A model generated the notes under the pieces. That model was given only the letters and a program-made list of their open reading frames with translations, searched no databases and was not told the DNA's origin. 64,000 nucleotides of DNA, from positions 372,001 to 436,000 of the forward strand of contig JAUIET010000001.1 of the NCBI GenBank assembly GCA_030429735.1, given 5' to 3'. Positions 1 to 64,000 of the stretch are shown in pieces. Source of the stretch: Gammaproteobacteria bacterium (GTDB lineage: Bacteria > Pseudomonadota > Gammaproteobacteria > Pseudomonadales > JAUIET01). Positions within the stretch are counted from its first letter, which is position 1; each line of letters starts with the position of its first letter. The translations under genes were made by a program, and so were the position numbers.

Positions 1-484
1 GCAATGGTGGGTACTCAGTCAGGCTTGCGTAATCATGCATGCCATCGACGGGATCGGTCGTTTTATCGTTGATGCATATCCAAACCGGGATATCCAGTTG
101 GCTTTTGATCTCGTCAATTCGTGCACAGTATTCCGTATCTGTCACAAATACTTTACAACGTGAGCGCTGCACAGAATCCAGTAACCATTCTCCCTTGTAA
201 TCGGTGTTGATAGGCACCCAAACCGCACCCAGCTTGTTGGCTGCCAGGGCAAGCAATACAAATTCAGGGCGATTACCGGCATACAGACCAATACGGTCAC
301 CTTTTTCAAGCCCTAGTTTGGCCAGGCCGGTGGCCAGCCTGTTGGTCACGTCATCCGCTTGTGCAAACGTGACGCGTATTTCCTCATTCACCAAAAACTC
401 GGTATCACTGTTATTTTCAGCCTGCATGCGCAGAATTTTCGGAAAGATTCGCAGATCAGTGTCACTCAGGTCTGGCTTGTACAT
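1..484 (-). CDS. Acyl-CoA synthetase (AMP-binding, ANL superfamily), 5' part
   Basis: The first 161 codons are in the window and the rest runs off the left edge. The ATG at 484 is followed by a typical N-terminal ANL domain. It opens with a short helical lead, then a region reading RIGLYAGNRPEFVLLALAAN and GAVWVPINTDYKGEWL near residues 70-100, as in CaiC/FadD-type ligases that adenylate a carboxylic acid and transfer it to CoA. The P-loop and A8 motifs would lie outside the window, so the substrate cannot be judged. An AAGAG stretch about 8 bases upstream can serve as ribosome site. The gene is divergent from the TPR protein at 571. Confidence 0.85.
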   Translation of the reverse strand, partial: MYKPDLSDTDLRIFPKILRMQAENNSDTEFLVNEEIRVTFAQADDVTNRLATGLAKLGLEKGDRIGLYAGNRPEFVLLALAANKLGAVWVPINTDYKGEWLLDSVQRSRCKVFVTDTEYCARIDEIKSQLDIPVWICINDKTTDPVDGMHDYASLTEYPPL

Positions 485-570
485 AGCGGATACTCTTATG
501 ATGACCGTTGAATAGTGTACTCTGCGAATAAGCGGTCGTGTAAAGTCTTGCGATGATTTAACAGCAACCC

Positions 571-2451
571 ATGAAACCTCAACTATTTGTCTTTTTGATA
601 TCCTCACTTCTGTTGGCCCCCGCCGCGATGACCAGGGGTGAAGTCTTGCCAGGTGTCGCAAACACCGAAGACGAGGAGCCTAAAGAGAGTGTTTATACGT
701 TCAAGGAAAGCCCGGCCAACGCACTCAGGGTGCTGGAACAACTTCAGTCTGAATTTGATGTTAACGTCAGCGAAGACGAGCGCTCTTTGTTTGATGATGC
801 CAGTGACGGTCGATTGGACAACTGGTCGCTGGCTGAGGCTGCCTTACTGGCATCAGGCATAGATGACGCAGTTCAGCGCCAGCGTTATCTTAAGCAGCTA
901 AGCCGTCTTGGTGTGTCGGCAAAACGCGCAATCGAGGAAAACACTGACCAAGCACTTGGCCAGCAATTGCTGCGCTGGATGCACGAAAAGCCGCTAAAGT
1001 CCGGTTATTATGCTCAGCAAACTCTGCTCTCAACGACGCTGGATAAGGGCACCTATAACTGCGTTTCTTCTGCGGTGCTTTATGCCTTGCTTGGCAAAGA
1101 ACTGGGGCTGGATGTGCGTGGCGTAGAAGTACCAGATCATGCCTTTGCAAAAATAGCGACTGTCGATCAAGATATTGACGTAGAAACAACCACCGAGCAT
1201 GGTTACAACCCTGCGCGGTCTAGAAAGGCCGCCAGTAAATTCGCCGAGCGCACTGGCTTCGCCTACATCCCGGTATCCAGATCGCACCTGCGAAGAGAAA
1301 CGTCAGCATTAGGACTGATCGCACTGATCTACTATAACCGCGGCGTGGAGTACAGTTCGAGAGAAGAGCACTATACGGCGCTGCTTTATTACTTCCGCGC
1401 ACTCAGTTTAGACCAGGAAGCAGCGTCGGCAATCAAGAACGCGCTGGCGTCAATTTCCAACTGGGGCTTGCGGCTGGCCAAGTCCGGGGACTTTGACGGT
1501 GGCCTGAAAGTATTGAACGTTGGACTGAGCCTGGCACCGGAAGACAGAGGGTTGAAGCACAACAAGAAAGCGTTGTGGCAAATGCGCATCAACGACGCCA
1601 GGGACAATGGCTCGCGCGAGAAACTAATAGCCGTTTTGCGCGAGGCGGATGCCGCAATGCCAAACGCAAGATTCGCACAGCAGCTAGTGCATGCTCTGAT
1701 TCAGCCAGCCGAGCAAAAGGCAAAAATGGGCAACTGGGCAGAATCAGTCGAACTGTATGCGCTCGTTAGAAAGGAGTTTCCGACGAATCATATTTTGAAG
1801 CAGAACGAAGTTGCCACCTGGCATCAGTGGGCAAACCACTATCTCGAGCAAAACCGCTGGCAGGAAGCTCTGAACGTTTACGAAAAAGCGGTCAGGCAGC
1901 GACCCAAAACCAGCAGCTTTCAGCAAAACATTGCGTATGCTGGTCAACAAATGCTCGCAGAGCTTCGCCTGCCGGACGCAGCAACCAGGCAAGCAGTGGA
2001 AAAGCTGCTGGCCCAGTTTCCAACAAGCAGAAAACTCCAGGATTCTGTCGCGAATCGTTACCGGCGAGAAATTGCAGATCTAATCGAACAACAGCAGTTC
2101 AACGAAGCAAGCATCATCGCAAAAGAGTTGGCGGCATTGATTAACAATCCCTCGTTAGCTCGAAAAACGCTGCGATACACATATGATGCCTGGGGCCATC
2201 ACTTGCTTGAAAGTGGTCAATTCAAACAGGCAACGGATGTGTATGCAAAAAGCCTGCAAGCCTTACCGGGTGATGCCCACCTGAAGCGCAACGCAATTGC
2301 CAGCTGGCATGCCTGGGCGAAACCCCACTTGACCAGGCAGGGCTGCGAACAGGCGATCAACATCTATGAGCGTGGTTTGCAGGCCATTCCGAATACCGGT
2401 CTGTTTCGACAGAACATCAAGTATTGTATGCAACAATTGGCAAGAGAGTGA
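571..2451 (+). CDS. Exported transglutaminase-like protein with C-terminal TPR repeats
   Basis: The 626-residue protein starts with a signal peptide (hydrophobic stretch 5-19, likely cut near residue 23). Residues about 130-240 look like a bacterial transglutaminase-like fold: Cys164 in TYNCVSSAVLYALL, His190 in PDHAFAKI and Asp203 in DIDVETT have the order and spacing of a Cys-His-Asp triad. From about residue 245 to the end there are repeated helical pairs of TPR type (for example RWQEALNVYEKAVRQRPKT). This suggests a periplasmic or surface peptide-bond enzyme on a protein-binding scaffold, but the substrate is unknown. Its stop lies 2 bases before the moeB start, so the two are probably cotranscribed. 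Confidence 0.75.
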   Translation: MKPQLFVFLISSLLLAPAAMTRGEVLPGVANTEDEEPKESVYTFKESPANALRVLEQLQSEFDVNVSEDERSLFDDASDGRLDNWSLAEAALLASGIDDAVQRQRYLKQLSRLGVSAKRAIEENTDQALGQQLLRWMHEKPLKSGYYAQQTLLSTTLDKGTYNCVSSAVLYALLGKELGLDVRGVEVPDHAFAKIATVDQDIDVETTTEHGYNPARSRKAASKFAERTGFAYIPVSRSHLRRETSALGLIALIYYNRGVEYSSREEHYTALLYYFRALSLDQEAASAIKNALASISNWGLRLAKSGDFDGGLKVLNVGLSLAPEDRGLKHNKKALWQMRINDARDNGSREKLIAVLREADAAMPNARFAQQLVHALIQPAEQKAKMGNWAESVELYALVRKEFPTNHILKQNEVATWHQWANHYLEQNRWQEALNVYEKAVRQRPKTSSFQQNIAYAGQQMLAELRLPDAATRQAVEKLLAQFPTSRKLQDSVANRYRREIADLIEQQQFNEASIIAKELAALINNPSLARKTLRYTYDAWGHHLLESGQFKQATDVYAKSLQALPGDAHLKRNAIASWHAWAKPHLTRQGCEQAINIYERGLQAIPNTGLFRQNIKYCMQQLARE

Positions 2452-2453
2452 AG

Positions 2454-3578
2454 ATGGACACGATCCCAGACGAACACAGCAAGCTTTCCGGTCGTGAAGT
2501 GTTGCGTTACAGCCGGCACCTGCAGCTGCCGCAGGTGGGCGTCACAGGTCAATTGCGGCTCAGATCTGCTCACGCATTAATCGTTGGTTGCGGCGGCCTT
2601 GGTGCACCGGTATCTCAGTATTTGGCAGCCGCAGGCGTTGGCCGTTTGACGCTGGTGGATGGCGACACGGTGGAGCTGAGTAACTTACAACGCCAGATCA
2701 CATTCAATGAAAACGATGTTGGCCTGTCCAAATCCGAGCAGACCACTAAGCGATTGCTGGCATTAAACGGTGATATCAACGTACGGGCCGTTACCGAACA
2801 TCTCAGCGTGGACAACGTAGAAACACTGTTTGATTCGGTTGATATCGTACTGGACTGCACCGACAATTTTGCCGCTCGCTACCTGATCAATGACGTATGC
2901 AAGCGTGCGCAACTACCCTGGGCGTACGCCAGTATTCATCAATTCAGTGGGCAAATGGCATTGTTCGAAGCAGATGGCCCCTGCTTTCGGTGTCTTTTCC
3001 CACAGCCGCCAGTCAATATTCCAAATTGCAGTACAGCCGGCGTGCTCGGCGTTTTACCCGGAATACTCGGAACATTGCAGGCGGCAGAGGCGCTAAAGTA
3101 CCTGCTGGGAATGCCGCTCAGCCTTGCGAGCAAATTGTTGATGGTGGAAGTTGCCGATATGCAATTCCAGAGTTTCTGCATGACGCAAAGCGAAGACTGC
3201 ATAGCGTGCAATGGGCAGCAAGAGCTGGATTCACACAGTGAGTACTACAATACTGAATGCGCGGTCGACTTTGCGCACAATCCGGCAACAGAAATACCTG
3301 CAGCGAAATTTCTAAAACTCACGACCAACCAACAGACGACGCAGTTGATCGATGTACGCAATCAGGACGAGCATTCGGCCTTTAACCTGGGGGGTATAAA
3401 CGTACCTCTGGATCAGCTACCCGCCTGGCTTGCAGAGATTGATCACGACCAGCAGTTACTGTTCTACTGCCAGGTCGGTGCGCGAAGCGCGAAGGCCTGC
3501 GAGCTGGCAAGCCAGCGCGGCATTCAGGCAAGCAACCTGCAGGGAGGGATCAACGCTTATCTGGCAGCCACGTTGTAA
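2454..3578 (+). CDS. moeB: MoeB/ThiF-type adenylyltransferase fused to a rhodanese domain
   Basis: Activates the C-terminal glycine of a ubiquitin-like sulfur carrier (MoaD, ThiS or similar) with ATP and can also hand over sulfur. The E1-like domain shows the nucleotide loop GCGGLG (45-50), the LQRQ arginine, Asp137 in LDCTDNF, and zinc cysteines 177/180 and 249/252. The last 90 residues are a rhodanese domain with persulfide-forming Cys339 in CQVGARS. The ATG at 2454 is chosen because an AGAGAG ribosome site precedes it and conservation starts shortly after; an in-frame TTG at 2424 would overlap the upstream gene. Fusions of this kind (MoeZ-like) can serve several sulfur pathways, so the exact carrier is not decided. 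Confidence 0.9.
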   Translation: MDTIPDEHSKLSGREVLRYSRHLQLPQVGVTGQLRLRSAHALIVGCGGLGAPVSQYLAAAGVGRLTLVDGDTVELSNLQRQITFNENDVGLSKSEQTTKRLLALNGDINVRAVTEHLSVDNVETLFDSVDIVLDCTDNFAARYLINDVCKRAQLPWAYASIHQFSGQMALFEADGPCFRCLFPQPPVNIPNCSTAGVLGVLPGILGTLQAAEALKYLLGMPLSLASKLLMVEVADMQFQSFCMTQSEDCIACNGQQELDSHSEYYNTECAVDFAHNPATEIPAAKFLKLTTNQQTTQLIDVRNQDEHSAFNLGGINVPLDQLPAWLAEIDHDQQLLFYCQVGARSAKACELASQRGIQASNLQGGINAYLAATL

Positions 3579-3593
3579 GTTCGGCCTCATGAC

Positions 3594-4022
3594 TTACAAC
3601 AAGCCATATACGTCATAGCCAACCCCGTTTGCCGTTGGTCGGCCTATGCCCACTGCTTGAACGGCATTGAGCCAAGTGTATCGAGCGTCACCCGTTTCAA
3701 ACAGTGGCGCCGTTCGTATTTCCATCTGCCCGTCATTGTTGGTGATAATGCCCTGATAAGTCATCAAAATGGAGGCACCATCATCGGTTCTAAGCAAAAT
3801 CCGCACATCGGCTTTCATGGTGCCATCCTCTCGAACAGTTGCCCACTCCCCTCCGGGTGATTGCTCGATAATGCCTTTGAGCTTGGGCCCTTCAAAGGTA
3901 CCGCCGGTCACCCCAAGAATGAGCCGTGTACCCTGCGGGCCACCTTTTATCGCAATCGGCTTAGCGGTCGTTGCTTCCATTTTAAAAAGAGGTTCTACTG
4001 ATATTGTTTGACTGTCACTCAT
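3594..4022 (-). CDS. DUF3237 family protein
   Basis: A soluble 142-residue protein with no signal peptide. The order of conserved blocks (an N-terminal EPLFKMEA strand, GGPQGTRLILGVTGGTFEG, PGGEWATVREDGTMKADVR, MTYQGI, YTWLNAVQAVGIG) matches DUF3237, a small beta-barrel family common in bacteria that degrade aromatic or other organic acids. No catalytic role is established for the family. It is convergent with moeB (15 bases between stops) and divergent from the lipoprotein gene at 4169. Confidence 0.8.
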   Translation of the reverse strand: MSDSQTISVEPLFKMEATTAKPIAIKGGPQGTRLILGVTGGTFEGPKLKGIIEQSPGGEWATVREDGTMKADVRILLRTDDGASILMTYQGIITNNDGQMEIRTAPLFETGDARYTWLNAVQAVGIGRPTANGVGYDVYGLL

Positions 4023-4154
4023 AAGTCTGCCTGCGGGTTATTTGCTGGAAATGCTTGGTGGTGGGAATGTTGCCACTAGTTTACCGGCAATTCTGCAGGC
4101 TTGGACAGCTGTAACATTTCGTTCACACAACGTAATATTGAAGGTTTGGTGCTC

Positions 4155-4160
4155 AGGTGG
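4155..4160 (+). promoter_or_regulatory. Ribosome binding site selecting a TTG start
   Basis: AGGTGG lies 8 bases before the TTG at 4169. The upstream in-frame GTG at 4157 overlaps this site and has no ribosome site of its own, so the TTG is the better start. It also gives a compact lipoprotein signal peptide. Confidence 0.6.
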
Positions 4161-4168
4161 GAAATACC

Positions 4169-5758
4169 TTGAAACACGTTTATGCGGTTTGCCTGACGGC
4201 GACGATTAGCGCCTGTGGTGGTGGCGGTGGCGGTACACCGACGGTGCCTACAACTCCTCCCATGCCAGACCCATGCGATGCCAGCATAGCAGGCCTGGTC
4301 TGGGAAGACATTAATGCCAATGGTTTGCGTGACAACAACGAGGCGAACCTGAGTGGCGTTATTGTCAGTCTGCTCGACACCAACGGTACGGAAGCCAGCA
4401 ACACCACCAGCACGCAAAGCGGTTATCAATTTGCCGAGCTGTGCGCAGGCGGCTACCGTGTATTGGTCAGTGCCGCCGGCAACCAAACTGTCTCACCCCA
4501 AGACGTAGGCTCAGACGACAGCATAGACAGCGACATTGAAACGACCAGCGCGCAAACCGCTGTCATAAACCTTGCGGTCAGCCAGGCAATTACTAACGTC
4601 GATGCCGGTTTATTCAACCCGCAAACTCGAGACAGCGACAATGATGGTGTAGTCGACATCAATGATGCATTCCCAATGGATCCGGCCGAGCAATCAGATA
4701 CCGACAATGATGGTACTGGCGACAATGCCGATGTGTTCCCCATGGATCCAAGCGAACAATCCGATACAGACAATGATGGTACCGGGGATAACGCCGATGC
4801 ATTTCCGAATGACCCCGCTGAGCAATTAGATTCAGACAATGACGGCACGGGAGACAATGCGGATGCGTTCCCAAATGATCCTGCCGAACAAGTTGACAGC
4901 GACGGCGACGGTACCGGCGACAATGGTGACGCGTTCCCCAACGATCCAGCCGAGCAGTTGGATTCTGATAACGATGGCGTGGGTGACAATGCAGACCCAT
5001 CACCTCTGCCTCTAGCGCAAGGCACGATGCCGACTACGTTTTCTGCAATGTTCACCGCAGGTGACAGTTTTACCACGGACCGACCCCTGTTCAACTGGGG
5101 CGATTTTTACGCACGCAAGATAGCTACTTCGCTTGGTCTGGCCTTGAACAACCAGGCACGAAGCGGCTGGGTACTGGAAGAAATACTGAATGGCCGTACT
5201 GGTGTTGAGTCAAGTCAGCTTGAACGTTTATATGGCATACCCAGAGTAGCCGACCCAAACGCGCTGCATATTGTGTACGGCGGTTACAATGATGTATTTT
5301 TCAGAAACGGCCCTGCACCCGACCCGTTTGAGTACAACGTAGTCACAGAGTCAGCGGAACACCTGCGGACCATTTTGTTGGAAATTGCCAATGCAGGCGG
5401 GCGCTATGTGGTAGTGCCTCTGCTCATGGATTACGGTAAGCAGCCGTCCAGCGACGCAGATGCTATTCGCCCGCAACTACGCCAACGCACGATTGATTTC
5501 AACAATGCGGCACTGACCGTTGTTAGCGACGTGATGATGGCGACCGATATGACCGTTTTAACCTACGACGTATTCACCGACGTCGAAGACATCTATGCAA
5601 ACCCCGCCATGAACGGCTTTACCAACCTCACAACATCGTGTGGTGATACCCGAGACAACTGCGTGGGCGTATTCTGGTGGGATGATGCACACCCTGGCGA
5701 CGATGTGCATCAGATTATTGCCGACGGTATTCTGCAACTATTGTTGGACAATAGCTAA
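4169..5758 (+). CDS. SGNH/GDSL hydrolase lipoprotein with SdrD-like and thrombospondin type 3 repeats
   Basis: Start is TTG at 4169 (strong ribosome site); the signal ends in the lipobox ISAC with lipidated Cys16 followed by a glycine run. Next comes an SdrD-B-like module (IAGLVWEDINANGLRDNNE, about residues 35-145), then five 22-residue calcium-binding repeats of DAFPNDPAEQ-DSDNDGTGDNA type (about 155-280). The C-terminal 230 residues form an SGNH hydrolase: Ser300 in AGDSF, GGYND in block III, and the D-x-x-H pair Asp505/His508 in DDAHPG. It is predicted to be an outer-membrane-anchored esterase or lipase held out by a calcium-stiffened stalk. The substrate is unknown. Confidence 0.85.
   Translation: MKHVYAVCLTATISACGGGGGGTPTVPTTPPMPDPCDASIAGLVWEDINANGLRDNNEANLSGVIVSLLDTNGTEASNTTSTQSGYQFAELCAGGYRVLVSAAGNQTVSPQDVGSDDSIDSDIETTSAQTAVINLAVSQAITNVDAGLFNPQTRDSDNDGVVDINDAFPMDPAEQSDTDNDGTGDNADVFPMDPSEQSDTDNDGTGDNADAFPNDPAEQLDSDNDGTGDNADAFPNDPAEQVDSDGDGTGDNGDAFPNDPAEQLDSDNDGVGDNADPSPLPLAQGTMPTTFSAMFTAGDSFTTDRPLFNWGDFYARKIATSLGLALNNQARSGWVLEEILNGRTGVESSQLERLYGIPRVADPNALHIVYGGYNDVFFRNGPAPDPFEYNVVTESAEHLRTILLEIANAGGRYVVVPLLMDYGKQPSSDADAIRPQLRQRTIDFNNAALTVVSDVMMATDMTVLTYDVFTDVEDIYANPAMNGFTNLTTSCGDTRDNCVGVFWWDDAHPGDDVHQIIADGILQLLLDNS
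4664..4993 (+). repeat. Five tandem 66-bp units (thrombospondin type 3 calcium repeats)
   Basis: Five in-frame units of exactly 66 bases, each encoding a 22-residue D-x-F-P-x-D-P-x-E-Q-x-D-x-D-x-D-G-x-G-D-N repeat. A partial unit precedes them from 4631. The units differ at several synonymous positions, so this is not a fresh expansion. Confidence 0.85.
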
Positions 5759-5767
5759 GCGCAGGCG

Positions 5768-6505
5768 TTACTTCGCAAACACTTTTTTGAGTAACTCAGT
5801 GGTGCGCTCTGCCGGATTGGAGCGTATCGCTGCCTCTTCCTTGGCAAGATAGTAAAAGATGCCATCCAGGCTTTTGTCCACCGTGTGCTCGGTGAGGTCG
5901 GCCTTAACATCAGGCACAAAAGGAATGCTCTTGTACTCTTTCATAATGCCGTCGAAGCGTTTCACCGCACCTGCCTGGTTCAATCCGTCACTGATAACGG
6001 GCCGTACAAGATCCGCCAACTGGCCGCCCATTTTTTGACGAAAGTACTGGGTAGCTGCGTCATTCTCGCCACTGTAAATCGCGCGCGCATCATCAATGCT
6101 CATGCTTGCAATTGAATCCCAGAACAGCGCTTTGGCTTTGGGAGTGGCTATTTCAGCCGCTTCGTTCATTTTTTTTTCGAGATCAATCAACTCATCGGCC
6201 ATGCCGACTTTGTCCAGCCATTTTTTGGCGGTTTGCAGCTCTTCAGGCAAGGCAATACGAATGGCATCATCCGCGGAAAATCCCCCTGCCGCCCCCAATT
6301 GACTCACCACGTTTCCAGTGCCCACTTTCAACGCATCTTTCAGACCAGCGCTTATATCTCCTACCGACAGCTCACCGATCGACTCTGCCGCTGTTGTTTG
6401 CTTACCACCGCCCAGAAGGGCTTTGCCCTTTTCCCACCAACTCTCAGAGTGAACTGTTGGAGAGAACAATAAGGCCAACGCCAAAATACCAAGAATGTGT
6501 TTCAT
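5768..6505 (-). CDS. DUF4197 exported protein
   Basis: A 245-residue protein with a clear signal peptide (hydrophobic 4-18, cut near SES at 20). The all-helical body with LSVGDISAGLKDALKVGTG, KKWLDKVGMADELIDLEKKMNEAAE and FRQKMGGQLADLVRPVIS matches DUF4197, a periplasmic family of unknown function found in many proteobacteria. Its stop faces the SGNH lipoprotein stop with 9 bases between. A small palindrome (TGTTGCGCAACA, 6578-6589) lies upstream, but no promoter could be assigned. Confidence 0.8.
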   Translation of the reverse strand: MKHILGILALALLFSPTVHSESWWEKGKALLGGGKQTTAAESIGELSVGDISAGLKDALKVGTGNVVSQLGAAGGFSADDAIRIALPEELQTAKKWLDKVGMADELIDLEKKMNEAAEIATPKAKALFWDSIASMSIDDARAIYSGENDAATQYFRQKMGGQLADLVRPVISDGLNQAGAVKRFDGIMKEYKSIPFVPDVKADLTEHTVDKSLDGIFYYLAKEEAAIRSNPAERTTELLKKVFAK

Positions 6506-6591
6506 GATGCTTTACCCCGTGCCAATGGTCAGTGTCCGGCTTTTAGGTCACGTACACAAGCAGTCGATGTAAATTTCTGTTGCGCAACAAC

Positions 6592-8631
6592 TCACAGTGC
6601 TTTTAGATACCCGTTCTCTTCCAGCTCCAGTAACAGTAATTGCTGCAATAACAGCTCTTTGGGCGTATCCGGGTGTTCCAGACCAATGCGCTGCAAATAG
6701 GGTTTGGCTTCCTCATCATTCGCATCGTGCAGTAGCGACTTGATCGTTGCCTTCAACGCCCTCATAGGGCTATCGAGCAAGTCTTTAACATCACGCAAGC
6801 TTGCACCCAAGGCTATTTCTTCGTCAGTGAAATCACAGCCAAGCGGGTAGTCAGGGAACATACCCTCACTGCGATGGTGTTGATAAACTGCCAGCAGACG
6901 TTCAGGCCTATTGTCACATTGTGCCTCAGGAATCTGGTAATCAGGCTCAATTTTGCCGGCAGACTTGGCCTGCTCCAGTAACTGCCCCTGAAAACGTGAG
7001 TCGGCAATGCTCAGCATCGCTTTGATGGTTTCACTGTCTGTTTTACCTCTCAGATCCACAGCGCCATATTCGGTGATCACAATATCGCGCAAGTGGCGCG
7101 GAATGGTTGTGTGCGCATAATTCACGACAATATTGGACGACAGTGACGAGCCACTGCCTCGAGTACTGCGCACACAGATAATAGAACGCGCGCCTGTTAG
7201 CTCATGCGCTTGAGCCACAAAATTGTACTGCCCGCCCACACCACTCACCACCTGCCCGTTGGCCAGCCCGTCGGATACCACGGCACCAGACAGCGTGACC
7301 ATCATCGCAGTATTAATAAAGCGCGCATGCTGACGCTGTAGAGATTGCAGCGGCGGATTGTCCAGACGATTGATTTGCCGAACGCTGTCCATACACAGCG
7401 TGTTCAGTGCCTGCTCATCAAGTTCGCGAAGCGCCGCATAGAAATCGCGCGGGCCAAGAAAGAAGCCACCATGCATTACGATACCGTGCCTCAACTTTTG
7501 GCCTGCGTACAATCCCCAATGGTCTAGAAATGCCCGATCCTCTGCTGTAGGCGGATCCTCGATCAAGCCAGCTTCCGTTAGCAAGGGTATTACGTCCGGG
7601 CGAATCCACTCGGCAAGCTGCCCACTATTTACCAGGCTTTGAATTCTCGTGTCGTCATATACCTTACGCGTTAATACACCGGCCTTAAGCATGTGCATAA
7701 ATCCGTTAACGAACATTTCGCTGCAGCCGTAAATACCTTTCTCAAACACGTCCTGACCACCATCGCTGAGACGCAATGCTTTATTGCCATCAATGCTGGC
7801 CACTATGCGCTGGTAAGCGTCGTTATCTGTGTGACGAACAATGCACGCATAGCTCAATGCATCGCTAAGCGATCCGATGCCAATTTGCAGTGTGCCGCCG
7901 TCTTTCACCAGAGTGCTGGCGTGAAATCCGATCATGTAATCGGTCATTGGAACCGGCATGTTGGGCGTTGAAAACAGTGTTTTCTGAGTGGCGGGAGTGC
8001 GCAACACGGCATCGAAGTAACTGCCATCCACCTCCGCCTTGTTGGGCATAAATGGCAGTGCATCATGCACTTGCGCAATGGCAAGCACTGGTTTGTCTTG
8101 TGCGCGCATCATCGGCAGCAGATCAAGTGTAACGTCTGTGTTACAGGACAGGCTCATTCTGGCCTCACCGTTTTGCCGCCGTTCACTGATTAATTGCAGC
8201 AGAAGATTGGCTCCGCGCGCTGCAATATCACGTGCCGCGAATGTGTAGTTAGTTGAAATATAATTGCACTGCACAGGCAGCACGTTCTTCATTGAGCCTG
8301 CTTTAATATAAAATTCAGACACTCTGATATTGTCTGGCAGTGTACCCGTGCGCAGCGCCGCTACATAATCCAGCTCTTCGTAATCACCATATATGCGATC
8401 AGTAAACGGTTTTAGAAAACGTACTTCAATATCACTGCTCGCCGTTGGCCGCTCAAGCGACAGCGCGGTCAGAATTTGCAGCTGAATGGTCGGATCAGCC
8501 ACGGCTCGGCGGTAGAAAGCATTCAGTAATTGATTGGGTTTACCCAAGCCCAGTGGTGTTGCGATATTGAGCTCATTGCCCAGCACCTCTATCGCGTAGT
8601 CTACACATGCCTCAATATCGGAAAAATCCAA
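6592..8631 (-). CDS. Acetyl-CoA hydrolase/CoA-transferase family protein
   Basis: A 679-residue protein of the Cat1/Ach1 class I CoA-transferase superfamily. The C-terminal half has the family's glycine-rich GVGGQYNF block, then VRSTRGSGSSLSSNIV and ITEYGAVDLRGKT, where the conserved glutamate in ITEYG is the expected nucleophile that forms the glutamyl-CoA intermediate. The N-terminal half is the matching but more divergent CoA-transferase lobe, and the length is greater than Cat1 (about 500), as in the long proteobacterial subgroup. It probably moves CoA between short or medium acyl groups; the substrate is not shown. It follows the hydrolase at 8688 on the same strand, 56 bases apart. Confidence 0.8.
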   Translation of the reverse strand: MDFSDIEACVDYAIEVLGNELNIATPLGLGKPNQLLNAFYRRAVADPTIQLQILTALSLERPTASSDIEVRFLKPFTDRIYGDYEELDYVAALRTGTLPDNIRVSEFYIKAGSMKNVLPVQCNYISTNYTFAARDIAARGANLLLQLISERRQNGEARMSLSCNTDVTLDLLPMMRAQDKPVLAIAQVHDALPFMPNKAEVDGSYFDAVLRTPATQKTLFSTPNMPVPMTDYMIGFHASTLVKDGGTLQIGIGSLSDALSYACIVRHTDNDAYQRIVASIDGNKALRLSDGGQDVFEKGIYGCSEMFVNGFMHMLKAGVLTRKVYDDTRIQSLVNSGQLAEWIRPDVIPLLTEAGLIEDPPTAEDRAFLDHWGLYAGQKLRHGIVMHGGFFLGPRDFYAALRELDEQALNTLCMDSVRQINRLDNPPLQSLQRQHARFINTAMMVTLSGAVVSDGLANGQVVSGVGGQYNFVAQAHELTGARSIICVRSTRGSGSSLSSNIVVNYAHTTIPRHLRDIVITEYGAVDLRGKTDSETIKAMLSIADSRFQGQLLEQAKSAGKIEPDYQIPEAQCDNRPERLLAVYQHHRSEGMFPDYPLGCDFTDEEIALGASLRDVKDLLDSPMRALKATIKSLLHDANDEEAKPYLQRIGLEHPDTPKELLLQQLLLLELEENGYLKAL

Positions 8632-8687
8632 ACCAGCCTCACTTTTGATTTTCAGAGCGCTTTACTATGCGCCATCAACAGGCGCCA

Positions 8688-9671
8688 TCAAGACAGGCAA
8701 TCAGCAAAAAACAGTACCGCCATATCATTCAGCACATCGGCTCGTTCCCACTGCAAAAAATGCCCACAGTCAGGCACGATCAATGGTCCAACCCGATTCG
8801 GAAAGGCGATTTCACAGCGTTTGGCAAAGTCTTTCGGAACTACCTGATCATCGGGGCCATACAATACCAGAGTCGGGACATTCACCGTTTGCAATACCAA
8901 CGGCACTTCCGACATTGCGCGGTCGTACGCTTGCTGATACGGCGCCCAACTTGCCAGTAAACTGGCCTCGTCGGCAAACGGCTCGGTCATAAAATCAATG
9001 TCCTGTTCGGTAAAACTGTAGGGCGAAGCCCATGCGCGATGCTCATAGAAATCTCGCACGTAACGCCGTCGGCGCACAGGAGTGTCAAGCTCACTGATAG
9101 TTTCTCGCCAATCTCGACCTTGGCGAATGCGATACTCACCCACCGGGTGATCATCCAGCGGATCAAATGGCATGCCGCGTTCGGCGTACCAGTCGGCCTG
9201 ATCCACAATCATTGGTGGAATGGTATTAAAGGTAATGAGTTTGCTGACAAAGCCCGGATACCTGTTCGCCAAGTCATAGCTCACGGCACCGCCCACGTCA
9301 CCGGCGATCACACCACACTGCGTATGACCAAGCACATCGTGCATCAGGGCATGGCAATCTCGCGAATAAAACACCAGATCGTACTGGTCCTGATCGGAAG
9401 TATCGGAATCGCCATAGCCGCGTAAATCGGGAGCAACCACCTCAAACCCCGCATCTACCAGGGCTTGAATATTGCGCCACCAGATACGCTTAGTTTCCGG
9501 GTAACCGTGCAGTAACAGCAAGGGGTAGCCGCCGGCTCCTTCATGTATATACGCTATTTGCAGGCCGTTGACTGAGCTGTACTTTACGCCAAAGGCATCA
9601 GCTGCAGGTGTTTCAGGTTGTGGCGGGCGGTGTTTCAGTGAATAGGGTTTGATCATTGTGCATGGTTTCAT
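8688..9671 (-). CDS. Alpha/beta hydrolase of the haloacetate dehalogenase/epoxide hydrolase type
   Basis: The fold markers are oxyanion motif HGYPETKRIWW, DLRGYGDSD, nucleophile elbow IAGDVGGAVSY with an aspartate as nucleophile, and a final GHFLQWERAD histidine. An aspartate nucleophile fits hydrolases that act through an alkyl-enzyme ester (epoxide hydrolase, fluoroacetate or haloalkane dehalogenase), but does not decide between them. The ATG at 9671 is preceded by GGAG. An upstream ATG at 9719 has no visible ribosome site and would only add poorly conserved residues; a further ATG lies at 9656. Confidence 0.8.
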   Translation of the reverse strand: MKPCTMIKPYSLKHRPPQPETPAADAFGVKYSSVNGLQIAYIHEGAGGYPLLLLHGYPETKRIWWRNIQALVDAGFEVVAPDLRGYGDSDTSDQDQYDLVFYSRDCHALMHDVLGHTQCGVIAGDVGGAVSYDLANRYPGFVSKLITFNTIPPMIVDQADWYAERGMPFDPLDDHPVGEYRIRQGRDWRETISELDTPVRRRRYVRDFYEHRAWASPYSFTEQDIDFMTEPFADEASLLASWAPYQQAYDRAMSEVPLVLQTVNVPTLVLYGPDDQVVPKDFAKRCEIAFPNRVGPLIVPDCGHFLQWERADVLNDMAVLFFADCLS

Positions 9672-9788
9672 CTTCTCCGGAAGCTCGAATACTACGTGAT
9701 TGAACCCACCATTCGGCATTAAAGATCTGACGGGCGCCGGTCAGTTCTATATACTCGCGTCCCGTTTATTACCTCCACAGGCAACAAC

Positions 9789-11612
9789 ATGCCGTCTTTT
9801 TCCGAGTTATCGCTCTCCAAACCGGTTTTGTCCGCCCTGAACCGCATCGGCTATGAGCAACCCTCACCGATTCAGGCAGCCAGTATTCCGCACCTGTTGG
9901 ACGGCAAAGACCTGCTAGGCACCGCGCAAACCGGCACCGGCAAAACCGCTGCCTTTGCACTGCCTATATTGTCCAAAATAAACATCAAAGACGCGCAACC
10001 GCAGGCCTTGGTCTTAACGCCCACCAGGGAATTGGCAATACAGGTCGCCGAGGCTTTCAAAACCTATGCAGGCGATCTCAAGGGCTTTCATGTACTCCCG
10101 ATCTATGGCGGCCAGGATATTGGCGGGCAATTGCAGAAACTGCGGCGTGGCGTGCATGTGATCGTCGGCACCCCCGGTCGGGTGATGGATCACCTGCGGC
10201 GAAAATCTCTGAAGTTGGATGCGTTGAAAACCGTGGTGTTGGATGAAGGCGATGAAATGCTACGCATGGGCTTTATTGACGACGTCACGTGGATTCTTGA
10301 GCACACTCCGGCGGCACGTCAGGTAGCGCTGTTTTCGGCGACCATGCCTAGGCCTATACGTAAAATTGCAGATACCTATCTGAACAATCCAGCCGAAATT
10401 AAAATTGAAGGCAAGGCCACCACTGTCGCCAGTATCGAACAGGTGTATTGGTCGGTCAGCGGCGTTAATAAGCTCGATGCTCTGACGCGCATTCTTGAAG
10501 TGGAAGACTTTGACGGCGTAATCTTATTCGTTCGCACAAAAACACTCACGGTTGAGGTGGCAGACAAGCTGGAAGCACGCGGTTACAGTGCAGCGGCAAT
10601 CAATGGTGATATGAGCCAGCAACTGCGCGAGCGAACAATCAAGCAACTCAAAGATGGCCAGATCGATATTCTGGTGGCCACCGATGTTGCCGCCAGGGGA
10701 ATAGACGTGGCTCGCATAAGCCACGTGGTTAACTATGACATACCCTATGACACTGAAGCTTACGTGCATCGAATTGGCCGTACTGGTCGCGCAGGTCGAA
10801 GCGGTAAAGCCATTTTGTTTGTTGCCCCCCGTGAACGCCGTCTGTTGAGAGCCATAGAAAAGGCCACAAGACAAGCCATCACCGCGATGGAGTTACCCAG
10901 CAAGGAGCAGGTAAACCAGAAGCGCAGTGAACAGTTCAAAGCCAGCATCACTGAAACCCTGCAAACCCAGAAGCTGGAATTCTTCCATAATATCGTTGAG
11001 GAATACCTGACTGAATCCAGCGCCAGTGCGGAAGACTTGGCTGCAGCACTTGCTTACATGGCGCAGAAGAGCAAACCACTGATTGTGAGCGAAGGTCGTT
11101 CGCGCCCCGCGGAGACACGCAGCAAATCTCAACATGACTCAGCCGACGGGCGCAGAGAAGCAAAGCACAAAAAAGATACCAGAGAGCCGCGCAAAGCGAA
11201 GAAGATTATCGATGAAACCGGCGCAGAGGTTGAAATGGAAGCTTTTCGACTGGCGGTTGGCTATCAACATGGGGTGAACCCTGGTGATATTGTCGGCGCA
11301 ATCGCCAATGAGGCCGGCGTCGACTCTGCCTACATAGGGAGAATTGAATTATTTGACGACTATTGCATCGTAGACCTGCCCACCGGCATGCCAAAGGAAA
11401 CTTTTCAGCATCTTAAGAAGGTCAGGGTCAGACAAGTACCCCTGGCCATAGAAAAAACGTCAGATAAAACCAAAAGCAAGAAACGCAAAGGGGATTCTGA
11501 ACGCACTGCGCCCAAACCCAAACCCAAGGCAAAGGCAAAGGCAAAGGCAAAAAAGAAAGCGCCGCGGGACAAGAAAAAGCCCAGCGCAACGAAAAACGCC
11601 ACCAAATCCTGA
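9789..11612 (+). CDS. deaD: DEAD-box RNA helicase of the DeaD/CsdA type, with DEGD motif II
   Basis: ATP-dependent RNA unwinding in ribosome assembly and cold adaptation is the known role of this family. Visible are the Q motif, motif I AQTGTGKT (46-53), PTRELA, TPGRVMDH, motif II at 152-155, SAT, RGIDVARI and HRIGRTGRAGRSG. After the two RecA domains come a helical stretch and a DbpA-like RNA-binding domain (about 475-550, with GVNPGDIVGAIANEAGV), then a lysine/proline-rich tail that will bind RNA non-specifically. Motif II reads Asp-Glu-Gly-Asp instead of DEAD. The metal- and ATP-contacting acids are kept, so activity is likely. Confidence 0.93.
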   Translation: MPSFSELSLSKPVLSALNRIGYEQPSPIQAASIPHLLDGKDLLGTAQTGTGKTAAFALPILSKINIKDAQPQALVLTPTRELAIQVAEAFKTYAGDLKGFHVLPIYGGQDIGGQLQKLRRGVHVIVGTPGRVMDHLRRKSLKLDALKTVVLDEGDEMLRMGFIDDVTWILEHTPAARQVALFSATMPRPIRKIADTYLNNPAEIKIEGKATTVASIEQVYWSVSGVNKLDALTRILEVEDFDGVILFVRTKTLTVEVADKLEARGYSAAAINGDMSQQLRERTIKQLKDGQIDILVATDVAARGIDVARISHVVNYDIPYDTEAYVHRIGRTGRAGRSGKAILFVAPRERRLLRAIEKATRQAITAMELPSKEQVNQKRSEQFKASITETLQTQKLEFFHNIVEEYLTESSASAEDLAAALAYMAQKSKPLIVSEGRSRPAETRSKSQHDSADGRREAKHKKDTREPRKAKKIIDETGAEVEMEAFRLAVGYQHGVNPGDIVGAIANEAGVDSAYIGRIELFDDYCIVDLPTGMPKETFQHLKKVRVRQVPLAIEKTSDKTKSKKRKGDSERTAPKPKPKAKAKAKAKKKAPRDKKKPSATKNATKS

Positions 11613-11762
11613 AAGCAGCGATAGATTATTGCTGATCTTGCCCTCTAACAAAGTGAAGTGCGGTAAATCTTCGTAACAGCAGTCACGTCACGCGCATTGA
11701 TGTAGTAAAATTCGGTCACTGGCGTAATGCTACGCAATCTCATGAAGTACTTAAGGGGAGAT

Positions 11763-12323
11763 ATGAGACCAAACAACACCAAGACCAAAGCGATGTATGG
11801 TATATCCAGGATCGATGACCCTGTGCACCGCACCCACGCCTGGCGTGTTAGCTTGTGCCGTCGGGGCAAGCGTCTGGTAAAGAACTTTCCTGACAAGAAA
11901 CACGGCGGCAAAACCAAGGCCTTGAAGCTAGCCAAAGAGTATCGCGATAAATTGTTAGTTCAGTTTCCGCCACTGAGCAGAAAAGAGTTTTCTGCCGCAC
12001 CCAGACGAAACAATAAAACCGGAATTACCGGTGTGTACACCTATGCGAAGCGCTTCGAACTACGCGACGGGACGGTTAAGGAATCCTGGTACTGGGAGGC
12101 AAACTGGCCAACCGAACGCGGGGAGAGTGCGCATGAGTCCTTTTCGGTTAACGAATACGGTGAGGAGGTCGCACGCCAGATGGCAATACGGGCACGCGAG
12201 CGTGGTATGCGTGCGCTCAAAGGGGTTTTCTGGGCATCGGAAAGAGGGGAAACGGCAAGCAAAACAGATAATCAGGCACAGAAAACCAAGCGCAGATCGA
12301 ATCGATCCCGCCACGTTGCCTGA
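11763..12323 (+). CDS. Small basic protein with two AP2-like DNA-binding domains
   Basis: With the ATG at 11763 (preceded by AAGGGGAG) the product is 186 residues. Residues about 11-63 and 86-148 each show the AP2/ERF pattern: a three-strand sheet with conserved Trp and aromatics (HAWRVSL, WYWEANWP), a basic turn, then an amphipathic helix (KTKALKLAKEYRDKL; EEVARQMAIRARERGM). The last 25 residues are Lys/Arg-rich. In bacteria AP2 domains usually sit in HNH homing endonucleases. Here no nuclease domain is present, so a stand-alone DNA-binding role is inferred. In-frame ATGs at 11727 and 11742 lack ribosome sites. It is likely transcribed separately from deaD (150-base gap). Confidence 0.7.
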   Translation: MRPNNTKTKAMYGISRIDDPVHRTHAWRVSLCRRGKRLVKNFPDKKHGGKTKALKLAKEYRDKLLVQFPPLSRKEFSAAPRRNNKTGITGVYTYAKRFELRDGTVKESWYWEANWPTERGESAHESFSVNEYGEEVARQMAIRARERGMRALKGVFWASERGETASKTDNQAQKTKRRSNRSRHVA

Positions 12324-12395
12324 TTTTACATTTCAGTCGTTGATCGCATTTCAAGCACGCCTTACTGTAGACACTGACACTGTTTGGAGACAGAT

Positions 12396-12644
12396 ATGGG
12401 CATTTTAAGCTGGATAATCATGGGGCTGCTGGTAGGTGCGCTCGCAAAATGGATTATGCCCGGGCCCGATGGCGGCGGTTTGCTGATCACCATGGGGCTG
12501 GGCATAGCCGGTGCGTTTGTTGGTGGCTGGATTGGCTCTTTACTGGGCTTTGCACCCGCGACTGGCTTTAGTATTGGCAGCATCGCACTCGCCACTGTGG
12601 GCGCATTGCTACTGCTGTTTGTGTATCGAAAATTGAAAAGCTGA
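12396..12644 (+). CDS. GlsB/YeaQ/YmgE family stress-response membrane protein
   Basis: An 82-residue, very hydrophobic, glycine-rich protein with three predicted membrane segments (about 3-20, 28-48, 57-76) and the family signature GLLVGALAKWIMPGPDGGG near the start. Members are induced by stress in enterobacteria, but their molecular role is not settled. The ATG at 12396 has GGAG 6 bases upstream; an in-frame TTG at 12384 overlaps that site and is not preferred. Confidence 0.9.
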   Translation: MGILSWIIMGLLVGALAKWIMPGPDGGGLLITMGLGIAGAFVGGWIGSLLGFAPATGFSIGSIALATVGALLLLFVYRKLKS

Positions 12645-12665
12645 ACCCGGAACGTTTGTCCGGGT
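12645..12665. terminator. Hairpin between convergent genes
   Basis: A perfect 7-bp stem (ACCCGGA/TCCGGGT) with a 7-base loop fills the 22 bases between the stops of the GlsB-like gene and the phosphatase-like gene. Neither side has a strong U-run, so efficiency as an intrinsic terminator is uncertain. Confidence 0.4.
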
Positions 12666-12666
12666 G

Positions 12667-13131
12667 TTACTCGCCCGGCAAGCCCTTGCTCAACACCTCT
12701 TCAATAAATTCAGGCCAGGGCGGATAGTCCGCCGGATTCATTAGCGAATGCATGTGTTTTTGCATCTGCGCGGCGTCCCAGATGCCTTTCAAATGGGCGT
12801 AAAGCGCATAAAACACTGACACTCTGTAATTTGCGGCGCAATGTACATGAACGCGCTCGCCCTCATGCGCATCCATAACAGACACAAATTCCGTAAAATC
12901 TTGGTATCGCGGATTTGCGTAGTCCACCGGGATGTAGTGGTAAGCGAGACCCTGGCTCGCCACAGCAGCGGCCTCACCGTGCACGGCGTATTCAGAATCA
13001 TCGGGTAACAAGTTAATCACCACCTGGTACGCTTCTTCCGACAAACCCTCGAGTTGCTCGATAGTGGGCAGGCCGCTGGTGGTCAGACCTGTTTTGATTT
13101 CAACAAAATTGAATGCTCCGCTTATTCCCAT
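12667..13131 (-). CDS. Protein tyrosine phosphatase-like protein with a short C-x4-R loop
   Basis: A 154-residue cytosolic protein resembling dual-specificity phosphatase-like families. It has a predicted beta-strand/helix lead with LPTIEQLEGLSEEAYQVVINL, an aspartate-bearing loop IPVDYANPRYQD, and a catalytic loop HVHCAANYRVSVFYALY. The cysteine and arginine are separated by four residues (C-A-A-N-Y-R), whereas classical PTPs have five, so the phosphate loop is shortened. Activity on phosphotyrosine cannot be assumed. It is divergent from the sulfurtransferase gene. Confidence 0.65.
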   Translation of the reverse strand: MGISGAFNFVEIKTGLTTSGLPTIEQLEGLSEEAYQVVINLLPDDSEYAVHGEAAAVASQGLAYHYIPVDYANPRYQDFTEFVSVMDAHEGERVHVHCAANYRVSVFYALYAHLKGIWDAAQMQKHMHSLMNPADYPPWPEFIEEVLSKGLPGE

Positions 13132-13192
13132 TATGTAACCTCAGGTTGCGCTTTATGACATTCTACTATGCGCGCTCTCATTCGCGATTATA

Positions 13193-14035
13193 ATGCCGGG
13201 TATGCATTACGATTCTCTGATCAGCGTGGCACAAACTCTGGATATCCAGCAAGCCTGCGTCATTGTCGATTGCCGTTTCTCCCTGACTGACCCGAATCTG
13301 GGTGCGAGTCTGTTTGCTGACAGTCATATTCCGGGCGCGCATTTTTTGGACTTGAACAAGGATCTTTCCAGCTCCGTGACAGCTGACAGCGGCCGACATC
13401 CACTGCCCTCGCCTGATACCCTGGCAGCCCGCCTGCAACACCTTGGGCTAAATGCCGACCAACAATTGATTGCTTACGATGACCAATCTGGTGCGTTCGC
13501 GGCCCGCCTTTGGTGGCTGTGCCGCTGGCTGGGGCATTCCAAAGCAGCTGTTCTGGACGGTGGCTTTGCCGCATGGCTGGCGGCTGGTGGTGCAATTGAA
13601 AGAGGTGTATCCGGTCAACCCCCTAGGCGTGGGAATTTTCAGGCACGAATCGACAACACCCTGGTGTTAAGTGCGAAAGACGTTGAGGAAGCACTCCGGC
13701 ATGGTCAAATCGAACTGATTGATGCGCGTGGAATTGAGCGTTTCAGCGGTGAAACCGAGCCCTTGGACACGGTGGCTGGACACATTCCGGGCGCCATAAA
13801 CCGCCCGTTTATCGATAACCTGCACGTTGACGGTCATTTCAGACCCAAAGCAGAATTGAGAGAACGTTTTCAAAGCACTCAAAAAAACGTTCACATGTGC
13901 GGGTCCGGAGTGACTGCGTGCCACAATATTCTGGCCAGCGTCCATGCCGGTCTGGAAATGCCCGCATTGTATCCAGGCTCCTGGAGCGAGTGGATTCGCG
14001 ACCCTGCGCGCCCTGTCGCTCAGGGTATGGATTGA
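13193..14035 (+). CDS. sseA: 3-mercaptopyruvate/thiosulfate sulfurtransferase
   Basis: Two tandem rhodanese domains in 280 residues. The N-terminal one is inactive, with HIPGAHFLDL; the C-terminal one carries the catalytic loop CGSGVTA followed by C-H-N, which is the 3-mercaptopyruvate type (CGSGVTA) rather than the thiosulfate type (CRKGVTA). It transfers sulfur from mercaptopyruvate to acceptors such as thiols or cyanide in the cytosol. An ATG at 13202 is an alternative start; neither has a good ribosome site. The 3' end overlaps the converging P450 gene by 16 bases. Confidence 0.88.
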   Translation: MPGMHYDSLISVAQTLDIQQACVIVDCRFSLTDPNLGASLFADSHIPGAHFLDLNKDLSSSVTADSGRHPLPSPDTLAARLQHLGLNADQQLIAYDDQSGAFAARLWWLCRWLGHSKAAVLDGGFAAWLAAGGAIERGVSGQPPRRGNFQARIDNTLVLSAKDVEEALRHGQIELIDARGIERFSGETEPLDTVAGHIPGAINRPFIDNLHVDGHFRPKAELRERFQSTQKNVHMCGSGVTACHNILASVHAGLEMPALYPGSWSEWIRDPARPVAQGMD

Positions 14036-15378
14036 TACCGCAACAGGGCCGTTGCCGCAGTTCGAGATACGCCACCCATCTGTTGCGCGCTGGGTTCGAG
14101 GTCACCGCTGAGATCGGTGAAGCGATAGCGCTGCAGTAAGGTACTCAACACCACCTTGCACATATTATGTGAAAATTTTTGCGCCGGACAGGCATGCCTG
14201 CCATGACCAAATGTGCTGATGGTTTCCTTGCCTTGCTCTACATACTCCGGCTTCAGTCGCCGGCCCTGATAGCGATCCGGATTAAACTCGGCAAGTTCAT
14301 CGGTTTGTGTATTGGTGACTGATAGCATGGTGGCAATATAGATGCCTGCTGGCAATGAGTAGCTCACCCCACCACAATCAAATTCGATGCCACGCATGAC
14401 TTTCCGCAATGTGAGAGAACGCTGCGCAATGCGTGTGCTCTCCATCAGCATCTGCTCGCAAAACGTCATGCTGTCCAGCGCGCTCTGTTGATAACAAAAA
14501 TCGCCGCCATACTGCTGTCGAGTCCTATCTACCTCGCTGCAAAGGCGCTCGCCGTGCTCCGGATAGCGCACCGTATTGATCAGCACCCAGGCAATGGCTG
14601 CGTACAGATTTGAAAGGAAACCCTGATTGGCATTTACCAGGTTGTGGGTCAGCTTGCGCCGCGTTAGTTGTTCGTCTTCGCTCTGAAAACGTTGGTAAAG
14701 AAAGGTCAGCGTATCGTCGGGCCAGCAATCCTGCTGGTGTCGCTGATCAACAATCTCGCCAATAAGGCAATGCAAGTCCGCCAAGGCCTGCCGCTCCTCC
14801 GATTTGTTGCTGATCAGAGTATTCAGGGTGGCTTGCGGATTAACAAACGCATTTTCCTGCGACAGTACATCAAATGGCACTTTGAATTTCTGCCAATACT
14901 GATCACTGCTGGCTTCGCTACCCATCCATACGTCAAAACCAATTCGCTGCTCTAGGGTGCGCACTGCATCAAATACGTCCAGCTCGCCTTCATCACCCCA
15001 ACGCTCAAGCTCAACCGCAAGCACCTTGTTGAAGCTGTTCAAATAGCCCTGCACCCGTTCCTGAACCAGTAACGCATAGAACAGATCAATATCGGCGTCC
15101 ATGAAGATTTCGAGCGGCGTTTTAAAGCCCATCATGTCAAACGTTGCCATGCCAAAACTTGCGTCTTCCTCTGCCACCGCATACAGGCTCTTCAGGGCAG
15201 GCGCTGAAAACACGCAGAACAGCTGGTAACCAAACACATCCAGCAGGAACACATCGCCATATTCTTCTCTTAGCGCCTGTAGATAGCGGGTGGGACTGTG
15301 TGCAAAACGCAAACCTGCGCCAATGTGCGGCAGGTCGTCTTTCACTGTTGGCGGTGCAGGGTTAATCATTGAGAACAC
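14020..15378 (-). CDS. Cytochrome P450 with atypical I-helix
   Basis: A 452-residue soluble P450. The heme loop FGHGRHACPAQKF supplies the thiolate cysteine, ESTR supplies the ExxR pair, and EFNPDRYQGR is the meander region. The I-helix reads NANQGFLSNLYAAIAWVL: the usual acid-threonine pair that protonates dioxygen is absent, as in CYP7/CYP8-like enzymes. Start is GTG at 15378, set by AGGAG 5 bases upstream; ATG at 15369 is 14 bases from that site. No redox partner gene is adjacent, so electrons must come from elsewhere. Substrate unknown; a sterol or fatty acid is a guess from the family resemblance. Confidence 0.88.
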   Translation of the reverse strand: MFSMINPAPPTVKDDLPHIGAGLRFAHSPTRYLQALREEYGDVFLLDVFGYQLFCVFSAPALKSLYAVAEEDASFGMATFDMMGFKTPLEIFMDADIDLFYALLVQERVQGYLNSFNKVLAVELERWGDEGELDVFDAVRTLEQRIGFDVWMGSEASSDQYWQKFKVPFDVLSQENAFVNPQATLNTLISNKSEERQALADLHCLIGEIVDQRHQQDCWPDDTLTFLYQRFQSEDEQLTRRKLTHNLVNANQGFLSNLYAAIAWVLINTVRYPEHGERLCSEVDRTRQQYGGDFCYQQSALDSMTFCEQMLMESTRIAQRSLTLRKVMRGIEFDCGGVSYSLPAGIYIATMLSVTNTQTDELAEFNPDRYQGRRLKPEYVEQGKETISTFGHGRHACPAQKFSHNMCKVVLSTLLQRYRFTDLSGDLEPSAQQMGGVSRTAATALLRYQSIP

Positions 15379-15383
15379 TTTTT

Positions 15384-15388
15384 CTCCT
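15384..15388 (-). promoter_or_regulatory. Ribosome binding site of the P450 gene (GTG start)
   Basis: AGGAG on the minus strand, 5 bases before the GTG at 15378. It is the only good ribosome site near the 5' end and selects the GTG over the ATG three codons later. Confidence 0.6.
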
Positions 15389-15484
15389 AAACCTAAAAAC
15401 CGATAATTTTTTTGATTTTTAGTATGTTTACTCTAGAAATTATGAATATTCTTCAATCTCTACTGAATATTTGAGGATTTTACA

Positions 15485-15838
15485 ATGCCAGCCAAGAAAG
15501 CCAGCAAAAAAGCCGCTCCTAAGAGCACTCAACGAACCACTGCCAAGAAAGCAGCTGCCAAGAAGCCAGAGTTCAATCTGCGCAATATAGCTGTTGCCAC
15601 CCTTGGTTTCTACGGCAAAGTATTCGACGTTGTCCAAGACCGCGTTGAAGAAGCCCGTAAAGACGCACCCAAGACTTTCGAAGGTCTGGTAAAGCGTGGT
15701 GAAAAGGCTCAAAAGGAACTGAACAAAGCACGCAAAGAAATGCGCAAAGACATCAAGGACCAGGTTGAAGACGCTCGCGATCAACTGGAAGATGCTGTTG
15801 ATCGTGTTCGTGACACCGTAGCTCCTGCTAAAGCGTAA
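15485..15838 (+). CDS. Phasin-like small protein with Lys/Ala-rich N-terminus
   Basis: A 117-residue protein. Residues 1-27 are a KKA-rich basic segment of the kind seen at the ends of PhaF and histone H1-like proteins. The rest is one long amphipathic, partly coiled-coil helix (RKDAPKTFEGLVKRGEKAQ, DIKDQVEDARDQLEDAVDR) like the phasin fold that coats polyhydroxyalkanoate granules. A DNA-binding plus granule-binding role is an inference; no pha gene is in the window. AGGA precedes the ATG by 8-9 bases. The 106-base upstream gap is strongly AT-rich and divergent with the P450. Confidence 0.65.
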   Translation: MPAKKASKKAAPKSTQRTTAKKAAAKKPEFNLRNIAVATLGFYGKVFDVVQDRVEEARKDAPKTFEGLVKRGEKAQKELNKARKEMRKDIKDQVEDARDQLEDAVDRVRDTVAPAKA

Positions 15839-15857
15839 GCTTTCACGCAGTCTGCAA

Positions 15858-15904
15858 GGCCAGGGTTTTCATTGTGTACTCGATACTCAATGATTGCCCT
15901 GGCC
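15858..15904. terminator. Bidirectional hairpin between convergent genes
   Basis: GGCCAGGG (15858-15865) pairs with CCCTGGCC (15897-15904). After a 3-base internal mismatch, TCATTG pairs with CAATGA, leaving a 13-base loop. It sits 20 bases after the phasin-like stop and 20 before the stop of the converging hydrolase, so it can act for both. Confidence 0.55.
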
Positions 15905-15923
15905 GCGCAACGACCAACCCGCT

Positions 15924-16736
15924 CTAAGCGGTTCGATACAACAACCTCTCAAGTACACCCGGTTCAAATGCTGTCCAGCTGTCGGCTTTTTGCTGTAAGC
16001 GATCAGACAACAGTTTAAAAACCACTGGGTGAACACCGAAGCCAATATGGCTGCAAAATACTTCAATGAACTCGATGACATTTGCCTGAGCATCGCAGGC
16101 ACTGGATGGCGGCACGAAACCATCTGAATTGCTGTAAATGACGGTCATTGGTACGTCACCCAATGGTGCTCTGGTCAGGGTATTCCATGTATCCATGTCG
16201 TCAGGGCTTACTTCACTGTTCAGCCAGCGTTGCAGCAGTGGATACACAACCGTTGAACGAAAGTCGCCAAATGGCGTGCCCATGGTGATCACTTTGCACA
16301 CCAGATTGGGGTGTCTGGAAGCAAGTTGCCGTGAAATTATGCCTCCCAGGCTCCAGCCAATCAGTGATACTTTTTGCCTGGTTTCCGCCTTCAATTGTGT
16401 TAATTGATCCGCAAGCACGTCAAGATTTTTGTCTATTTGTGCAACCGTGGACTGCGTGTCTTTCATTTCACGCGGGTTTAAATTTTGCCCGATGCCCCAG
16501 GGTCTGGCGTCATAGCCCCAGATATTCAGGTATTTTCTCAAAATGGCGGTTGAGCGATCATCTGCCGCAAAACCCGGTAAAACCATTACCGGCTCACCTT
16601 GCCCACCCCCGAGGCGTTTCAGGTAACGGTCAGCAGGCAACAGCAGGCTCATTTCATGCAAAACACGCGGTAATTCGAACAGAGAGTAAAAGGGCTTGGG
16701 ACCGGCGGGCGCAGGCGACAGGCGAGTAGATGACAT
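15924..16736 (-). CDS. Alpha/beta hydrolase, lipase/esterase-like
   Basis: A 270-residue protein with serine nucleophile elbow VSLIGWSLGGIISRQLA, a strand-loop MVLPGFAADDRST at the oxyanion side, a probable acid in IYSNSDGFVPP and a late histidine in SHIGFGVHP. No cleavable signal is seen. The fold resembles cytosolic acyl-glycerol or PHA-related esterases. The convergent neighbour is phasin-like, which makes a role in storage-granule or lipid turnover possible but unproven. Confidence 0.75.
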   Translation of the reverse strand: MSSTRLSPAPAGPKPFYSLFELPRVLHEMSLLLPADRYLKRLGGGQGEPVMVLPGFAADDRSTAILRKYLNIWGYDARPWGIGQNLNPREMKDTQSTVAQIDKNLDVLADQLTQLKAETRQKVSLIGWSLGGIISRQLASRHPNLVCKVITMGTPFGDFRSTVVYPLLQRWLNSEVSPDDMDTWNTLTRAPLGDVPMTVIYSNSDGFVPPSSACDAQANVIEFIEVFCSHIGFGVHPVVFKLLSDRLQQKADSWTAFEPGVLERLLYRTA

Positions 16737-16821
16737 AAATAGGACACGCTTATTTTGTTTTTTTCAGTGTACCCAATTCCTAAAAGCATGAGCAAATTGA
16801 GCATCGCTTCCACGTTACACT

Positions 16822-18525
16822 TTATTCAGCCAATCCCGCATCGAGAAATTTCTGAAAATTACGTTTCGCTTTGTGTTTTTCTCTGACCAGCAACAGTTGC
16901 TGCTGCCAGAGTGTTTCGACCTTGTCACCCAGCGCGCGGCGGGCATTTAGAGCAATACCAACAGCCCTCTGATAAGAATCGTTATTGGCTCTTGCTACGC
17001 ATTGATCGACAACGCGCATATACAGCGCCAATGCACGCTCGGGCTGGTCAGTGGTTTCTCTGGCCACGCTCAGCAAGCTGTCATCGTCCGCTGTGTGTTT
17101 CTCCGCAAGATTGAGCGCGGCCAACAGCTGCTCTTCCTGCAAGAAAATTCTGATCAACAAAGAGGCTAGCTGAGCGTGGCCATACCCTTGCTTTGTCTCA
17201 TCCAACTGTTGCAGCAGTCTGTCTTGAGCCTTTTTTTGCCAGATTTCGCGTTGCTGTACTGAGCCAGCCAATACCAGCAATTTGCTATAAGATTCCAACC
17301 TGGGCTGCTGTTTGAAACGTTGCCATTGCAATTCAACAGCAAGCGCAAACTCCCCTTTTGCCTCATGCAGCTCAATGCGGTGGCGTCTAAGAATATCGGT
17401 ATTGTATTGTCGATTCTTCTCTCCCTGCTCAGCGCGCAGCAACCAGTCTTCGGCTTGTTGCAGACGCTTTGCCTTCAGGCAATAGTCAAACAGTGCGAGG
17501 TAGTCGTAGGTTTCTACTGCGGTTTTAGCCTTGATTTCTATCGCCGCATCAACATCTTCTTGTCGCTCGGCGAGCTGCAGCATATAGGCTTGGAGTTTTC
17601 GGTAGAGGTGTTGCGACTCCTCATCTGCCTGCGCTTGCATTGCGGGAAGTTGCTGCCACTGTGTTGCTAAACTTGCCTCAAACTGTTCTTGAGCGCCTTC
17701 AGGAACAGCATCCAAATAGTGTGCGAGCGCCTCTGGCAACAGCTCACTTCGATCTGACAAAAAATACGTTAGCAGGTACTCCGCGGCGGATGCTGCCGAC
17801 CAGTCAATCGACTGAAAGGCCTGTTGATGTAACTCTGCCAATCGCTCAAGTGATTCGAAACGGTAGCCGCCTGAGTCATCAATTGTGTCCAACGCTCGCG
17901 CTATGCGCTGCAGCGCGTAATCGCACAGCGTCAAAAGCTGTTCAGGTGTTAACGTCGCGGACACATCCGCCAGCAAATCCATAACGGCCGCAACACGGGC
18001 AAAGTACGCTCTTACCTGAGCGTAACGGTAAATTTGACGGTTGTAAGGAATGGCCGTCGTGATGCGTTTACGCACAGCCTTGAAGTCAACCACATCAAGT
18101 GCTTGATCGGCGCGAATTGACCATGCTTCAAAACTGACTTTGTCGGCCTGAATGAATTCGTTCAGATGATCGATCAGTTCTTTCTTGTCCAGGCTCTCCA
18201 AATACGCCTGCAGTCGGTCTGCGCCACTGCCGCCTAACTGTTGCTCACGCCGAAAGCGCTGCGACCTGTAATGCATAGCTGCCGCAACGCAGTGTTTACA
18301 AAAATCGATGTTATCAGATGCGGGGCAAGTACAGCTGCCTTCGAACAGTTGGGCCGTGTGGATTAGAGTGACGGTGTAACTTTCGTTACCCTCCACGTCT
18401 GCAAATACCTTGCGACCCGCTTGACGAAGCTCCCCAACACGGCCATCCCGGAAGTAGGTCGCACCGCGGTCGAATGCAGCCGCACCGGCAAGCCGCTGTA
18501 ACAGAGAATCATTTATGTCGATCAT
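16822..18525 (-). CDS. SWIM zinc-finger protein
   Basis: A 567-residue protein. Near residues 62-80 it has the SWIM signature C-x-C-x(n)-C-x-H (CTCPASDNIDFCKHC), a small zinc-binding module for DNA or protein contacts. The remainder is all-helical, with repeated helical hairpins rich in Gln, Leu and Ala that look like TPR/HEAT-type repeats. Such proteins are often encoded next to SWI2/SNF2 helicases, but none is here. Function unknown beyond the zinc finger. Confidence 0.75.
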   Translation of the reverse strand: MIDINDSLLQRLAGAAAFDRGATYFRDGRVGELRQAGRKVFADVEGNESYTVTLIHTAQLFEGSCTCPASDNIDFCKHCVAAAMHYRSQRFRREQQLGGSGADRLQAYLESLDKKELIDHLNEFIQADKVSFEAWSIRADQALDVVDFKAVRKRITTAIPYNRQIYRYAQVRAYFARVAAVMDLLADVSATLTPEQLLTLCDYALQRIARALDTIDDSGGYRFESLERLAELHQQAFQSIDWSAASAAEYLLTYFLSDRSELLPEALAHYLDAVPEGAQEQFEASLATQWQQLPAMQAQADEESQHLYRKLQAYMLQLAERQEDVDAAIEIKAKTAVETYDYLALFDYCLKAKRLQQAEDWLLRAEQGEKNRQYNTDILRRHRIELHEAKGEFALAVELQWQRFKQQPRLESYSKLLVLAGSVQQREIWQKKAQDRLLQQLDETKQGYGHAQLASLLIRIFLQEEQLLAALNLAEKHTADDDSLLSVARETTDQPERALALYMRVVDQCVARANNDSYQRAVGIALNARRALGDKVETLWQQQLLLVREKHKAKRNFQKFLDAGLAE

Positions 18526-18614
18526 GATGCTGTTTTACACCAGGATCACTGACCTTGCCAATATTGGGATCAGAAGCCCTGTGGGCTCAGCCGTGGTGTA
18601 GGCGCGCTGCAAGT

Positions 18615-18983
18615 TTATGTAGTGCGGTGATTGGTGTCACCCCAGAATGCACGCATCTCAACAACCTTGCCATCGTCATTAAAGCGGAACACATCAATAA
18701 TATCGATCGCCAGGTTCGCACCCATAACAGTAATGGTGAATGGAAACGCAGCTTCCTGGCCAGCAAGCCGAACCGGACCCGTTAATTCTGCCTGAACCTT
18801 CGCGCCCATAGCACCCGAGTAAAATGCTCGTATAGCGTCAATACCTACATGCTTGTCACTGCCCACCGGGTCTTCCACCACAGCATCATCGGCATACAAG
18901 GCCAGAATAGCTTCCAGATCTTGATCCTGAAAAGCGGTTAGGTATTTTTGTGGCGCCGCCAACATTTGGTCTTTACTTGCCAT
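18615..18983 (-). CDS. ksi: Steroid delta-isomerase (ketosteroid isomerase)
   Basis: A 122-residue protein of the SnoaL/NTF2 fold. It matches the Comamonas enzyme from memory over nearly its whole length. Catalytic Tyr14, general base Asp38 in VVEDPVGS and the second acid at Asp97 in IIDVFRFN are all kept at the same or nearly the same positions. The known reaction moves the C5-C6 double bond of 3-oxo-delta5 steroids to C4-C5. Related NTF2 proteins may act on other ketones, but the three residues together favour the steroid reaction. It is followed upstream on the same strand by an SRPBCC gene, 148 bases away. Confidence 0.8.
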   Translation of the reverse strand: MASKDQMLAAPQKYLTAFQDQDLEAILALYADDAVVEDPVGSDKHVGIDAIRAFYSGAMGAKVQAELTGPVRLAGQEAAFPFTITVMGANLAIDIIDVFRFNDDGKVVEMRAFWGDTNHRTT

Positions 18984-19131
18984 TACGAATCACCTTGTTT
19001 GGATATTGAGTTTTAATTTCAGCAGTCAGTATAAAAGATCTCGCTCCAGGCCGTCATTGCGGCTAGGACACCGTGGATGTCGGCCCGGATGACAATCAGT
19101 TTAATGCTATCGACCGGAGCGGCGATCTGCC

Positions 19132-19551
19132 CTAGCCCGCATTGGCTGCCTTTTCCAGATCAAGCAACATCCCACCGTAAGTATCGGTCATCAATGCAAC
19201 CATATCATCGGCATTCATGCCTTCGCTGACGCCGGAAAATTCGGCGTGCCATCGCACATCTGTATTTGAGTCATTGGCGCCAAGCGTTACTACCACGCGG
19301 TAATTCTGCATTGGCATGCCTGGAATCGTGTAGGAAAACTGCTTTTGCTCGGGATCTATCGCTTCCAGCACCTCATCCACTGGCGTGTCCATGCCGTGCA
19401 TGAATATGCGCCGAACCAGCTTACCGTCTTCTTCAATTGTCTCTACCCGCTCAGCAGGCGGGTACCAGTTCAGATTCGCAAAGTCTTCCAGCAACGCCCA
19501 CACCGAATCAATTGATGCATTCAGTGTTTTTTCTATCAGAATTTCGTGCAC
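19132..19551 (-). CDS. SRPBCC (START/polyketide cyclase-like) family protein
   Basis: A 139-residue protein with the START-like pattern: an N-terminal strand EILIEKTLNASIDSVWALLEDFANLNWYPP, alternating strands enclosing a hydrophobic pocket, and a long C-terminal helix. It resembles polyketide cyclase/MxaD-like proteins that bind or modify hydrophobic ligands. No catalytic residue can be assigned. It probably belongs to the same small-molecule metabolism as the isomerase downstream. Confidence 0.7.
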   Translation of the reverse strand: MHEILIEKTLNASIDSVWALLEDFANLNWYPPAERVETIEEDGKLVRRIFMHGMDTPVDEVLEAIDPEQKQFSYTIPGMPMQNYRVVVTLGANDSNTDVRWHAEFSGVSEGMNADDMVALMTDTYGGMLLDLEKAANAG

Positions 19552-19672
19552 GATATGGCTCCTATCCGCTTCTGCCTGGCAATGAGTATACGCCGATCAC
19601 ACAACAAGGTGATAAGGATAATCGCATCACATAGCCCCAGATTACTTTAGAATATGCACTGCACTCCAAGCA

Positions 19673-20548
19673 TTGACCGCCGTGATTTTACCCCGCTTGC
19701 TCGTTTTATCCGTTACCGCTGTTGTATGCATGTCGGCCGTGCCCGTGCTGGTCAAATCAACGGCGGCCAACGAAGTGACCATCGGCATCGCTCGCCTGCT
19801 TATCGCAGCTTTACTGATAACCCCATTGGTTGTTATGCGTGGTTCTCTACGCACATTGAACTTTTCCCAATTCAAGTCAATGGCAGCAATTGGCGTGGTA
19901 TTCGCGCTGCATTGGTTAAGCTATTTTTTGAGTATAAAACTCTCCACAGCATCTATAGGTGCCCTGGCTATTTCAACATTTGGTGTTCAATATCTTTTGC
20001 TCGCCAGACTGTTTAACAAGGAACACACGGGCAGCATGGAATGGTGCGCGGTTATTCTGTGCCTGGCGGGTTGCGTGTTCGCCGTTGGTGAGTTCACGCT
20101 GAGCAACTCAACGCTGTTGGGTATGTTGGTAGGAATCGCAAGCGGGACCTTGTATGCCTGCCTACCACTGCTTCATCAACGCGCCGCCGGTATCGATACG
20201 CTTACCCGGGCGTGGGGGCAGTTCACGTTTGCGTTGTGCTGTATGTTACCGCTGTTGGGTTTCAGCGATTGGCAACTCTCCACTACCGATTACTATAAGT
20301 TGTTAGTTTTGGGCATTCTATGCACTGTAATTGCGCATGGTCTTTGGGTAAAAGCCAGCACCGAATTACCGGCTAACGTCACAAGCATGGTCTACTATCT
20401 GTACGTGCCTTTGGCTATGCTAAGCAGCGCGCTGTTTCTCGATGAAACGATGAGCACGGGGAAGTTGATTGGCGCAGCGTTGATACTCGGTTCCAGTGTC
20501 GGTATTACCGCGTATCGTTTTCACCACCGCGCACAATCAGTGAGCTGA
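19673..20548 (+). CDS. EamA-family (DMT superfamily) transporter
   Basis: A 291-residue inner-membrane protein with about ten hydrophobic segments in two homologous halves, as in EamA/RhaT carriers that export metabolites or amino acids. Typical features are a short charged loop in the middle and LFLDETMSTGKLIGAALILG near the end, the usual last-helix context. The start is TTG at 19673 or GTG at 19682; neither has a good ribosome site. The substrate cannot be read from the sequence. Confidence 0.8.
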   Translation: MTAVILPRLLVLSVTAVVCMSAVPVLVKSTAANEVTIGIARLLIAALLITPLVVMRGSLRTLNFSQFKSMAAIGVVFALHWLSYFLSIKLSTASIGALAISTFGVQYLLLARLFNKEHTGSMEWCAVILCLAGCVFAVGEFTLSNSTLLGMLVGIASGTLYACLPLLHQRAAGIDTLTRAWGQFTFALCCMLPLLGFSDWQLSTTDYYKLLVLGILCTVIAHGLWVKASTELPANVTSMVYYLYVPLAMLSSALFLDETMSTGKLIGAALILGSSVGITAYRFHHRAQSVS

Positions 20549-20563
20549 CTCGCGATACTGATC

Positions 20564-21478
20564 TCAGGATGGCGGCATTGAAAAGCCGTCTATTACTGCG
20601 CGGTGTTCCGGCGTGAAGTAACTTGCAAGCCCTTCATGCAGGCCCTGCACATCCCATTTTTCGTTTCCGGCCGGGTTCAAAATAGGGTCACCGAGACTGG
20701 GGCGCTGCACAACCTGCACCATATTTCCCCACACCACCATTACTTCGCCCGAGATGTGCGCTGCCTGCTCCGAGGCGAGGTATGCAACCACTGGCGCCAC
20801 GTTGGCCGGGTCGAAGGCATGAAAGCCCCCGTCCTCAGGTGGCTGAAACATGGCGGCGGTCGGACCGGAGTTCGTCATATCGGTCAACGCTCTGGGCATG
20901 ATCACATTGCAAGTGATGCCGTACTTGATCATCAACTGCGCTGCACCCATGGTCATTGCTGTAATACCGGCCTTGGCAGCTGCGTAGTTCGGCTGGCCCG
21001 CCGAACCATATAGCATGGCCTCCGAAGAGGTACTGATTAAACGACCGTACACACCGTCTCCCGCTTTGGCCTTCTCCCGCCAGTAAGCAGTGGCGTTGCG
21101 CATATTGACGAAATGCCCGCGAAGATGCACACGCACAACGCTGTCGAACTCCTCGTCAGACATACCAAATATTGTTTTATCGCGGCAGTACCCGGCGTTA
21201 TTGACCATGATATTCATATCGCCAAAGGTATCCAGGGTAACCTTCATCAGGTTTTCGGCGTCTTGACTGTCAGCGCAATCGCCAAAAACGGCAATCGCCT
21301 CACCGCCCGCACTCTTGATCTCTTCTACGGTCGCCTGCGCCGCCTCTTCGGCTTTGGGTAAGTTGATCTCGTTGACCACAACACGCGCACCTTGCGATGC
21401 AAGGTAAAGCGCTTCTTCTTTACCAAGACCGTTCCCAGCCCCAGTGATTACCGCTACTTTTCCATCCAAAGAACTCAT
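20564..21478 (-). CDS. Short-chain dehydrogenase, hydroxyacyl-CoA dehydrogenase-like
   Basis: A 304-residue SDR: NAD(P) loop ITGAGNGLGKEEALYLAS, NNAG, catalytic Ser in ISTSSEAMLYGSAG and Tyr-x3-Lys in YAAAKAG. The length and the extra C-terminal stretch resemble the dehydrogenase part of peroxisomal multifunctional enzyme 2 and related steroid or branched acyl-CoA enzymes. It is the last gene of a maoC-thiolase-SDR run (14 bases after the thiolase), so oxidation of a 3-hydroxyacyl-CoA is the likely job. The ATG at 21478 is chosen because the SDR fold begins there; the frame stays open upstream into the thiolase. Confidence 0.85.
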   Translation of the reverse strand: MSSLDGKVAVITGAGNGLGKEEALYLASQGARVVVNEINLPKAEEAAQATVEEIKSAGGEAIAVFGDCADSQDAENLMKVTLDTFGDMNIMVNNAGYCRDKTIFGMSDEEFDSVVRVHLRGHFVNMRNATAYWREKAKAGDGVYGRLISTSSEAMLYGSAGQPNYAAAKAGITAMTMGAAQLMIKYGITCNVIMPRALTDMTNSGPTAAMFQPPEDGGFHAFDPANVAPVVAYLASEQAAHISGEVMVVWGNMVQVVQRPSLGDPILNPAGNEKWDVQGLHEGLASYFTPEHRAVIDGFSMPPS

Positions 21479-21492
21479 ATCTTCACTATCCC

Positions 21493-22677
<1,185 letters not shown>

Positions 22678-22708
22678 TCAGTAGTAGGTGATGCTTGCCG
22701 CTTGCAGG

Positions 22709-23179
22709 CTAAAACATCATAAGTATGAGTTCATAAATAAGCGAAGGGCGCTCATTTCCAACCACATGAACATTTTGTTCCATAGTAATTTTCGTACCAC
22801 GGTCGGACACTTCCACCGACTTAACTCGATTACGGGAATGTACTTGACTATTGACCGGTACCGGATCCAGAAAACGCAACTTGTTTGACCCGTAATTGGT
22901 CATAAATTTGAAGCCGCTTATTTTCTCAAGAATATTTTCGCTGTGTTCAAATCGTGACATACACGCTAGCACCAGAAAGCCGTGCGCAATGGTGCAGCCA
23001 AACGGGCCCTCCTTCTTGGCTCGTTCCTCGTCAACATGAATCCACTGATGATCGCCGCTGAGATCCGCAAAATCGTTGATCAGCTGCTGGTCGACCACGA
23101 AACTGTTGCTCCACTCTCCGAAATCCTCGGAGACCAGTTGATTCATTGCTTCCTGGTCGTTGAACGCGATGGTAGTCAT
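22709..23179 (-). CDS. MaoC-like (R)-enoyl-CoA hydratase
   Basis: A 156-residue single hot-dog domain. The hydratase-2 motif reads DFADLSGDHQWIHVDEERAKKEGPFGCTIAHGF (given as landmarks: Asp in SGDHQ and His in WIHVD are the catalytic pair). The following GFLVLACMSRF helix is typical. It adds water to a 2-enoyl-CoA. It is the first gene of the operon with the thiolase and SDR. A promoter should lie in the 143 bases before it, divergent from the gene at 23323. Confidence 0.85.
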   Translation of the reverse strand: MTTIAFNDQEAMNQLVSEDFGEWSNSFVVDQQLINDFADLSGDHQWIHVDEERAKKEGPFGCTIAHGFLVLACMSRFEHSENILEKISGFKFMTNYGSNKLRFLDPVPVNSQVHSRNRVKSVEVSDRGTKITMEQNVHVVGNERPSLIYELILMMF

Positions 23180-23322
23180 AGTGTTTGTATGTCAATTTTC
23201 GGGGGCGATTTTATACCATATAGCCTGCATGGCCCCAAGTGAAGGTCGACAAGCTACCATCCAATCGCGTTAAATATCGTTAACGGCGGCCGCATTGTCA
23301 CCAGCAGATACAACGGACTTTT

Positions 23323-23991
23323 ATGCTCCTTCAGGCAAATTCAAGGCGATTACTGATTGTTGCGGCAATCCTGTTACTGATTGCCTCCAGTATTGTCAGC
23401 ACAGCGTTCTTCGAAAGCAGCAAAGAAGGCTTATTGGGGCAGCGCTTGCACAGCCAGCATGACTTGTTGGGCATCGCAGAAAACGACGTCGTGTTTATGG
23501 GCGACGACCTGATTGCAGAGGCCCTGTGGAGTGAGCTATTCCCTGAACTCAGTGTTCGCAATCGGGGCATGAACGGGCAAACCACAGAGGAAATGTTATT
23601 ACGTTTACCAGCTATCGCCCAGGCAAAACCCGACATCGTACTCATCAACAGCGGCGCAAGCGATCTGGCCGCATTGATACCAACGGTACAAATAATTGCC
23701 AATATGCGAGAAGCGGTCAATTTATTTCAGGCATTCAGTCCTGAGTCTACGTTGCTTATTAGCAGTGTGCTGCCGCTGTCGCCAGAAAACGCAGCGCCCG
23801 CCAAAGAACTGAACAGCGCATTAGCGCAACTTGCAGAAACCCACACACTGGCGTTTGTTGACGCAAGCGCTGTATTGCTCAATAGCGATGGCAGTTTTAA
23901 GCCAGGCTTTGCCGACCGCCGCTCACGTTTACAAGGCGCAGGCTATGACGCGTGGCGCACCCTGCTTAAACCACATTTGGAGAAGCCATAA
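23323..23991 (+). CDS. SGNH-fold protein with all catalytic residues replaced
   Basis: A 222-residue protein with an N-terminal membrane anchor (about 10-28) and an SGNH body of the platelet-activating-factor acetylhydrolase/TesA type. The usual catalytic positions are changed: block I FMGDDL has Asp62 where the nucleophilic Ser should be, block III GASDL has Ser113 for the oxyanion Asn, and block V has Arg199 and Arg202 where Asp and His should be. Gly in block II (RGMNGQTTEE) and the fold are kept. A membrane-anchored pseudoenzyme or carbohydrate/lipid-binding protein is inferred. Confidence 0.7.
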   Translation: MLLQANSRRLLIVAAILLLIASSIVSTAFFESSKEGLLGQRLHSQHDLLGIAENDVVFMGDDLIAEALWSELFPELSVRNRGMNGQTTEEMLLRLPAIAQAKPDIVLINSGASDLAALIPTVQIIANMREAVNLFQAFSPESTLLISSVLPLSPENAAPAKELNSALAQLAETHTLAFVDASAVLLNSDGSFKPGFADRRSRLQGAGYDAWRTLLKPHLEKP

Positions 23992-24006
23992 CCCTGGCAA
24001 ACACAA

Positions 24007-24630
24007 TCAGGCAATTGCGCTTAGAAAACGTTTTTCTGCCCGCGCCTTGTGTGCCACCGCATGATAGAGGCTAACCATTAAGTGGTTTCTGTGGTGATGA
24101 AACGGATTATCTTTAAAACTCACGTCATCCAGCAGATTCTGCAGCATTTGCAAACCAACTGTTCGAAGCGATATTTTATCCGCGTACAACAGAGGACCGT
24201 AGAAAAAACTTCTTTCAACTGGCGTTAGCTCTTTGTCAAGGTTTTGAGTAATCCCGTAACGACAGTATTGCAATGCCGCCGCTTTACTCTGCTTTTCAAG
24301 TTCCTTGCTGTGCAGCAGGCGCTTGGCAAACTGGTCGAGGACCAGAATTAATGTCAAGCACGAACGTGGCTCTTCCTGCCATTCGTTCAGACCGCCATTG
24401 CATGCGCTCTTTACCAGAAATAGAAAATGCTCTTCTATATAAGCGAGTTGATCGCTTTGCTCATTCAAGCTATTGCTGTCGCTGGGATCAACATGCCAGA
24501 AGCGAACCTTTTCTACAGGAAATGCTCCATACAGGTCACTGCCAAACCAGAAACGATGAATTCGTTCAGCAAGCTGGTGCTCTTGGTCCGCTGTAATCTC
24601 CGCGGCAGTCTGCACGTTGTCTGAGTTCAT
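24007..24630 (-). CDS. DUF924 family protein
   Basis: A 207-residue soluble helical protein with the DUF924 landmarks: an early HRFWFG block, FWHVDPSD, the helix TLILVLDQFAKRLLHSKE and late FFYGPLLYADKIS, FHHHRNHLM. Family members are common but have no assigned function. The ATG at 24630 has GGAG 6 bases upstream; in-frame ATGs at 24642 and 24705 lack such a site. It lies 260 bases downstream of pomB on the same strand. That gap holds only a small TATCGA/TCGATA hairpin (24657-24677) and no supported gene. Confidence 0.75.
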   Translation of the reverse strand: MNSDNVQTAAEITADQEHQLAERIHRFWFGSDLYGAFPVEKVRFWHVDPSDSNSLNEQSDQLAYIEEHFLFLVKSACNGGLNEWQEEPRSCLTLILVLDQFAKRLLHSKELEKQSKAAALQYCRYGITQNLDKELTPVERSFFYGPLLYADKISLRTVGLQMLQNLLDDVSFKDNPFHHHRNHLMVSLYHAVAHKARAEKRFLSAIA

Positions 24631-24890
24631 TATTGGCTCCATCCTTGGGGCTATGGTATCGATTTTTTCGGTCGATACAAGCTGAGTGTGCACATCCTTG
24701 TGCAACGATTCAGAGTATCCATGGAGTCTGACGCACGGCCTAGTCGCAGTGTCCGAATGTGACGTGAGAAATCACGCACACAGAATTTTACATTGCGTCT
24801 GTATTCTTCCAATACGCGCTTTGGATAGCGCACGGCGAAACGCAGGACACGTCGCCCTAAAGCCTTAAACAAATACGGTTTACGCCTGTT

Positions 24891-25880
24891 CTAGAAAATT
24901 TCGTGTGGCTGTAATTCAAACGCAGGCGCCTCTGTAAGCTCCAGCGACTTGTACAGATTGGGGTCAGAGTTTTTTAGCAGGTTTACCTGTGCCTGTGTTT
25001 GCGCATCAAAACCTTGTTTTAGAACAATTTCCACGCGCCGATTTCGCGCGCGTGTTTCGTTCGAGCTGTTCTCAGCGAGTGGTCTTGTTTCAGCGTAGCC
25101 AGTAACCACAAATCGCCCAGGGTTCAGCTTACCGCCGCTCAATAATGCGTGCGCAACCGACACAGCGCGTGCCGATGATAATTCCCAATTCGATCGAAAC
25201 CGCGAAGTTCTGATTGGCACATTATCCGTATGCCCCTGCACCGCGATAACGCCCGGCTTATCAACCAACACTCCCTGCAGGCTCTTTAGCACTTTTACGT
25301 ATTTGCGCGCCAATGTTGCCGAGCCCGATGCAAACGATCCTTTTTCCTTGATACGAACAGTGATCTCGCGTCCGTGGGTTTCAATTTCCACCTCACCTCG
25401 GGCAATCTCATCGCGCATGGCATTGGCCAGGTCCACCGCGTCTTGCTCGGTTTCCTTGATCATTCCTTGTAACTTTTCCATCAGCGCCGATTTGGCCGCA
25501 TCGGCTTCCGGCTGGCCGGACTCTCTTGCTTCGCTGTCGCCAACCTTACATTGCACGTCGAGTGTCATTGTTTGCTCGTCGTCTGTTTTTTGCCAGATTT
25601 CCTGGATGGGCGTTGGCTGCGGTCGCCCGGGGCTGAATTCCTGGGCGATAATGCTTGTACCTTTGGGAATGTCTTTCACATTCAGTTTGTTTTGTACGCC
25701 AAACGCGTCGCGCATGGAACCGGCCAGACGCTTGAATTTCATCGCATCCATTTCTGAAAACGACAGCAACAGCACAAAGAAACACATCAGCAGCGACATA
25801 AGGTCGGCGAAAGTGGGCATCCAGCCCGGAATACCGGGTTCCGGTTCAGGACAGGTGCATTCTTCGTCGTCAGCCGACAT
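24891..25880 (-). CDS. pomB: Sodium-type flagellar stator protein PomB/MotB
   Basis: A 329-residue inner-membrane protein. The single transmembrane helix follows a short CxC-containing N-terminus and carries the ion-binding Asp26 in FADLMSLLMCFFVLLLSFSE. Next is a plug/linker, then an OmpA-like peptidoglycan-binding domain with QGHTDNVPI, NWELSSARAVSV and NRRVEIVL. The sequence around KFKRLAGSMRDAFGVQN and KDIPKGTSIIAQEF closely matches Vibrio PomB, which favours sodium over protons. It follows pomA with a 33-base gap. No other flagellar gene is in the window. Confidence 0.93.
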   Translation of the reverse strand: MSADDEECTCPEPEPGIPGWMPTFADLMSLLMCFFVLLLSFSEMDAMKFKRLAGSMRDAFGVQNKLNVKDIPKGTSIIAQEFSPGRPQPTPIQEIWQKTDDEQTMTLDVQCKVGDSEARESGQPEADAAKSALMEKLQGMIKETEQDAVDLANAMRDEIARGEVEIETHGREITVRIKEKGSFASGSATLARKYVKVLKSLQGVLVDKPGVIAVQGHTDNVPIRTSRFRSNWELSSARAVSVAHALLSGGKLNPGRFVVTGYAETRPLAENSSNETRARNRRVEIVLKQGFDAQTQAQVNLLKNSDPNLYKSLELTEAPAFELQPHEIF

Positions 25881-25913
25881 GGTTACGGTCGCTTAGCTCA
25901 GGATAGTGTGGTG

Positions 25914-26669
25914 TCAGTCTTTCGTTGCGCGCTTCTTCTCTGCTACATAAGTTTGCAGCATCGATTCAATCACACGCGGATTTTGCCCAGCCTGAATGGC
26001 AAGCAGAGCATCGATAATAAGGTTTTTTACCCGACCTTCCTCGGTCAGGCGCAGTTTGAGTTTATCGGCGATAGGGCCGGCAATCATGGTTGCCGTCATC
26101 GCGCCGTACAGCGTAGTCAACAGTGCAACCGCCATGGAAGGACCGATAGACTTCGGATCATCCATGTTGGACAGCATTTGTACCAAGCCAATCAATGTTC
26201 CAATCATGCCCATCGCCGGGGCAACATCGGCCAGCGCGAGAAAGATCTTTTGCCCCCATTCATGACGCTCCTGCGCCAGATTCATATCCTTGCTAAGCAC
26301 GGTTTTCACGACATCGGGGTCGTGGCCATCAACCAGCAGCTGTATTCCGTTCTGGAGGTAGGGATTACCCACTTCCTTGCCTTCCAGCGATAACAAGCCG
26401 CCCTTGCGAGCCGCATCAGCCAGTTCAACAATTTCTTCAATCAGCTTTGAGGGTTCATCGAGTTTGAACATGAACGCCTTGCCAGCAACCTTCATGGCGC
26501 CTAGAAACTGGCCCAGACCAAACTTCATCATCACGACGAACGTCGCACCCACCAGAACGATCAGCAAGGATGGTACGTTGACCATCACGCCAATATCGCC
26601 ACCAAGTACCATTGCCATAACCACAATGCCAAAAGCACCGAGAAGGCCAATAAGAGTCGCTAAATCCAC
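25914..26669 (-). CDS. pomA: Sodium-type flagellar stator protein PomA/MotA
   Basis: A 251-residue, four-helix membrane protein forming the stator channel with PomB. Recognisable blocks are VDLATLIGLLGAFGI at the start, MKFGLGQFLGAMKVAGKAFMF, the torque loop with LLVDGHDPDVV, DVAPAMGMIGTLIGLV and LLTTLYGAMTAT. The start is set at GTG 26669: it has AAGGAG 6 bases upstream and gives the same N-terminus (x-DLATL) as Vibrio PomA. Upstream in-frame codons would add an 18-residue polar tail not found in the family. It is divergent from xseB. Confidence 0.93.
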   Translation of the reverse strand: MDLATLIGLLGAFGIVVMAMVLGGDIGVMVNVPSLLIVLVGATFVVMMKFGLGQFLGAMKVAGKAFMFKLDEPSKLIEEIVELADAARKGGLLSLEGKEVGNPYLQNGIQLLVDGHDPDVVKTVLSKDMNLAQERHEWGQKIFLALADVAPAMGMIGTLIGLVQMLSNMDDPKSIGPSMAVALLTTLYGAMTATMIAGPIADKLKLRLTEEGRVKNLIIDALLAIQAGQNPRVIESMLQTYVAEKKRATKD

Positions 26670-26675
26670 CACATG

Positions 26676-26681
26676 CTCCTT
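26676..26681 (-). promoter_or_regulatory. Ribosome binding site selecting the pomA GTG start
   Basis: AAGGAG on the minus strand, 6 bases before GTG 26669. It rules out the longer in-frame start at 26723. Confidence 0.65.
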
Positions 26682-26776
26682 GTGATGCTGCGAGAGTCGC
26701 CGCACATTCCTTTTCTTCTCCATTTAGTGTAGCAGGCTGGTAGAATTTGCAGCTGAATCGAACAGAGACATTGACG

Positions 26777-27031
26777 ATGGCCGGCAGTAAAAAGAGTTTG
26801 AATTTTGAGCGCAATCTGGAGCAGCTTGAGTCGCTGGTGAACGACATGGAATCGGGAGAATTGAGTCTTGAAGACTCGTTGAGCGCCTTCGAAAAAGGCA
26901 TCAAATTAACGCGGGAATGCCAAAGCGCGTTGCAAAAAGCCGAACAAAAAGTACAAAAACTGATCGAAGAAAACGGTCAACTGATTGAAACCGACTTTGA
27001 CGAGCCAAGTGACCTCGACCTTGATGAGTGA
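26777..27031 (+). CDS. xseB: Exodeoxyribonuclease VII small subunit
   Basis: An 84-residue acidic coiled-coil protein. The LNFERNLEQLESLVNDMESG and LSLEDSLSAFEKGIKL blocks are diagnostic. XseB pairs with XseA (not in window) to degrade single-stranded DNA ends. The ATG at 26777 is taken since family members begin about there; an upstream in-frame codon at 26747 is not supported. Its stop overlaps the ispA start by 8 bases, in the standard xseB-ispA-dxs order. Confidence 0.93.
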   Translation: MAGSKKSLNFERNLEQLESLVNDMESGELSLEDSLSAFEKGIKLTRECQSALQKAEQKVQKLIEENGQLIETDFDEPSDLDLDE

Positions 27032-27953
27032 TTCCTTTGCACGCTTCCAGTTAAACGCCAGCCGGCGAGTTAATCAGCAACTGGAGCGGCGACTATCGGC
27101 ACTGGCAGCTCCTGAAACCCTGGTTGAAGCCATGCTGTATTCGGTAATGAATGGCGGCAAACGATTGCGCCCAACCATGGCCTACGCCGCCTTTGCGCTG
27201 GTGGCCGATGAAGAGCCTGATCGATTGAGTGGGCAGAATGGTCCGTTCGCGGCGGTGGATGGCAGTGCTGTTGCCCTGGAGCTGCTGCATTCCTATTCTT
27301 TGGTGCATGACGATTTGCCTGCGATGGACGACGACGATCTGCGCCGCGGAAAACCCAGCTGCCATATCGCGTTTGGTGAGGCCATGGCTGTGTTGGCCGG
27401 TGATGCCCTGCAATCCATGGCGTTTGAACAGCTTTGTGATAAGCGACTAAGCAGTGCTGAGCACAGCGCATTGTTGCTGACGGAATTGGCCCGGGCAGCC
27501 GGACCAGCTGGAATGGTAGGCGGGCAAGTGCTGGATTTACAGGCCGTCGCACCCACCGCAGTGAGCCAGGTCACTATTGAGCAGCTCGAAGCCATTCACC
27601 GTTCGAAGACTGGCGCTTTAATTCAGGCTGCTTTGACAATGGGTGCGATATGCGGGTCTGCCAACACGGCGACCATCGAGCGGTTGCGCCGTTTCGGTGA
27701 ACTTATCGGGCTTGCCTTTCAAGTGGTTGACGATGTGTTGGACATCACCTCCAGCACCGAGCAGCTGGGCAAACAACAAGGCTCTGATCAAGCCCTTGGG
27801 AAACCCACCTACCCGGCGCTGATGGGTCTGGATGCAGCCCGGGCGTACGCAAGAGACCTCTGCGAACAGGCCACCACGGAGATTAGCGCTCTGCCAGGCA
27901 ATACCGATGTATTGGCCGGGCTAGCCAATTTCATCACCTCACGCAGCCATTAA
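27024..27953 (+). CDS. ispA: Farnesyl diphosphate synthase
   Basis: Condenses IPP with DMAPP and GPP to farnesyl diphosphate in the cytosol. The 309-residue protein has the first aspartate-rich motif in HDDLPAMDDDDLRRG and the second in VVDDVLDIT, plus MNGGKRLRP, GMVGGQVLDL and HRSKTGALI. The ATG at 27024 overlaps the xseB stop, implying translational coupling. It is followed after 84 bases by dxs, so supply and use of the same precursors are encoded together. Confidence 0.95.
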   Translation: MSDSFARFQLNASRRVNQQLERRLSALAAPETLVEAMLYSVMNGGKRLRPTMAYAAFALVADEEPDRLSGQNGPFAAVDGSAVALELLHSYSLVHDDLPAMDDDDLRRGKPSCHIAFGEAMAVLAGDALQSMAFEQLCDKRLSSAEHSALLLTELARAAGPAGMVGGQVLDLQAVAPTAVSQVTIEQLEAIHRSKTGALIQAALTMGAICGSANTATIERLRRFGELIGLAFQVVDDVLDITSSTEQLGKQQGSDQALGKPTYPALMGLDAARAYARDLCEQATTEISALPGNTDVLAGLANFITSRSH

Positions 27954-28037
27954 GAATGTTTACATTCACCAATTAATCAAACCCGGCAATAGGGTACAAT
28001 CACGGATTGTTTATTCGCTGAGTATTTCATTCATCCA

Positions 28038-30014
28038 ATGGCGGGCCACTACAAGACATTTGAGGAATTTCCCTCCTCCAGGCCCGTGACAGAACTATTG
28101 GATTCTGTTGATTTTCCAAAAAACCTGCGCGAACTCAATGAAGCCCAGCTCCCGCGGCTGGCGGACGAATTGCGTGAGTTTCTGCTCTATAGCGTGAGCC
28201 AGACAGGCGGTCACTTTGGTGCGGGGCTTGGTGTGGTCGAACTGACCATTGCGTTGCACTACGTATTCAATACACCCTACGACCGGCTGGTATGGGATGT
28301 TGGGCACCAAACCTACCCGCACAAAATTCTCACTGGCCGCAGGGAATCGATGGCCAGTATGCGCCAGGGCGGCGGCCTGGCCGGGTTCACCAAACGGGCT
28401 GAGTCTGAATACGACACTTTTGGTGTAGGGCACTCCAGTACCAGCATTAGCGCAGCGCTGGGCATGGCGCTGGCCGCACGGCAGAAAAAAGAGAACCGCA
28501 AAGTGTGTGCAATCATTGGTGACGGTGCCATGACTGCGGGCATGGCGTTTGAAGCGCTGAATCATGCTGCGCATACGTCGGCTAACATGTTAGTCGTGCT
28601 AAACGACAATCAGATGTCCATTTCGCACAACCAGGGCGGCCTGGCCAATTACTTTGCCAAAATTTGGGCAAGCAAAGCGTATATCTCTCTGCGCGAGGGC
28701 AGCAAGAAAGTGCTGGCGAATATTCCACCGGCCAAGGAGTTTGCTCGGCGTACAGAAGAGCACATGAAGGGTATGGTCGCGCCCGGCACGATGTTTGAGG
28801 AACTGGGTTTTCATTACATTGGTCCCATCAACGGCCACGATATCGACAGCCTGGTCACAACGATGAGAAACATGGCCAACCTGGACGGGCCCCAGCTGCT
28901 GCACGTGTTTACCCGCAAAGGCCAGGGCTTCGCGCCGGCCGAGATTGACCCGGTGGGCTACCACGCGATCAACAAGATTGAACCTAAAACCGCACCAGCG
29001 GACAATAGCGAGCCACAGCTTGCCAAACCGGCCGGAAAGAAAATCCCCAAGTATCAAGACGTTTTCGGTCGCTGGTTGTGTGACGCCGCCGCCCGGGACG
29101 AGTTGCTGGTTGGCATTACTCCGGCCATGTGCGAAGGCTCAGGCATGGTCGAATTCAGCAAACAATTTCCGGACCGATATCACGACGTGGCCATTGCCGA
29201 GCAGCACTCGGTGACGCTTGCGGCGGGCCTGGCATGCGACGGCATGAAACCGGTAGTTGCTATTTATTCCACGTTTTTGCAACGCGCGTACGACCAATTG
29301 ATACACGATGTTGCATTGCAGAATCTTGATGTTACCTTTTGTCTGGATCGGGCCGGTTTGGTCGGTGAAGACGGCCCAACGCACGCAGGCAGTTTCGACA
29401 TCAGCTATTTACGCTGTATCCCCAACATGCTGGTTGCCACGCCGTCGGATGAAAACGAAACGCGCTTGCTGTTGAACACGGCTTATTGTCACCAAGGCCC
29501 AGCCGCTGTGCGCTATCCGCGTGGCATGGGTACCGGCGTGGAAATAGACCCTGCGTTAAGCACGGTAGAAATAGGTAAAGCCTTGCAAAAGCAGCAGGGT
29601 CACAGCGTCGCATTGCTGAATTTCGGCGCATTATTGCATGAAGTAACGCCGGTTGCTGAAAACCTGGGAGCAACCCTGGTTGATATGCGCTTCGTCAAAC
29701 CGCTGGATAACGCCCTGCTGCTGGACCTGTGCGCCGAGCACGAATTACTGGTGACGATCGAAGAGAATTCGGTTATGGGCGGCGCCGGCAGCGCTGTTTT
29801 GGAATTCCTGCACTCGCAAAACGTGCAAACCCCTGTTCTGCAGCTGGGCTTGCCCGATCGCTATGTAGAGCACGGCAAGCAGTCGGCCATGCGAGCCGAA
29901 GTGGGTCTGGATGCAAAAGGAATTGAAGCGGCCGTTCGCGCCAGAATGCTCGCCCTGGATATCAAGCCATTGCGCGTCACAGACACGATCAGCTCGCACG
30001 CTTTCGCCAAATGA
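28038..30014 (+). CDS. dxs: 1-deoxy-D-xylulose-5-phosphate synthase
   Basis: First enzyme of the MEP pathway, ThDP-dependent condensation of pyruvate with glyceraldehyde 3-phosphate; it also feeds thiamine and pyridoxal synthesis. The 658-residue length is normal or slightly long. Visible are [33 protein letters not shown], the ThDP motif [15 protein letters not shown] ending in LNDNQMSI, the catalytic Glu/His region [12 protein letters not shown], and [12 protein letters not shown]. The gene ends 24 bases from the converging ribA. Confidence 0.96.
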
Positions 30015-30038
30015 AACGCGCCGCCAGCTGCTTGATCT

Positions 30039-30629
30039 TTACATATCAAAAAGATGCCCGAGCTTACCTGCTTTGGTGGACAAGTACCTGGAATTATGGG
30101 GGTTGTGTCCAGTGTGCAGCTCCAACCTCTCGACCACACTAACACCCAGATCTTCAAGTGCCTGCACTTTACGCGGATTATTGGTCATCAAACGCACCGA
30201 TTTCACCCCCAAATGGGAAAACATGGCTTTACAGATGCTATAGCTGCGCTGGTCCGCCTCGAAGCCCAGTTGCTCGTTGGCCTCTACGGTATCCGCGCCC
30301 TGATCTTGCAGGTTGTACGCTTTCAGTTTGTTTAACAAGCCAATACCACGGCCTTCCTGGCGCAAATAGAGCACCATGCCACGACGCTCACGAGCGATTC
30401 TGCGCAACGCGGTTTCCAACTGCGGCCCACAATCACAACGCATGCTAAACAGGGCATCTCCGGTCAGGCATTCGGAATGCACCCTGGCTAACACCGGTTC
30501 GCCATCATTCACCTTGCCCATGGACAAGACAACGTGTTCCTTGCCAGTGTCGGCCTCCTCAAAGCCATGGATATCAAACATTCCCCAAGGCGTTGGTATT
30601 TTTGATGCGGTGATAAAGGAAACAGACAA
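30039..30629 (-). CDS. ribA: GTP cyclohydrolase II
   Basis: Opens the imidazole ring of GTP to begin riboflavin synthesis, in the cytosol with zinc. The 196-residue protein carries the zinc cysteines in [18 protein letters not shown], the substrate loop [14 protein letters not shown] and [12 protein letters not shown]. It is a single-domain RibA (not fused to RibB). No FMN riboswitch could be seen in the short upstream gap. Confidence 0.95.
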
Positions 30630-30691
30630 GGGGGGACTCGTAGATATGGCTTGGCAAGCAACTGCTTATGATAACAGATAGCGGGGCGGTG

Positions 30692-31336
30692 TTACTGCTC
30701 AGACAGTATCAGCACGCCGTCACTTTCCTCCATTTTGACCCGGCGCAGAAAACTCATGCCAAGCAGAATTTGCCGAGGGAAAGCCCCCTCGAGCACACCT
30801 GCTTGCACATTGTGCACTTTAATACCGGCAACGCTGACCTGGGCCAGCTGCACAAACCAGGCTTCTGTCACCCCGCTTGCGGTGGAAACATTGCCTTTCT
30901 TGCCTTCTCGAATGTAGTCAATTCCAAGGCGTTTAGCGTCCGCGCTGTTCATTGCAATAGAGGTGGCCCCGGTGTCTACCAGCATACGTGCACCTCGGCC
31001 GTTAATGCTGCCATTTACGTAGTAGGCGTTGTTTTTATTGCGCGCGATGGATACTTTTTTCCGCGAGGCGGCGCTGAAGCTTGATCCTATTCGGGTATTG
31101 AGCCCAAGCGATTGTTGCTGGCCATTGATCTCAAGCACAGCGCTCTCGCTGTTGGCACGCACCAACCGCACCCCTTCCGGACTGGTTTGTCCGACCCGCA
31201 ATATCCGCTGCTTACCGTTGATATTAAGCACCGCCTTGCCCGCAAACAAGCCATTGACCTGAACCTCAAGCGCGCCAGCATTGACAGCGAGCAAGCTAAT
31301 GAATAACGCTATTGACGGTAGTAAGTACTTACTCAT
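30692..31336 (-). CDS. Exported retropepsin-like aspartic protease family protein
   Basis: A 214-residue protein with a signal peptide (hydrophobic 4-18, cut near GALEV). The N-terminal region binds or presents peptide (VNGLFAGKAVLNINGKQ). The C-terminal region is a single retropepsin-type lobe with catalytic MLVDTGATSIAMN and a later ILLGMSFLRRV, as in the clan AA proteases of gammaproteobacteria that are expected to work as dimers in the periplasm. The ATG at 31336 gives the compact signal; a GTG at 31360 is possible. It is divergent from the PBP1b gene. Confidence 0.82.
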   Translation of the reverse strand: MSKYLLPSIALFISLLAVNAGALEVQVNGLFAGKAVLNINGKQRILRVGQTSPEGVRLVRANSESAVLEINGQQQSLGLNTRIGSSFSAASRKKVSIARNKNNAYYVNGSINGRGARMLVDTGATSIAMNSADAKRLGIDYIREGKKGNVSTASGVTEAWFVQLAQVSVAGIKVHNVQAGVLEGAFPRQILLGMSFLRRVKMEESDGVLILSEQ

Positions 31337-31421
31337 ATATAAGAATCCACAAGGCCCCACTCAGCGCCTTGCTAAAGTTTAGCAGCCGCCGAGGAGTCAC
31401 GGATTATGCTCAGGAAAACTA

Positions 31422-33881
31422 TTGCCGTTTTTTTCCGTGGCACGCACTGACATGCCCTGCGATAGTGATGCTCTCTTTGCATTACTCCCCCAGATTTTGG
31501 CTTCACGTACAACCCGAAAACGCACCAGGCGGAAAAAGAAAACCACGCAGCGCAGGTTTAGACCGCTGCTATGGCTGGCGCGTCTGGGTGTGTTGGCAGC
31601 TATCATCCTGGTGCCGCTCGTATTCTGGCTCAACCACGAAATCGAACAAAAATTCAGCAGCCACAAGTGGACGATACCGGCAAAAGTATACGCGCGACCG
31701 CTGGAGTTATTCGTTGGCAGCCGGATAACGCGTGACGAGCTTCAGCAGGAACTTGAGCTACTCGGCTATAAGAAAACCGGCAATGCCGCTAGCGCTGGCA
31801 GCTATGCCAGACAGAGCAACGGCCTGTCACTTCACACCCGCGGTTTCCAGTTTGGCGACGGGCTTGAACGCGCTGTTCGCGTGCATGCGCAATGGGCCGG
31901 CCCTGAACTAAGCAGCCTGTCTACGTCAGCAGGAGAACGCTTGGACCTGGTTCGGCTGGAACCGCTTCAAATCGGCGGAATTTATCCCGGCCAAAACGAA
32001 GACCGCTTGCTGGTTGAACTGTCGGATATGCCAAAAGGCATGCTCAAGTGCCTACTTGCCGTGGAAGATCGCAGTTTCTATGAACACCCAGGCATCTCGT
32101 TGCGCGGTATCGCTCGCGCAATGCTGGTCAATCTGCGCCAGGGACGCTTTACCCAGGGTGGCAGCACGCTCACCCAACAATTGGTGAAAAATCTGTTTCT
32201 AAGTCAAGACAGAACTCTGTCGCGCAAACTTGCTGAGATCCCTATGGCACTGATGCTGGAAAGCAAAATCAGCAAAGACGAAATTCTGCAAATGTTCATC
32301 AACGAAGTATTCCTGGTTCAGGATGGTAACCGTGCTGTGCACGGCTTCGCACTGGCCAGTCAGTACTTTTTCAATCAGCCACTGCAGGAACTCTTGCCTC
32401 ACCAATACGCACTTCTGGTTGGCATGATCAAGGGGCCCTCCTACTACCACCCTGGCCGTCACCCGGAACGGGCCAAGCGTCGTCGCGACCTGGTGCTGAG
32501 CATCATGGCTGAGCACGGCATTATGAGCGAGGAGGAGGCGCAATATGCTATGCAACTGCCGCTGGGGCTGAGCCTGCGGCCTAAGCGTAGTGTGCGCCAA
32601 CCGGCTTATCTGGACCTGGTACGCCGACAACTCAGTGAAGACTATCGGCTTGAAGACCTGCAAAAAGAGGGGTTGCGGGTGTTTACCAATTTCGACCCTT
32701 TAGTTCAGCTGGCGGCGGAAAAGAGCCTGGAGCTCGCATTTGCGGATATAGACAAGCGCCCCGCGCGGCAACACCCAGAGGACGACATTTCCATACCCAA
32801 CCTGGACGCTGGCATGCTGGTCAGCGACAGCAGCACCGGCGATGTTGTTGCCGTGGTCGGTGGGCGCAAACCGCGTTTTGCTGGATTTAACCGCGCTCTG
32901 GACGCGCGCCGTCCGATAGGCTCGCTGGTTAAACCGGCCGTGTACCTGACAGCGCTGGAGCAACCCGACCAATACACCCTGGCAAGCTTTATCATGGATG
33001 AGCGCTTTGAATTACCACAACCGGACGGCAGCGTCTGGGCACCAGACAACTTCGACCATCAGAGCCACGGTTCGGTCACCTTACTTGAAGCGCTGAGCCG
33101 ATCATACAATCAGGCCAGCGCCGCGCTAGGCATGCAGCTGGGAATACCAGCTGTTCACGACACATTAAACGACCTGGGCATAACAGGTGATATTCCGGAA
33201 TTACCTTCGCTGTTTCTTGGCTCCATCGAACTATCAGTGATGGAAGTGGCGGCCATGTATCAAACCATTGCCAGCGGTGGCTTCAACACACCGCTCAGAG
33301 CAATACGGGAAATTCTTGACGCACACGGCGAACCAATCAAAACCTATGGTATTGAGATTGAACAGCGAATTGCACCTGACACGATTCATTTACTGCAATA
33401 CGCGTTGCAGGAAACCATGCGCAATGGCACCGGTCGCAGTGCGTATCAGTTCTTGCCGGATTCTCTGGCCATCGCTGGTAAAACAGGGACCAGCAATGAT
33501 CAGCGAGACAGCTGGTTTGCGGGTTTTAGCGGTGATTATTTGGCAGTTGTCTGGATGGGTAATGACGACTATGAGAAGACCTCGCTGACTGGCAGCAGTG
33601 GCGCACTGCGAGCCTGGACGTATTTATTTCGCGCGATCAGCCGAGAGTCACTGCAGTTTGTACGCCCTACCGGCGTGATTTACGCATGGACGGACCGGGA
33701 AAGCGGATTACTGAGTGCAGAACACTGCGGTAATGCGGATTACATTCCGTATCTGTCTGGCACAGAACCTATTCAACAAGCCGCTTGTGCTGAGCAAGGT
33801 CAGCGGCGTCCCAACTGGTTACGCTGGCTGTTTGATCGTGTACAGGAAAACCGCCAGAGTTCTGAACCCAATGTGAGGTGA
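31422..33881 (+). CDS. mrcB: Penicillin-binding protein 1B (bifunctional)
   Basis: Polymerises and cross-links peptidoglycan. In order: a basic cytoplasmic tail, one membrane helix (about 50-70), a UB2H-like region, the GT51 transglycosylase with Glu215 in VEDRSFYEHPG and QGGSTLTQQLVKNLF, and a transpeptidase with Ser501 in GSLVKP, the SxN motif in SRSYNQAS and KTGTS. Start TTG at 31422 has AGGA 6 bases upstream; ATG at 31452 lacks a ribosome site but is the usual-looking alternative. The stop overlaps the ribosome site of the lipoprotein gene that follows. Confidence 0.94.
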   Translation: MPFFSVARTDMPCDSDALFALLPQILASRTTRKRTRRKKKTTQRRFRPLLWLARLGVLAAIILVPLVFWLNHEIEQKFSSHKWTIPAKVYARPLELFVGSRITRDELQQELELLGYKKTGNAASAGSYARQSNGLSLHTRGFQFGDGLERAVRVHAQWAGPELSSLSTSAGERLDLVRLEPLQIGGIYPGQNEDRLLVELSDMPKGMLKCLLAVEDRSFYEHPGISLRGIARAMLVNLRQGRFTQGGSTLTQQLVKNLFLSQDRTLSRKLAEIPMALMLESKISKDEILQMFINEVFLVQDGNRAVHGFALASQYFFNQPLQELLPHQYALLVGMIKGPSYYHPGRHPERAKRRRDLVLSIMAEHGIMSEEEAQYAMQLPLGLSLRPKRSVRQPAYLDLVRRQLSEDYRLEDLQKEGLRVFTNFDPLVQLAAEKSLELAFADIDKRPARQHPEDDISIPNLDAGMLVSDSSTGDVVAVVGGRKPRFAGFNRALDARRPIGSLVKPAVYLTALEQPDQYTLASFIMDERFELPQPDGSVWAPDNFDHQSHGSVTLLEALSRSYNQASAALGMQLGIPAVHDTLNDLGITGDIPELPSLFLGSIELSVMEVAAMYQTIASGGFNTPLRAIREILDAHGEPIKTYGIEIEQRIAPDTIHLLQYALQETMRNGTGRSAYQFLPDSLAIAGKTGTSNDQRDSWFAGFSGDYLAVVWMGNDDYEKTSLTGSSGALRAWTYLFRAISRESLQFVRPTGVIYAWTDRESGLLSAEHCGNADYIPYLSGTEPIQQAACAEQGQRRPNWLRWLFDRVQENRQSSEPNVR

Positions 33882-33886
33882 TATTT

Positions 33887-34417
33887 ATGACATGTGAAGC
33901 GCGAAGCGGACTGAGCACACCGCTAACTATTTGCCTGTTGTTAACGCTGCAGATGGCATGCACATACACACCGGTCTACGACAGCCAGGGGCGGCCGCAA
34001 GGCACGTTACCGGAGGTCAGCGAGCAAACCGCTCCGGTCGAGCGTGACAACACGTCTGAGATTGACATACCGCCAGAATCACCGGAGCAGGCTACCCGGG
34101 TTGCCGTTGTATCACCGGAAGCAATCAAACAACGGCCCTCGGTCAGCAACAAGGATGTGGCAGCAGCCAAGCTTCGAACTCAAGCAGCCAGTGCACTTGC
34201 GGAAGGTCAATCGTCAAAAGCAGAACAGTTGTTGAATCGCGCCCTTCGAATATCACCCCGCAGCCCCGAGACTTACTACCAACTGGCCAGCATAAAGCTC
34301 GAGCAGGGCGTTCACGGACAGGCCTTACAGCTCGCCAGGAAAGGCCTTAGCTTGTGCGACCCAAACAGCCCATTGGCCAGCCAACTACAAATACTGGCCG
34401 CGAGAGCAAGAAACTAG
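33887..34417 (+). CDS. TPR lipoprotein, candidate PBP1b activator (LpoP-like)
   Basis: A 176-residue protein with a signal peptide ending in LQMAC, a plausible though imperfect lipobox, then a Pro/Glu-rich linker and two to three TPR helices (QAASALAEGQSSKAEQLLNR, PETYYQLASIKLEQGVHG). It starts 5 bases after mrcB, with AGGTGA inside the mrcB stop region. In Pseudomonas the TPR lipoprotein LpoP activates PBP1b and its gene is next to mrcB, so the same job is inferred here. Confidence 0.7.
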   Translation: MTCEARSGLSTPLTICLLLTLQMACTYTPVYDSQGRPQGTLPEVSEQTAPVERDNTSEIDIPPESPEQATRVAVVSPEAIKQRPSVSNKDVAAAKLRTQAASALAEGQSSKAEQLLNRALRISPRSPETYYQLASIKLEQGVHGQALQLARKGLSLCDPNSPLASQLQILAARARN

Positions 34418-34429
34418 CGTCGTGCCCGG

Positions 34430-35953
34430 TTAAGACAGGTTTTCAACCTCTACCCGATAGCAGCCGTCCGAGTCGCTCCAGTTAAACTGCAGAATCTGAT
34501 TAATAAAACCGGGGCGTTCAACAGCCTGGTGACTAACGAACAACATTTGGGTTGATGTTTCACTCGCTATTGCGTCAAGCAACGTCAACACATGCTGTCG
34601 ATTGCCCTCGTCTAACCCCAGACAAGGCTCGTCCAGAATCAGAACTTCCGGATTTTTCACCATTGCACGCGCAATAAGTACCAGGCGCTGCTGGCCATAC
34701 GACAACTGTTCAAAGCGCCGTTGCGCCAGATCTGCACCGTCCACCGCCGCCAGCCAGGCTTCAGCCGAACGTATTTGCGCTGCGGACTTTATATCACTGA
34801 GGCCGATGCTGTCTTGCCAACCCGATACAACCACATCAAGCGCTGTATACCCCCTGGTGAATTGCTGCTGCAACGCGGTGCTCACTACGCCAAAGTGCTG
34901 GCGAATATCCCACACCGATTCCCCGGACCCTTTTGGTCGCCCGAACAAGCAGACCTGTTGCCCAAAGGCTTTGGCGTTATCACCTGTTAGCATACAGAGC
35001 AACGTGGACTTCCCGCATCCATTGGGGCCTGCAATCAAAGCGTGCTGGCCAGGGTTAAACACCCAATGCAGACCGGTAAATATTCGCTTCTCACCAAATG
35101 AACAGCTGACGTTTCTGAACTCAATCAATGGTGCCGCGCGAATACCATCAGTTGTCGCCGTACCTGTAGCACGACGACGCAAAGGCAGATTTACCCTGGG
35201 ATGATTTTCTTCCAGCAAACGCACAAACCGCTGTCGATTTTCCGCCGTGTTGTTGACGGCCAAGGCTATGTTTCCTTTCTGTATCAGCATCAGGTGACTA
35301 ATTGAGTCGGGCACATCACTGACACGCGAAGTTAACAATAAGGCTGTGTTCAGTTGAGCAAACAGTTCGTTCAGAATTGCGTCAAACTCATCTTGCAGGG
35401 CCTGATCAAGGCCTGCCAACGGGTCATCCAGTAACAGCAAGCGGGCCTTGGATAGAGCGGCGCCGGCCATTAAAACACGCCGCATTTGACCCGTAGATAG
35501 CTCACGTATCCCTTGCTCCAGCAAAGCGTTAATGCCCAGCCGATCAACCCAAAATTCGTAATCCGCTGACTCTGAGGCAATACTCTTGAGATAGTCACAT
35601 ACCAGGGTGCCTCGATCATAGGCATCGGCCCGCATTTCGCTGTCATCAAACCGGTCATCGCGCGCATGCAATTCGCGTTGCCGATCAAATGAGACCATTT
35701 GGCTGTCTTTGGCTGGCGAAAAATCAGCAGCGTATTCACGCTCACCCCTAGCGATAACCTGCTGCGCCAGTAGCACTCGTGCAAACAACGTTTTACCCGA
35801 GCCATTGTTACCTAGCACCGCCCATTTTTGCCCGTCATCGAGCTGCCAATGGTCGCACTCAAACGCCAGGCCCCGATGCGCCGGCGTTCTGACCTTGTTT
35901 AACGTTACTAATGCCATGGGTTCATTCTGTAAAGTTGATAGACTAGTGTGCAT
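34430..35953 (-). CDS. modF: Double ABC ATPase of the ModF type
   Basis: A 507-residue soluble protein with two ABC domains. The first has LGNNGSGKT, signature ELSTGQMRR and LLLLDDPLAGLDQ; the second has AGPNGCGKST, QLSYGQQRLV and LILDEPCLGLD. The arrangement and the lack of membrane helices match ModF (PhrA). This is usually called a molybdate ATPase, but its role is not well proven and no modABC is nearby. The start at 35953 is uncertain: ATG 35917 begins the first domain more tightly, and neither has a good ribosome site. It is divergent from the NUDIX gene by about 30 bases. Confidence 0.8.
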   Translation of the reverse strand: MHTSLSTLQNEPMALVTLNKVRTPAHRGLAFECDHWQLDDGQKWAVLGNNGSGKTLFARVLLAQQVIARGEREYAADFSPAKDSQMVSFDRQRELHARDDRFDDSEMRADAYDRGTLVCDYLKSIASESADYEFWVDRLGINALLEQGIRELSTGQMRRVLMAGAALSKARLLLLDDPLAGLDQALQDEFDAILNELFAQLNTALLLTSRVSDVPDSISHLMLIQKGNIALAVNNTAENRQRFVRLLEENHPRVNLPLRRRATGTATTDGIRAAPLIEFRNVSCSFGEKRIFTGLHWVFNPGQHALIAGPNGCGKSTLLCMLTGDNAKAFGQQVCLFGRPKGSGESVWDIRQHFGVVSTALQQQFTRGYTALDVVVSGWQDSIGLSDIKSAAQIRSAEAWLAAVDGADLAQRRFEQLSYGQQRLVLIARAMVKNPEVLILDEPCLGLDEGNRQHVLTLLDAIASETSTQMLFVSHQAVERPGFINQILQFNWSDSDGCYRVEVENLS

Positions 35954-35982
35954 CGACAGTGTAAACCACAGAGCACAACGCC

Positions 35983-36678
35983 TTGCTACCTGACTTAAAT
36001 ACTCAACTGGATAAGGTAGCGCAATACAAGCCTAAAAAGGTGTTGGGGCGGCGGTATATGGTTCGTGCCGCAGTCACAATGATATTACGCGAAACAAAGC
36101 GCCACCCTGATGACTTGCATGATGATGGCATTGAAGTTCTGATGATGCGACGCGCAGAGCGAAAAGGTGACCCATGGTCAGGTCACATGTCGTTCCCCGG
36201 CGGCAAAATGGACAGCAAGGATGACAACTCCTTCGAAGCATCCTTGCGTGAGCTGGCGGAAGAGACAGGCATTCCAAGACCCGATGAGGTTTTGCGCTCG
36301 GTAGGCCGATTGTCTGATGTGTTAACCCGAAATCACAGCGGACGTAAACCGATGGTGGTTAGCCCATTTGTTTTTGAGTTGATCGAGGATGTGGTGTTTA
36401 AGCCCAATCACGAAGTGGCCGAACTGGTCTGGATTCCACTGGAATACCTACGGAATCCTGCGCACCGCGAAGTGATGCATTGGGACTATCGCGGCGCTCG
36501 TATCAATTTACCGTGTTACTTCTATCAAGGGCATCGCATCTGGGGCCTGTCTTTAACGATGCTGGATGAAATGGTATTGCTTTTCTACACGCAGAGCTTT
36601 GAAGACACCCACTCCCGTTTACAGTTCTCACCGCGATCGAACTGGTTAATTCGATCGCTGTCGAAACTAAATCGCTGA
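35983..36678 (+). CDS. NUDIX hydrolase, probable CoA pyrophosphatase
   Basis: A 231-residue cytosolic protein. The NUDIX helix GGKMDSKDDNSFEASLRELAEETGI gives the metal-binding REL-EE part; the preceding MSFPGGK and the spacing of one extra residue in the box resemble NudL-type coenzyme A pyrophosphatases. The following LSDVLTRNHSGRKPMVVSPFVF block also fits. It would cleave CoA or its oxidised forms to 4'-phosphopantetheine and 3',5'-ADP. The start is TTG at 35983; an internal ATG at 36058 would cut into the first strand of the fold. Confidence 0.78.
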   Translation: MLPDLNTQLDKVAQYKPKKVLGRRYMVRAAVTMILRETKRHPDDLHDDGIEVLMMRRAERKGDPWSGHMSFPGGKMDSKDDNSFEASLRELAEETGIPRPDEVLRSVGRLSDVLTRNHSGRKPMVVSPFVFELIEDVVFKPNHEVAELVWIPLEYLRNPAHREVMHWDYRGARINLPCYFYQGHRIWGLSLTMLDEMVLLFYTQSFEDTHSRLQFSPRSNWLIRSLSKLNR

Positions 36679-36690
36679 CAGAGAAAGCTG

Positions 36691-38682
36691 CTAGAGCGTG
36701 GTAAAGTTCACAGGGCCCGCACCGGTATTGCTTCGCACGCCTCCACAATTCGCCCGCACGTAAACATCGTATGACGTCGTTGTATCCAGGCCGGTCAGTA
36801 AGTTGACCTGGCCACCGTCGACAACCGTACCTGCGCCTTCAACAAAGCCGGCTGGGCCAAACTCATAGCTGTACACGGTGGTTGCGCTGCCTGCTCCAGC
36901 GGTGGTCGACAAGGTGACGTCATTCGCGTTTACGTTGCTGGCCGCCAAGCCAGTTGGCCCGGTGCATGAGGTGTTGATCGACCAGAAGAACTCCTGCGCT
37001 AATACGCCGGGAACGTCCGCACTGAGGGTTAGAACGCCGTTTTCTGGTGTAGTTGGTGCGCTGAGCGCGATACCAAACGCACCATTGGCCACGGTGGTAT
37101 TACTTGGTACTTCAAAACTGGTTGTTCCATTCAAAGAGCCAACATCAGTAGAGAAATCGATCGTAGTACCAGACACCATGGAGTTACCGTTTATGTCTGA
37201 CATAAACAATCCACCCAGGAATACTGTGGTACCCCATTCGATATTGATCGTACCACCCACCGGTGGGAACGAGCCAACATTGGCCACCACCACCTGATCA
37301 CTGGAGAGTGCCAGTGTGGCTACCTGAAAAATGCCTACTTCATCCACAGTGCCACACAGGGAACTGTGTTCGCACAACGGTCCATTCCACATTCCATCGC
37401 CAAGATCTATCATGCCATTGCTGTTGAAATCGTGGAAGAACTCACCCGAATCGTAGATGCCATTTTCATTCTCGTCGACAAATGGCTCGTCCAGGTCCAT
37501 TGATACATCAAACACGTCAGCATCATCAAATACCGAGTTACCATTTGTGTCGGTAAATTCTTCAGCGCCACTGGTGAAAGCAATGATTGTTGCTCTGCCA
37601 TCAGCAGGCCGCGGATCTGAGCTCACCCAGGTTACCGAGCATTGAGCATCCACCGTTGAACACGAAGGCGTTATGGTGCCGCTCTCAGGCGACGCAAAGC
37701 TGATCACCGTGTCATCCGGAACCGGGTTTCCGAACTGGTCGGCCGCGATGATACTAAACGTGACTTCTGTTCCGTTGAAGTTAAACGCACGCGGCGCAAA
37801 ATCATCAACAGACAAGGTGAGTCGATTGGCTTGCGGAATACCTGTGGAAATATTGATGCCATCAGAGTTTCCGGAAACATTGGTGGCTTCATGCGTAGCC
37901 GTAACAACCACCGTGGTATGTACCGTACCGCTTTGTACAATGGCAGTAACCATGCCCATATTGTCAGAGACCGCTGAATCCTCAGCCAGGCTCAACCCTC
38001 CGACCGCTGTGCTCAAGGTAAAATTGACCGTTTCTCCTACAATGGGAGCTGACTGCTGACCCACCAGCTGGAAGCTGACTCGCGACGTTTCTTCACCACC
38101 GACGCCCCGCAAGGAAAGGCTGAGTGGCACGGCCTCAATAAACTGCACTGACAGAACCGCATCGGGCTCTACCGTAATTGTGCCGGTCGCGCTTAAGGTT
38201 TCGCCGGTTGGTGCAGTGACATTGGCCGAAAGCACGTCATCACCACTACAGCCATTGGCGGTGTAGGTAAGGGTGATAACGCCTGAAATAGTATTTGTTT
38301 CGCCATCAAGTGTTGCCAAACCGCTGGCTATGCATTCTGAATTAACAGTGGCAGTAATTGGGTCTGTAATGGCGTCGCCATCGGCATCAACAACCGTCAA
38401 CTGCAATTGCGTAGATGCGCCGCTTTGTATTGTTGCGTTCTGAATTCCAACCTGGCCGTCTACAAAATTTACACCAAGGCCATTGCCTAACCTGGTTACC
38501 GTTTCGGTGTCGCCTCCAGTTCCTGTGTCGGTACCGGTAACGCCCGGGCTGCTGCCACCACAGGCTACCAATGCGCCTACCAGCAGGCCAACCGTTACCG
38601 TGTTGCACGAACGCTGCAGACCGCGTCGGAACGAGTCGACCAATGTGGATTGATAATGTCGAGACTGAAACATGATTGGCAT
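36691..38682 (-). CDS. Large Ig-like/fibronectin III surface lipoprotein
   Basis: A 663-residue protein with a long signal region ending in the lipobox LVAC, followed by a Gly/Thr-rich linker. Several bacterial Ig-like (Big_1-type) domains follow, with motifs such as AADQFGNPVPDDTVISF. A calcium-binding stretch near residues 405-455 holds DTNGNSVFDDAD, DENENGIYDSG and DFNSNGMIDLGD loops, and the C-terminal 90 residues look like a fibronectin type III domain. It is predicted to be an outer-membrane-anchored adhesin-like protein, with no enzymatic motif seen. Start at 38682 or ATG 38673. Confidence 0.75.
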   Translation of the reverse strand: MPIMFQSRHYQSTLVDSFRRGLQRSCNTVTVGLLVGALVACGGSSPGVTGTDTGTGGDTETVTRLGNGLGVNFVDGQVGIQNATIQSGASTQLQLTVVDADGDAITDPITATVNSECIASGLATLDGETNTISGVITLTYTANGCSGDDVLSANVTAPTGETLSATGTITVEPDAVLSVQFIEAVPLSLSLRGVGGEETSRVSFQLVGQQSAPIVGETVNFTLSTAVGGLSLAEDSAVSDNMGMVTAIVQSGTVHTTVVVTATHEATNVSGNSDGINISTGIPQANRLTLSVDDFAPRAFNFNGTEVTFSIIAADQFGNPVPDDTVISFASPESGTITPSCSTVDAQCSVTWVSSDPRPADGRATIIAFTSGAEEFTDTNGNSVFDDADVFDVSMDLDEPFVDENENGIYDSGEFFHDFNSNGMIDLGDGMWNGPLCEHSSLCGTVDEVGIFQVATLALSSDQVVVANVGSFPPVGGTINIEWGTTVFLGGLFMSDINGNSMVSGTTIDFSTDVGSLNGTTSFEVPSNTTVANGAFGIALSAPTTPENGVLTLSADVPGVLAQEFFWSINTSCTGPTGLAASNVNANDVTLSTTAGAGSATTVYSYEFGPAGFVEGAGTVVDGGQVNLLTGLDTTTSYDVYVRANCGGVRSNTGAGPVNFTTL

Positions 38683-38861
38683 ACCTGATCTAATTTAGCT
38701 GGTCATAAATGAAGGACGCGTGAGTGCGAAAGACAACACACCACGCACTCAGAGTCTTTCACTGAGTATAGGCAACTTGGAAAGTAAATCTAGGCAAAGC
38801 TGAAATAGGCGAACGCTGTGTAAATCGCGCTCAAACCAGTTGGTTTTTTATGCTATTCGGT

Positions 38862-38895
38862 CAAAAACCGGCCCGTTATGGCGCAAGGATCGGGC
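38862..38895 (-). terminator. Probable terminator after the DUF3094 gene
   Basis: On the minus strand GCCCG pairs with CGGGC around a 15-base loop and is followed by CGGTTTTTG. It lies just after the DUF3094 stop. The stem is short. Confidence 0.4.
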
Positions 38896-38899
38896 TACT

Positions 38900-39127
38900 T
38901 CAGTTAAGATAGAAGTCAGCAATCCAGATGCTGAGTTGACCCAGAAAAATAATAAAGCCCACGATGTAGGCAAGCAAGCGCCAGACACGAAACGGCTTTC
39001 GTTCAACAGAATTAACCCCGGTAGAAGTCACATGCCGAACACGTGCCAGGTCCTCCGCCGACAGCTTCGGTGGCGGATTCTCTGTAGTGGCATGGGTTTC
39101 AGAATTAGCGACGTTTCCGTTACTCAT
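38900..39127 (-). CDS. DUF3094 small membrane protein
   Basis: A 75-residue protein: a soluble N-terminus, then the diagnostic STGVNSVERKPFRVWRLL and one C-terminal membrane helix (about 50-71). This pattern is DUF3094, found next to acyl-CoA dehydrogenase genes in pseudomonads and relatives. The ATG at 39127 lies 4 bases after the acyl-CoA dehydrogenase stop, so the two are translationally coupled. Function unknown. Confidence 0.8.
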   Translation of the reverse strand: MSNGNVANSETHATTENPPPKLSAEDLARVRHVTSTGVNSVERKPFRVWRLLAYIVGFIIFLGQLSIWIADFYLN

Positions 39128-39131
39128 CACG

Positions 39132-40931
39132 TTAAAACTTGAAATTTTCTTCAGCCATAGACATTAAATTTTCCGCACCGGAAAGCATCGCTTGCTTGTG
39201 CATTGCGGTTCGCGGCAACAAGCGCTGGTAGTAGAAGCGCGCCGTCTTGATTTTTGCTGCGTAGAAGCTCTCCTCCGAGGTGCCTTCTTCAAGCTTACTG
39301 TGTGCAAGCAACGCCATCTTCGCCCACATGTGCGCAAGCACAAAATAACCCGAGTACATCAGGTAATCAACCGATGCTGCGCCGGCTTCTTCAGGGTTTT
39401 CCATTGCCGCCGCACCAATTTGCATGGTCAACTCGCCAATTTCCTTATTCATCGCCTGTAAAGGTTCAATAAACTCCTGCATCGCTTCGTTACCTGCGTG
39501 TTCCTTGCAGAACAGATGGACGATTTTCGTGTAGTTTTTAAGTAGCTCGCCCCCAGAGCCCAGCACTTTTCGGCCCAGCAAATCGATCGACTGAATGCCG
39601 GTCGTTCCCTCATAGATTGTCGCTATGCGACCGTCGCGAACAATCTGCTCCATGCCCCATTCTTTGATGTAGCCATGGCCACCGAAGATCTGTACGCCGT
39701 AGTTGGCCGCTTCCAGTCCGGTTTCCGTCAAAAATGCTTTTGCAATGGGGGTTAGCAGCGACAACAAGTCTTCGCAAGCCTCAGATTGCTCGCCCATGTC
39801 AGCGTGTGCTATGTCCAGCAAGGTGCCAAGCCAATAGATGAACGCGCGCCCGCCTTCCGCAAATGCTTTCTGGGTGAGCAGCATGCGCCTGACATTTGGG
39901 TGAACAATAATCGGGTCAGCTTCGGCGTCTGGATTCTTCGGTCCGCTCAGTGAGCGCATCTGCAAGCGTTCTCGAGCGTATTCCAACGCACCTTGAAACG
40001 CGCGCTCTGCGGTGCATAAGCCCTGAATAGCGGTACCAATGCGCGCTGTGTTCATAAAGGTAAACATGGCCGGCAAGCCTTTATTAGGCTCACCCAGCAG
40101 GAAACCTTGTGCTTCTTCGAAATTGAGAACACAGGTTGCCGAGCCATTGATGCCCATCTTGTGTTCGATGGACCCGCAGTTCACGTTGTTGCGGTCACCG
40201 ATTGAGCCATCTTCATTTACCTTGAATTTCGGCACCAGAAACAATGAAATTCCTTTCGTTCCGGCGGGTGCATCTGGCAACCGGGCCAGCACAATATGAA
40301 TAATATTTTCCGCCATGTCGTGATCGCCGGCGGAAATGAATATTTTCGTACCCGACAATCGATAGCTGCCATCCGGGTTCGGGTCCGCTTTGGTTCGCAA
40401 CAGGCCCAGGTCAGTACCACAATGCGCCTCGGTCAGACACATCGTACCTGTCCACGACCCCTCAATCATTTTTGGCAAATATTGCGAGATCAGCTCTTCC
40501 GTGCCATGAGTTTCTAGCGTGACTTTGGCCCCATGACTCAAACCGGGATACATACCCCAGGGCCAATTTGCGGTACCGACAATCTCATTGTTTACCACAC
40601 CGCCGAAGGAGTGAGGCAGGCCCTGACCACCCATTTCTACAGGGGCACTCATTGCTGGCCAACCATTCTCCACATACTGCTGATAGGCTTCTTTGAATCC
40701 AGTCGGCGTTTTCACGCCTTCAGGCGTCCATGTACAGCCCTCTCTGTCCCCAACTTGGTAAAGAGGGGCAAGCACGTTGTCTGCGAATTTTGCGGCTTCT
40801 TCTATAACCGCTGTCATCAGGTCGCGGCTGATGTCCTGATAGGCAGGAATCGCTTTGTAATGAGCTTCTGCGTCCAGCAATTCAAACAGTACGAAATTAA
40901 TGTCGCGCAAGGGTGTTTGGTAATCAGCCAT
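39132..40931 (-). CDS. Long acyl-CoA dehydrogenase (DmdC/FadE type)
   Basis: A 599-residue flavoprotein, longer than short- or medium-chain enzymes. It has an N-terminal DmdC-like extension (AEAHYKAIPAYQDISRDL) and FAD/substrate motifs MCLTEAHCGTDLG and the later IYEGTTGIQSIDLLGRKVL. The middle C-terminal domain with QIFGGHGYIKEWGMEQIVRDG matches the group that includes 3-methylthiopropionyl-CoA and long-chain dehydrogenases. It oxidises an acyl-CoA to the 2-enoyl-CoA; the chain length cannot be told. It is coupled to the DUF3094 gene. The 271-base divergent gap to comF probably holds promoters for both genes but no clear motif. Confidence 0.88.
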   Translation of the reverse strand: MADYQTPLRDINFVLFELLDAEAHYKAIPAYQDISRDLMTAVIEEAAKFADNVLAPLYQVGDREGCTWTPEGVKTPTGFKEAYQQYVENGWPAMSAPVEMGGQGLPHSFGGVVNNEIVGTANWPWGMYPGLSHGAKVTLETHGTEELISQYLPKMIEGSWTGTMCLTEAHCGTDLGLLRTKADPNPDGSYRLSGTKIFISAGDHDMAENIIHIVLARLPDAPAGTKGISLFLVPKFKVNEDGSIGDRNNVNCGSIEHKMGINGSATCVLNFEEAQGFLLGEPNKGLPAMFTFMNTARIGTAIQGLCTAERAFQGALEYARERLQMRSLSGPKNPDAEADPIIVHPNVRRMLLTQKAFAEGGRAFIYWLGTLLDIAHADMGEQSEACEDLLSLLTPIAKAFLTETGLEAANYGVQIFGGHGYIKEWGMEQIVRDGRIATIYEGTTGIQSIDLLGRKVLGSGGELLKNYTKIVHLFCKEHAGNEAMQEFIEPLQAMNKEIGELTMQIGAAAMENPEEAGAASVDYLMYSGYFVLAHMWAKMALLAHSKLEEGTSEESFYAAKIKTARFYYQRLLPRTAMHKQAMLSGAENLMSMAEENFKF

Positions 40932-41202
40932 GATGTTCTCCGTTCTGGGTGAGTGAACTACTCTCCGTTAGCCATATAGAGTAGGGCAAAAAGCGATAAG
41001 CGACAGTTGCCCGGTATTGGCTTTTCAGTGTTTGTTTACGGGAGCGCAAGCTTTGTGGATTAGCCGAAGAGATTCAAGGTTAATTACGGCCACCCGACCA
41101 TTGCCAGGCAAGACAGATTGCAAATCGATCAACACTGCGTAACACTGCTCAATAACCGAGGCCACCAGACCGGGTCTCATAGCGACTGCACATGGACGTT
41201 GT

Positions 41203-41967
41203 ATGCGCAAAGTGTCATTAGGCCCCTTACTCCACCAATTGGTGCCATTGGGTGACTGCCAATTGTGCGCACGATCACTTGCTGTTACCGAATACGGGCT
41301 GTGCGCAGCGTGTCAGAGCGCATTACCAAGACCACAAACAGCATGCAAGGTGTGTCTGATCCCTTTACACGCCAACGAAGAGCACAAGCTGGCGGCCATA
41401 ACCTCATTGATTTGTGGCCAGTGCCAACGTCACCCACCTGCATTTGATTGCTGCCGCATAGCAACCCTGTACCGGCCACCGGTAAGCAGCCTGGTTTCCC
41501 GTTACAAATACTCGGCGTCTTTCCACAGTGGGCGCTTGCTTGCGAAATTAATCGCCGATGAATTAATTACTCGACCACCAGATTTTTTGCCAGAGTGTAT
41601 TATTCCGGTACCGTTGCATTGGACACGCGTTGTTAGCAGAGGGTTCAACCAAAGTACCCTGCTGGCGATTCAGGTGCGAGACCATTTGGTCCGGCACTTT
41701 GCGCTGTCACGCGGTGCTATGCCCGTAGTCACCCGGCTGGTGTATCGCCGAAAACGCGCTCACAGTCAGGTTACACACAGTGCGCAAGAACGCGCAGTCA
41801 ATGTTCGTGGCGCCTTCGCACTCAGCCCCAAACCTGAAATTCCTGACTCAGCAGCACTGATTGACGACGTGCTAACCACTGGTGCCACCGCGAATGAAAT
41901 TGCGACATTGCTCAAACGGGCTGGAGTTGCCAGGGTTGAAGTGTGGGCAGCCGCGCGCACGCCGTAG
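41203..41967 (+). CDS. ComF-family phosphoribosyltransferase-like protein
   Basis: A 254-residue protein. The N-terminus has zinc-finger-like Cys pairs (CQLC, CAAC, CKVC, CGQC). The C-terminal half is a type I phosphoribosyltransferase fold with VPLHWTRVVSRGFNQST and the PRPP loop ALIDDVLTTGATANEIA. ComF/GntX proteins support DNA uptake or use of exogenous DNA, though the biochemical activity is not settled. The ATG at 41203 is the first in frame. Confidence 0.88.
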   Translation: MRKVSLGPLLHQLVPLGDCQLCARSLAVTEYGLCAACQSALPRPQTACKVCLIPLHANEEHKLAAITSLICGQCQRHPPAFDCCRIATLYRPPVSSLVSRYKYSASFHSGRLLAKLIADELITRPPDFLPECIIPVPLHWTRVVSRGFNQSTLLAIQVRDHLVRHFALSRGAMPVVTRLVYRRKRAHSQVTHSAQERAVNVRGAFALSPKPEIPDSAALIDDVLTTGATANEIATLLKRAGVARVEVWAAARTP

Positions 41968-42008
41968 CCCAATGGTACACTCTGGGTTAACTCTCCCCGG
42001 CCTGTTCG

Positions 42009-43010
42009 ATGAGCGCACACCCTTTCGATCGACTCACCCCTGAATTTATTTGCGACGCGATAGACAGCCTCGGGCTGCGTTGTGATGCGCGCTTGTCTGC
42101 TTTGAACAGCTTTGAAAACCGTGTCTATCAAGTGGGTATTGAAGACGACAAGCCTTTGATCGCAAAGTTCTACCGCCCGCAGCGGTGGAGTCTTGCGCAA
42201 ATACAGGAAGAGCATCAATTCACCGCTGAGTTGCTCGCCGCAGAACTGGACGTGATTGCGCCATTGGCCGTTTCCGGCAAGCAAACACTGTACGAGTATC
42301 AAGGGTTTCACATTGCGTTGTTTCCTCGCTTTGGCGGTTCGCCCCCTGACATAGAACAAGAACAGAACCTGGAAGTATTGGGTCGTCTGCTCGGCCGTTT
42401 ACATGCGGTTGCGCGTAGCGACACATTTGTCCATAGGCCCGCTATTCGATGCCGCTCTTATGCGCAAGAGAGTATCGAGTTGTTGCTAGAGAACTGGGTT
42501 CCAGGCGATTTGCATGCTAGCTACCGGTCAATCGCTGAGGATGTGCTAACCCTGCTCCAACAGCTGGAAGCAAGCGCGGATCACTTAAGACCATTACGAA
42601 GCCATGGCGATTTTCACCTGGGCAACATGATCCACCGTGATCAACGCATTCATATGCTGGATTTTGACGACGCACGTACCGCGCACGCTATACAGGACAT
42701 CTGGATGTTGCTCAGCGGTGAGCAAGATGACATGGACCGGCAACTGGATGTTCTGATTCGAAATTACGAGTTGTTTCATGATTTCGACTGGCGAGAAATA
42801 CACCTGGTGGAGTATTACCGAACCTTACGCATTTTGCATCACAGCGCTTGGATTGCCAGCCGTTGGGATGATCCGGCTTTTCCGCTGGCATTTCCATGGT
42901 TTAATTCAGGCGGTTATTGGTCACAGCAAATTTTGACATTGCGCGAGCAACTGTATGCACTGCAACAAAGTTACTCCGCGATGAGCGGAAACGCTGGCCA
43001 GAATTACTGA
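42009..43010 (+). CDS. srkA: Stress response kinase SrkA/YihE
   Basis: A 333-residue Ser/Thr kinase of the APH fold. Diagnostic are LNSFENRVYQVG at the start, KFYRPQRWS, the catalytic HGDFHLGN loop and MLDFDD metal site. In E. coli SrkA (YihE/RdoA) counters stress-induced death via the Cpx-linked network. Starts 41 bases after comF; cotranscription is possible. Confidence 0.92.
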   Translation: MSAHPFDRLTPEFICDAIDSLGLRCDARLSALNSFENRVYQVGIEDDKPLIAKFYRPQRWSLAQIQEEHQFTAELLAAELDVIAPLAVSGKQTLYEYQGFHIALFPRFGGSPPDIEQEQNLEVLGRLLGRLHAVARSDTFVHRPAIRCRSYAQESIELLLENWVPGDLHASYRSIAEDVLTLLQQLEASADHLRPLRSHGDFHLGNMIHRDQRIHMLDFDDARTAHAIQDIWMLLSGEQDDMDRQLDVLIRNYELFHDFDWREIHLVEYYRTLRILHHSAWIASRWDDPAFPLAFPWFNSGGYWSQQILTLREQLYALQQSYSAMSGNAGQNY

Positions 43011-43105
43011 CATTTATGATTAGCCGTTTGATTATAAATCGCCAGACGCCATTGCTTGAAGATGCTAAACTCTGGCGGGGGGCCACTGAAAGGTTGTAAC
43101 CGCTA

Positions 43106-44368
43106 ATGCGCGTGATCAGAGGGTTAGTACTTACAGTATTCACACTGCTCATCGTCTTGATTAGCAGCGTAATTGCTATCTCGTTGTTAGCCCTGGACGA
43201 TGAACCACTGCTCGCGCTTGACAGTCAGGCTGAGGCGGTCGCCGCCAGTACGACCGCACTGAATCCGGACCGAAAAATAGCTTTTTACGAGGAAGACTCT
43301 GACGGCCTGATCCATATTCCTGACAAAGAGCTGAGCATACTTCTTCAGCAACAATTACAGCGTTCCGGTTTGGGATCAGCCGTGAAACTGGTTTTTTTCC
43401 GGGGCCATGCCAGCGGTCAAATGTCACTGGTACTGCCGATTGATCTGTCGAGAAAGTTCCTGAACATACGCTTTACAGCGAAACAGATCCCCGCGCCTCA
43501 ACACCTTGAGTTAAATACCTTGCAGTTCGGCAGCATCCAGGTGCCACCAGGGGTGATAAGTTACGCGCAACCCTATCTGTTTGAGCGCTGTAAAAAGGAT
43601 CGTCGTTGCCGTTCCGCGTTAGATACCTATCGCAATATTGAAACACTGGAACTGGGCACTGGTGTACTAAAGGTGCGCTATCAGTTGGGTGCCGATACGC
43701 TGTCGCAGCTAGGCATTGGTGGCCTAAAAGTCGATGAGTTACCGCTACAACCGTATTTGCGTGAACTTGATTCATTGGGCACGCAATATGGCAACAAGCG
43801 AATTCATCTTCATAAAGCCTTGCAAACTGTTCTCAGGGTCGCCGCTGCACGCAGCAATGCGAACAACCCGGTCACGGAAAATACAGCCGCTCTTCTTGCC
43901 CTGGCATTGCAAAGTTCTGACGCTCGATTCCAGAAGCTGATAATGGCCGAGCAACAAACTGATCTAAATTTGATCGAACTGCAGGTCTCCATACACCAGC
44001 GCCGTGATCTGGCGCAGCACTTCATAGGCTCTGCAGCGCTGTACCTGATTGGCGGCACAGAATTTAGTGACTATGTAGGTATCTACAAGGAATTCTTTGA
44101 TGTTTCACAAGGCAAGGAGTTTGGTGCCGGTGATCTGATTGCTGACAGGGCGGGAGTGCGCTTCGCCCGCCTGGCCACGTCGTCACCCCAGGCAGCCACC
44201 TTACTGCAGAACAAAATGTTGGCCGAGCAGGACTCTACTGCCTATTTGCTGAGCAAACCACGCATTCGTGAGCTGGAACAACAATATATTGTGCGAACGA
44301 CAGAAGAAATTAATGAAATCGTTACGGTGATTGATAACGCCCTCGCAGAACTACCGCTGTTACACTAG
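43106..44368 (+). CDS. Uncharacterised exported or membrane-anchored protein
   Basis: A 420-residue protein that I do not recognise as a whole. It begins with a hydrophobic segment (about 8-30) that may be an anchor or signal. The middle is mixed alpha/beta. The C-terminal third holds AQHFIGSAALYLIGGTEF, GIYKEFFD and GAGDLIADRAGVRFA, an order (His-Phe...Lys-Glu...Asp-Leu...Ala-Asp-x-Ala-Gly) that recalls the DUF2279/YfiM lipoprotein family. A role cannot be given. The ribosome site is weak and the gene seems to stand alone between srkA and the regulator gene. Confidence 0.7.
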   Translation: MRVIRGLVLTVFTLLIVLISSVIAISLLALDDEPLLALDSQAEAVAASTTALNPDRKIAFYEEDSDGLIHIPDKELSILLQQQLQRSGLGSAVKLVFFRGHASGQMSLVLPIDLSRKFLNIRFTAKQIPAPQHLELNTLQFGSIQVPPGVISYAQPYLFERCKKDRRCRSALDTYRNIETLELGTGVLKVRYQLGADTLSQLGIGGLKVDELPLQPYLRELDSLGTQYGNKRIHLHKALQTVLRVAAARSNANNPVTENTAALLALALQSSDARFQKLIMAEQQTDLNLIELQVSIHQRRDLAQHFIGSAALYLIGGTEFSDYVGIYKEFFDVSQGKEFGAGDLIADRAGVRFARLATSSPQAATLLQNKMLAEQDSTAYLLSKPRIRELEQQYIVRTTEEINEIVTVIDNALAELPLLH

Positions 44369-44448
44369 CAGTCTATCCTTTAGCGGTTGCCAAACCGAAA
44401 ACGGACCTATACTTAAAAGATATTTTGGTAGGGCGCAGGTTCCCGTTA

Positions 44449-46986
44449 ATGAATTCTCAGCTCCAAACACCGGTTGCAGACGAAATGCAACGCACCGAAG
44501 AAGTGCGAATAACCCAGCCGCAGCAGATTTTGCTGGTGCATCCTGATGAACGCAATCGCTACCTGATAAAACGTGCGCTCGGTGAACGAGGTTTCACCAA
44601 AATTGTAGAATCTGCAGGTGATCATCATTGCATCAACTTGTTGAATGAGTACGCTTTTGACGTAGTCGTAGTGAACGTTGATCTTGGCGATCTTGATGCC
44701 TGGCGGTTGACCCGACTGATCCGTTCGGGTGTGCTGGCTACACAAATGAACACGCCCGTTTTCATCGTCTCGGAAACCTTCAGCGAACAGATTGCACTTG
44801 CCACGGCCAAAGAATTTGAAGTCAATGCATTCATTCCTCTTGATCAAGCGCATACCGTGCCGCGCGCAATCGAAAAGATGTTCAAGGAAGATCGCATTGA
44901 GCCACCGCGTAGCTCAATTCTCATTGTTGAGGATTACGCAGACACGGCAAAGCTGGTGGAGCGCGTATTAAAAAACCGGTTTCACATTGAAACCGCGACT
45001 GACGGTGAAGCAGGCCTGAATGCCTGGCTGGAAAGACGCCATGAGATCGTGCTGCTGGATTTAATGCTTCCTAAAAAATCCGGCGAGGAAGTACTTAAAG
45101 AGATACTCAAAGTCAAACCCTCTCAATCAGTAGTCATGATGACCGCGTTTGGCAGTGCTGAGAAAGCAGGCTCTTTAATAGCGGCAGGCGCCGTTGATTT
45201 CATATCCAAACCTTTCCGGGCCGAGCAACTCAGGCATGTGTGCAATATTGCTGCGCACCGCGAAGACTACATCACCAGCAACCAACAGTTCGAGCAGCGG
45301 CAACAAGAGCTAGCTACCGAGAAGGAACGAGCGCTGGTCACGCTGAACTCCATTGGTGATGGTGTTATTACAACCGATGCCAGCGCGCGCGTTGTGTACA
45401 TGAATCCGGTTGCCGAACACCTTACCGGCTGGCTGGAAAACGAAGCACAAGGAAGGAAGCTAAGCGAAATATTCAAAACGTATCATGAATACTCGCGCGT
45501 ACCCGCGGTCAGCCCGCTGGAACGATGCCTTGAAGAACAGCGCCCGATTCACACCAAGACCAATATTCTGATGCGCAGCAAGCAAGGTCTTGAGATGGTT
45601 ATTGAGGTCTCTGCCTCACCGATCAAAGGGGCTGGCAATGAGATAAACGGAGCCGTTACGGTATTCAAAGACAGCACGGCGGCGAGAAACCTCGAGAAGC
45701 AGCTGACCTACCATGCCAGCCATGATCCGCTGACCGGTTTGAAAAATCGCCAGGTCTTCGACCAGGAAGTTAAACTCGCACTTGATGACTGTATCACCGC
45801 CCAGGTAGAACACGCGCTTTGCCACATTGACGTCAATGAATTCAAGATGATCAATGAGAGCCAAGGCAGTCAGGCGGGCGACAAGCTGTTGCAGGAAGTG
45901 GCTAAAATTCTGATTCAAAAAGTAAGAGCACCCAGCGATGCGATTGCACGAATAAGCGGCCACGAGTTTGCAGTTTTACTTCGATATTGCCCGCTGGATG
46001 CGGCTAGTCGCATCAGTGAAAATATCGCAGCGGCGTTTGACGACTACCAATTCGAATGGGAGCACACCAAGTTTCCTGTTTCTGTCTCAATCGGCTTGAC
46101 CCAGATCGACCAGGATAATTCTGAACTGCAAGATATCTTTGCATCGGCCAGGGCGGCTTGCCTCAATGCACAAAGCGGCAGCAGGCGTGTTCATGTGTAC
46201 ACATCAGGTGATGAAGAAGCGTTACGTGCGCGAAGCGAAGTGCAATTGGCGTCAGAAATAGTCCAAGCGGAACGCGAAAACCGATTCACACTGTTTTGCC
46301 AACCCATCAAGTCTCTGGCCGATCCGGACGAAATCAGCTACGAAATACTGATTCGCATGTTCGGGGAAAACAATGAAATTGTCTCACCAGCCAATTTCTT
46401 GCCTGCGGCGGAACGTTACAACCTGATTCCACAGATCGATCGCTGGGTAGTGCACACAGCATTCGAATGGCTGCAATCGAACCGAGACAAACTGGATAGA
46501 ATAAGCCATTGTGCGGTGAACCTATCCGGCATGTCGCTGAGTGATGAAGGCTTTTACGCATATATACGCAACGCGTTCGAAGAGTTCGATGTGCCGGCCA
46601 GTAAAATTTGCTTTGAGATTACAGAAACTGCCGCGGTTACCAATTTCGCGGTAGCCGGTAGCTTTATTGAGGCCATCAGGGGCCTTGGCTGCAAATTTGC
46701 ACTGGATGACTTCGGAACCGGCATGTCTTCCTTTGCTTATCTGAAGAAATTACCCGTAGATTATCTGAAAATAGACGGCATGTTCGTAAAAGACATCCTC
46801 AACGACCCAATTGATTTAGCGATGGTGCGTTCCATCAATGATATCGGTCACGTCTCAGGCCTGAAGACAATTGCCGAGTTCGTCGAAAATCAAGAAATTG
46901 AAGACAAGCTTAGAGAAATTGGCGTTGATTACGTACAGGGCTACGGAATTAGCAAGCCCATGCCGATTGACGAGATGAAGTTTTAG
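44449..46986 (+). CDS. Two-receiver response regulator with PAS, degenerate GGDEF and EAL domains
   Basis: An 845-residue cytosolic c-di-GMP protein. Order: REC1 (about 22-145, variable acid pocket), REC2 (about 155-275, phospho-Asp in LLDLMLP and lysine in FISKPF), PAS (about 295-410), GGDEF (about 415-580) and EAL (about 600-845). The cyclase signature reads SGHEF, so that domain is probably inactive. EAL reads EIL but keeps the other metal and catalytic residues (NLSGMS, CFEITE, ALDDFGTGMSS, YLKIDG, TIAEFVE), so phosphodiesterase activity is likely. No cognate sensor is adjacent. Its stop overlaps the converging gene by 4 bases. Confidence 0.9.
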   Translation: MNSQLQTPVADEMQRTEEVRITQPQQILLVHPDERNRYLIKRALGERGFTKIVESAGDHHCINLLNEYAFDVVVVNVDLGDLDAWRLTRLIRSGVLATQMNTPVFIVSETFSEQIALATAKEFEVNAFIPLDQAHTVPRAIEKMFKEDRIEPPRSSILIVEDYADTAKLVERVLKNRFHIETATDGEAGLNAWLERRHEIVLLDLMLPKKSGEEVLKEILKVKPSQSVVMMTAFGSAEKAGSLIAAGAVDFISKPFRAEQLRHVCNIAAHREDYITSNQQFEQRQQELATEKERALVTLNSIGDGVITTDASARVVYMNPVAEHLTGWLENEAQGRKLSEIFKTYHEYSRVPAVSPLERCLEEQRPIHTKTNILMRSKQGLEMVIEVSASPIKGAGNEINGAVTVFKDSTAARNLEKQLTYHASHDPLTGLKNRQVFDQEVKLALDDCITAQVEHALCHIDVNEFKMINESQGSQAGDKLLQEVAKILIQKVRAPSDAIARISGHEFAVLLRYCPLDAASRISENIAAAFDDYQFEWEHTKFPVSVSIGLTQIDQDNSELQDIFASARAACLNAQSGSRRVHVYTSGDEEALRARSEVQLASEIVQAERENRFTLFCQPIKSLADPDEISYEILIRMFGENNEIVSPANFLPAAERYNLIPQIDRWVVHTAFEWLQSNRDKLDRISHCAVNLSGMSLSDEGFYAYIRNAFEEFDVPASKICFEITETAAVTNFAVAGSFIEAIRGLGCKFALDDFGTGMSSFAYLKKLPVDYLKIDGMFVKDILNDPIDLAMVRSINDIGHVSGLKTIAEFVENQEIEDKLREIGVDYVQGYGISKPMPIDEMKF

Positions 46987-47798
46987 CGGTCTGGTAAGCT
47001 CCTACTTGTCGGCCCAGCATACTCTACATCATCACATCTTAGTGGCAGAAAGCCTCCGATGGGCCGATCTAGATAGTCAACGAAACATGCTCCAAGCCCC
47101 GATAAAACGGCAGCAGCACTCAGCTGGTAGACTTCTGTTGCTGAAAATTTCTGATCAAGACTCACGGCCGCAATAAAACCGTTCATATTGATCGACTCGC
47201 CATGTTCTTTTTGAGCGTATTCATGGATACTCATTGCCAGATCTTCGTGCCTCCCTCGTTTTAAGCCCAGGCTTCTTGCTTTGCTACGAAGCAGCTCCAG
47301 GCGCTCATCTCCGGTTGCAAGTGGCCGAGAAAAACCTATGATGCTGAACTTTCCTTTTCTCAAACGAACTTGATGCTCAACGATCTGAGCAACACTTTGA
47401 CCATTTTCAAATTCCCGCTGAGCTTGCTCCAAAAAAGCCATACTTCCCAAAATGGGACGACTGCCATATAAATCGGAATCTGCTGCCATTATCCCGGCTG
47501 CAGTTGCACCAACAACCGAGCATTTGCCATCGCCACCCAACGCAGCGATGTTATTGCACCATATTCGAGCATCTGGATAGCTAAGACAGCTGAAAAGCAC
47601 TTCAACCCAATCCGCTATATTTCTATCCACATGGCGACCGGTGACCGCAAGCATTAAAACCTGAAAATATGAATGGCTTTCTATGTACTCGATAAGGTCA
47701 TTACCGCGAAGAGTAACGTCGCCACGTAAAGTGAAACCGCCGGCCTTACTACGTATCCGATTTCGATAAGAATCCCAATAAGCAGTCTCAGATTTCAT
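46983..47798 (-). CDS. Citrate-synthase-fold protein B, catalytic histidines absent
   Basis: A 271-residue protein whose blocks follow a short citrate synthase/citryl-CoA lyase: SHSYFQVLMLAVTGR, SYPDARIWCNNIAALGG, the helix following FSIIGFSRPLATGDERLE, and a C-terminus IGGFLPLRCDDVEYAGP. Positions that hold the two catalytic His (LHGG and GFGH) appear to read SDLYGS and GFSR, and the Asp of the VDFYSG block appears as Asn in NMNGF. The ATG at 47798 overlaps the stop of gene A by 11 bases and has GGGGA 5 bases upstream. It probably acts with A rather than as a citrate synthase; this rests on hand alignment. Confidence 0.65.
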   Translation of the reverse strand: MKSETAYWDSYRNRIRSKAGGFTLRGDVTLRGNDLIEYIESHSYFQVLMLAVTGRHVDRNIADWVEVLFSCLSYPDARIWCNNIAALGGDGKCSVVGATAAGIMAADSDLYGSRPILGSMAFLEQAQREFENGQSVAQIVEHQVRLRKGKFSIIGFSRPLATGDERLELLRSKARSLGLKRGRHEDLAMSIHEYAQKEHGESINMNGFIAAVSLDQKFSATEVYQLSAAAVLSGLGACFVDYLDRPIGGFLPLRCDDVEYAGPTSRSLPDR

Positions 47799-48606
47799 CA
47801 TTTTCCCCGACAATTTCGTAAAACTCATCACTGAGAAACGGCACCTGATCTCGTGGTTTGCCCACGTACTCAAGGCCATGTGCCAGCAATCCAGGCGCAC
47901 TTAGTAACTGATATAGAGCGGGAGCGTGCTTGGGTAAAAACCCTAAGTCAGCAAGCGTAGCTGCAAACACACCATGGCGCATTATTCCAAAATCAGACCC
48001 ATGCAACTCGGCATTAATAGAGCGTGCTGTTGTTAGACCATCACCTGCTCCAGGCATCTGGCACAACGAGTCCAGAAGGCTGGCTGCGAGCACATCTTTA
48101 CCATTGTATTGCGTGCCGAAACCACTGGGTCTCGTGTCTTCCATCGCAGTCAACAGCGCAACATTTTCAGCAATCGATCGTTTCCTAGCCCTAACAAAAA
48201 AACGCGTCGATTCGTTTACAAATGTCGCACCTGACTGCTCACCAGCAAAAATCGACAGAGCAATAGGAAGCACGTGCAAGGTATCCGTCTTGCCAATAGA
48301 CGCTTGTATCGCAGCCCTGGAGCCATTATCTCGAGGACCGGGGTTTATAAAGGCAACCAATAGAGCATTCAACAAATCAGCCACTTCCAATACTGGAAGC
48401 TCACCACGAAACATCAGGTACAACATTTCTGAGTAAGATACCTTGCTCATCAGCTCCCGTAAGTCGTAGCCATAACATGATGCTTTGCTGGCAATATAGG
48501 GGTTATCAGAACTGGTCTCCCTCCATATTTTTGTCTTCACTTTATCCACGAAACCCTCGTCCCTGGGTTTAACGTCCATAGACAATTGATCACTGTTATT
48601 TTCCAC
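47788..48606 (-). CDS. Citrate-synthase-fold protein A, catalytic histidines absent
   Basis: A 272-residue protein, the sister of gene B. It shows YGYDLRELMSKVSYSEMLYL, GPRDNGSRAAIQASIG, the helix block LPIALSIFAGEQSGATF, PSGFGTQYNGKD, and the late citrate-synthase helix APGLLAHGLEYVGKPRDQVPF. The HGG and GFGH histidines read QSG and GFGT; an Asp is kept in GSDFGIMRHG. Both proteins are near 270 residues, much shorter than citrate synthases (about 370-430) but close to citryl-CoA lyase domains. The start is GTG 48606, which has GAGGT 4 bases upstream and overlaps the sulfotransferase stop by 11 bases. Confidence 0.65.
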   Translation of the reverse strand: MENNSDQLSMDVKPRDEGFVDKVKTKIWRETSSDNPYIASKASCYGYDLRELMSKVSYSEMLYLMFRGELPVLEVADLLNALLVAFINPGPRDNGSRAAIQASIGKTDTLHVLPIALSIFAGEQSGATFVNESTRFFVRARKRSIAENVALLTAMEDTRPSGFGTQYNGKDVLAASLLDSLCQMPGAGDGLTTARSINAELHGSDFGIMRHGVFAATLADLGFLPKHAPALYQLLSAPGLLAHGLEYVGKPRDQVPFLSDEFYEIVGENDEI

Positions 48607-49894
48607 ATGTACCTCGTTTTTCGATGTCGGTTTCCTGCAAGTCACATGCTCTTGCAATTCCGCCCATGCTATCAAGCCGCCTCAAACGTTCAATTTGACC
48701 TTCGAACCTATTGTTTAATACTGACGGATCAAGGCCGTAGTTTCTCAACTCATAGCTGTGCTTTGATTTCAGTTTTTTCGACTCAGCACGCATCCAGCCA
48801 TCAACTCTCCGCTGTAACCCATGTTTGTCGAACGGGAGCCCCAAGAGTTCATACGTTTTCTGAAGAATATCCCCCGGTGATTGGCAGAGCGCCTTAAAGC
48901 TTATTTCCACTATTCCTTTATGAGGCTTGCGAATCAAATTCAGATACTCATCGCAACTATGTTGATAAAAACGAAGCGCAAGCTGACCTATTTGGTGCCT
49001 ATCTACTCTTTCATCAAATATGCTCCGAATTGTTTCAGCCAAACTGCAAAACGAGGCAATTGATATTAGGGGATCCCTAACTGTATTGATAAGCAAACTA
49101 TCTGGATAAACACGCCTTATGTTATTCACCAATAACGCATGTGCAGGTGACTTTAGCACCCATGTACCACGCCTTGAATGGTGAATATTCAGTAATTGCA
49201 ACTGTAGTTTATGCATTTCATAGGCTGAGTCACCAACTTTTCCACCAATCTGTTCCAGCAGCCACTTCTCGTAAGCTGGGGCCTGGTTGTACAGTAAAAA
49301 CGTTGGAGAAAAAAAACTATTCTCGAGGAGCTTCAAACATTCTTCGTTACCGTTAACAAACATTGGATGAACGTTTTGAAGATTAGGCGCGAGCAGATTA
49401 TTTGCGTCTATAAATTTCTGTACTTTCTCGCGCATTGCTTGCTTTGCTGAGTCACTATTGGATATCGCTGGCTCATGAAGCTCCCACATCAAAGGCGCCT
49501 GGTAACCCGGCTCTTCAGCCAGCAAATTATGTAACAAAGTTGTTCCTGTTCGGGGAAAACCAACAATAAAAATAGGGCATTCGACGGGTATATCCGATGC
49601 GCCATCGAGCTTAATGCGTTGTTCGGCTAGCAGATTACTGTTGCTAAATGCAGCCTTGCAGATTTCACGCAGCGCTAGCAAACCAGTAAAACTACTATAA
49701 CGCAGATCTAAAGACCCAATAAGAACGTTCGCAATTGATGCAATGTTCGAATCCACGAGGTTCGCATTTTGTTTGGCAAAGCTTTTCAGGATACGTCGAC
49801 GAAGAAAATGCGTCAGCCCTACCAGGGATGCAAACCGATTGAATAGGTGCAGTATTATTGGCACGCCTGAGCCAGGCTCTCGGTTATTTGGCAT
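48596..49894 (-). CDS. Sulfotransferase family protein
   Basis: A 432-residue protein with the PAPS 5'-phosphosulfate loop in FIVGFPRTGTTLLHNLL near residue 115-130, a later 3'-phosphate-binding region VRDPLISIASFCSL, and a C-terminal YELRNYGLDPSVL block. It resembles the bacterial sulfotransferase_3 group that sulfates small molecules, sterols or glycans. No PAPS synthesis genes are in the window. It is the first gene of an overlapping run with citrate-synthase-like A and B. Codon use is AT-richer than in the housekeeping genes around it. Confidence 0.8.
   Translation of the reverse strand: MPNNREPGSGVPIILHLFNRFASLVGLTHFLRRRILKSFAKQNANLVDSNIASIANVLIGSLDLRYSSFTGLLALREICKAAFSNSNLLAEQRIKLDGASDIPVECPIFIVGFPRTGTTLLHNLLAEEPGYQAPLMWELHEPAISNSDSAKQAMREKVQKFIDANNLLAPNLQNVHPMFVNGNEECLKLLENSFFSPTFLLYNQAPAYEKWLLEQIGGKVGDSAYEMHKLQLQLLNIHHSRRGTWVLKSPAHALLVNNIRRVYPDSLLINTVRDPLISIASFCSLAETIRSIFDERVDRHQIGQLALRFYQHSCDEYLNLIRKPHKGIVEISFKALCQSPGDILQKTYELLGLPFDKHGLQRRVDGWMRAESKKLKSKHSYELRNYGLDPSVLNNRFEGQIERLRRLDSMGGIARACDLQETDIEKRGTCGK
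48611..48615 (-). promoter_or_regulatory. Ribosome binding site for the GTG start of citrate-synthase-like A
   Basis: GAGGT on the minus strand lies inside the last codons of the sulfotransferase gene and 4 bases before GTG 48606. It supports translational coupling and rules out the longer frame beginning at 48675. Confidence 0.55.
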
Positions 49895-49968
49895 TGCGCT
49901 AGAATAACGCTTAGCGAAACTGAATACTATATATTCGTTTGCCGCTCATCTAGCAGCTCGGTGTTGGC

Positions 49969-52140
49969 TTATCTAAGACTGTAGCTTAGCCGCAGCGAAA
50001 GGCTACGACCTGCTAACGGAAGGTCATCCGGAATAGCGGTTAATAATCCTGATGCGCTACCTTCTCTGGAGTCTTTGTCGAAAAGATTGCGCGCTGTCAG
50101 CTGCGCATTGAGACCCTCTATCAAATTCAATTTTCTAAGCGAGATATCGACATGAGTAAAATCCTTTAACTGAGGTCTCATATCGTTAGGTGAGCGACGA
50201 CGGTCTGCTACCCAGTTGGCGGCTAGATGTATGTTCCAGCTCTCCAGAAATTCATAGTTAGCATCTACGTAGAGTTGACGGCCTGGAGCGTCTGCGACTC
50301 TTTCCCCCGTTGATCCGAGCTCTGCAAACTGCATGGAGTAATTGGACGCGACACTTAGGTTCTCATTAAATTGAAAGTTTAACTCCCATTCAAAACCCTT
50401 ACCCTTCTGCGTATGCGCGTTGTCCGCTATTGACGAACCTGCGGGAAGGCTAGGATCAGTTGCAGGAACAAACTCTATGGCATCCTCTATCCGATACCAA
50501 TAGAAATTGAGCTTTGAAGATATGTCTTCGGAGAACCGATAGTCAAACGCTAACTCAACCGTGTCAATCGTTTCAGGATCTAGATTCCGATTACCCAGAA
50601 TAACGGGGTTGTTGATCGCAAACAACTCTGCGAAAGATGGGGCTCTGAACGCTCGCCCATACAAAAGCTTGGAAGTTAGATTGTATGATGTTGACCAAAC
50701 AACAGCTGCTCTAGGATTAAGCGTGCTACCGACATCAGAATACCAATCATAACGAAGACCTATAGTCGCTTCCCAATCTTTTCTAAAATTCCAGCTGTCT
50801 TGTATTGATGCGAAATAAATTTCTCGATTCTCAATATCAGCATAGGCTTGCGCGGTATTGGTCACATCCGTGAGCGTACCATCAACCACGGTTTGCGTAC
50901 CGTCTAACACACCGGGCCCAAAGTTCTTGGTTTCTCTAACTTTGCCGCGCTGTAGCTCAAAACCTGCAGCTAAACGCCAATGGTGGGCAGTATGGCCGGT
51001 ATACTTTGCGGATACTTCGCCGGAATATCGCTCTTCTTCACCACCCGGGTTTCCGATCAAACCATCTGTAAATAGAACAGGCGTACCCGTGAACGACAGG
51101 TTTCCATCAGCACCAATGGGCACTCTAGTGCCTGGAGGTAGCAAAATCGTGTCATCCTGTTCATCGTAGGAGCTAGCCCACATCTTAACCTCAAGATCAA
51201 CGTCGTCACTGTAATCCATACTGTATTCTGCGCTCAGAACATAGTAATCCACGTCCACCTTGCCTTGAGTATCCAGCGCTTGCGCGACTCCGTTTCCAAG
51301 ACCAGCATCATCTTGTTGCCACCCTAGAAACCCAATATCCCAATTTTCGCTACGCACCCCCAAACGGAAATTCGTCACTTCGTAGCTAGTCGCCAATGCT
51401 CCAGGCGCTAGAGAGGCATTGGTTTCGAACACATTGTCAAAAATAGTCTGAAAATCACTTTGTATTACTCTGCCGTTATCGCCATCGCTTCTGGAGTTTT
51501 CGATGCTGGCAACAAATTGCCATTCACCAACCTCCGCGCCATATTGCATCCAGAAGTCTCTGGTGCCAAAAGACGCCGTAGTTACACCCGCTCTAATTCC
51601 CTCGATTTCCGCGGCGCCTTTTGTTATCACATTAATGACACCCGCAAAAGCATCGGCTCCGAATAAGGCAGATCCTGGTCCACGAACCACTTCTACACGC
51701 TTAATATTTTCCACGGGGAGAAAGAAGTTGCTTGGGCGACCACCACCGTATAGCTGTCGAACAGGTATGTCATCGATAAGCACCAACACCTGAGCGTTTC
51801 TCGCAGTATGAATACCCCTGATCGAATAAACTGAATTAAGCTTATTGTTCTTCGCGACTGAAACATGAAGTCCAGGTACACTTTCCAGCACCTGATCAAG
51901 CGAAGTTGCTCCTAATCTCGAAATATCTTCTTCCGTTAAAACAGTTGCCACCGACGGTGCCAAACGAATTGGCTTGTTGGTGCCGGTTGATATGCTGACC
52001 GTTTCATCATCTTGGTAGAAATCCAGCAAGTCAATGTCTTCGGCAACAGCGGTATGACTCACTGCCAGGAAAAATAATCCCGCTGCAAGGCCCGCATGCA
52101 TAATAAGGGGCATTTTCGAATCAAAAAATCGAAGGTTCAT
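49969..52140 (-). CDS. TonB-dependent outer-membrane receptor
   Basis: A receptor of about 723 residues. A signal peptide (cut near AVAEDID) is followed by a possible TonB box in DDETVSIST, a plug domain with LTEEDISRLGATSLDQVLESVPGL and VEVVRGPGSALFGADAFAGVINV, and a 22-strand barrel ending in an aromatic/Arg-rich terminal strand (SLRLSYSLR). It is of the CirA/FepA type, which imports iron-siderophore complexes, vitamin B12 or other ligands. The start is set at ATG 52140, which has a GAAG-type ribosome site, rather than 52191. Ligand unknown; the sulfotransferase neighbour hints at a processed natural product. Confidence 0.9.
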   Translation of the reverse strand: MNLRFFDSKMPLIMHAGLAAGLFFLAVSHTAVAEDIDLLDFYQDDETVSISTGTNKPIRLAPSVATVLTEEDISRLGATSLDQVLESVPGLHVSVAKNNKLNSVYSIRGIHTARNAQVLVLIDDIPVRQLYGGGRPSNFFLPVENIKRVEVVRGPGSALFGADAFAGVINVITKGAAEIEGIRAGVTTASFGTRDFWMQYGAEVGEWQFVASIENSRSDGDNGRVIQSDFQTIFDNVFETNASLAPGALATSYEVTNFRLGVRSENWDIGFLGWQQDDAGLGNGVAQALDTQGKVDVDYYVLSAEYSMDYSDDVDLEVKMWASSYDEQDDTILLPPGTRVPIGADGNLSFTGTPVLFTDGLIGNPGGEEERYSGEVSAKYTGHTAHHWRLAAGFELQRGKVRETKNFGPGVLDGTQTVVDGTLTDVTNTAQAYADIENREIYFASIQDSWNFRKDWEATIGLRYDWYSDVGSTLNPRAAVVWSTSYNLTSKLLYGRAFRAPSFAELFAINNPVILGNRNLDPETIDTVELAFDYRFSEDISSKLNFYWYRIEDAIEFVPATDPSLPAGSSIADNAHTQKGKGFEWELNFQFNENLSVASNYSMQFAELGSTGERVADAPGRQLYVDANYEFLESWNIHLAANWVADRRRSPNDMRPQLKDFTHVDISLRKLNLIEGLNAQLTARNLFDKDSREGSASGLLTAIPDDLPLAGRSLSLRLSYSLR

Positions 52141-52319
52141 ATTATTCTTCACGATGGACGCACATGCCCAAAGCTTTTTTTTACGCTTCATCGACTAAAT
52201 ATAGACTACTTTCGTAGCTACAGCTGAGAACGTGCGGCGCTTGGGAGGGGTTACCGTGAACTGGTTTTAATGTGATCGTTTATCGGCCAGTCTATTGAGT
52301 TATTGGAACTCGACGTAAA

Positions 52320-54200
52320 CTACATTTCCTGCAAAATCTTCACCCGCTCACCCATTGGTGGAATTTCATTCTGGTCAATTCGAACATCCAGCATGGTTGG
52401 CTTTTGCATGGCGAATAAAGCATCAAAGTCCAGCGCTTCCAGGTCAGCGACAGTATTAATCACTATGCCATTGGCACCCATGGCGTCGGCCATGGCGGCA
52501 AAGTCTGTTACGGGTATCTGCCAGCCAAAGCGCTCGGCTGTGCCCAGTCTTTGACCATGCTTGATCATGCCGTAGGCAGAATCATTCAATACCAGGAATA
52601 TCACGGGTAGCTTACGCTCCAGCGCAACGGTTATCTCCTGACCAGACATTAGCACACTGCCATCGCCGGTAATGCAGACGGTGGGTTCGTTACCGGCGAT
52701 GGCACTGCCAACCGATGCGCCAATTGCCCAACCCATTGAGCCAAAATTCATCGCAATGCGAAGATTGCCAGGCAAACGTAAATGCAGGTAGTGCAAACCC
52801 CAGGCCCAGGCGTTGCCGGTGTCTAGAAAAAAGCGCGTGTGGCTGGGTAATCGACTGCTTAAGAAATGCATTAACCGCTGCGGTTTTATAGGCGCTGAAT
52901 CATCAAAGGCGGATTGACCGTTAAGATATTCCAGCTGTTCAGGCAGTATACTCGGGTCTATTTCATCCTCATTGTCTGCTCTGACAGGCAGTCTGGAATG
53001 GTTCTCCGGAGGAGTATTCGACGCGCGGTACTGCTCCAGCGCGCTCAGCAATTCTCTAAAAATCGCGCGTTTATTGCCAAAAACATGCAGCCTGGCCATG
53101 GGTGACTGCACAAAATTATCCGCGCTGGACTCTACATGGATCAACTTGTTGTTGAGAAGCGCGCGATCCCAGCCCGCCGTAGAGGTTTCTCCCAATCCGG
53201 TACCCACGGCTATTATTTTACCCACCTGCGGGTTTTCCAGTGCCTTCCGCGAGCTGGGGTGACCAGAAAACCCAAACACCCCTTTATAGCGTTTATTGTG
53301 GGCGTTAACCCACCGTGCGCCGCCTGGTGTGCTGATAATGTCGGCGTCACATAGTTCAGCGAAGCGCTCAATTTCAACAATTGCATCACCACTGGCATGG
53401 CCCAGCATTAGTACCAGCTTTTCCTTGCGCGCTACACTGGCCAAAACATCCGCTTTAAATTGCCCGATAGCCTGCGCATCTACCGTCCACGGTTCACGCA
53501 TCTGGGTCGCGATGTTCATAAATACCGGCTCATAATCGAGCCGGGCTTTCAAAACATCCGTGGGAATACTCAGGTGAACAGGCCCCCGCGGTTGCTGAAA
53601 CGCCTTTGCGATCGCCGTGATCAGCTTGCCTTCCAGTTGATCCGGGTGACTGATCATGGAGTTGTAACGAGTGCAATGGTCAAACATACCTACGACATTG
53701 ACAGCGTCAGGCGTGGATTCCTGAAACGCCGAGCGGCCAAAGCTCGGCAAGGCGCTTTGCGGCGTGATCACAAGCATTGGCGTGAACTCGGCGTACGCCG
53801 ACGCTACACCAGTAATCAGATTAGTTGTGCCCGGGCCAGTGGTTGCACAACATACGCCCAGCTTACCCGATTCAAGGTAATAGCCTTCGGCCATAAATGC
53901 AGCGCCCGTTTCATGTCGGGCGAACACGGCCTGTGGGCCATATAGCAGGGTATCGCGTTTTCGCGATTGAGCGCGATCACCCACACTGGTATCCAGCATG
54001 CCGCCCTTGCGCCGACGACGTGCAATTGCGTTGTAAAAAGGTTCGATGGCACCGCCCTGGATGCCGAAGACGTACTCAACGCCCACCTGAGCAAGATAAT
54101 CGACAATAAGATCCGAATACGTGTACAGCTGCTCGGCGTCACTATTGTGGCGGGATGTCCGTAACAGGGCGTTTTGCGCTGTCTTTACATTTCCGGTCAT
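52320..54200 (-). CDS. Thiamine diphosphate enzyme, acetolactate synthase-like
   Basis: A 626-residue member of the AHAS/benzoylformate decarboxylase family. The N-terminal PYR domain has GIQGGAIEPFYNAIARRR and the activating glutamate in ARHETGAAFMAEGYY. The middle TPP_enzyme_M domain follows, and the C-terminal PP domain has GDGSVLMSGQEI and NDSAYGMIKHGQRL, which hold ThDP and magnesium. It is longer than AHAS because of inserts near residues 65-90 and 380-410. No regulatory small subunit is nearby, so it need not be biosynthetic. Substrate unknown. Confidence 0.85.
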   Translation of the reverse strand: MTGNVKTAQNALLRTSRHNSDAEQLYTYSDLIVDYLAQVGVEYVFGIQGGAIEPFYNAIARRRRKGGMLDTSVGDRAQSRKRDTLLYGPQAVFARHETGAAFMAEGYYLESGKLGVCCATTGPGTTNLITGVASAYAEFTPMLVITPQSALPSFGRSAFQESTPDAVNVVGMFDHCTRYNSMISHPDQLEGKLITAIAKAFQQPRGPVHLSIPTDVLKARLDYEPVFMNIATQMREPWTVDAQAIGQFKADVLASVARKEKLVLMLGHASGDAIVEIERFAELCDADIISTPGGARWVNAHNKRYKGVFGFSGHPSSRKALENPQVGKIIAVGTGLGETSTAGWDRALLNNKLIHVESSADNFVQSPMARLHVFGNKRAIFRELLSALEQYRASNTPPENHSRLPVRADNEDEIDPSILPEQLEYLNGQSAFDDSAPIKPQRLMHFLSSRLPSHTRFFLDTGNAWAWGLHYLHLRLPGNLRIAMNFGSMGWAIGASVGSAIAGNEPTVCITGDGSVLMSGQEITVALERKLPVIFLVLNDSAYGMIKHGQRLGTAERFGWQIPVTDFAAMADAMGANGIVINTVADLEALDFDALFAMQKPTMLDVRIDQNEIPPMGERVKILQEM

Positions 54201-54648
54201 TAACGCGACTTCTCTTCAGTAAAGGGTGTTGGTCTGATCGACGAGCCAGGCGCTGGGTAAAAACGAGCCGCTGGGTAAAAAGCGATCAAAACTGGCGCTG
54301 ATATTATCGTCGTTGTGCTCAAAAATCCAACACATTATCAATTTGACGGATAAGCGGAATGGCGCATCTATCAATTCAACTGTGTCTCAAACATTCGCTG
54401 AACAACAAACGCCCAGCTCCGATGAATGGTAATTTAAAGCTTGAGAAATGTCATCTAAGTTTCTGATAAACATACGTAAACTGATCGACCTACGAACAAA
54501 ACTGCCGTTTATCACCTGACCGCTGACGGCTCAGTTATGTGGCGAATAAATTTTATACTGCAAAATATTGTCTAAGCTTAAGAGATAAATAAAGCAGCGG
54601 TTCGATTGCCTCGTAAGCAGTCCGCAACCCATTGCCAATGGAACCAAT
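54201..54648. other. 448-base divergent intergenic region with a short direct repeat
   Basis: No gene or RNA can be supported here. It must contain the promoters of the ThDP enzyme gene and the binding-protein gene. A direct repeat is the one clear structure (listed separately). The right half is AT-rich, with TATACT near 54553 as a weak -10 candidate but no good -35. No riboswitch fold was recognised. Confidence 0.5.
54242..54281. repeat. Short direct repeat, possible regulator site
   Basis: CGCTGGGTAAAAA occurs at 54251-54263 and 54269-54281, each preceded by CGAGCC. The centre-to-centre distance is 18 bases, not a whole number of helical turns. It could be an operator or only a local duplication. 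Confidence 0.5.
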
Positions 54649-55608
54649 TTGAGCCGACATTGCGGGCCCAGAATACACCGTACACGCCACTTTCAGGGTG
54701 TACTGGCGCGCACCTTGTTTTTGCTTGCGCTGCTGCTGCCCATGGAGCTACTTGCAGCCACACGTGTGGCCATTCTGATTCCACAAACCCCCTCCAAAGC
54801 TCAGGCCATATACGAAGAGATTTATTCCGGTGTTATGTCTGCAGAGGGCGTGGAGCTGTTGCGCTTCAACGTCAGCGCCGAAACCAGCGCGGAGCAGGTT
54901 CATCAGTGGCTGCATGAGAGCCGGCCGGCGGCCATTATCGCCATCAGTAAAACGCCTTATGAATACGCCAGCACCGCAGGTTTAAATATTCCCCTGATCG
55001 TGGGCGGGCTGGGCACAACACCCAGAGGCGTGTCAGGCGTTGCCCTGGCCGGTGACCCGGCCGAGTTTTTTCTAAATGCCAGGCAAATTGCACCAACCGT
55101 TGAACGAGTGTATCTGGTTTACAACGAAAGCATGAACGGTTGGTGGCTGGATGACGCGCACAAAAGTGCGGCGGAAAACGGATTGGAGCTGATTGCCCTC
55201 GAGGCAGATTCGGTACGCAAAGGCGCCAAGATCTACAAGAAAATGCTGAAAGAGGCCCGTAAAGACAAAGACGCGGTGTGGATTCCACTGGTTACCGTAG
55301 TGCCATCGAAAACGGTTTTGCCCATGGTACTTCGCAAAGCGTGGGACAAACATCTTGTTGTGTTCACCAACAGCCCGATTCATGCCAAACAAGGCGCTTT
55401 GTTTTCTCTCTATCCCGACAATGCCGCGATGGGCGCGCAATTGATGGAACTGGCACTTGAGCTGGCAAACTCAGAAGAGGCCAAACCACGCGTCGTCATG
55501 GCACGCAATATGAAACGCGCGTTCAACTGGCGAACGGCATCTCACCTCGGGCTCAAATACACTCTGGACGAGGAGGCTGGCTTTGACAGAATCTACCCAG
55601 TTCAATAG
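54649..55608 (+). CDS. ABC-type substrate-binding protein, likely sensor subunit
   Basis: A 319-residue exported protein: a signal peptide in the first 37 residues (LARTLFLLALLLPMELLA) and then a Rossmann-like periplasmic binding fold of the type-1 ABC substrate-binding group (ATRVAILIPQTPSKAQAI, PLIVGGLGTTPRGVSGV, VFTNSPIHAKQGALFSL). No permease or ATPase is adjacent. Its stop overlaps the histidine kinase start region by 26 bases, which points to delivery of a ligand signal to the kinase. The start, TTG 54649, is uncertain but no ATG in this frame precedes the signal. Confidence 0.75.
   Translation: MSRHCGPRIHRTRHFQGVLARTLFLLALLLPMELLAATRVAILIPQTPSKAQAIYEEIYSGVMSAEGVELLRFNVSAETSAEQVHQWLHESRPAAIIAISKTPYEYASTAGLNIPLIVGGLGTTPRGVSGVALAGDPAEFFLNARQIAPTVERVYLVYNESMNGWWLDDAHKSAAENGLELIALEADSVRKGAKIYKKMLKEARKDKDAVWIPLVTVVPSKTVLPMVLRKAWDKHLVVFTNSPIHAKQGALFSLYPDNAAMGAQLMELALELANSEEAKPRVVMARNMKRAFNWRTASHLGLKYTLDEEAGFDRIYPVQ
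55571..55576 (+). promoter_or_regulatory. Ribosome binding site for the kinase TTG start
   Basis: AGGAGG, a full consensus, sits inside the end of the binding-protein gene and 6 bases before TTG 55583. It decides the rare start and implies translational coupling. Confidence 0.75.
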
Positions 55609-57202
55609 CGCACCGGCCAGCATTGGCGTGACATTAAACCGACAGAAACGAGTCAGCTTCCGCCAACAGCTGTTTTCCATTTTCGCTGGTTTTGGTTTGA
55701 TGATTGCTGTGGCAGCCGCGCTCGCGTATGCCTATTCAACAACGCAATATTTGCGAGAGCTGTATATTGGTCAGGCGATGCAAGCTACGGAAAACTTTGC
55801 CGGATTAAGTGAGCTTGCCCTGCTCTATGAAAGCGGTGACAACGCAGTAGGGGCAGCATCAGCTACCTTGTCTTTCCCGTCCATTAAATTTGTGTCTATC
55901 ACCACGGCTGATGGTACTGTCTTGTTAGAAGAGGGAAACTGGAGCGGCACGAAATTCCCATTTGAAGGCAAACACCCGCAAACCACGGGCGCAGAATTAC
56001 TTGGTGTGCAGAGTGAAGCGTGGCACTTCTGGGCACCGGTTTATACATTGACTGAGGAAAACACCTCACTGGGTGCAACGACCGCCACCGAAAAAGAATA
56101 CCTTGGCTATGTGTACGTGGTTGAAGACCAACGCGAATTTATCGCAGCCGAGTATGAAATTTTCCGCAAAAACATATTGATTGGCTTGCTTGGTGGCCTG
56201 GTCTTCATTCTAATACTTCATCTGCTATTGAATCGCCTGCTCGCGCCCATGAACAGGCTGGTGAAGGTAATGGAAAAGACGCGCTCCGGTGACACCACTG
56301 TTCGGGCGTTGCCGAAGGGGCCTGCGGAAATCGTTGATATGGCGGAAGTGTACAATAAGGTCATGGATAACCTGGCTGACCGAGATGCCAAGCTGCTGCG
56401 CCACACTGAGATTCTTGAGTCAGAGGTCAGCTTACGCACCCAGGAACTGGTTCAAGCACGCGACCAGGCAATCGATGCCAGTCGCCATAAGTCCGAATTT
56501 CTCGCCAATATGAGTCACGAGTTGCGTACCCCGCTGCAAGCGATTCTTGGATATTCGGATATCGTTCGGGAAGGCCTGGAAGATGAATGCCTGGACGACT
56601 TTGTTGAAGACATAGACCGCATTACGCACAACGCGTCGCACCTGCTGACCTTGATTAACAGCATTCTGGATTTGTCGAAGATTGAAGCGGGACGAATGGA
56701 TCTCAAAATCACTCCGGTTTGCGTCGCCAAGGTTGTTAAGCGCGCCAGTGATACCCTGCAGCCCCTGATGCAGCAAAATCAGAACGAGTTAAAAATTGAT
56801 GTTGATGATGACCAACTCAAAATTGGCATCGATGAGACAAAATTGCTGCAAGTGTTGCTCAATCTTGCGAGTAATGCTGGCAAGTTCACAAAAAATGGCG
56901 TGGTGTCGATTCAAGTACGCCATGCAGCTGACAGCTTGCAAATCGATGTAAAAGACACTGGTATCGGCATGAATAAAGAGCACCTGAGCATGATATTTGA
57001 CCCGTTCCGGCAAATAGATGGCAGTACAACTCGTGAATTCGAAGGAACAGGTTTAGGGCTCTCGATTACCCGGCGCTTTTGCGAGGTGATGGGCGGGCAC
57101 ATCAGCGTGACCAGCGAGCCCGGCAAGGGTTCTTGTTTCACAGTGACCTTCCCGCTGCCGATTACGGGCCAGGCTGAGTCGTCGATTGACTCCACTTTCT
57201 AG
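55583..57202 (+). CDS. Membrane sensor histidine kinase
   Basis: A 539-residue kinase. Two membrane helices (about 30-52 and 195-220) flank a periplasmic domain of some 140 residues with PAS/CHASE-like character. A HAMP-like linker (LLAPMNRLVKVMEKTRSGD), a coiled coil, the phospho-acceptor helix with the His in SHELRTPLQAILGYS, and an HATPase domain with NLASNAGKF, VKDTGIGM and GTGLGLSI follow. No receiver domain is fused and no response regulator gene is adjacent. Its stop codon TAG is contributed by the mobile element inserted at 57200. Confidence 0.92.
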   Translation: MTESTQFNSAPASIGVTLNRQKRVSFRQQLFSIFAGFGLMIAVAAALAYAYSTTQYLRELYIGQAMQATENFAGLSELALLYESGDNAVGAASATLSFPSIKFVSITTADGTVLLEEGNWSGTKFPFEGKHPQTTGAELLGVQSEAWHFWAPVYTLTEENTSLGATTATEKEYLGYVYVVEDQREFIAAEYEIFRKNILIGLLGGLVFILILHLLLNRLLAPMNRLVKVMEKTRSGDTTVRALPKGPAEIVDMAEVYNKVMDNLADRDAKLLRHTEILESEVSLRTQELVQARDQAIDASRHKSEFLANMSHELRTPLQAILGYSDIVREGLEDECLDDFVEDIDRITHNASHLLTLINSILDLSKIEAGRMDLKITPVCVAKVVKRASDTLQPLMQQNQNELKIDVDDDQLKIGIDETKLLQVLLNLASNAGKFTKNGVVSIQVRHAADSLQIDVKDTGIGMNKEHLSMIFDPFRQIDGSTTREFEGTGLGLSITRRFCEVMGGHISVTSEPGKGSCFTVTFPLPITGQAESSIDSTF

Positions 57203-57501
57203 TGTCCCTTAACATAAGTTCGTACCATTTAGAACCAGCACAATGGCGTTCTTCTAGGCGTGTTCCGTAGGGAATATCGACTATATTGGCAAGGGACACA
57301 ACAACGAAGAACGCCATTGTGCTGGTTCCCAGAGGGCCCGCCATTCGAGGCCTCCAGCTTCGTTGGACTCTTTGCGAATAGAGCCCGCTAGAGCCTGCCC
57401 CGCGAGCGACGCGAGTGTTTTGGGTATTCACTGCAGAGTTCGCCTCGCTGGAGGCCTCGAATGACGGGCTAAATGGTACGAACTTATGTTAAGGGACACT
57501 A
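57200..57501. mobile_element. MITE-like element, 302 bp, TA target, three-way-junction fold
   Basis: A non-coding element bounded by perfect 33-bp inverted repeats (57200-57232 and 57469-57501) that begin and end with TA, as expected for a Tc1/mariner or IS630-type insertion into TA. Two more inverted repeats fill the middle: 57232-57254 with 57306-57328 (23 bp, perfect) and 57336-57358 with 57447-57469 (23 bp, one mismatch). The three stems abut, so one strand can fold into a cloverleaf-like three-way junction. No open frame of transposase type is present. An AAGGGACAC copy of the outer end occurs in the first loop (57291-57299). Confidence 0.85.
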
Positions 57502-57537
57502 ACCGGCCGTTTAGCGCTGTTGTTGTAAAAGAACTGG

Positions 57538-58260
57538 CTAATCAAGAGGGCCTGGTTTCAGTAAGGTTCTGAACCAGTTAAACCAGCCATTGTCTTTCAA
57601 AACCATGTGATCGATTCTGTCGTATTCTTCCGCCAACGCGGCGGGGTTGGCAAAAAACTCCTCTCGGGTGCGCATGGGTCTGCTGGCATCAAGCTGCTTA
57701 ACCACCACCGCCGGATTACCGGCTACGACAACGTTGGCGGGCACGTCGCGAGTAACCACTGCTCTTGCTGCAACGATGCTGTTGTCGCCTATGGTTACAC
57801 CTTTTAATACGGTTGAATGATCGCCTAACCAAACGTTGCGGCCGATGTGCACCGGTGTTTTCGTTGCAGGACGTTCAATCCGGTCGTACAAGCCATGCCA
57901 GTCGGAATCAGTGATATACACGCCATTGGCAATCAGACAGCTATCACCGATAGTGATGTGTTCGCAGGCGCTGATGCGCACACCCGGTGCCAATAGCACA
58001 GCATTGCCAATGGTGACGCCACCGCTGTCAGGTTCATGGCCCCACACACCTATGGTGGTCGGGCTTGAAGGCTCAGCGATGATTGTGACCGAATCACCTA
58101 TGCGAATATTGGGGCCATTAACCTGGATGTGCCAGGGTTTCATCATGGTTGGATACACCCCCAATGCATCCAGCTGCGGGCGTATAAAATGCTGCACATA
58201 CCACTGACGGAAGCGTAAGTAGTACTTCTTTAAAAGGTAAGGTCGTCGGTCCTGGCGCAT
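57538..58260 (-). CDS. Hexapeptide-repeat (left-handed beta-helix) acyltransferase
   Basis: A 240-residue protein whose middle 110 residues are hexapeptide repeats ([LIV]-G-x-x-x-x): NGPNIRIGDSVTII, VTIGNAVLLAPGVRISA, ITIGDSCLIANGVYIT, VHIGRNVWLGDHSTVLKGV and NSIVAARAVVTRDVPANVVVAGNP, with the proline-rich cap typical of WcaF/CatB/VatD-like acetyltransferases. A DSDWHG histidine is the likely catalytic base. The acceptor (a sugar, phenol or polysaccharide) cannot be told. It is divergent from cysE, but unrelated in pathway as far as can be seen. Confidence 0.82.
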   Translation of the reverse strand: MRQDRRPYLLKKYYLRFRQWYVQHFIRPQLDALGVYPTMMKPWHIQVNGPNIRIGDSVTIIAEPSSPTTIGVWGHEPDSGGVTIGNAVLLAPGVRISACEHITIGDSCLIANGVYITDSDWHGLYDRIERPATKTPVHIGRNVWLGDHSTVLKGVTIGDNSIVAARAVVTRDVPANVVVAGNPAVVVKQLDASRPMRTREEFFANPAALAEEYDRIDHMVLKDNGWFNWFRTLLKPGPLD

Positions 58261-58374
58261 AGCCGGCGATTATACACGCACCACTTCCGTGCAACATTGC
58301 GGGGGTGCTTGAGCTGCCGAATGCTCAGCTTTACGGTAAACTCAGCAGTCATTAAGGAAACGCGCAGCCTCCTC

Positions 58375-59184
58375 ATGACAACGCAAGCCCACAACGCCAT
58401 TTCTTCACGAGAATCATCAGATCCGATCTGGCGATTAATCTGTGAAGAAACCCGTGAAAACGCCAACAGCGAACCGATTCTAGCCAGTTTTCTTCACGCC
58501 ACTATCTTGAACCACGACACTCTTGAAGCGGCCCTGAGCTTTCATTTGGCCAACAAGCTGCACAGCAGTACTGCCTCAGCATTGTTGCTGCGGGAAGTCA
58601 TAGAACAGGCTTTATGCTCGGATGAATCCATTGGCACTGCATTGCGCGCCGATTTGCATGCATTTGCCGAACGCGACTCAGCCTGCACACAAATGAGCAC
58701 CCCGTTTTTGTTCTATTCGGGTTTCCAGGCACTTCAGGCATACCGCATAGCGCATTGGTTGTGGGGGCAAAACCGGGAGTCATTGGCCCTGTATTTACAA
58801 AATCGTATCTCTATGGAGTTCGCAGTCGACATCCACCCTGCAGCCGTGATTGGGCAGGGAATTATGCTGGACCACGCCACCGGTATTGTCATCGGAGAAA
58901 CAGCCGTAGTTGGCGACAACGTCTCTATATTACAAGGTGTCACTCTGGGCGGTACTGGCAAAGTCAGCGGCGACCGGCACCCCAAGGTGGGTGATTTTGT
59001 ATTGCTTAGCGCGGGCGCAAAAGTACTTGGCAACATCAAAATTGGCGATTGCGCCAAAGTGGGTGCGGGCAGTGTGGTGTTGAAAGATGTACCGGCAAAC
59101 TGCACTGTTGCCGGTGTTCCGGCGGAAATTGTCGGCCGCTGCTGCAATCAACCGGCGCTGGAAATGGATCACGAGATAGAATAG
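58375..59184 (+). CDS. cysE: Serine O-acetyltransferase
   Basis: Makes O-acetylserine for cysteine synthesis. The 269-residue protein has the N-terminal helical SATase domain (PIWRLICEETRENANSEP) and a left-handed beta-helix with the signature DIHPAAVIGQGIMLDHATG and GVTLGGTGK. The catalytic His lies in MLDHATG. The length fits E. coli CysE (273). The ATG at 58375 is preferred on alignment; upstream codons in frame at 58297 or 58321 would add a tail not seen in the family. The ribosome site is poor for all of these. It converges on hemE with a 1-base gap. Confidence 0.92.
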   Translation: MTTQAHNAISSRESSDPIWRLICEETRENANSEPILASFLHATILNHDTLEAALSFHLANKLHSSTASALLLREVIEQALCSDESIGTALRADLHAFAERDSACTQMSTPFLFYSGFQALQAYRIAHWLWGQNRESLALYLQNRISMEFAVDIHPAAVIGQGIMLDHATGIVIGETAVVGDNVSILQGVTLGGTGKVSGDRHPKVGDFVLLSAGAKVLGNIKIGDCAKVGAGSVVLKDVPANCTVAGVPAEIVGRCCNQPALEMDHEIE

Positions 59185-59185
59185 C

Positions 59186-64000
<4,815 letters not shown>

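Follow-up and report, generated by a model that had tools for sequence, protein, structure and literature searches.

A MITE-like element with a conserved cloverleaf core and its probable family in Gammaproteobacteria

Introduction

What kind of element lies where a histidine kinase gene of this gammaproteobacterial genome has its stop codon, and which part of it is held by selection? The element lies in the 64,000-nt stretch of DNA analysed here (the window). A preliminary description presented it as a MITE composed of three abutting inverted repeats, an architecture that was regarded as unusual. MITEs are usually united by their ends, and their interiors are free to diverge. Here the middle is the part preserved, as covarying base pairs and conserved loops show (in alignments from 44 and 61 genomes), and the ends fall into about 27 unlike clusters; it thereby becomes testable which selection, other than for the binding of a transposase, can act on a geneless element. 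The focal element is most probably one member of a large family of non-autonomous, MITE-like transposable elements that is spread over Gammaproteobacteria and shares a conserved cloverleaf core. Within the MITE kind it is a new, structurally conserved variant. If the arms of this core bind a host or an element protein as single strands, they would offer a new handle on the spread of geneless DNA and on its effects on adjacent transcripts; the arm model also makes the family easy to annotate.

Architecture and predicted fold of the element

The outer repeat is complementary at 33/33 positions and the second repeat (the outer stem of arm A) at 23/23, as had been claimed; the third (57336-57358/57447-57469) pairs at 22/23 (96%), hence imperfectly, and seven bases (57329-57335) separate it from the second. 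It had also been stated that almost no unpaired arm is left. The outer stems do abut, but between the outer strands of the arms run internal stretches of 51 and 88 nt, and the internal loops within them are the best-conserved part of the element. Folding of 57200-57501, which had been proposed as a check, predicts stems around a junction, i.e., a cloverleaf, far above chance: the 302-bp strand folds at -105.9 kcal/mol as DNA (z -16.6) and at -177.2 as RNA (z -16.5), in both cases equalled by 0/100 shuffles. The longest ORF overlapping the element comprises 89 aa. The arm model (Table 1 gives the parts) matched in the 64-kb window only the two arms of the focal element, one of them on both strands.

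Table 1. Positions of the element, its parts and the flanking genes in the window
Feature	Position	Strand	Remark
HAMP/HisKA/HATPase histidine kinase gene	55583..57202	+	element sits in its stop codon
Whole element including TA on each side	57200..57501	.	302 bp
Left terminal inverted repeat with flanking TA	57200..57232	+	57200-57202 doubles as kinase stop codon (TAG)
Arm A, 97 nt	57232..57328	+	outer stem 57232-57254/57306-57328, helix 2, apical helix
AGGCG, conserved internal-loop motif of arm A	57256..57260	+	last G paired in helix 2
Inner tip copy AAGGGACAC	57291..57299	+	same as outer tip; overlaps 3' strand of helix 2
CAAC, conserved internal-loop motif of arm A	57299..57302	+	first C paired in helix 2
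CCCAGAGGG, carrying the CCCNNNGGG linker between the arms	57328..57336	.	
Arm B, read on the minus strand	57336..57469	-	enlarged by 36-bp insert
36-bp insert, apical loop of arm B	57391..57426	.	TA on both sides
Right terminal inverted repeat with flanking TA	57469..57501	-	
Hexapeptide-repeat transferase gene	57538..58260	-	convergent with kinase gene

When the flanks are joined in silico with a single TA, the kinase gene ends in TAA; its present stop, TAG, was probably acquired upon insertion, and the kinase protein is unaltered. The element may possibly be read through from the kinase gene as RNA, with a putative fold of its own.

The copy of the outer tip within the first loop had been taken as a sign of one MITE nested in another. 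The sequence AAGGGACAC does recur, at 57291-57299 and 57491-57499. The inner copy, however, overlaps the 3' strand of helix 2, in which 57293-57299 pairs with 57260-57266, and other genomes have the same helix in other letters. The piece that is actually nested is a 36-bp repeat, and it lies in the other arm.

Copies and derivatives in the same genome

BLAST of the own genome returned 107 matching pieces, many of which are repeats of the element matching each other. Further copies had been called for, and nine near-complete ones stand at unrelated sites, seven of full size (299-302 bp; L001-L007) and two of 265-266 bp (L009, L010). Six more are truncated by contig ends (L008, L011-L014, L016), so the assembly may undercount the element. 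Shortened copies measure 153 and 141 bp (L015, L017) or 81 bp (L029), eleven derivatives measure about 100 bp (L018-L028), and solo ends are also present. TA at each tip, noted earlier as a MITE-like feature, flanks eight of the nine near-complete copies and 6/11 of the 100-bp copies on both sides, the other five short ones having it on one side; in 7/9 near-complete copies the outer bases form CTAG on both sides. The tip 11-mer TAGTGTCCCTT occurs 65 times in this genome vs once for the reversed pattern. Being short and non-coding, with terminal inverted repeats, many dispersed copies and TA duplication, the element belongs to the MITE kind.

The 266-bp copies display the basic plan: terminal repeat, arm B (98 nt), a 7-nt linker, arm A (97 nt, inverted) and terminal repeat. 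The plan is 266-267 bp long, and the 302-bp form is this plan with 36 bp added in arm B, which the 265/266-bp copies lack; we take the shorter form as ancestral, since another genome also has it. The insert is related to a separate repeat, as query bases 183-230 were the sole part matched in 7/95 other genomes examined. This separate short repeat, TACCCAAARCACTC...GGGGCAGGCTC, includes the 36 bp and is found twice more in the own genome. Both of these additional places lie near what we read as a possible rRNA leader.

The mobility of the element is well supported. All eleven 100-bp derivatives stop at the point of the inner tip, mostly followed by TAG, and share with the full element only the outer tip at the right end. 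It seems that the mover took the inner tip for an end and would need only about 9-10 bp. Moreover, these derivatives multiplied without an intact arm, so the arms are dispensable in cis for movement. In the mechanism that we propose, a transposase made elsewhere would recognise roughly the outer 9-10 bp (TGTCCCTT...AAGGGACA in the own genome) and insert the element at TA, mostly within CTAG; derivatives sharing that right-end tip alone would be multiplied too.

Several smaller observations concern the tips. Bare tips of approximately 11-17 bp (CTAGTGTCCCTT and a few bases), with no element behind them, occur in the own genome, where they account for some of the 65 occurrences of the 11-mer, and in a genome of another bacterial family, G336 (L138-L140, L143-L147), and their abundance far exceeds the control count for the whole pattern; that they are excision scars or one-sided insertions are guesses. 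A further short sequence, approximately GATGAATTATGCGGGCT, lies beside several copies and solo ends (L005, L020, L034, L039, L055). In L011 the element abuts another tip, AAGGGACACTAGTGTCCCTT, as though inserted into the end TA of another copy, and the contig stops inside it.

Conservation of the core across genomes

Is this architecture a peculiarity of one locus? It had been called unusual, and turns out to be no one-off: it marks a family across the class. With model R1 (E up to 0.001, own genome counted) arms were found in 89/381 genomes and 45/138 genera of the order and in 105/369 genomes and 84/272 genera of the class, the arm copy numbers per genome being lower bounds. About a quarter of the related genomes searched thus keep the shape without keeping the letters: in a genome of the same genus (G001) the DNA search gave zero copies, and the model found arms. 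G336 holds two 267-bp elements with arms at matching positions and other stem letters. The plan shared across families consists of terminal repeats, two inverted arms and the CCCNNNGGG linker, and arms A and B resemble each other in their loops. One-arm relatives are present in a MAG record titled Haliea and at one locus of the genome G231, which also has two-armed elements.

The pairing was measured on alignments of arms. In the first of these (11 arms from four genomes, excised by hand at the stems before MAFFT alignment) 91.7% of cells are paired vs 36-43% when the strands are slid, 0/500 shuffles score as high, and 29/38 arm pairs contain a compensatory change. In the larger alignments the arms were fitted to the structure, and their matches were found with a model that rewards pairing, the loci being mostly the best-scoring matches and the counts non-independent because of shared descent; on these terms, 146 matches at 83 loci, after six second-strand readings were dropped, gave 140 arms (137 distinct, from 44 genomes), in which 92.6% of cells are paired vs 36-43% in slid controls. 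The covariation score is 0.946 vs 0.212 in shuffles (142 distinct rows, including second-strand echoes), and weaker covariation measures lie nearer to the shuffles (18/500 for pairs changed on both sides, 3/500 for further types). Both inner stems are conserved across genomes as the same arms in other letters. Multiple copies and conserved inner stems place the element apart from the two outcomes that the preliminary description had named as fatal to its proposal, i.e., a sequence found nowhere else or an ordinary insertion sequence remnant with inner stems that are not conserved.

The loops are conserved in letters. In the 137 distinct arms the unpaired columns carry on average 1.17 bits vs 0.49 in the paired ones; the AGGC columns are conserved at 94-100% and the AAC columns at 99%. 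As plain strings, AGGCG and CAAC are each present in 123/137 arms, and in a second arm set, from 61 genomes, each in 125/138.

Strand bias of pairing

When the arms are read on the AGGCG strand, G.T outnumbers A.C by 347:55. In the 54 two-armed elements the ratio is 145:21 in one arm and 146:23 in the other, though these lie on opposite strands, and with a registration based on Watson-Crick pairs only (123 motif-defined arms) it is still 167:36. The excess of G.T is thus 4.6- to 7-fold on the own strand of each arm. We prefer to read this bias as selection on a single-stranded fold, to which one-sided cytosine deamination could add; a single-strand constraint on the arms is supported.

How would such a constraint act? 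We give about even chances to the proposal that a protein binds each arm, in single-stranded form and on the strand proper to that arm, via the AGGCG/CAAC loop, during transposition or in transcripts. Exposure of the strand of the arm during transposition would permit this binding. Because the arms point in opposite directions, one correct arm would always be presented, whichever the strand and hence whichever the orientation of insertion.

The same data bear on another account, in which the element is an ordinary MITE and its arms are passive, functionless and kept complementary by template-switch (quasi-palindrome) correction. Such correction can make long DNA palindromes perfect, the copies L001 and L006 differ by paired changes in both the terminal repeat and the stem, and the armless deletion derivatives still multiply. 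Correction should, however, erase the non-complementary loops, and their conservation, together with the one-strand bias of G.T over A.C and the near-constant length and linker, makes this account improbable.

Somewhat unlikely, but less so, is a structured RNA carried on a mobile element, the folded transcript being selected as an mRNA stabiliser, a processing site or a small RNA. The tolerance of G.T(U) and the z-score of the RNA fold are consistent with it; many copies in the own genome lie near long ORFs (by a heuristic), and the focal copy sits in a stop codon between convergent genes. Excerpts of two papers describe such roles for other MITEs and REPs (PMC10969869, PMC3733652). Against it stands the search with Rfam covariance models, which at E up to 1 gave zero matches over the element or its relatives L096, L009, L089, L094 and L001. 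Furthermore, within an element one arm shows its bias on one strand and the other arm on the other, so that any given transcript would carry only one of them in the favoured form.

Ends and target site

Terminal repeats were found in 125 of the 146 loci scanned (mostly best matches), or in 122 elements after three duplicates were dropped. The outer six paired bases include TA in 85/122 elements (GC in 18, AT in 6, CG in 2) and is missing there from 37/122; the TA-to-TA length is 259-266 bp in 63 of these 85. CCCNNNGGG is central in 110/122 elements, and off-centre windows gave a mean of 5/125. The off-centre control and the clustering of ends were computed on the set that includes the three duplicates; by a simple threshold, the ends from 51 genomes form 27 clusters, some of which owe their separation to registration. 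Between elements of different genomes, the median identity of the best arm pair is 56% where the ends are unlike and 62% where they are alike, and arm and end identity correlate weakly (0.30).

One may ask if selection acts on the core as its unit and not on the ends. The core would then be a nucleic-acid parasite, or an adopted host part, distributed across the class; its arms would act as single-stranded hairpins, one correct arm per strand, recognised by a conserved protein via the AGGCG/CAAC loop, and it would occur with many unlike ends. We hold this only tentatively, at somewhat below even chances. A core that persists with many unlike terminal repeats would probably have been moved by many different movers. 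Ends swapped on the same core within one genome were looked for and not found: the pairs whose ends are truly unlike, in G225 and G135, differ in their arms as well (0.41, 0.57), and most of the remaining pairs listed are like ends shifted in registration.

A duplication of 4 bp, CTAG, was set aside: flanks such as TTAG/CTAG, CTAG/CTAA and GTAG/CTAC, whose outer bases are unlike, favour a 2-bp duplication of TA. Some copies in G188 (TTAG/TTAG or TTAA/TTAA) fit a duplication of 4 bp, and ends of different kinds may behave differently at the target. A second Pseudomonas aeruginosa plasmid was compared for an empty site, and its flanks are too diverged.

Search for the mover

A full IS630/Tc1-type partner with the same ends had been proposed. 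IS630 elements duplicate a TA target and prefer CTAG, which the focal element resembles, and the element could accordingly be seen as a deletion remnant of a Tc1/IS630-type insertion sequence. DDE_3 gave 0 matches in the own genome (an assembly 97% complete and broken at copies) and was matched in five of 30 carriers, at 68 places; none of the ten loci checked had element tips nearby, one of them (L291) having a weak, unlike inverted repeat. As in IS630/Tc1-derived MITEs there is a TA duplication, but ends shared with an IS630-type transposon were not found at these ten of the 68 places. The recurrence of the conserved core with unlike ends (27 clusters by the simple threshold) also speaks against a remnant, and we regard this origin as quite unlikely. 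In the genome G225 there are 62 DDE_3 (IS630-type) matches, and the four loci checked lack ends like those of its cloverleaf elements.

Other transposase families were searched as well. The IS481 model gave an IS3-like match and a weak second one, with such ends near neither. DUF772 of the IS5 group was matched in 9 of 16 genomes, none of them the own genome, and YTAR-flanked 16-bp ends 0.8-2 kb apart were not found at the 14 of 22 DUF772 loci checked. Element tips at the distance of an insertion sequence did not reveal an autonomous partner; one candidate, a convergent pair approximately 1.5 kb apart at L010, proved to consist of two small elements, separate from each other, on either side of a 310-aa gene, which we read as ordinary. 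Among 59 arm loci no recurrent transposase gene was recognised alongside. Of the neighbours shared by arm loci, ABC ATPases, as we read them, recur at five loci and a protein read as radical-SAM activase-like at three, and we take both to be unrelated; further neighbour-gene matches link two arm loci each. Reading of the ORF lists of two longer stretches from G510 did not bring a transposase to light. Among the transposase families tested no autonomous partner with the same ends was thus found, so the mover is one that we infer. To our knowledge, many MITEs lack a resident autonomous partner, and the missing partner is therefore compatible with membership in the MITE kind.

Relation to known repeat families

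Bacterial MITEs include RUP, NEMIS, ERIC and Nezha (excerpt of PMC3733652). The features given for them in the consulted part of PMC10969869 are 70-300 bp, terminal inverted repeats, no genes, a short target duplication, mostly intergenic position and a strong fold, and the present element is alike in these. It differs in that its interior (two inverted arms, loops, a fixed linker) is conserved, while the terminal repeats vary from cluster to cluster.

REP dimers or REPINs with RAYT genes, and the TIR families of TIRYT genes, also offer a comparison, in that they are dispersed in the genome and consist of two hairpins in inverted orientation, set apart by a spacer that is short and in some cases structured (excerpt of PMC3733652). 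Could the present element be moved likewise as single-stranded DNA, by an HUH tyrosine transposase? Here, too, the hairpin has a favoured strand, i.e., its constraint is strand-specific, and the arrangement of two inverted units about a short structured spacer is reminiscent of head-to-head REP dimers. According to the same excerpt, certain TIRs of TIRYT genes show partial self-complementarity and make up repeat families (PMC3733652). The 97-nt arms, however, lie inside terminal repeats of approximately 30 bp at TA, and TA on both sides with long terminal repeats suggests a DDE enzyme with target duplication. The tetranucleotides GTAG/CGTC, sought as the four bases before the arm, stand at its foot in 0/140 and 0/149 arms. 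Together with the neighbourhoods of the 59 arm loci, where a recurrent transposase was not recognised, these findings leave little probability to HUH mobility.

MITEPsy1 of Pseudomonas syringae is similarly small and situated at CTAG or YTAA (excerpt of PMC3189936), and the end group GGAGCCTCTGAATAA of G188 recalls its end, CTCTGAAAAA. By its description it is set apart: it measures 100 bp and has 18-bp ends probably derived from ISPsy2, and the excerpt of that paper mentions neither an arm nor a cloverleaf (PMC3189936). MITEPsy2, considered as a relative by its end, was rejected, as the same excerpt gives it Tn3-type ends. Among the papers listed by the literature searches, including those by short sequences, no description of the family was seen; the comparison rests on excerpts of four papers (PMC3189936, PMC10969869, PMC2267715, PMC3733652). 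The family looks unannotated, as Rfam gave no match and the plasmid copies have no listed feature.

Carriers and recent spread

Named carriers include plasmids of P. aeruginosa PA83 and of Halomonas sp. PA16-9. Their records list zero features under the match; the gene tables hold no RNA genes, and the Halomonas record lists one feature overall. The 302-bp element was sought in plasmids and phages, the elements of L180 and L165 in plasmids, that of L178 in phages and the tip in viral contigs, and none was found. In G510, a single contig of 2.96 Mb, arms at at least 11 places score identically; nine fetched copies have identical perfect 24-bp ends, and two more differ only in the edge set by the script, which suggests a recent spread. 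At two places in this genome (L349 1034-1558, L352 300-824) two elements with quite different ends stand back to back at one TA.
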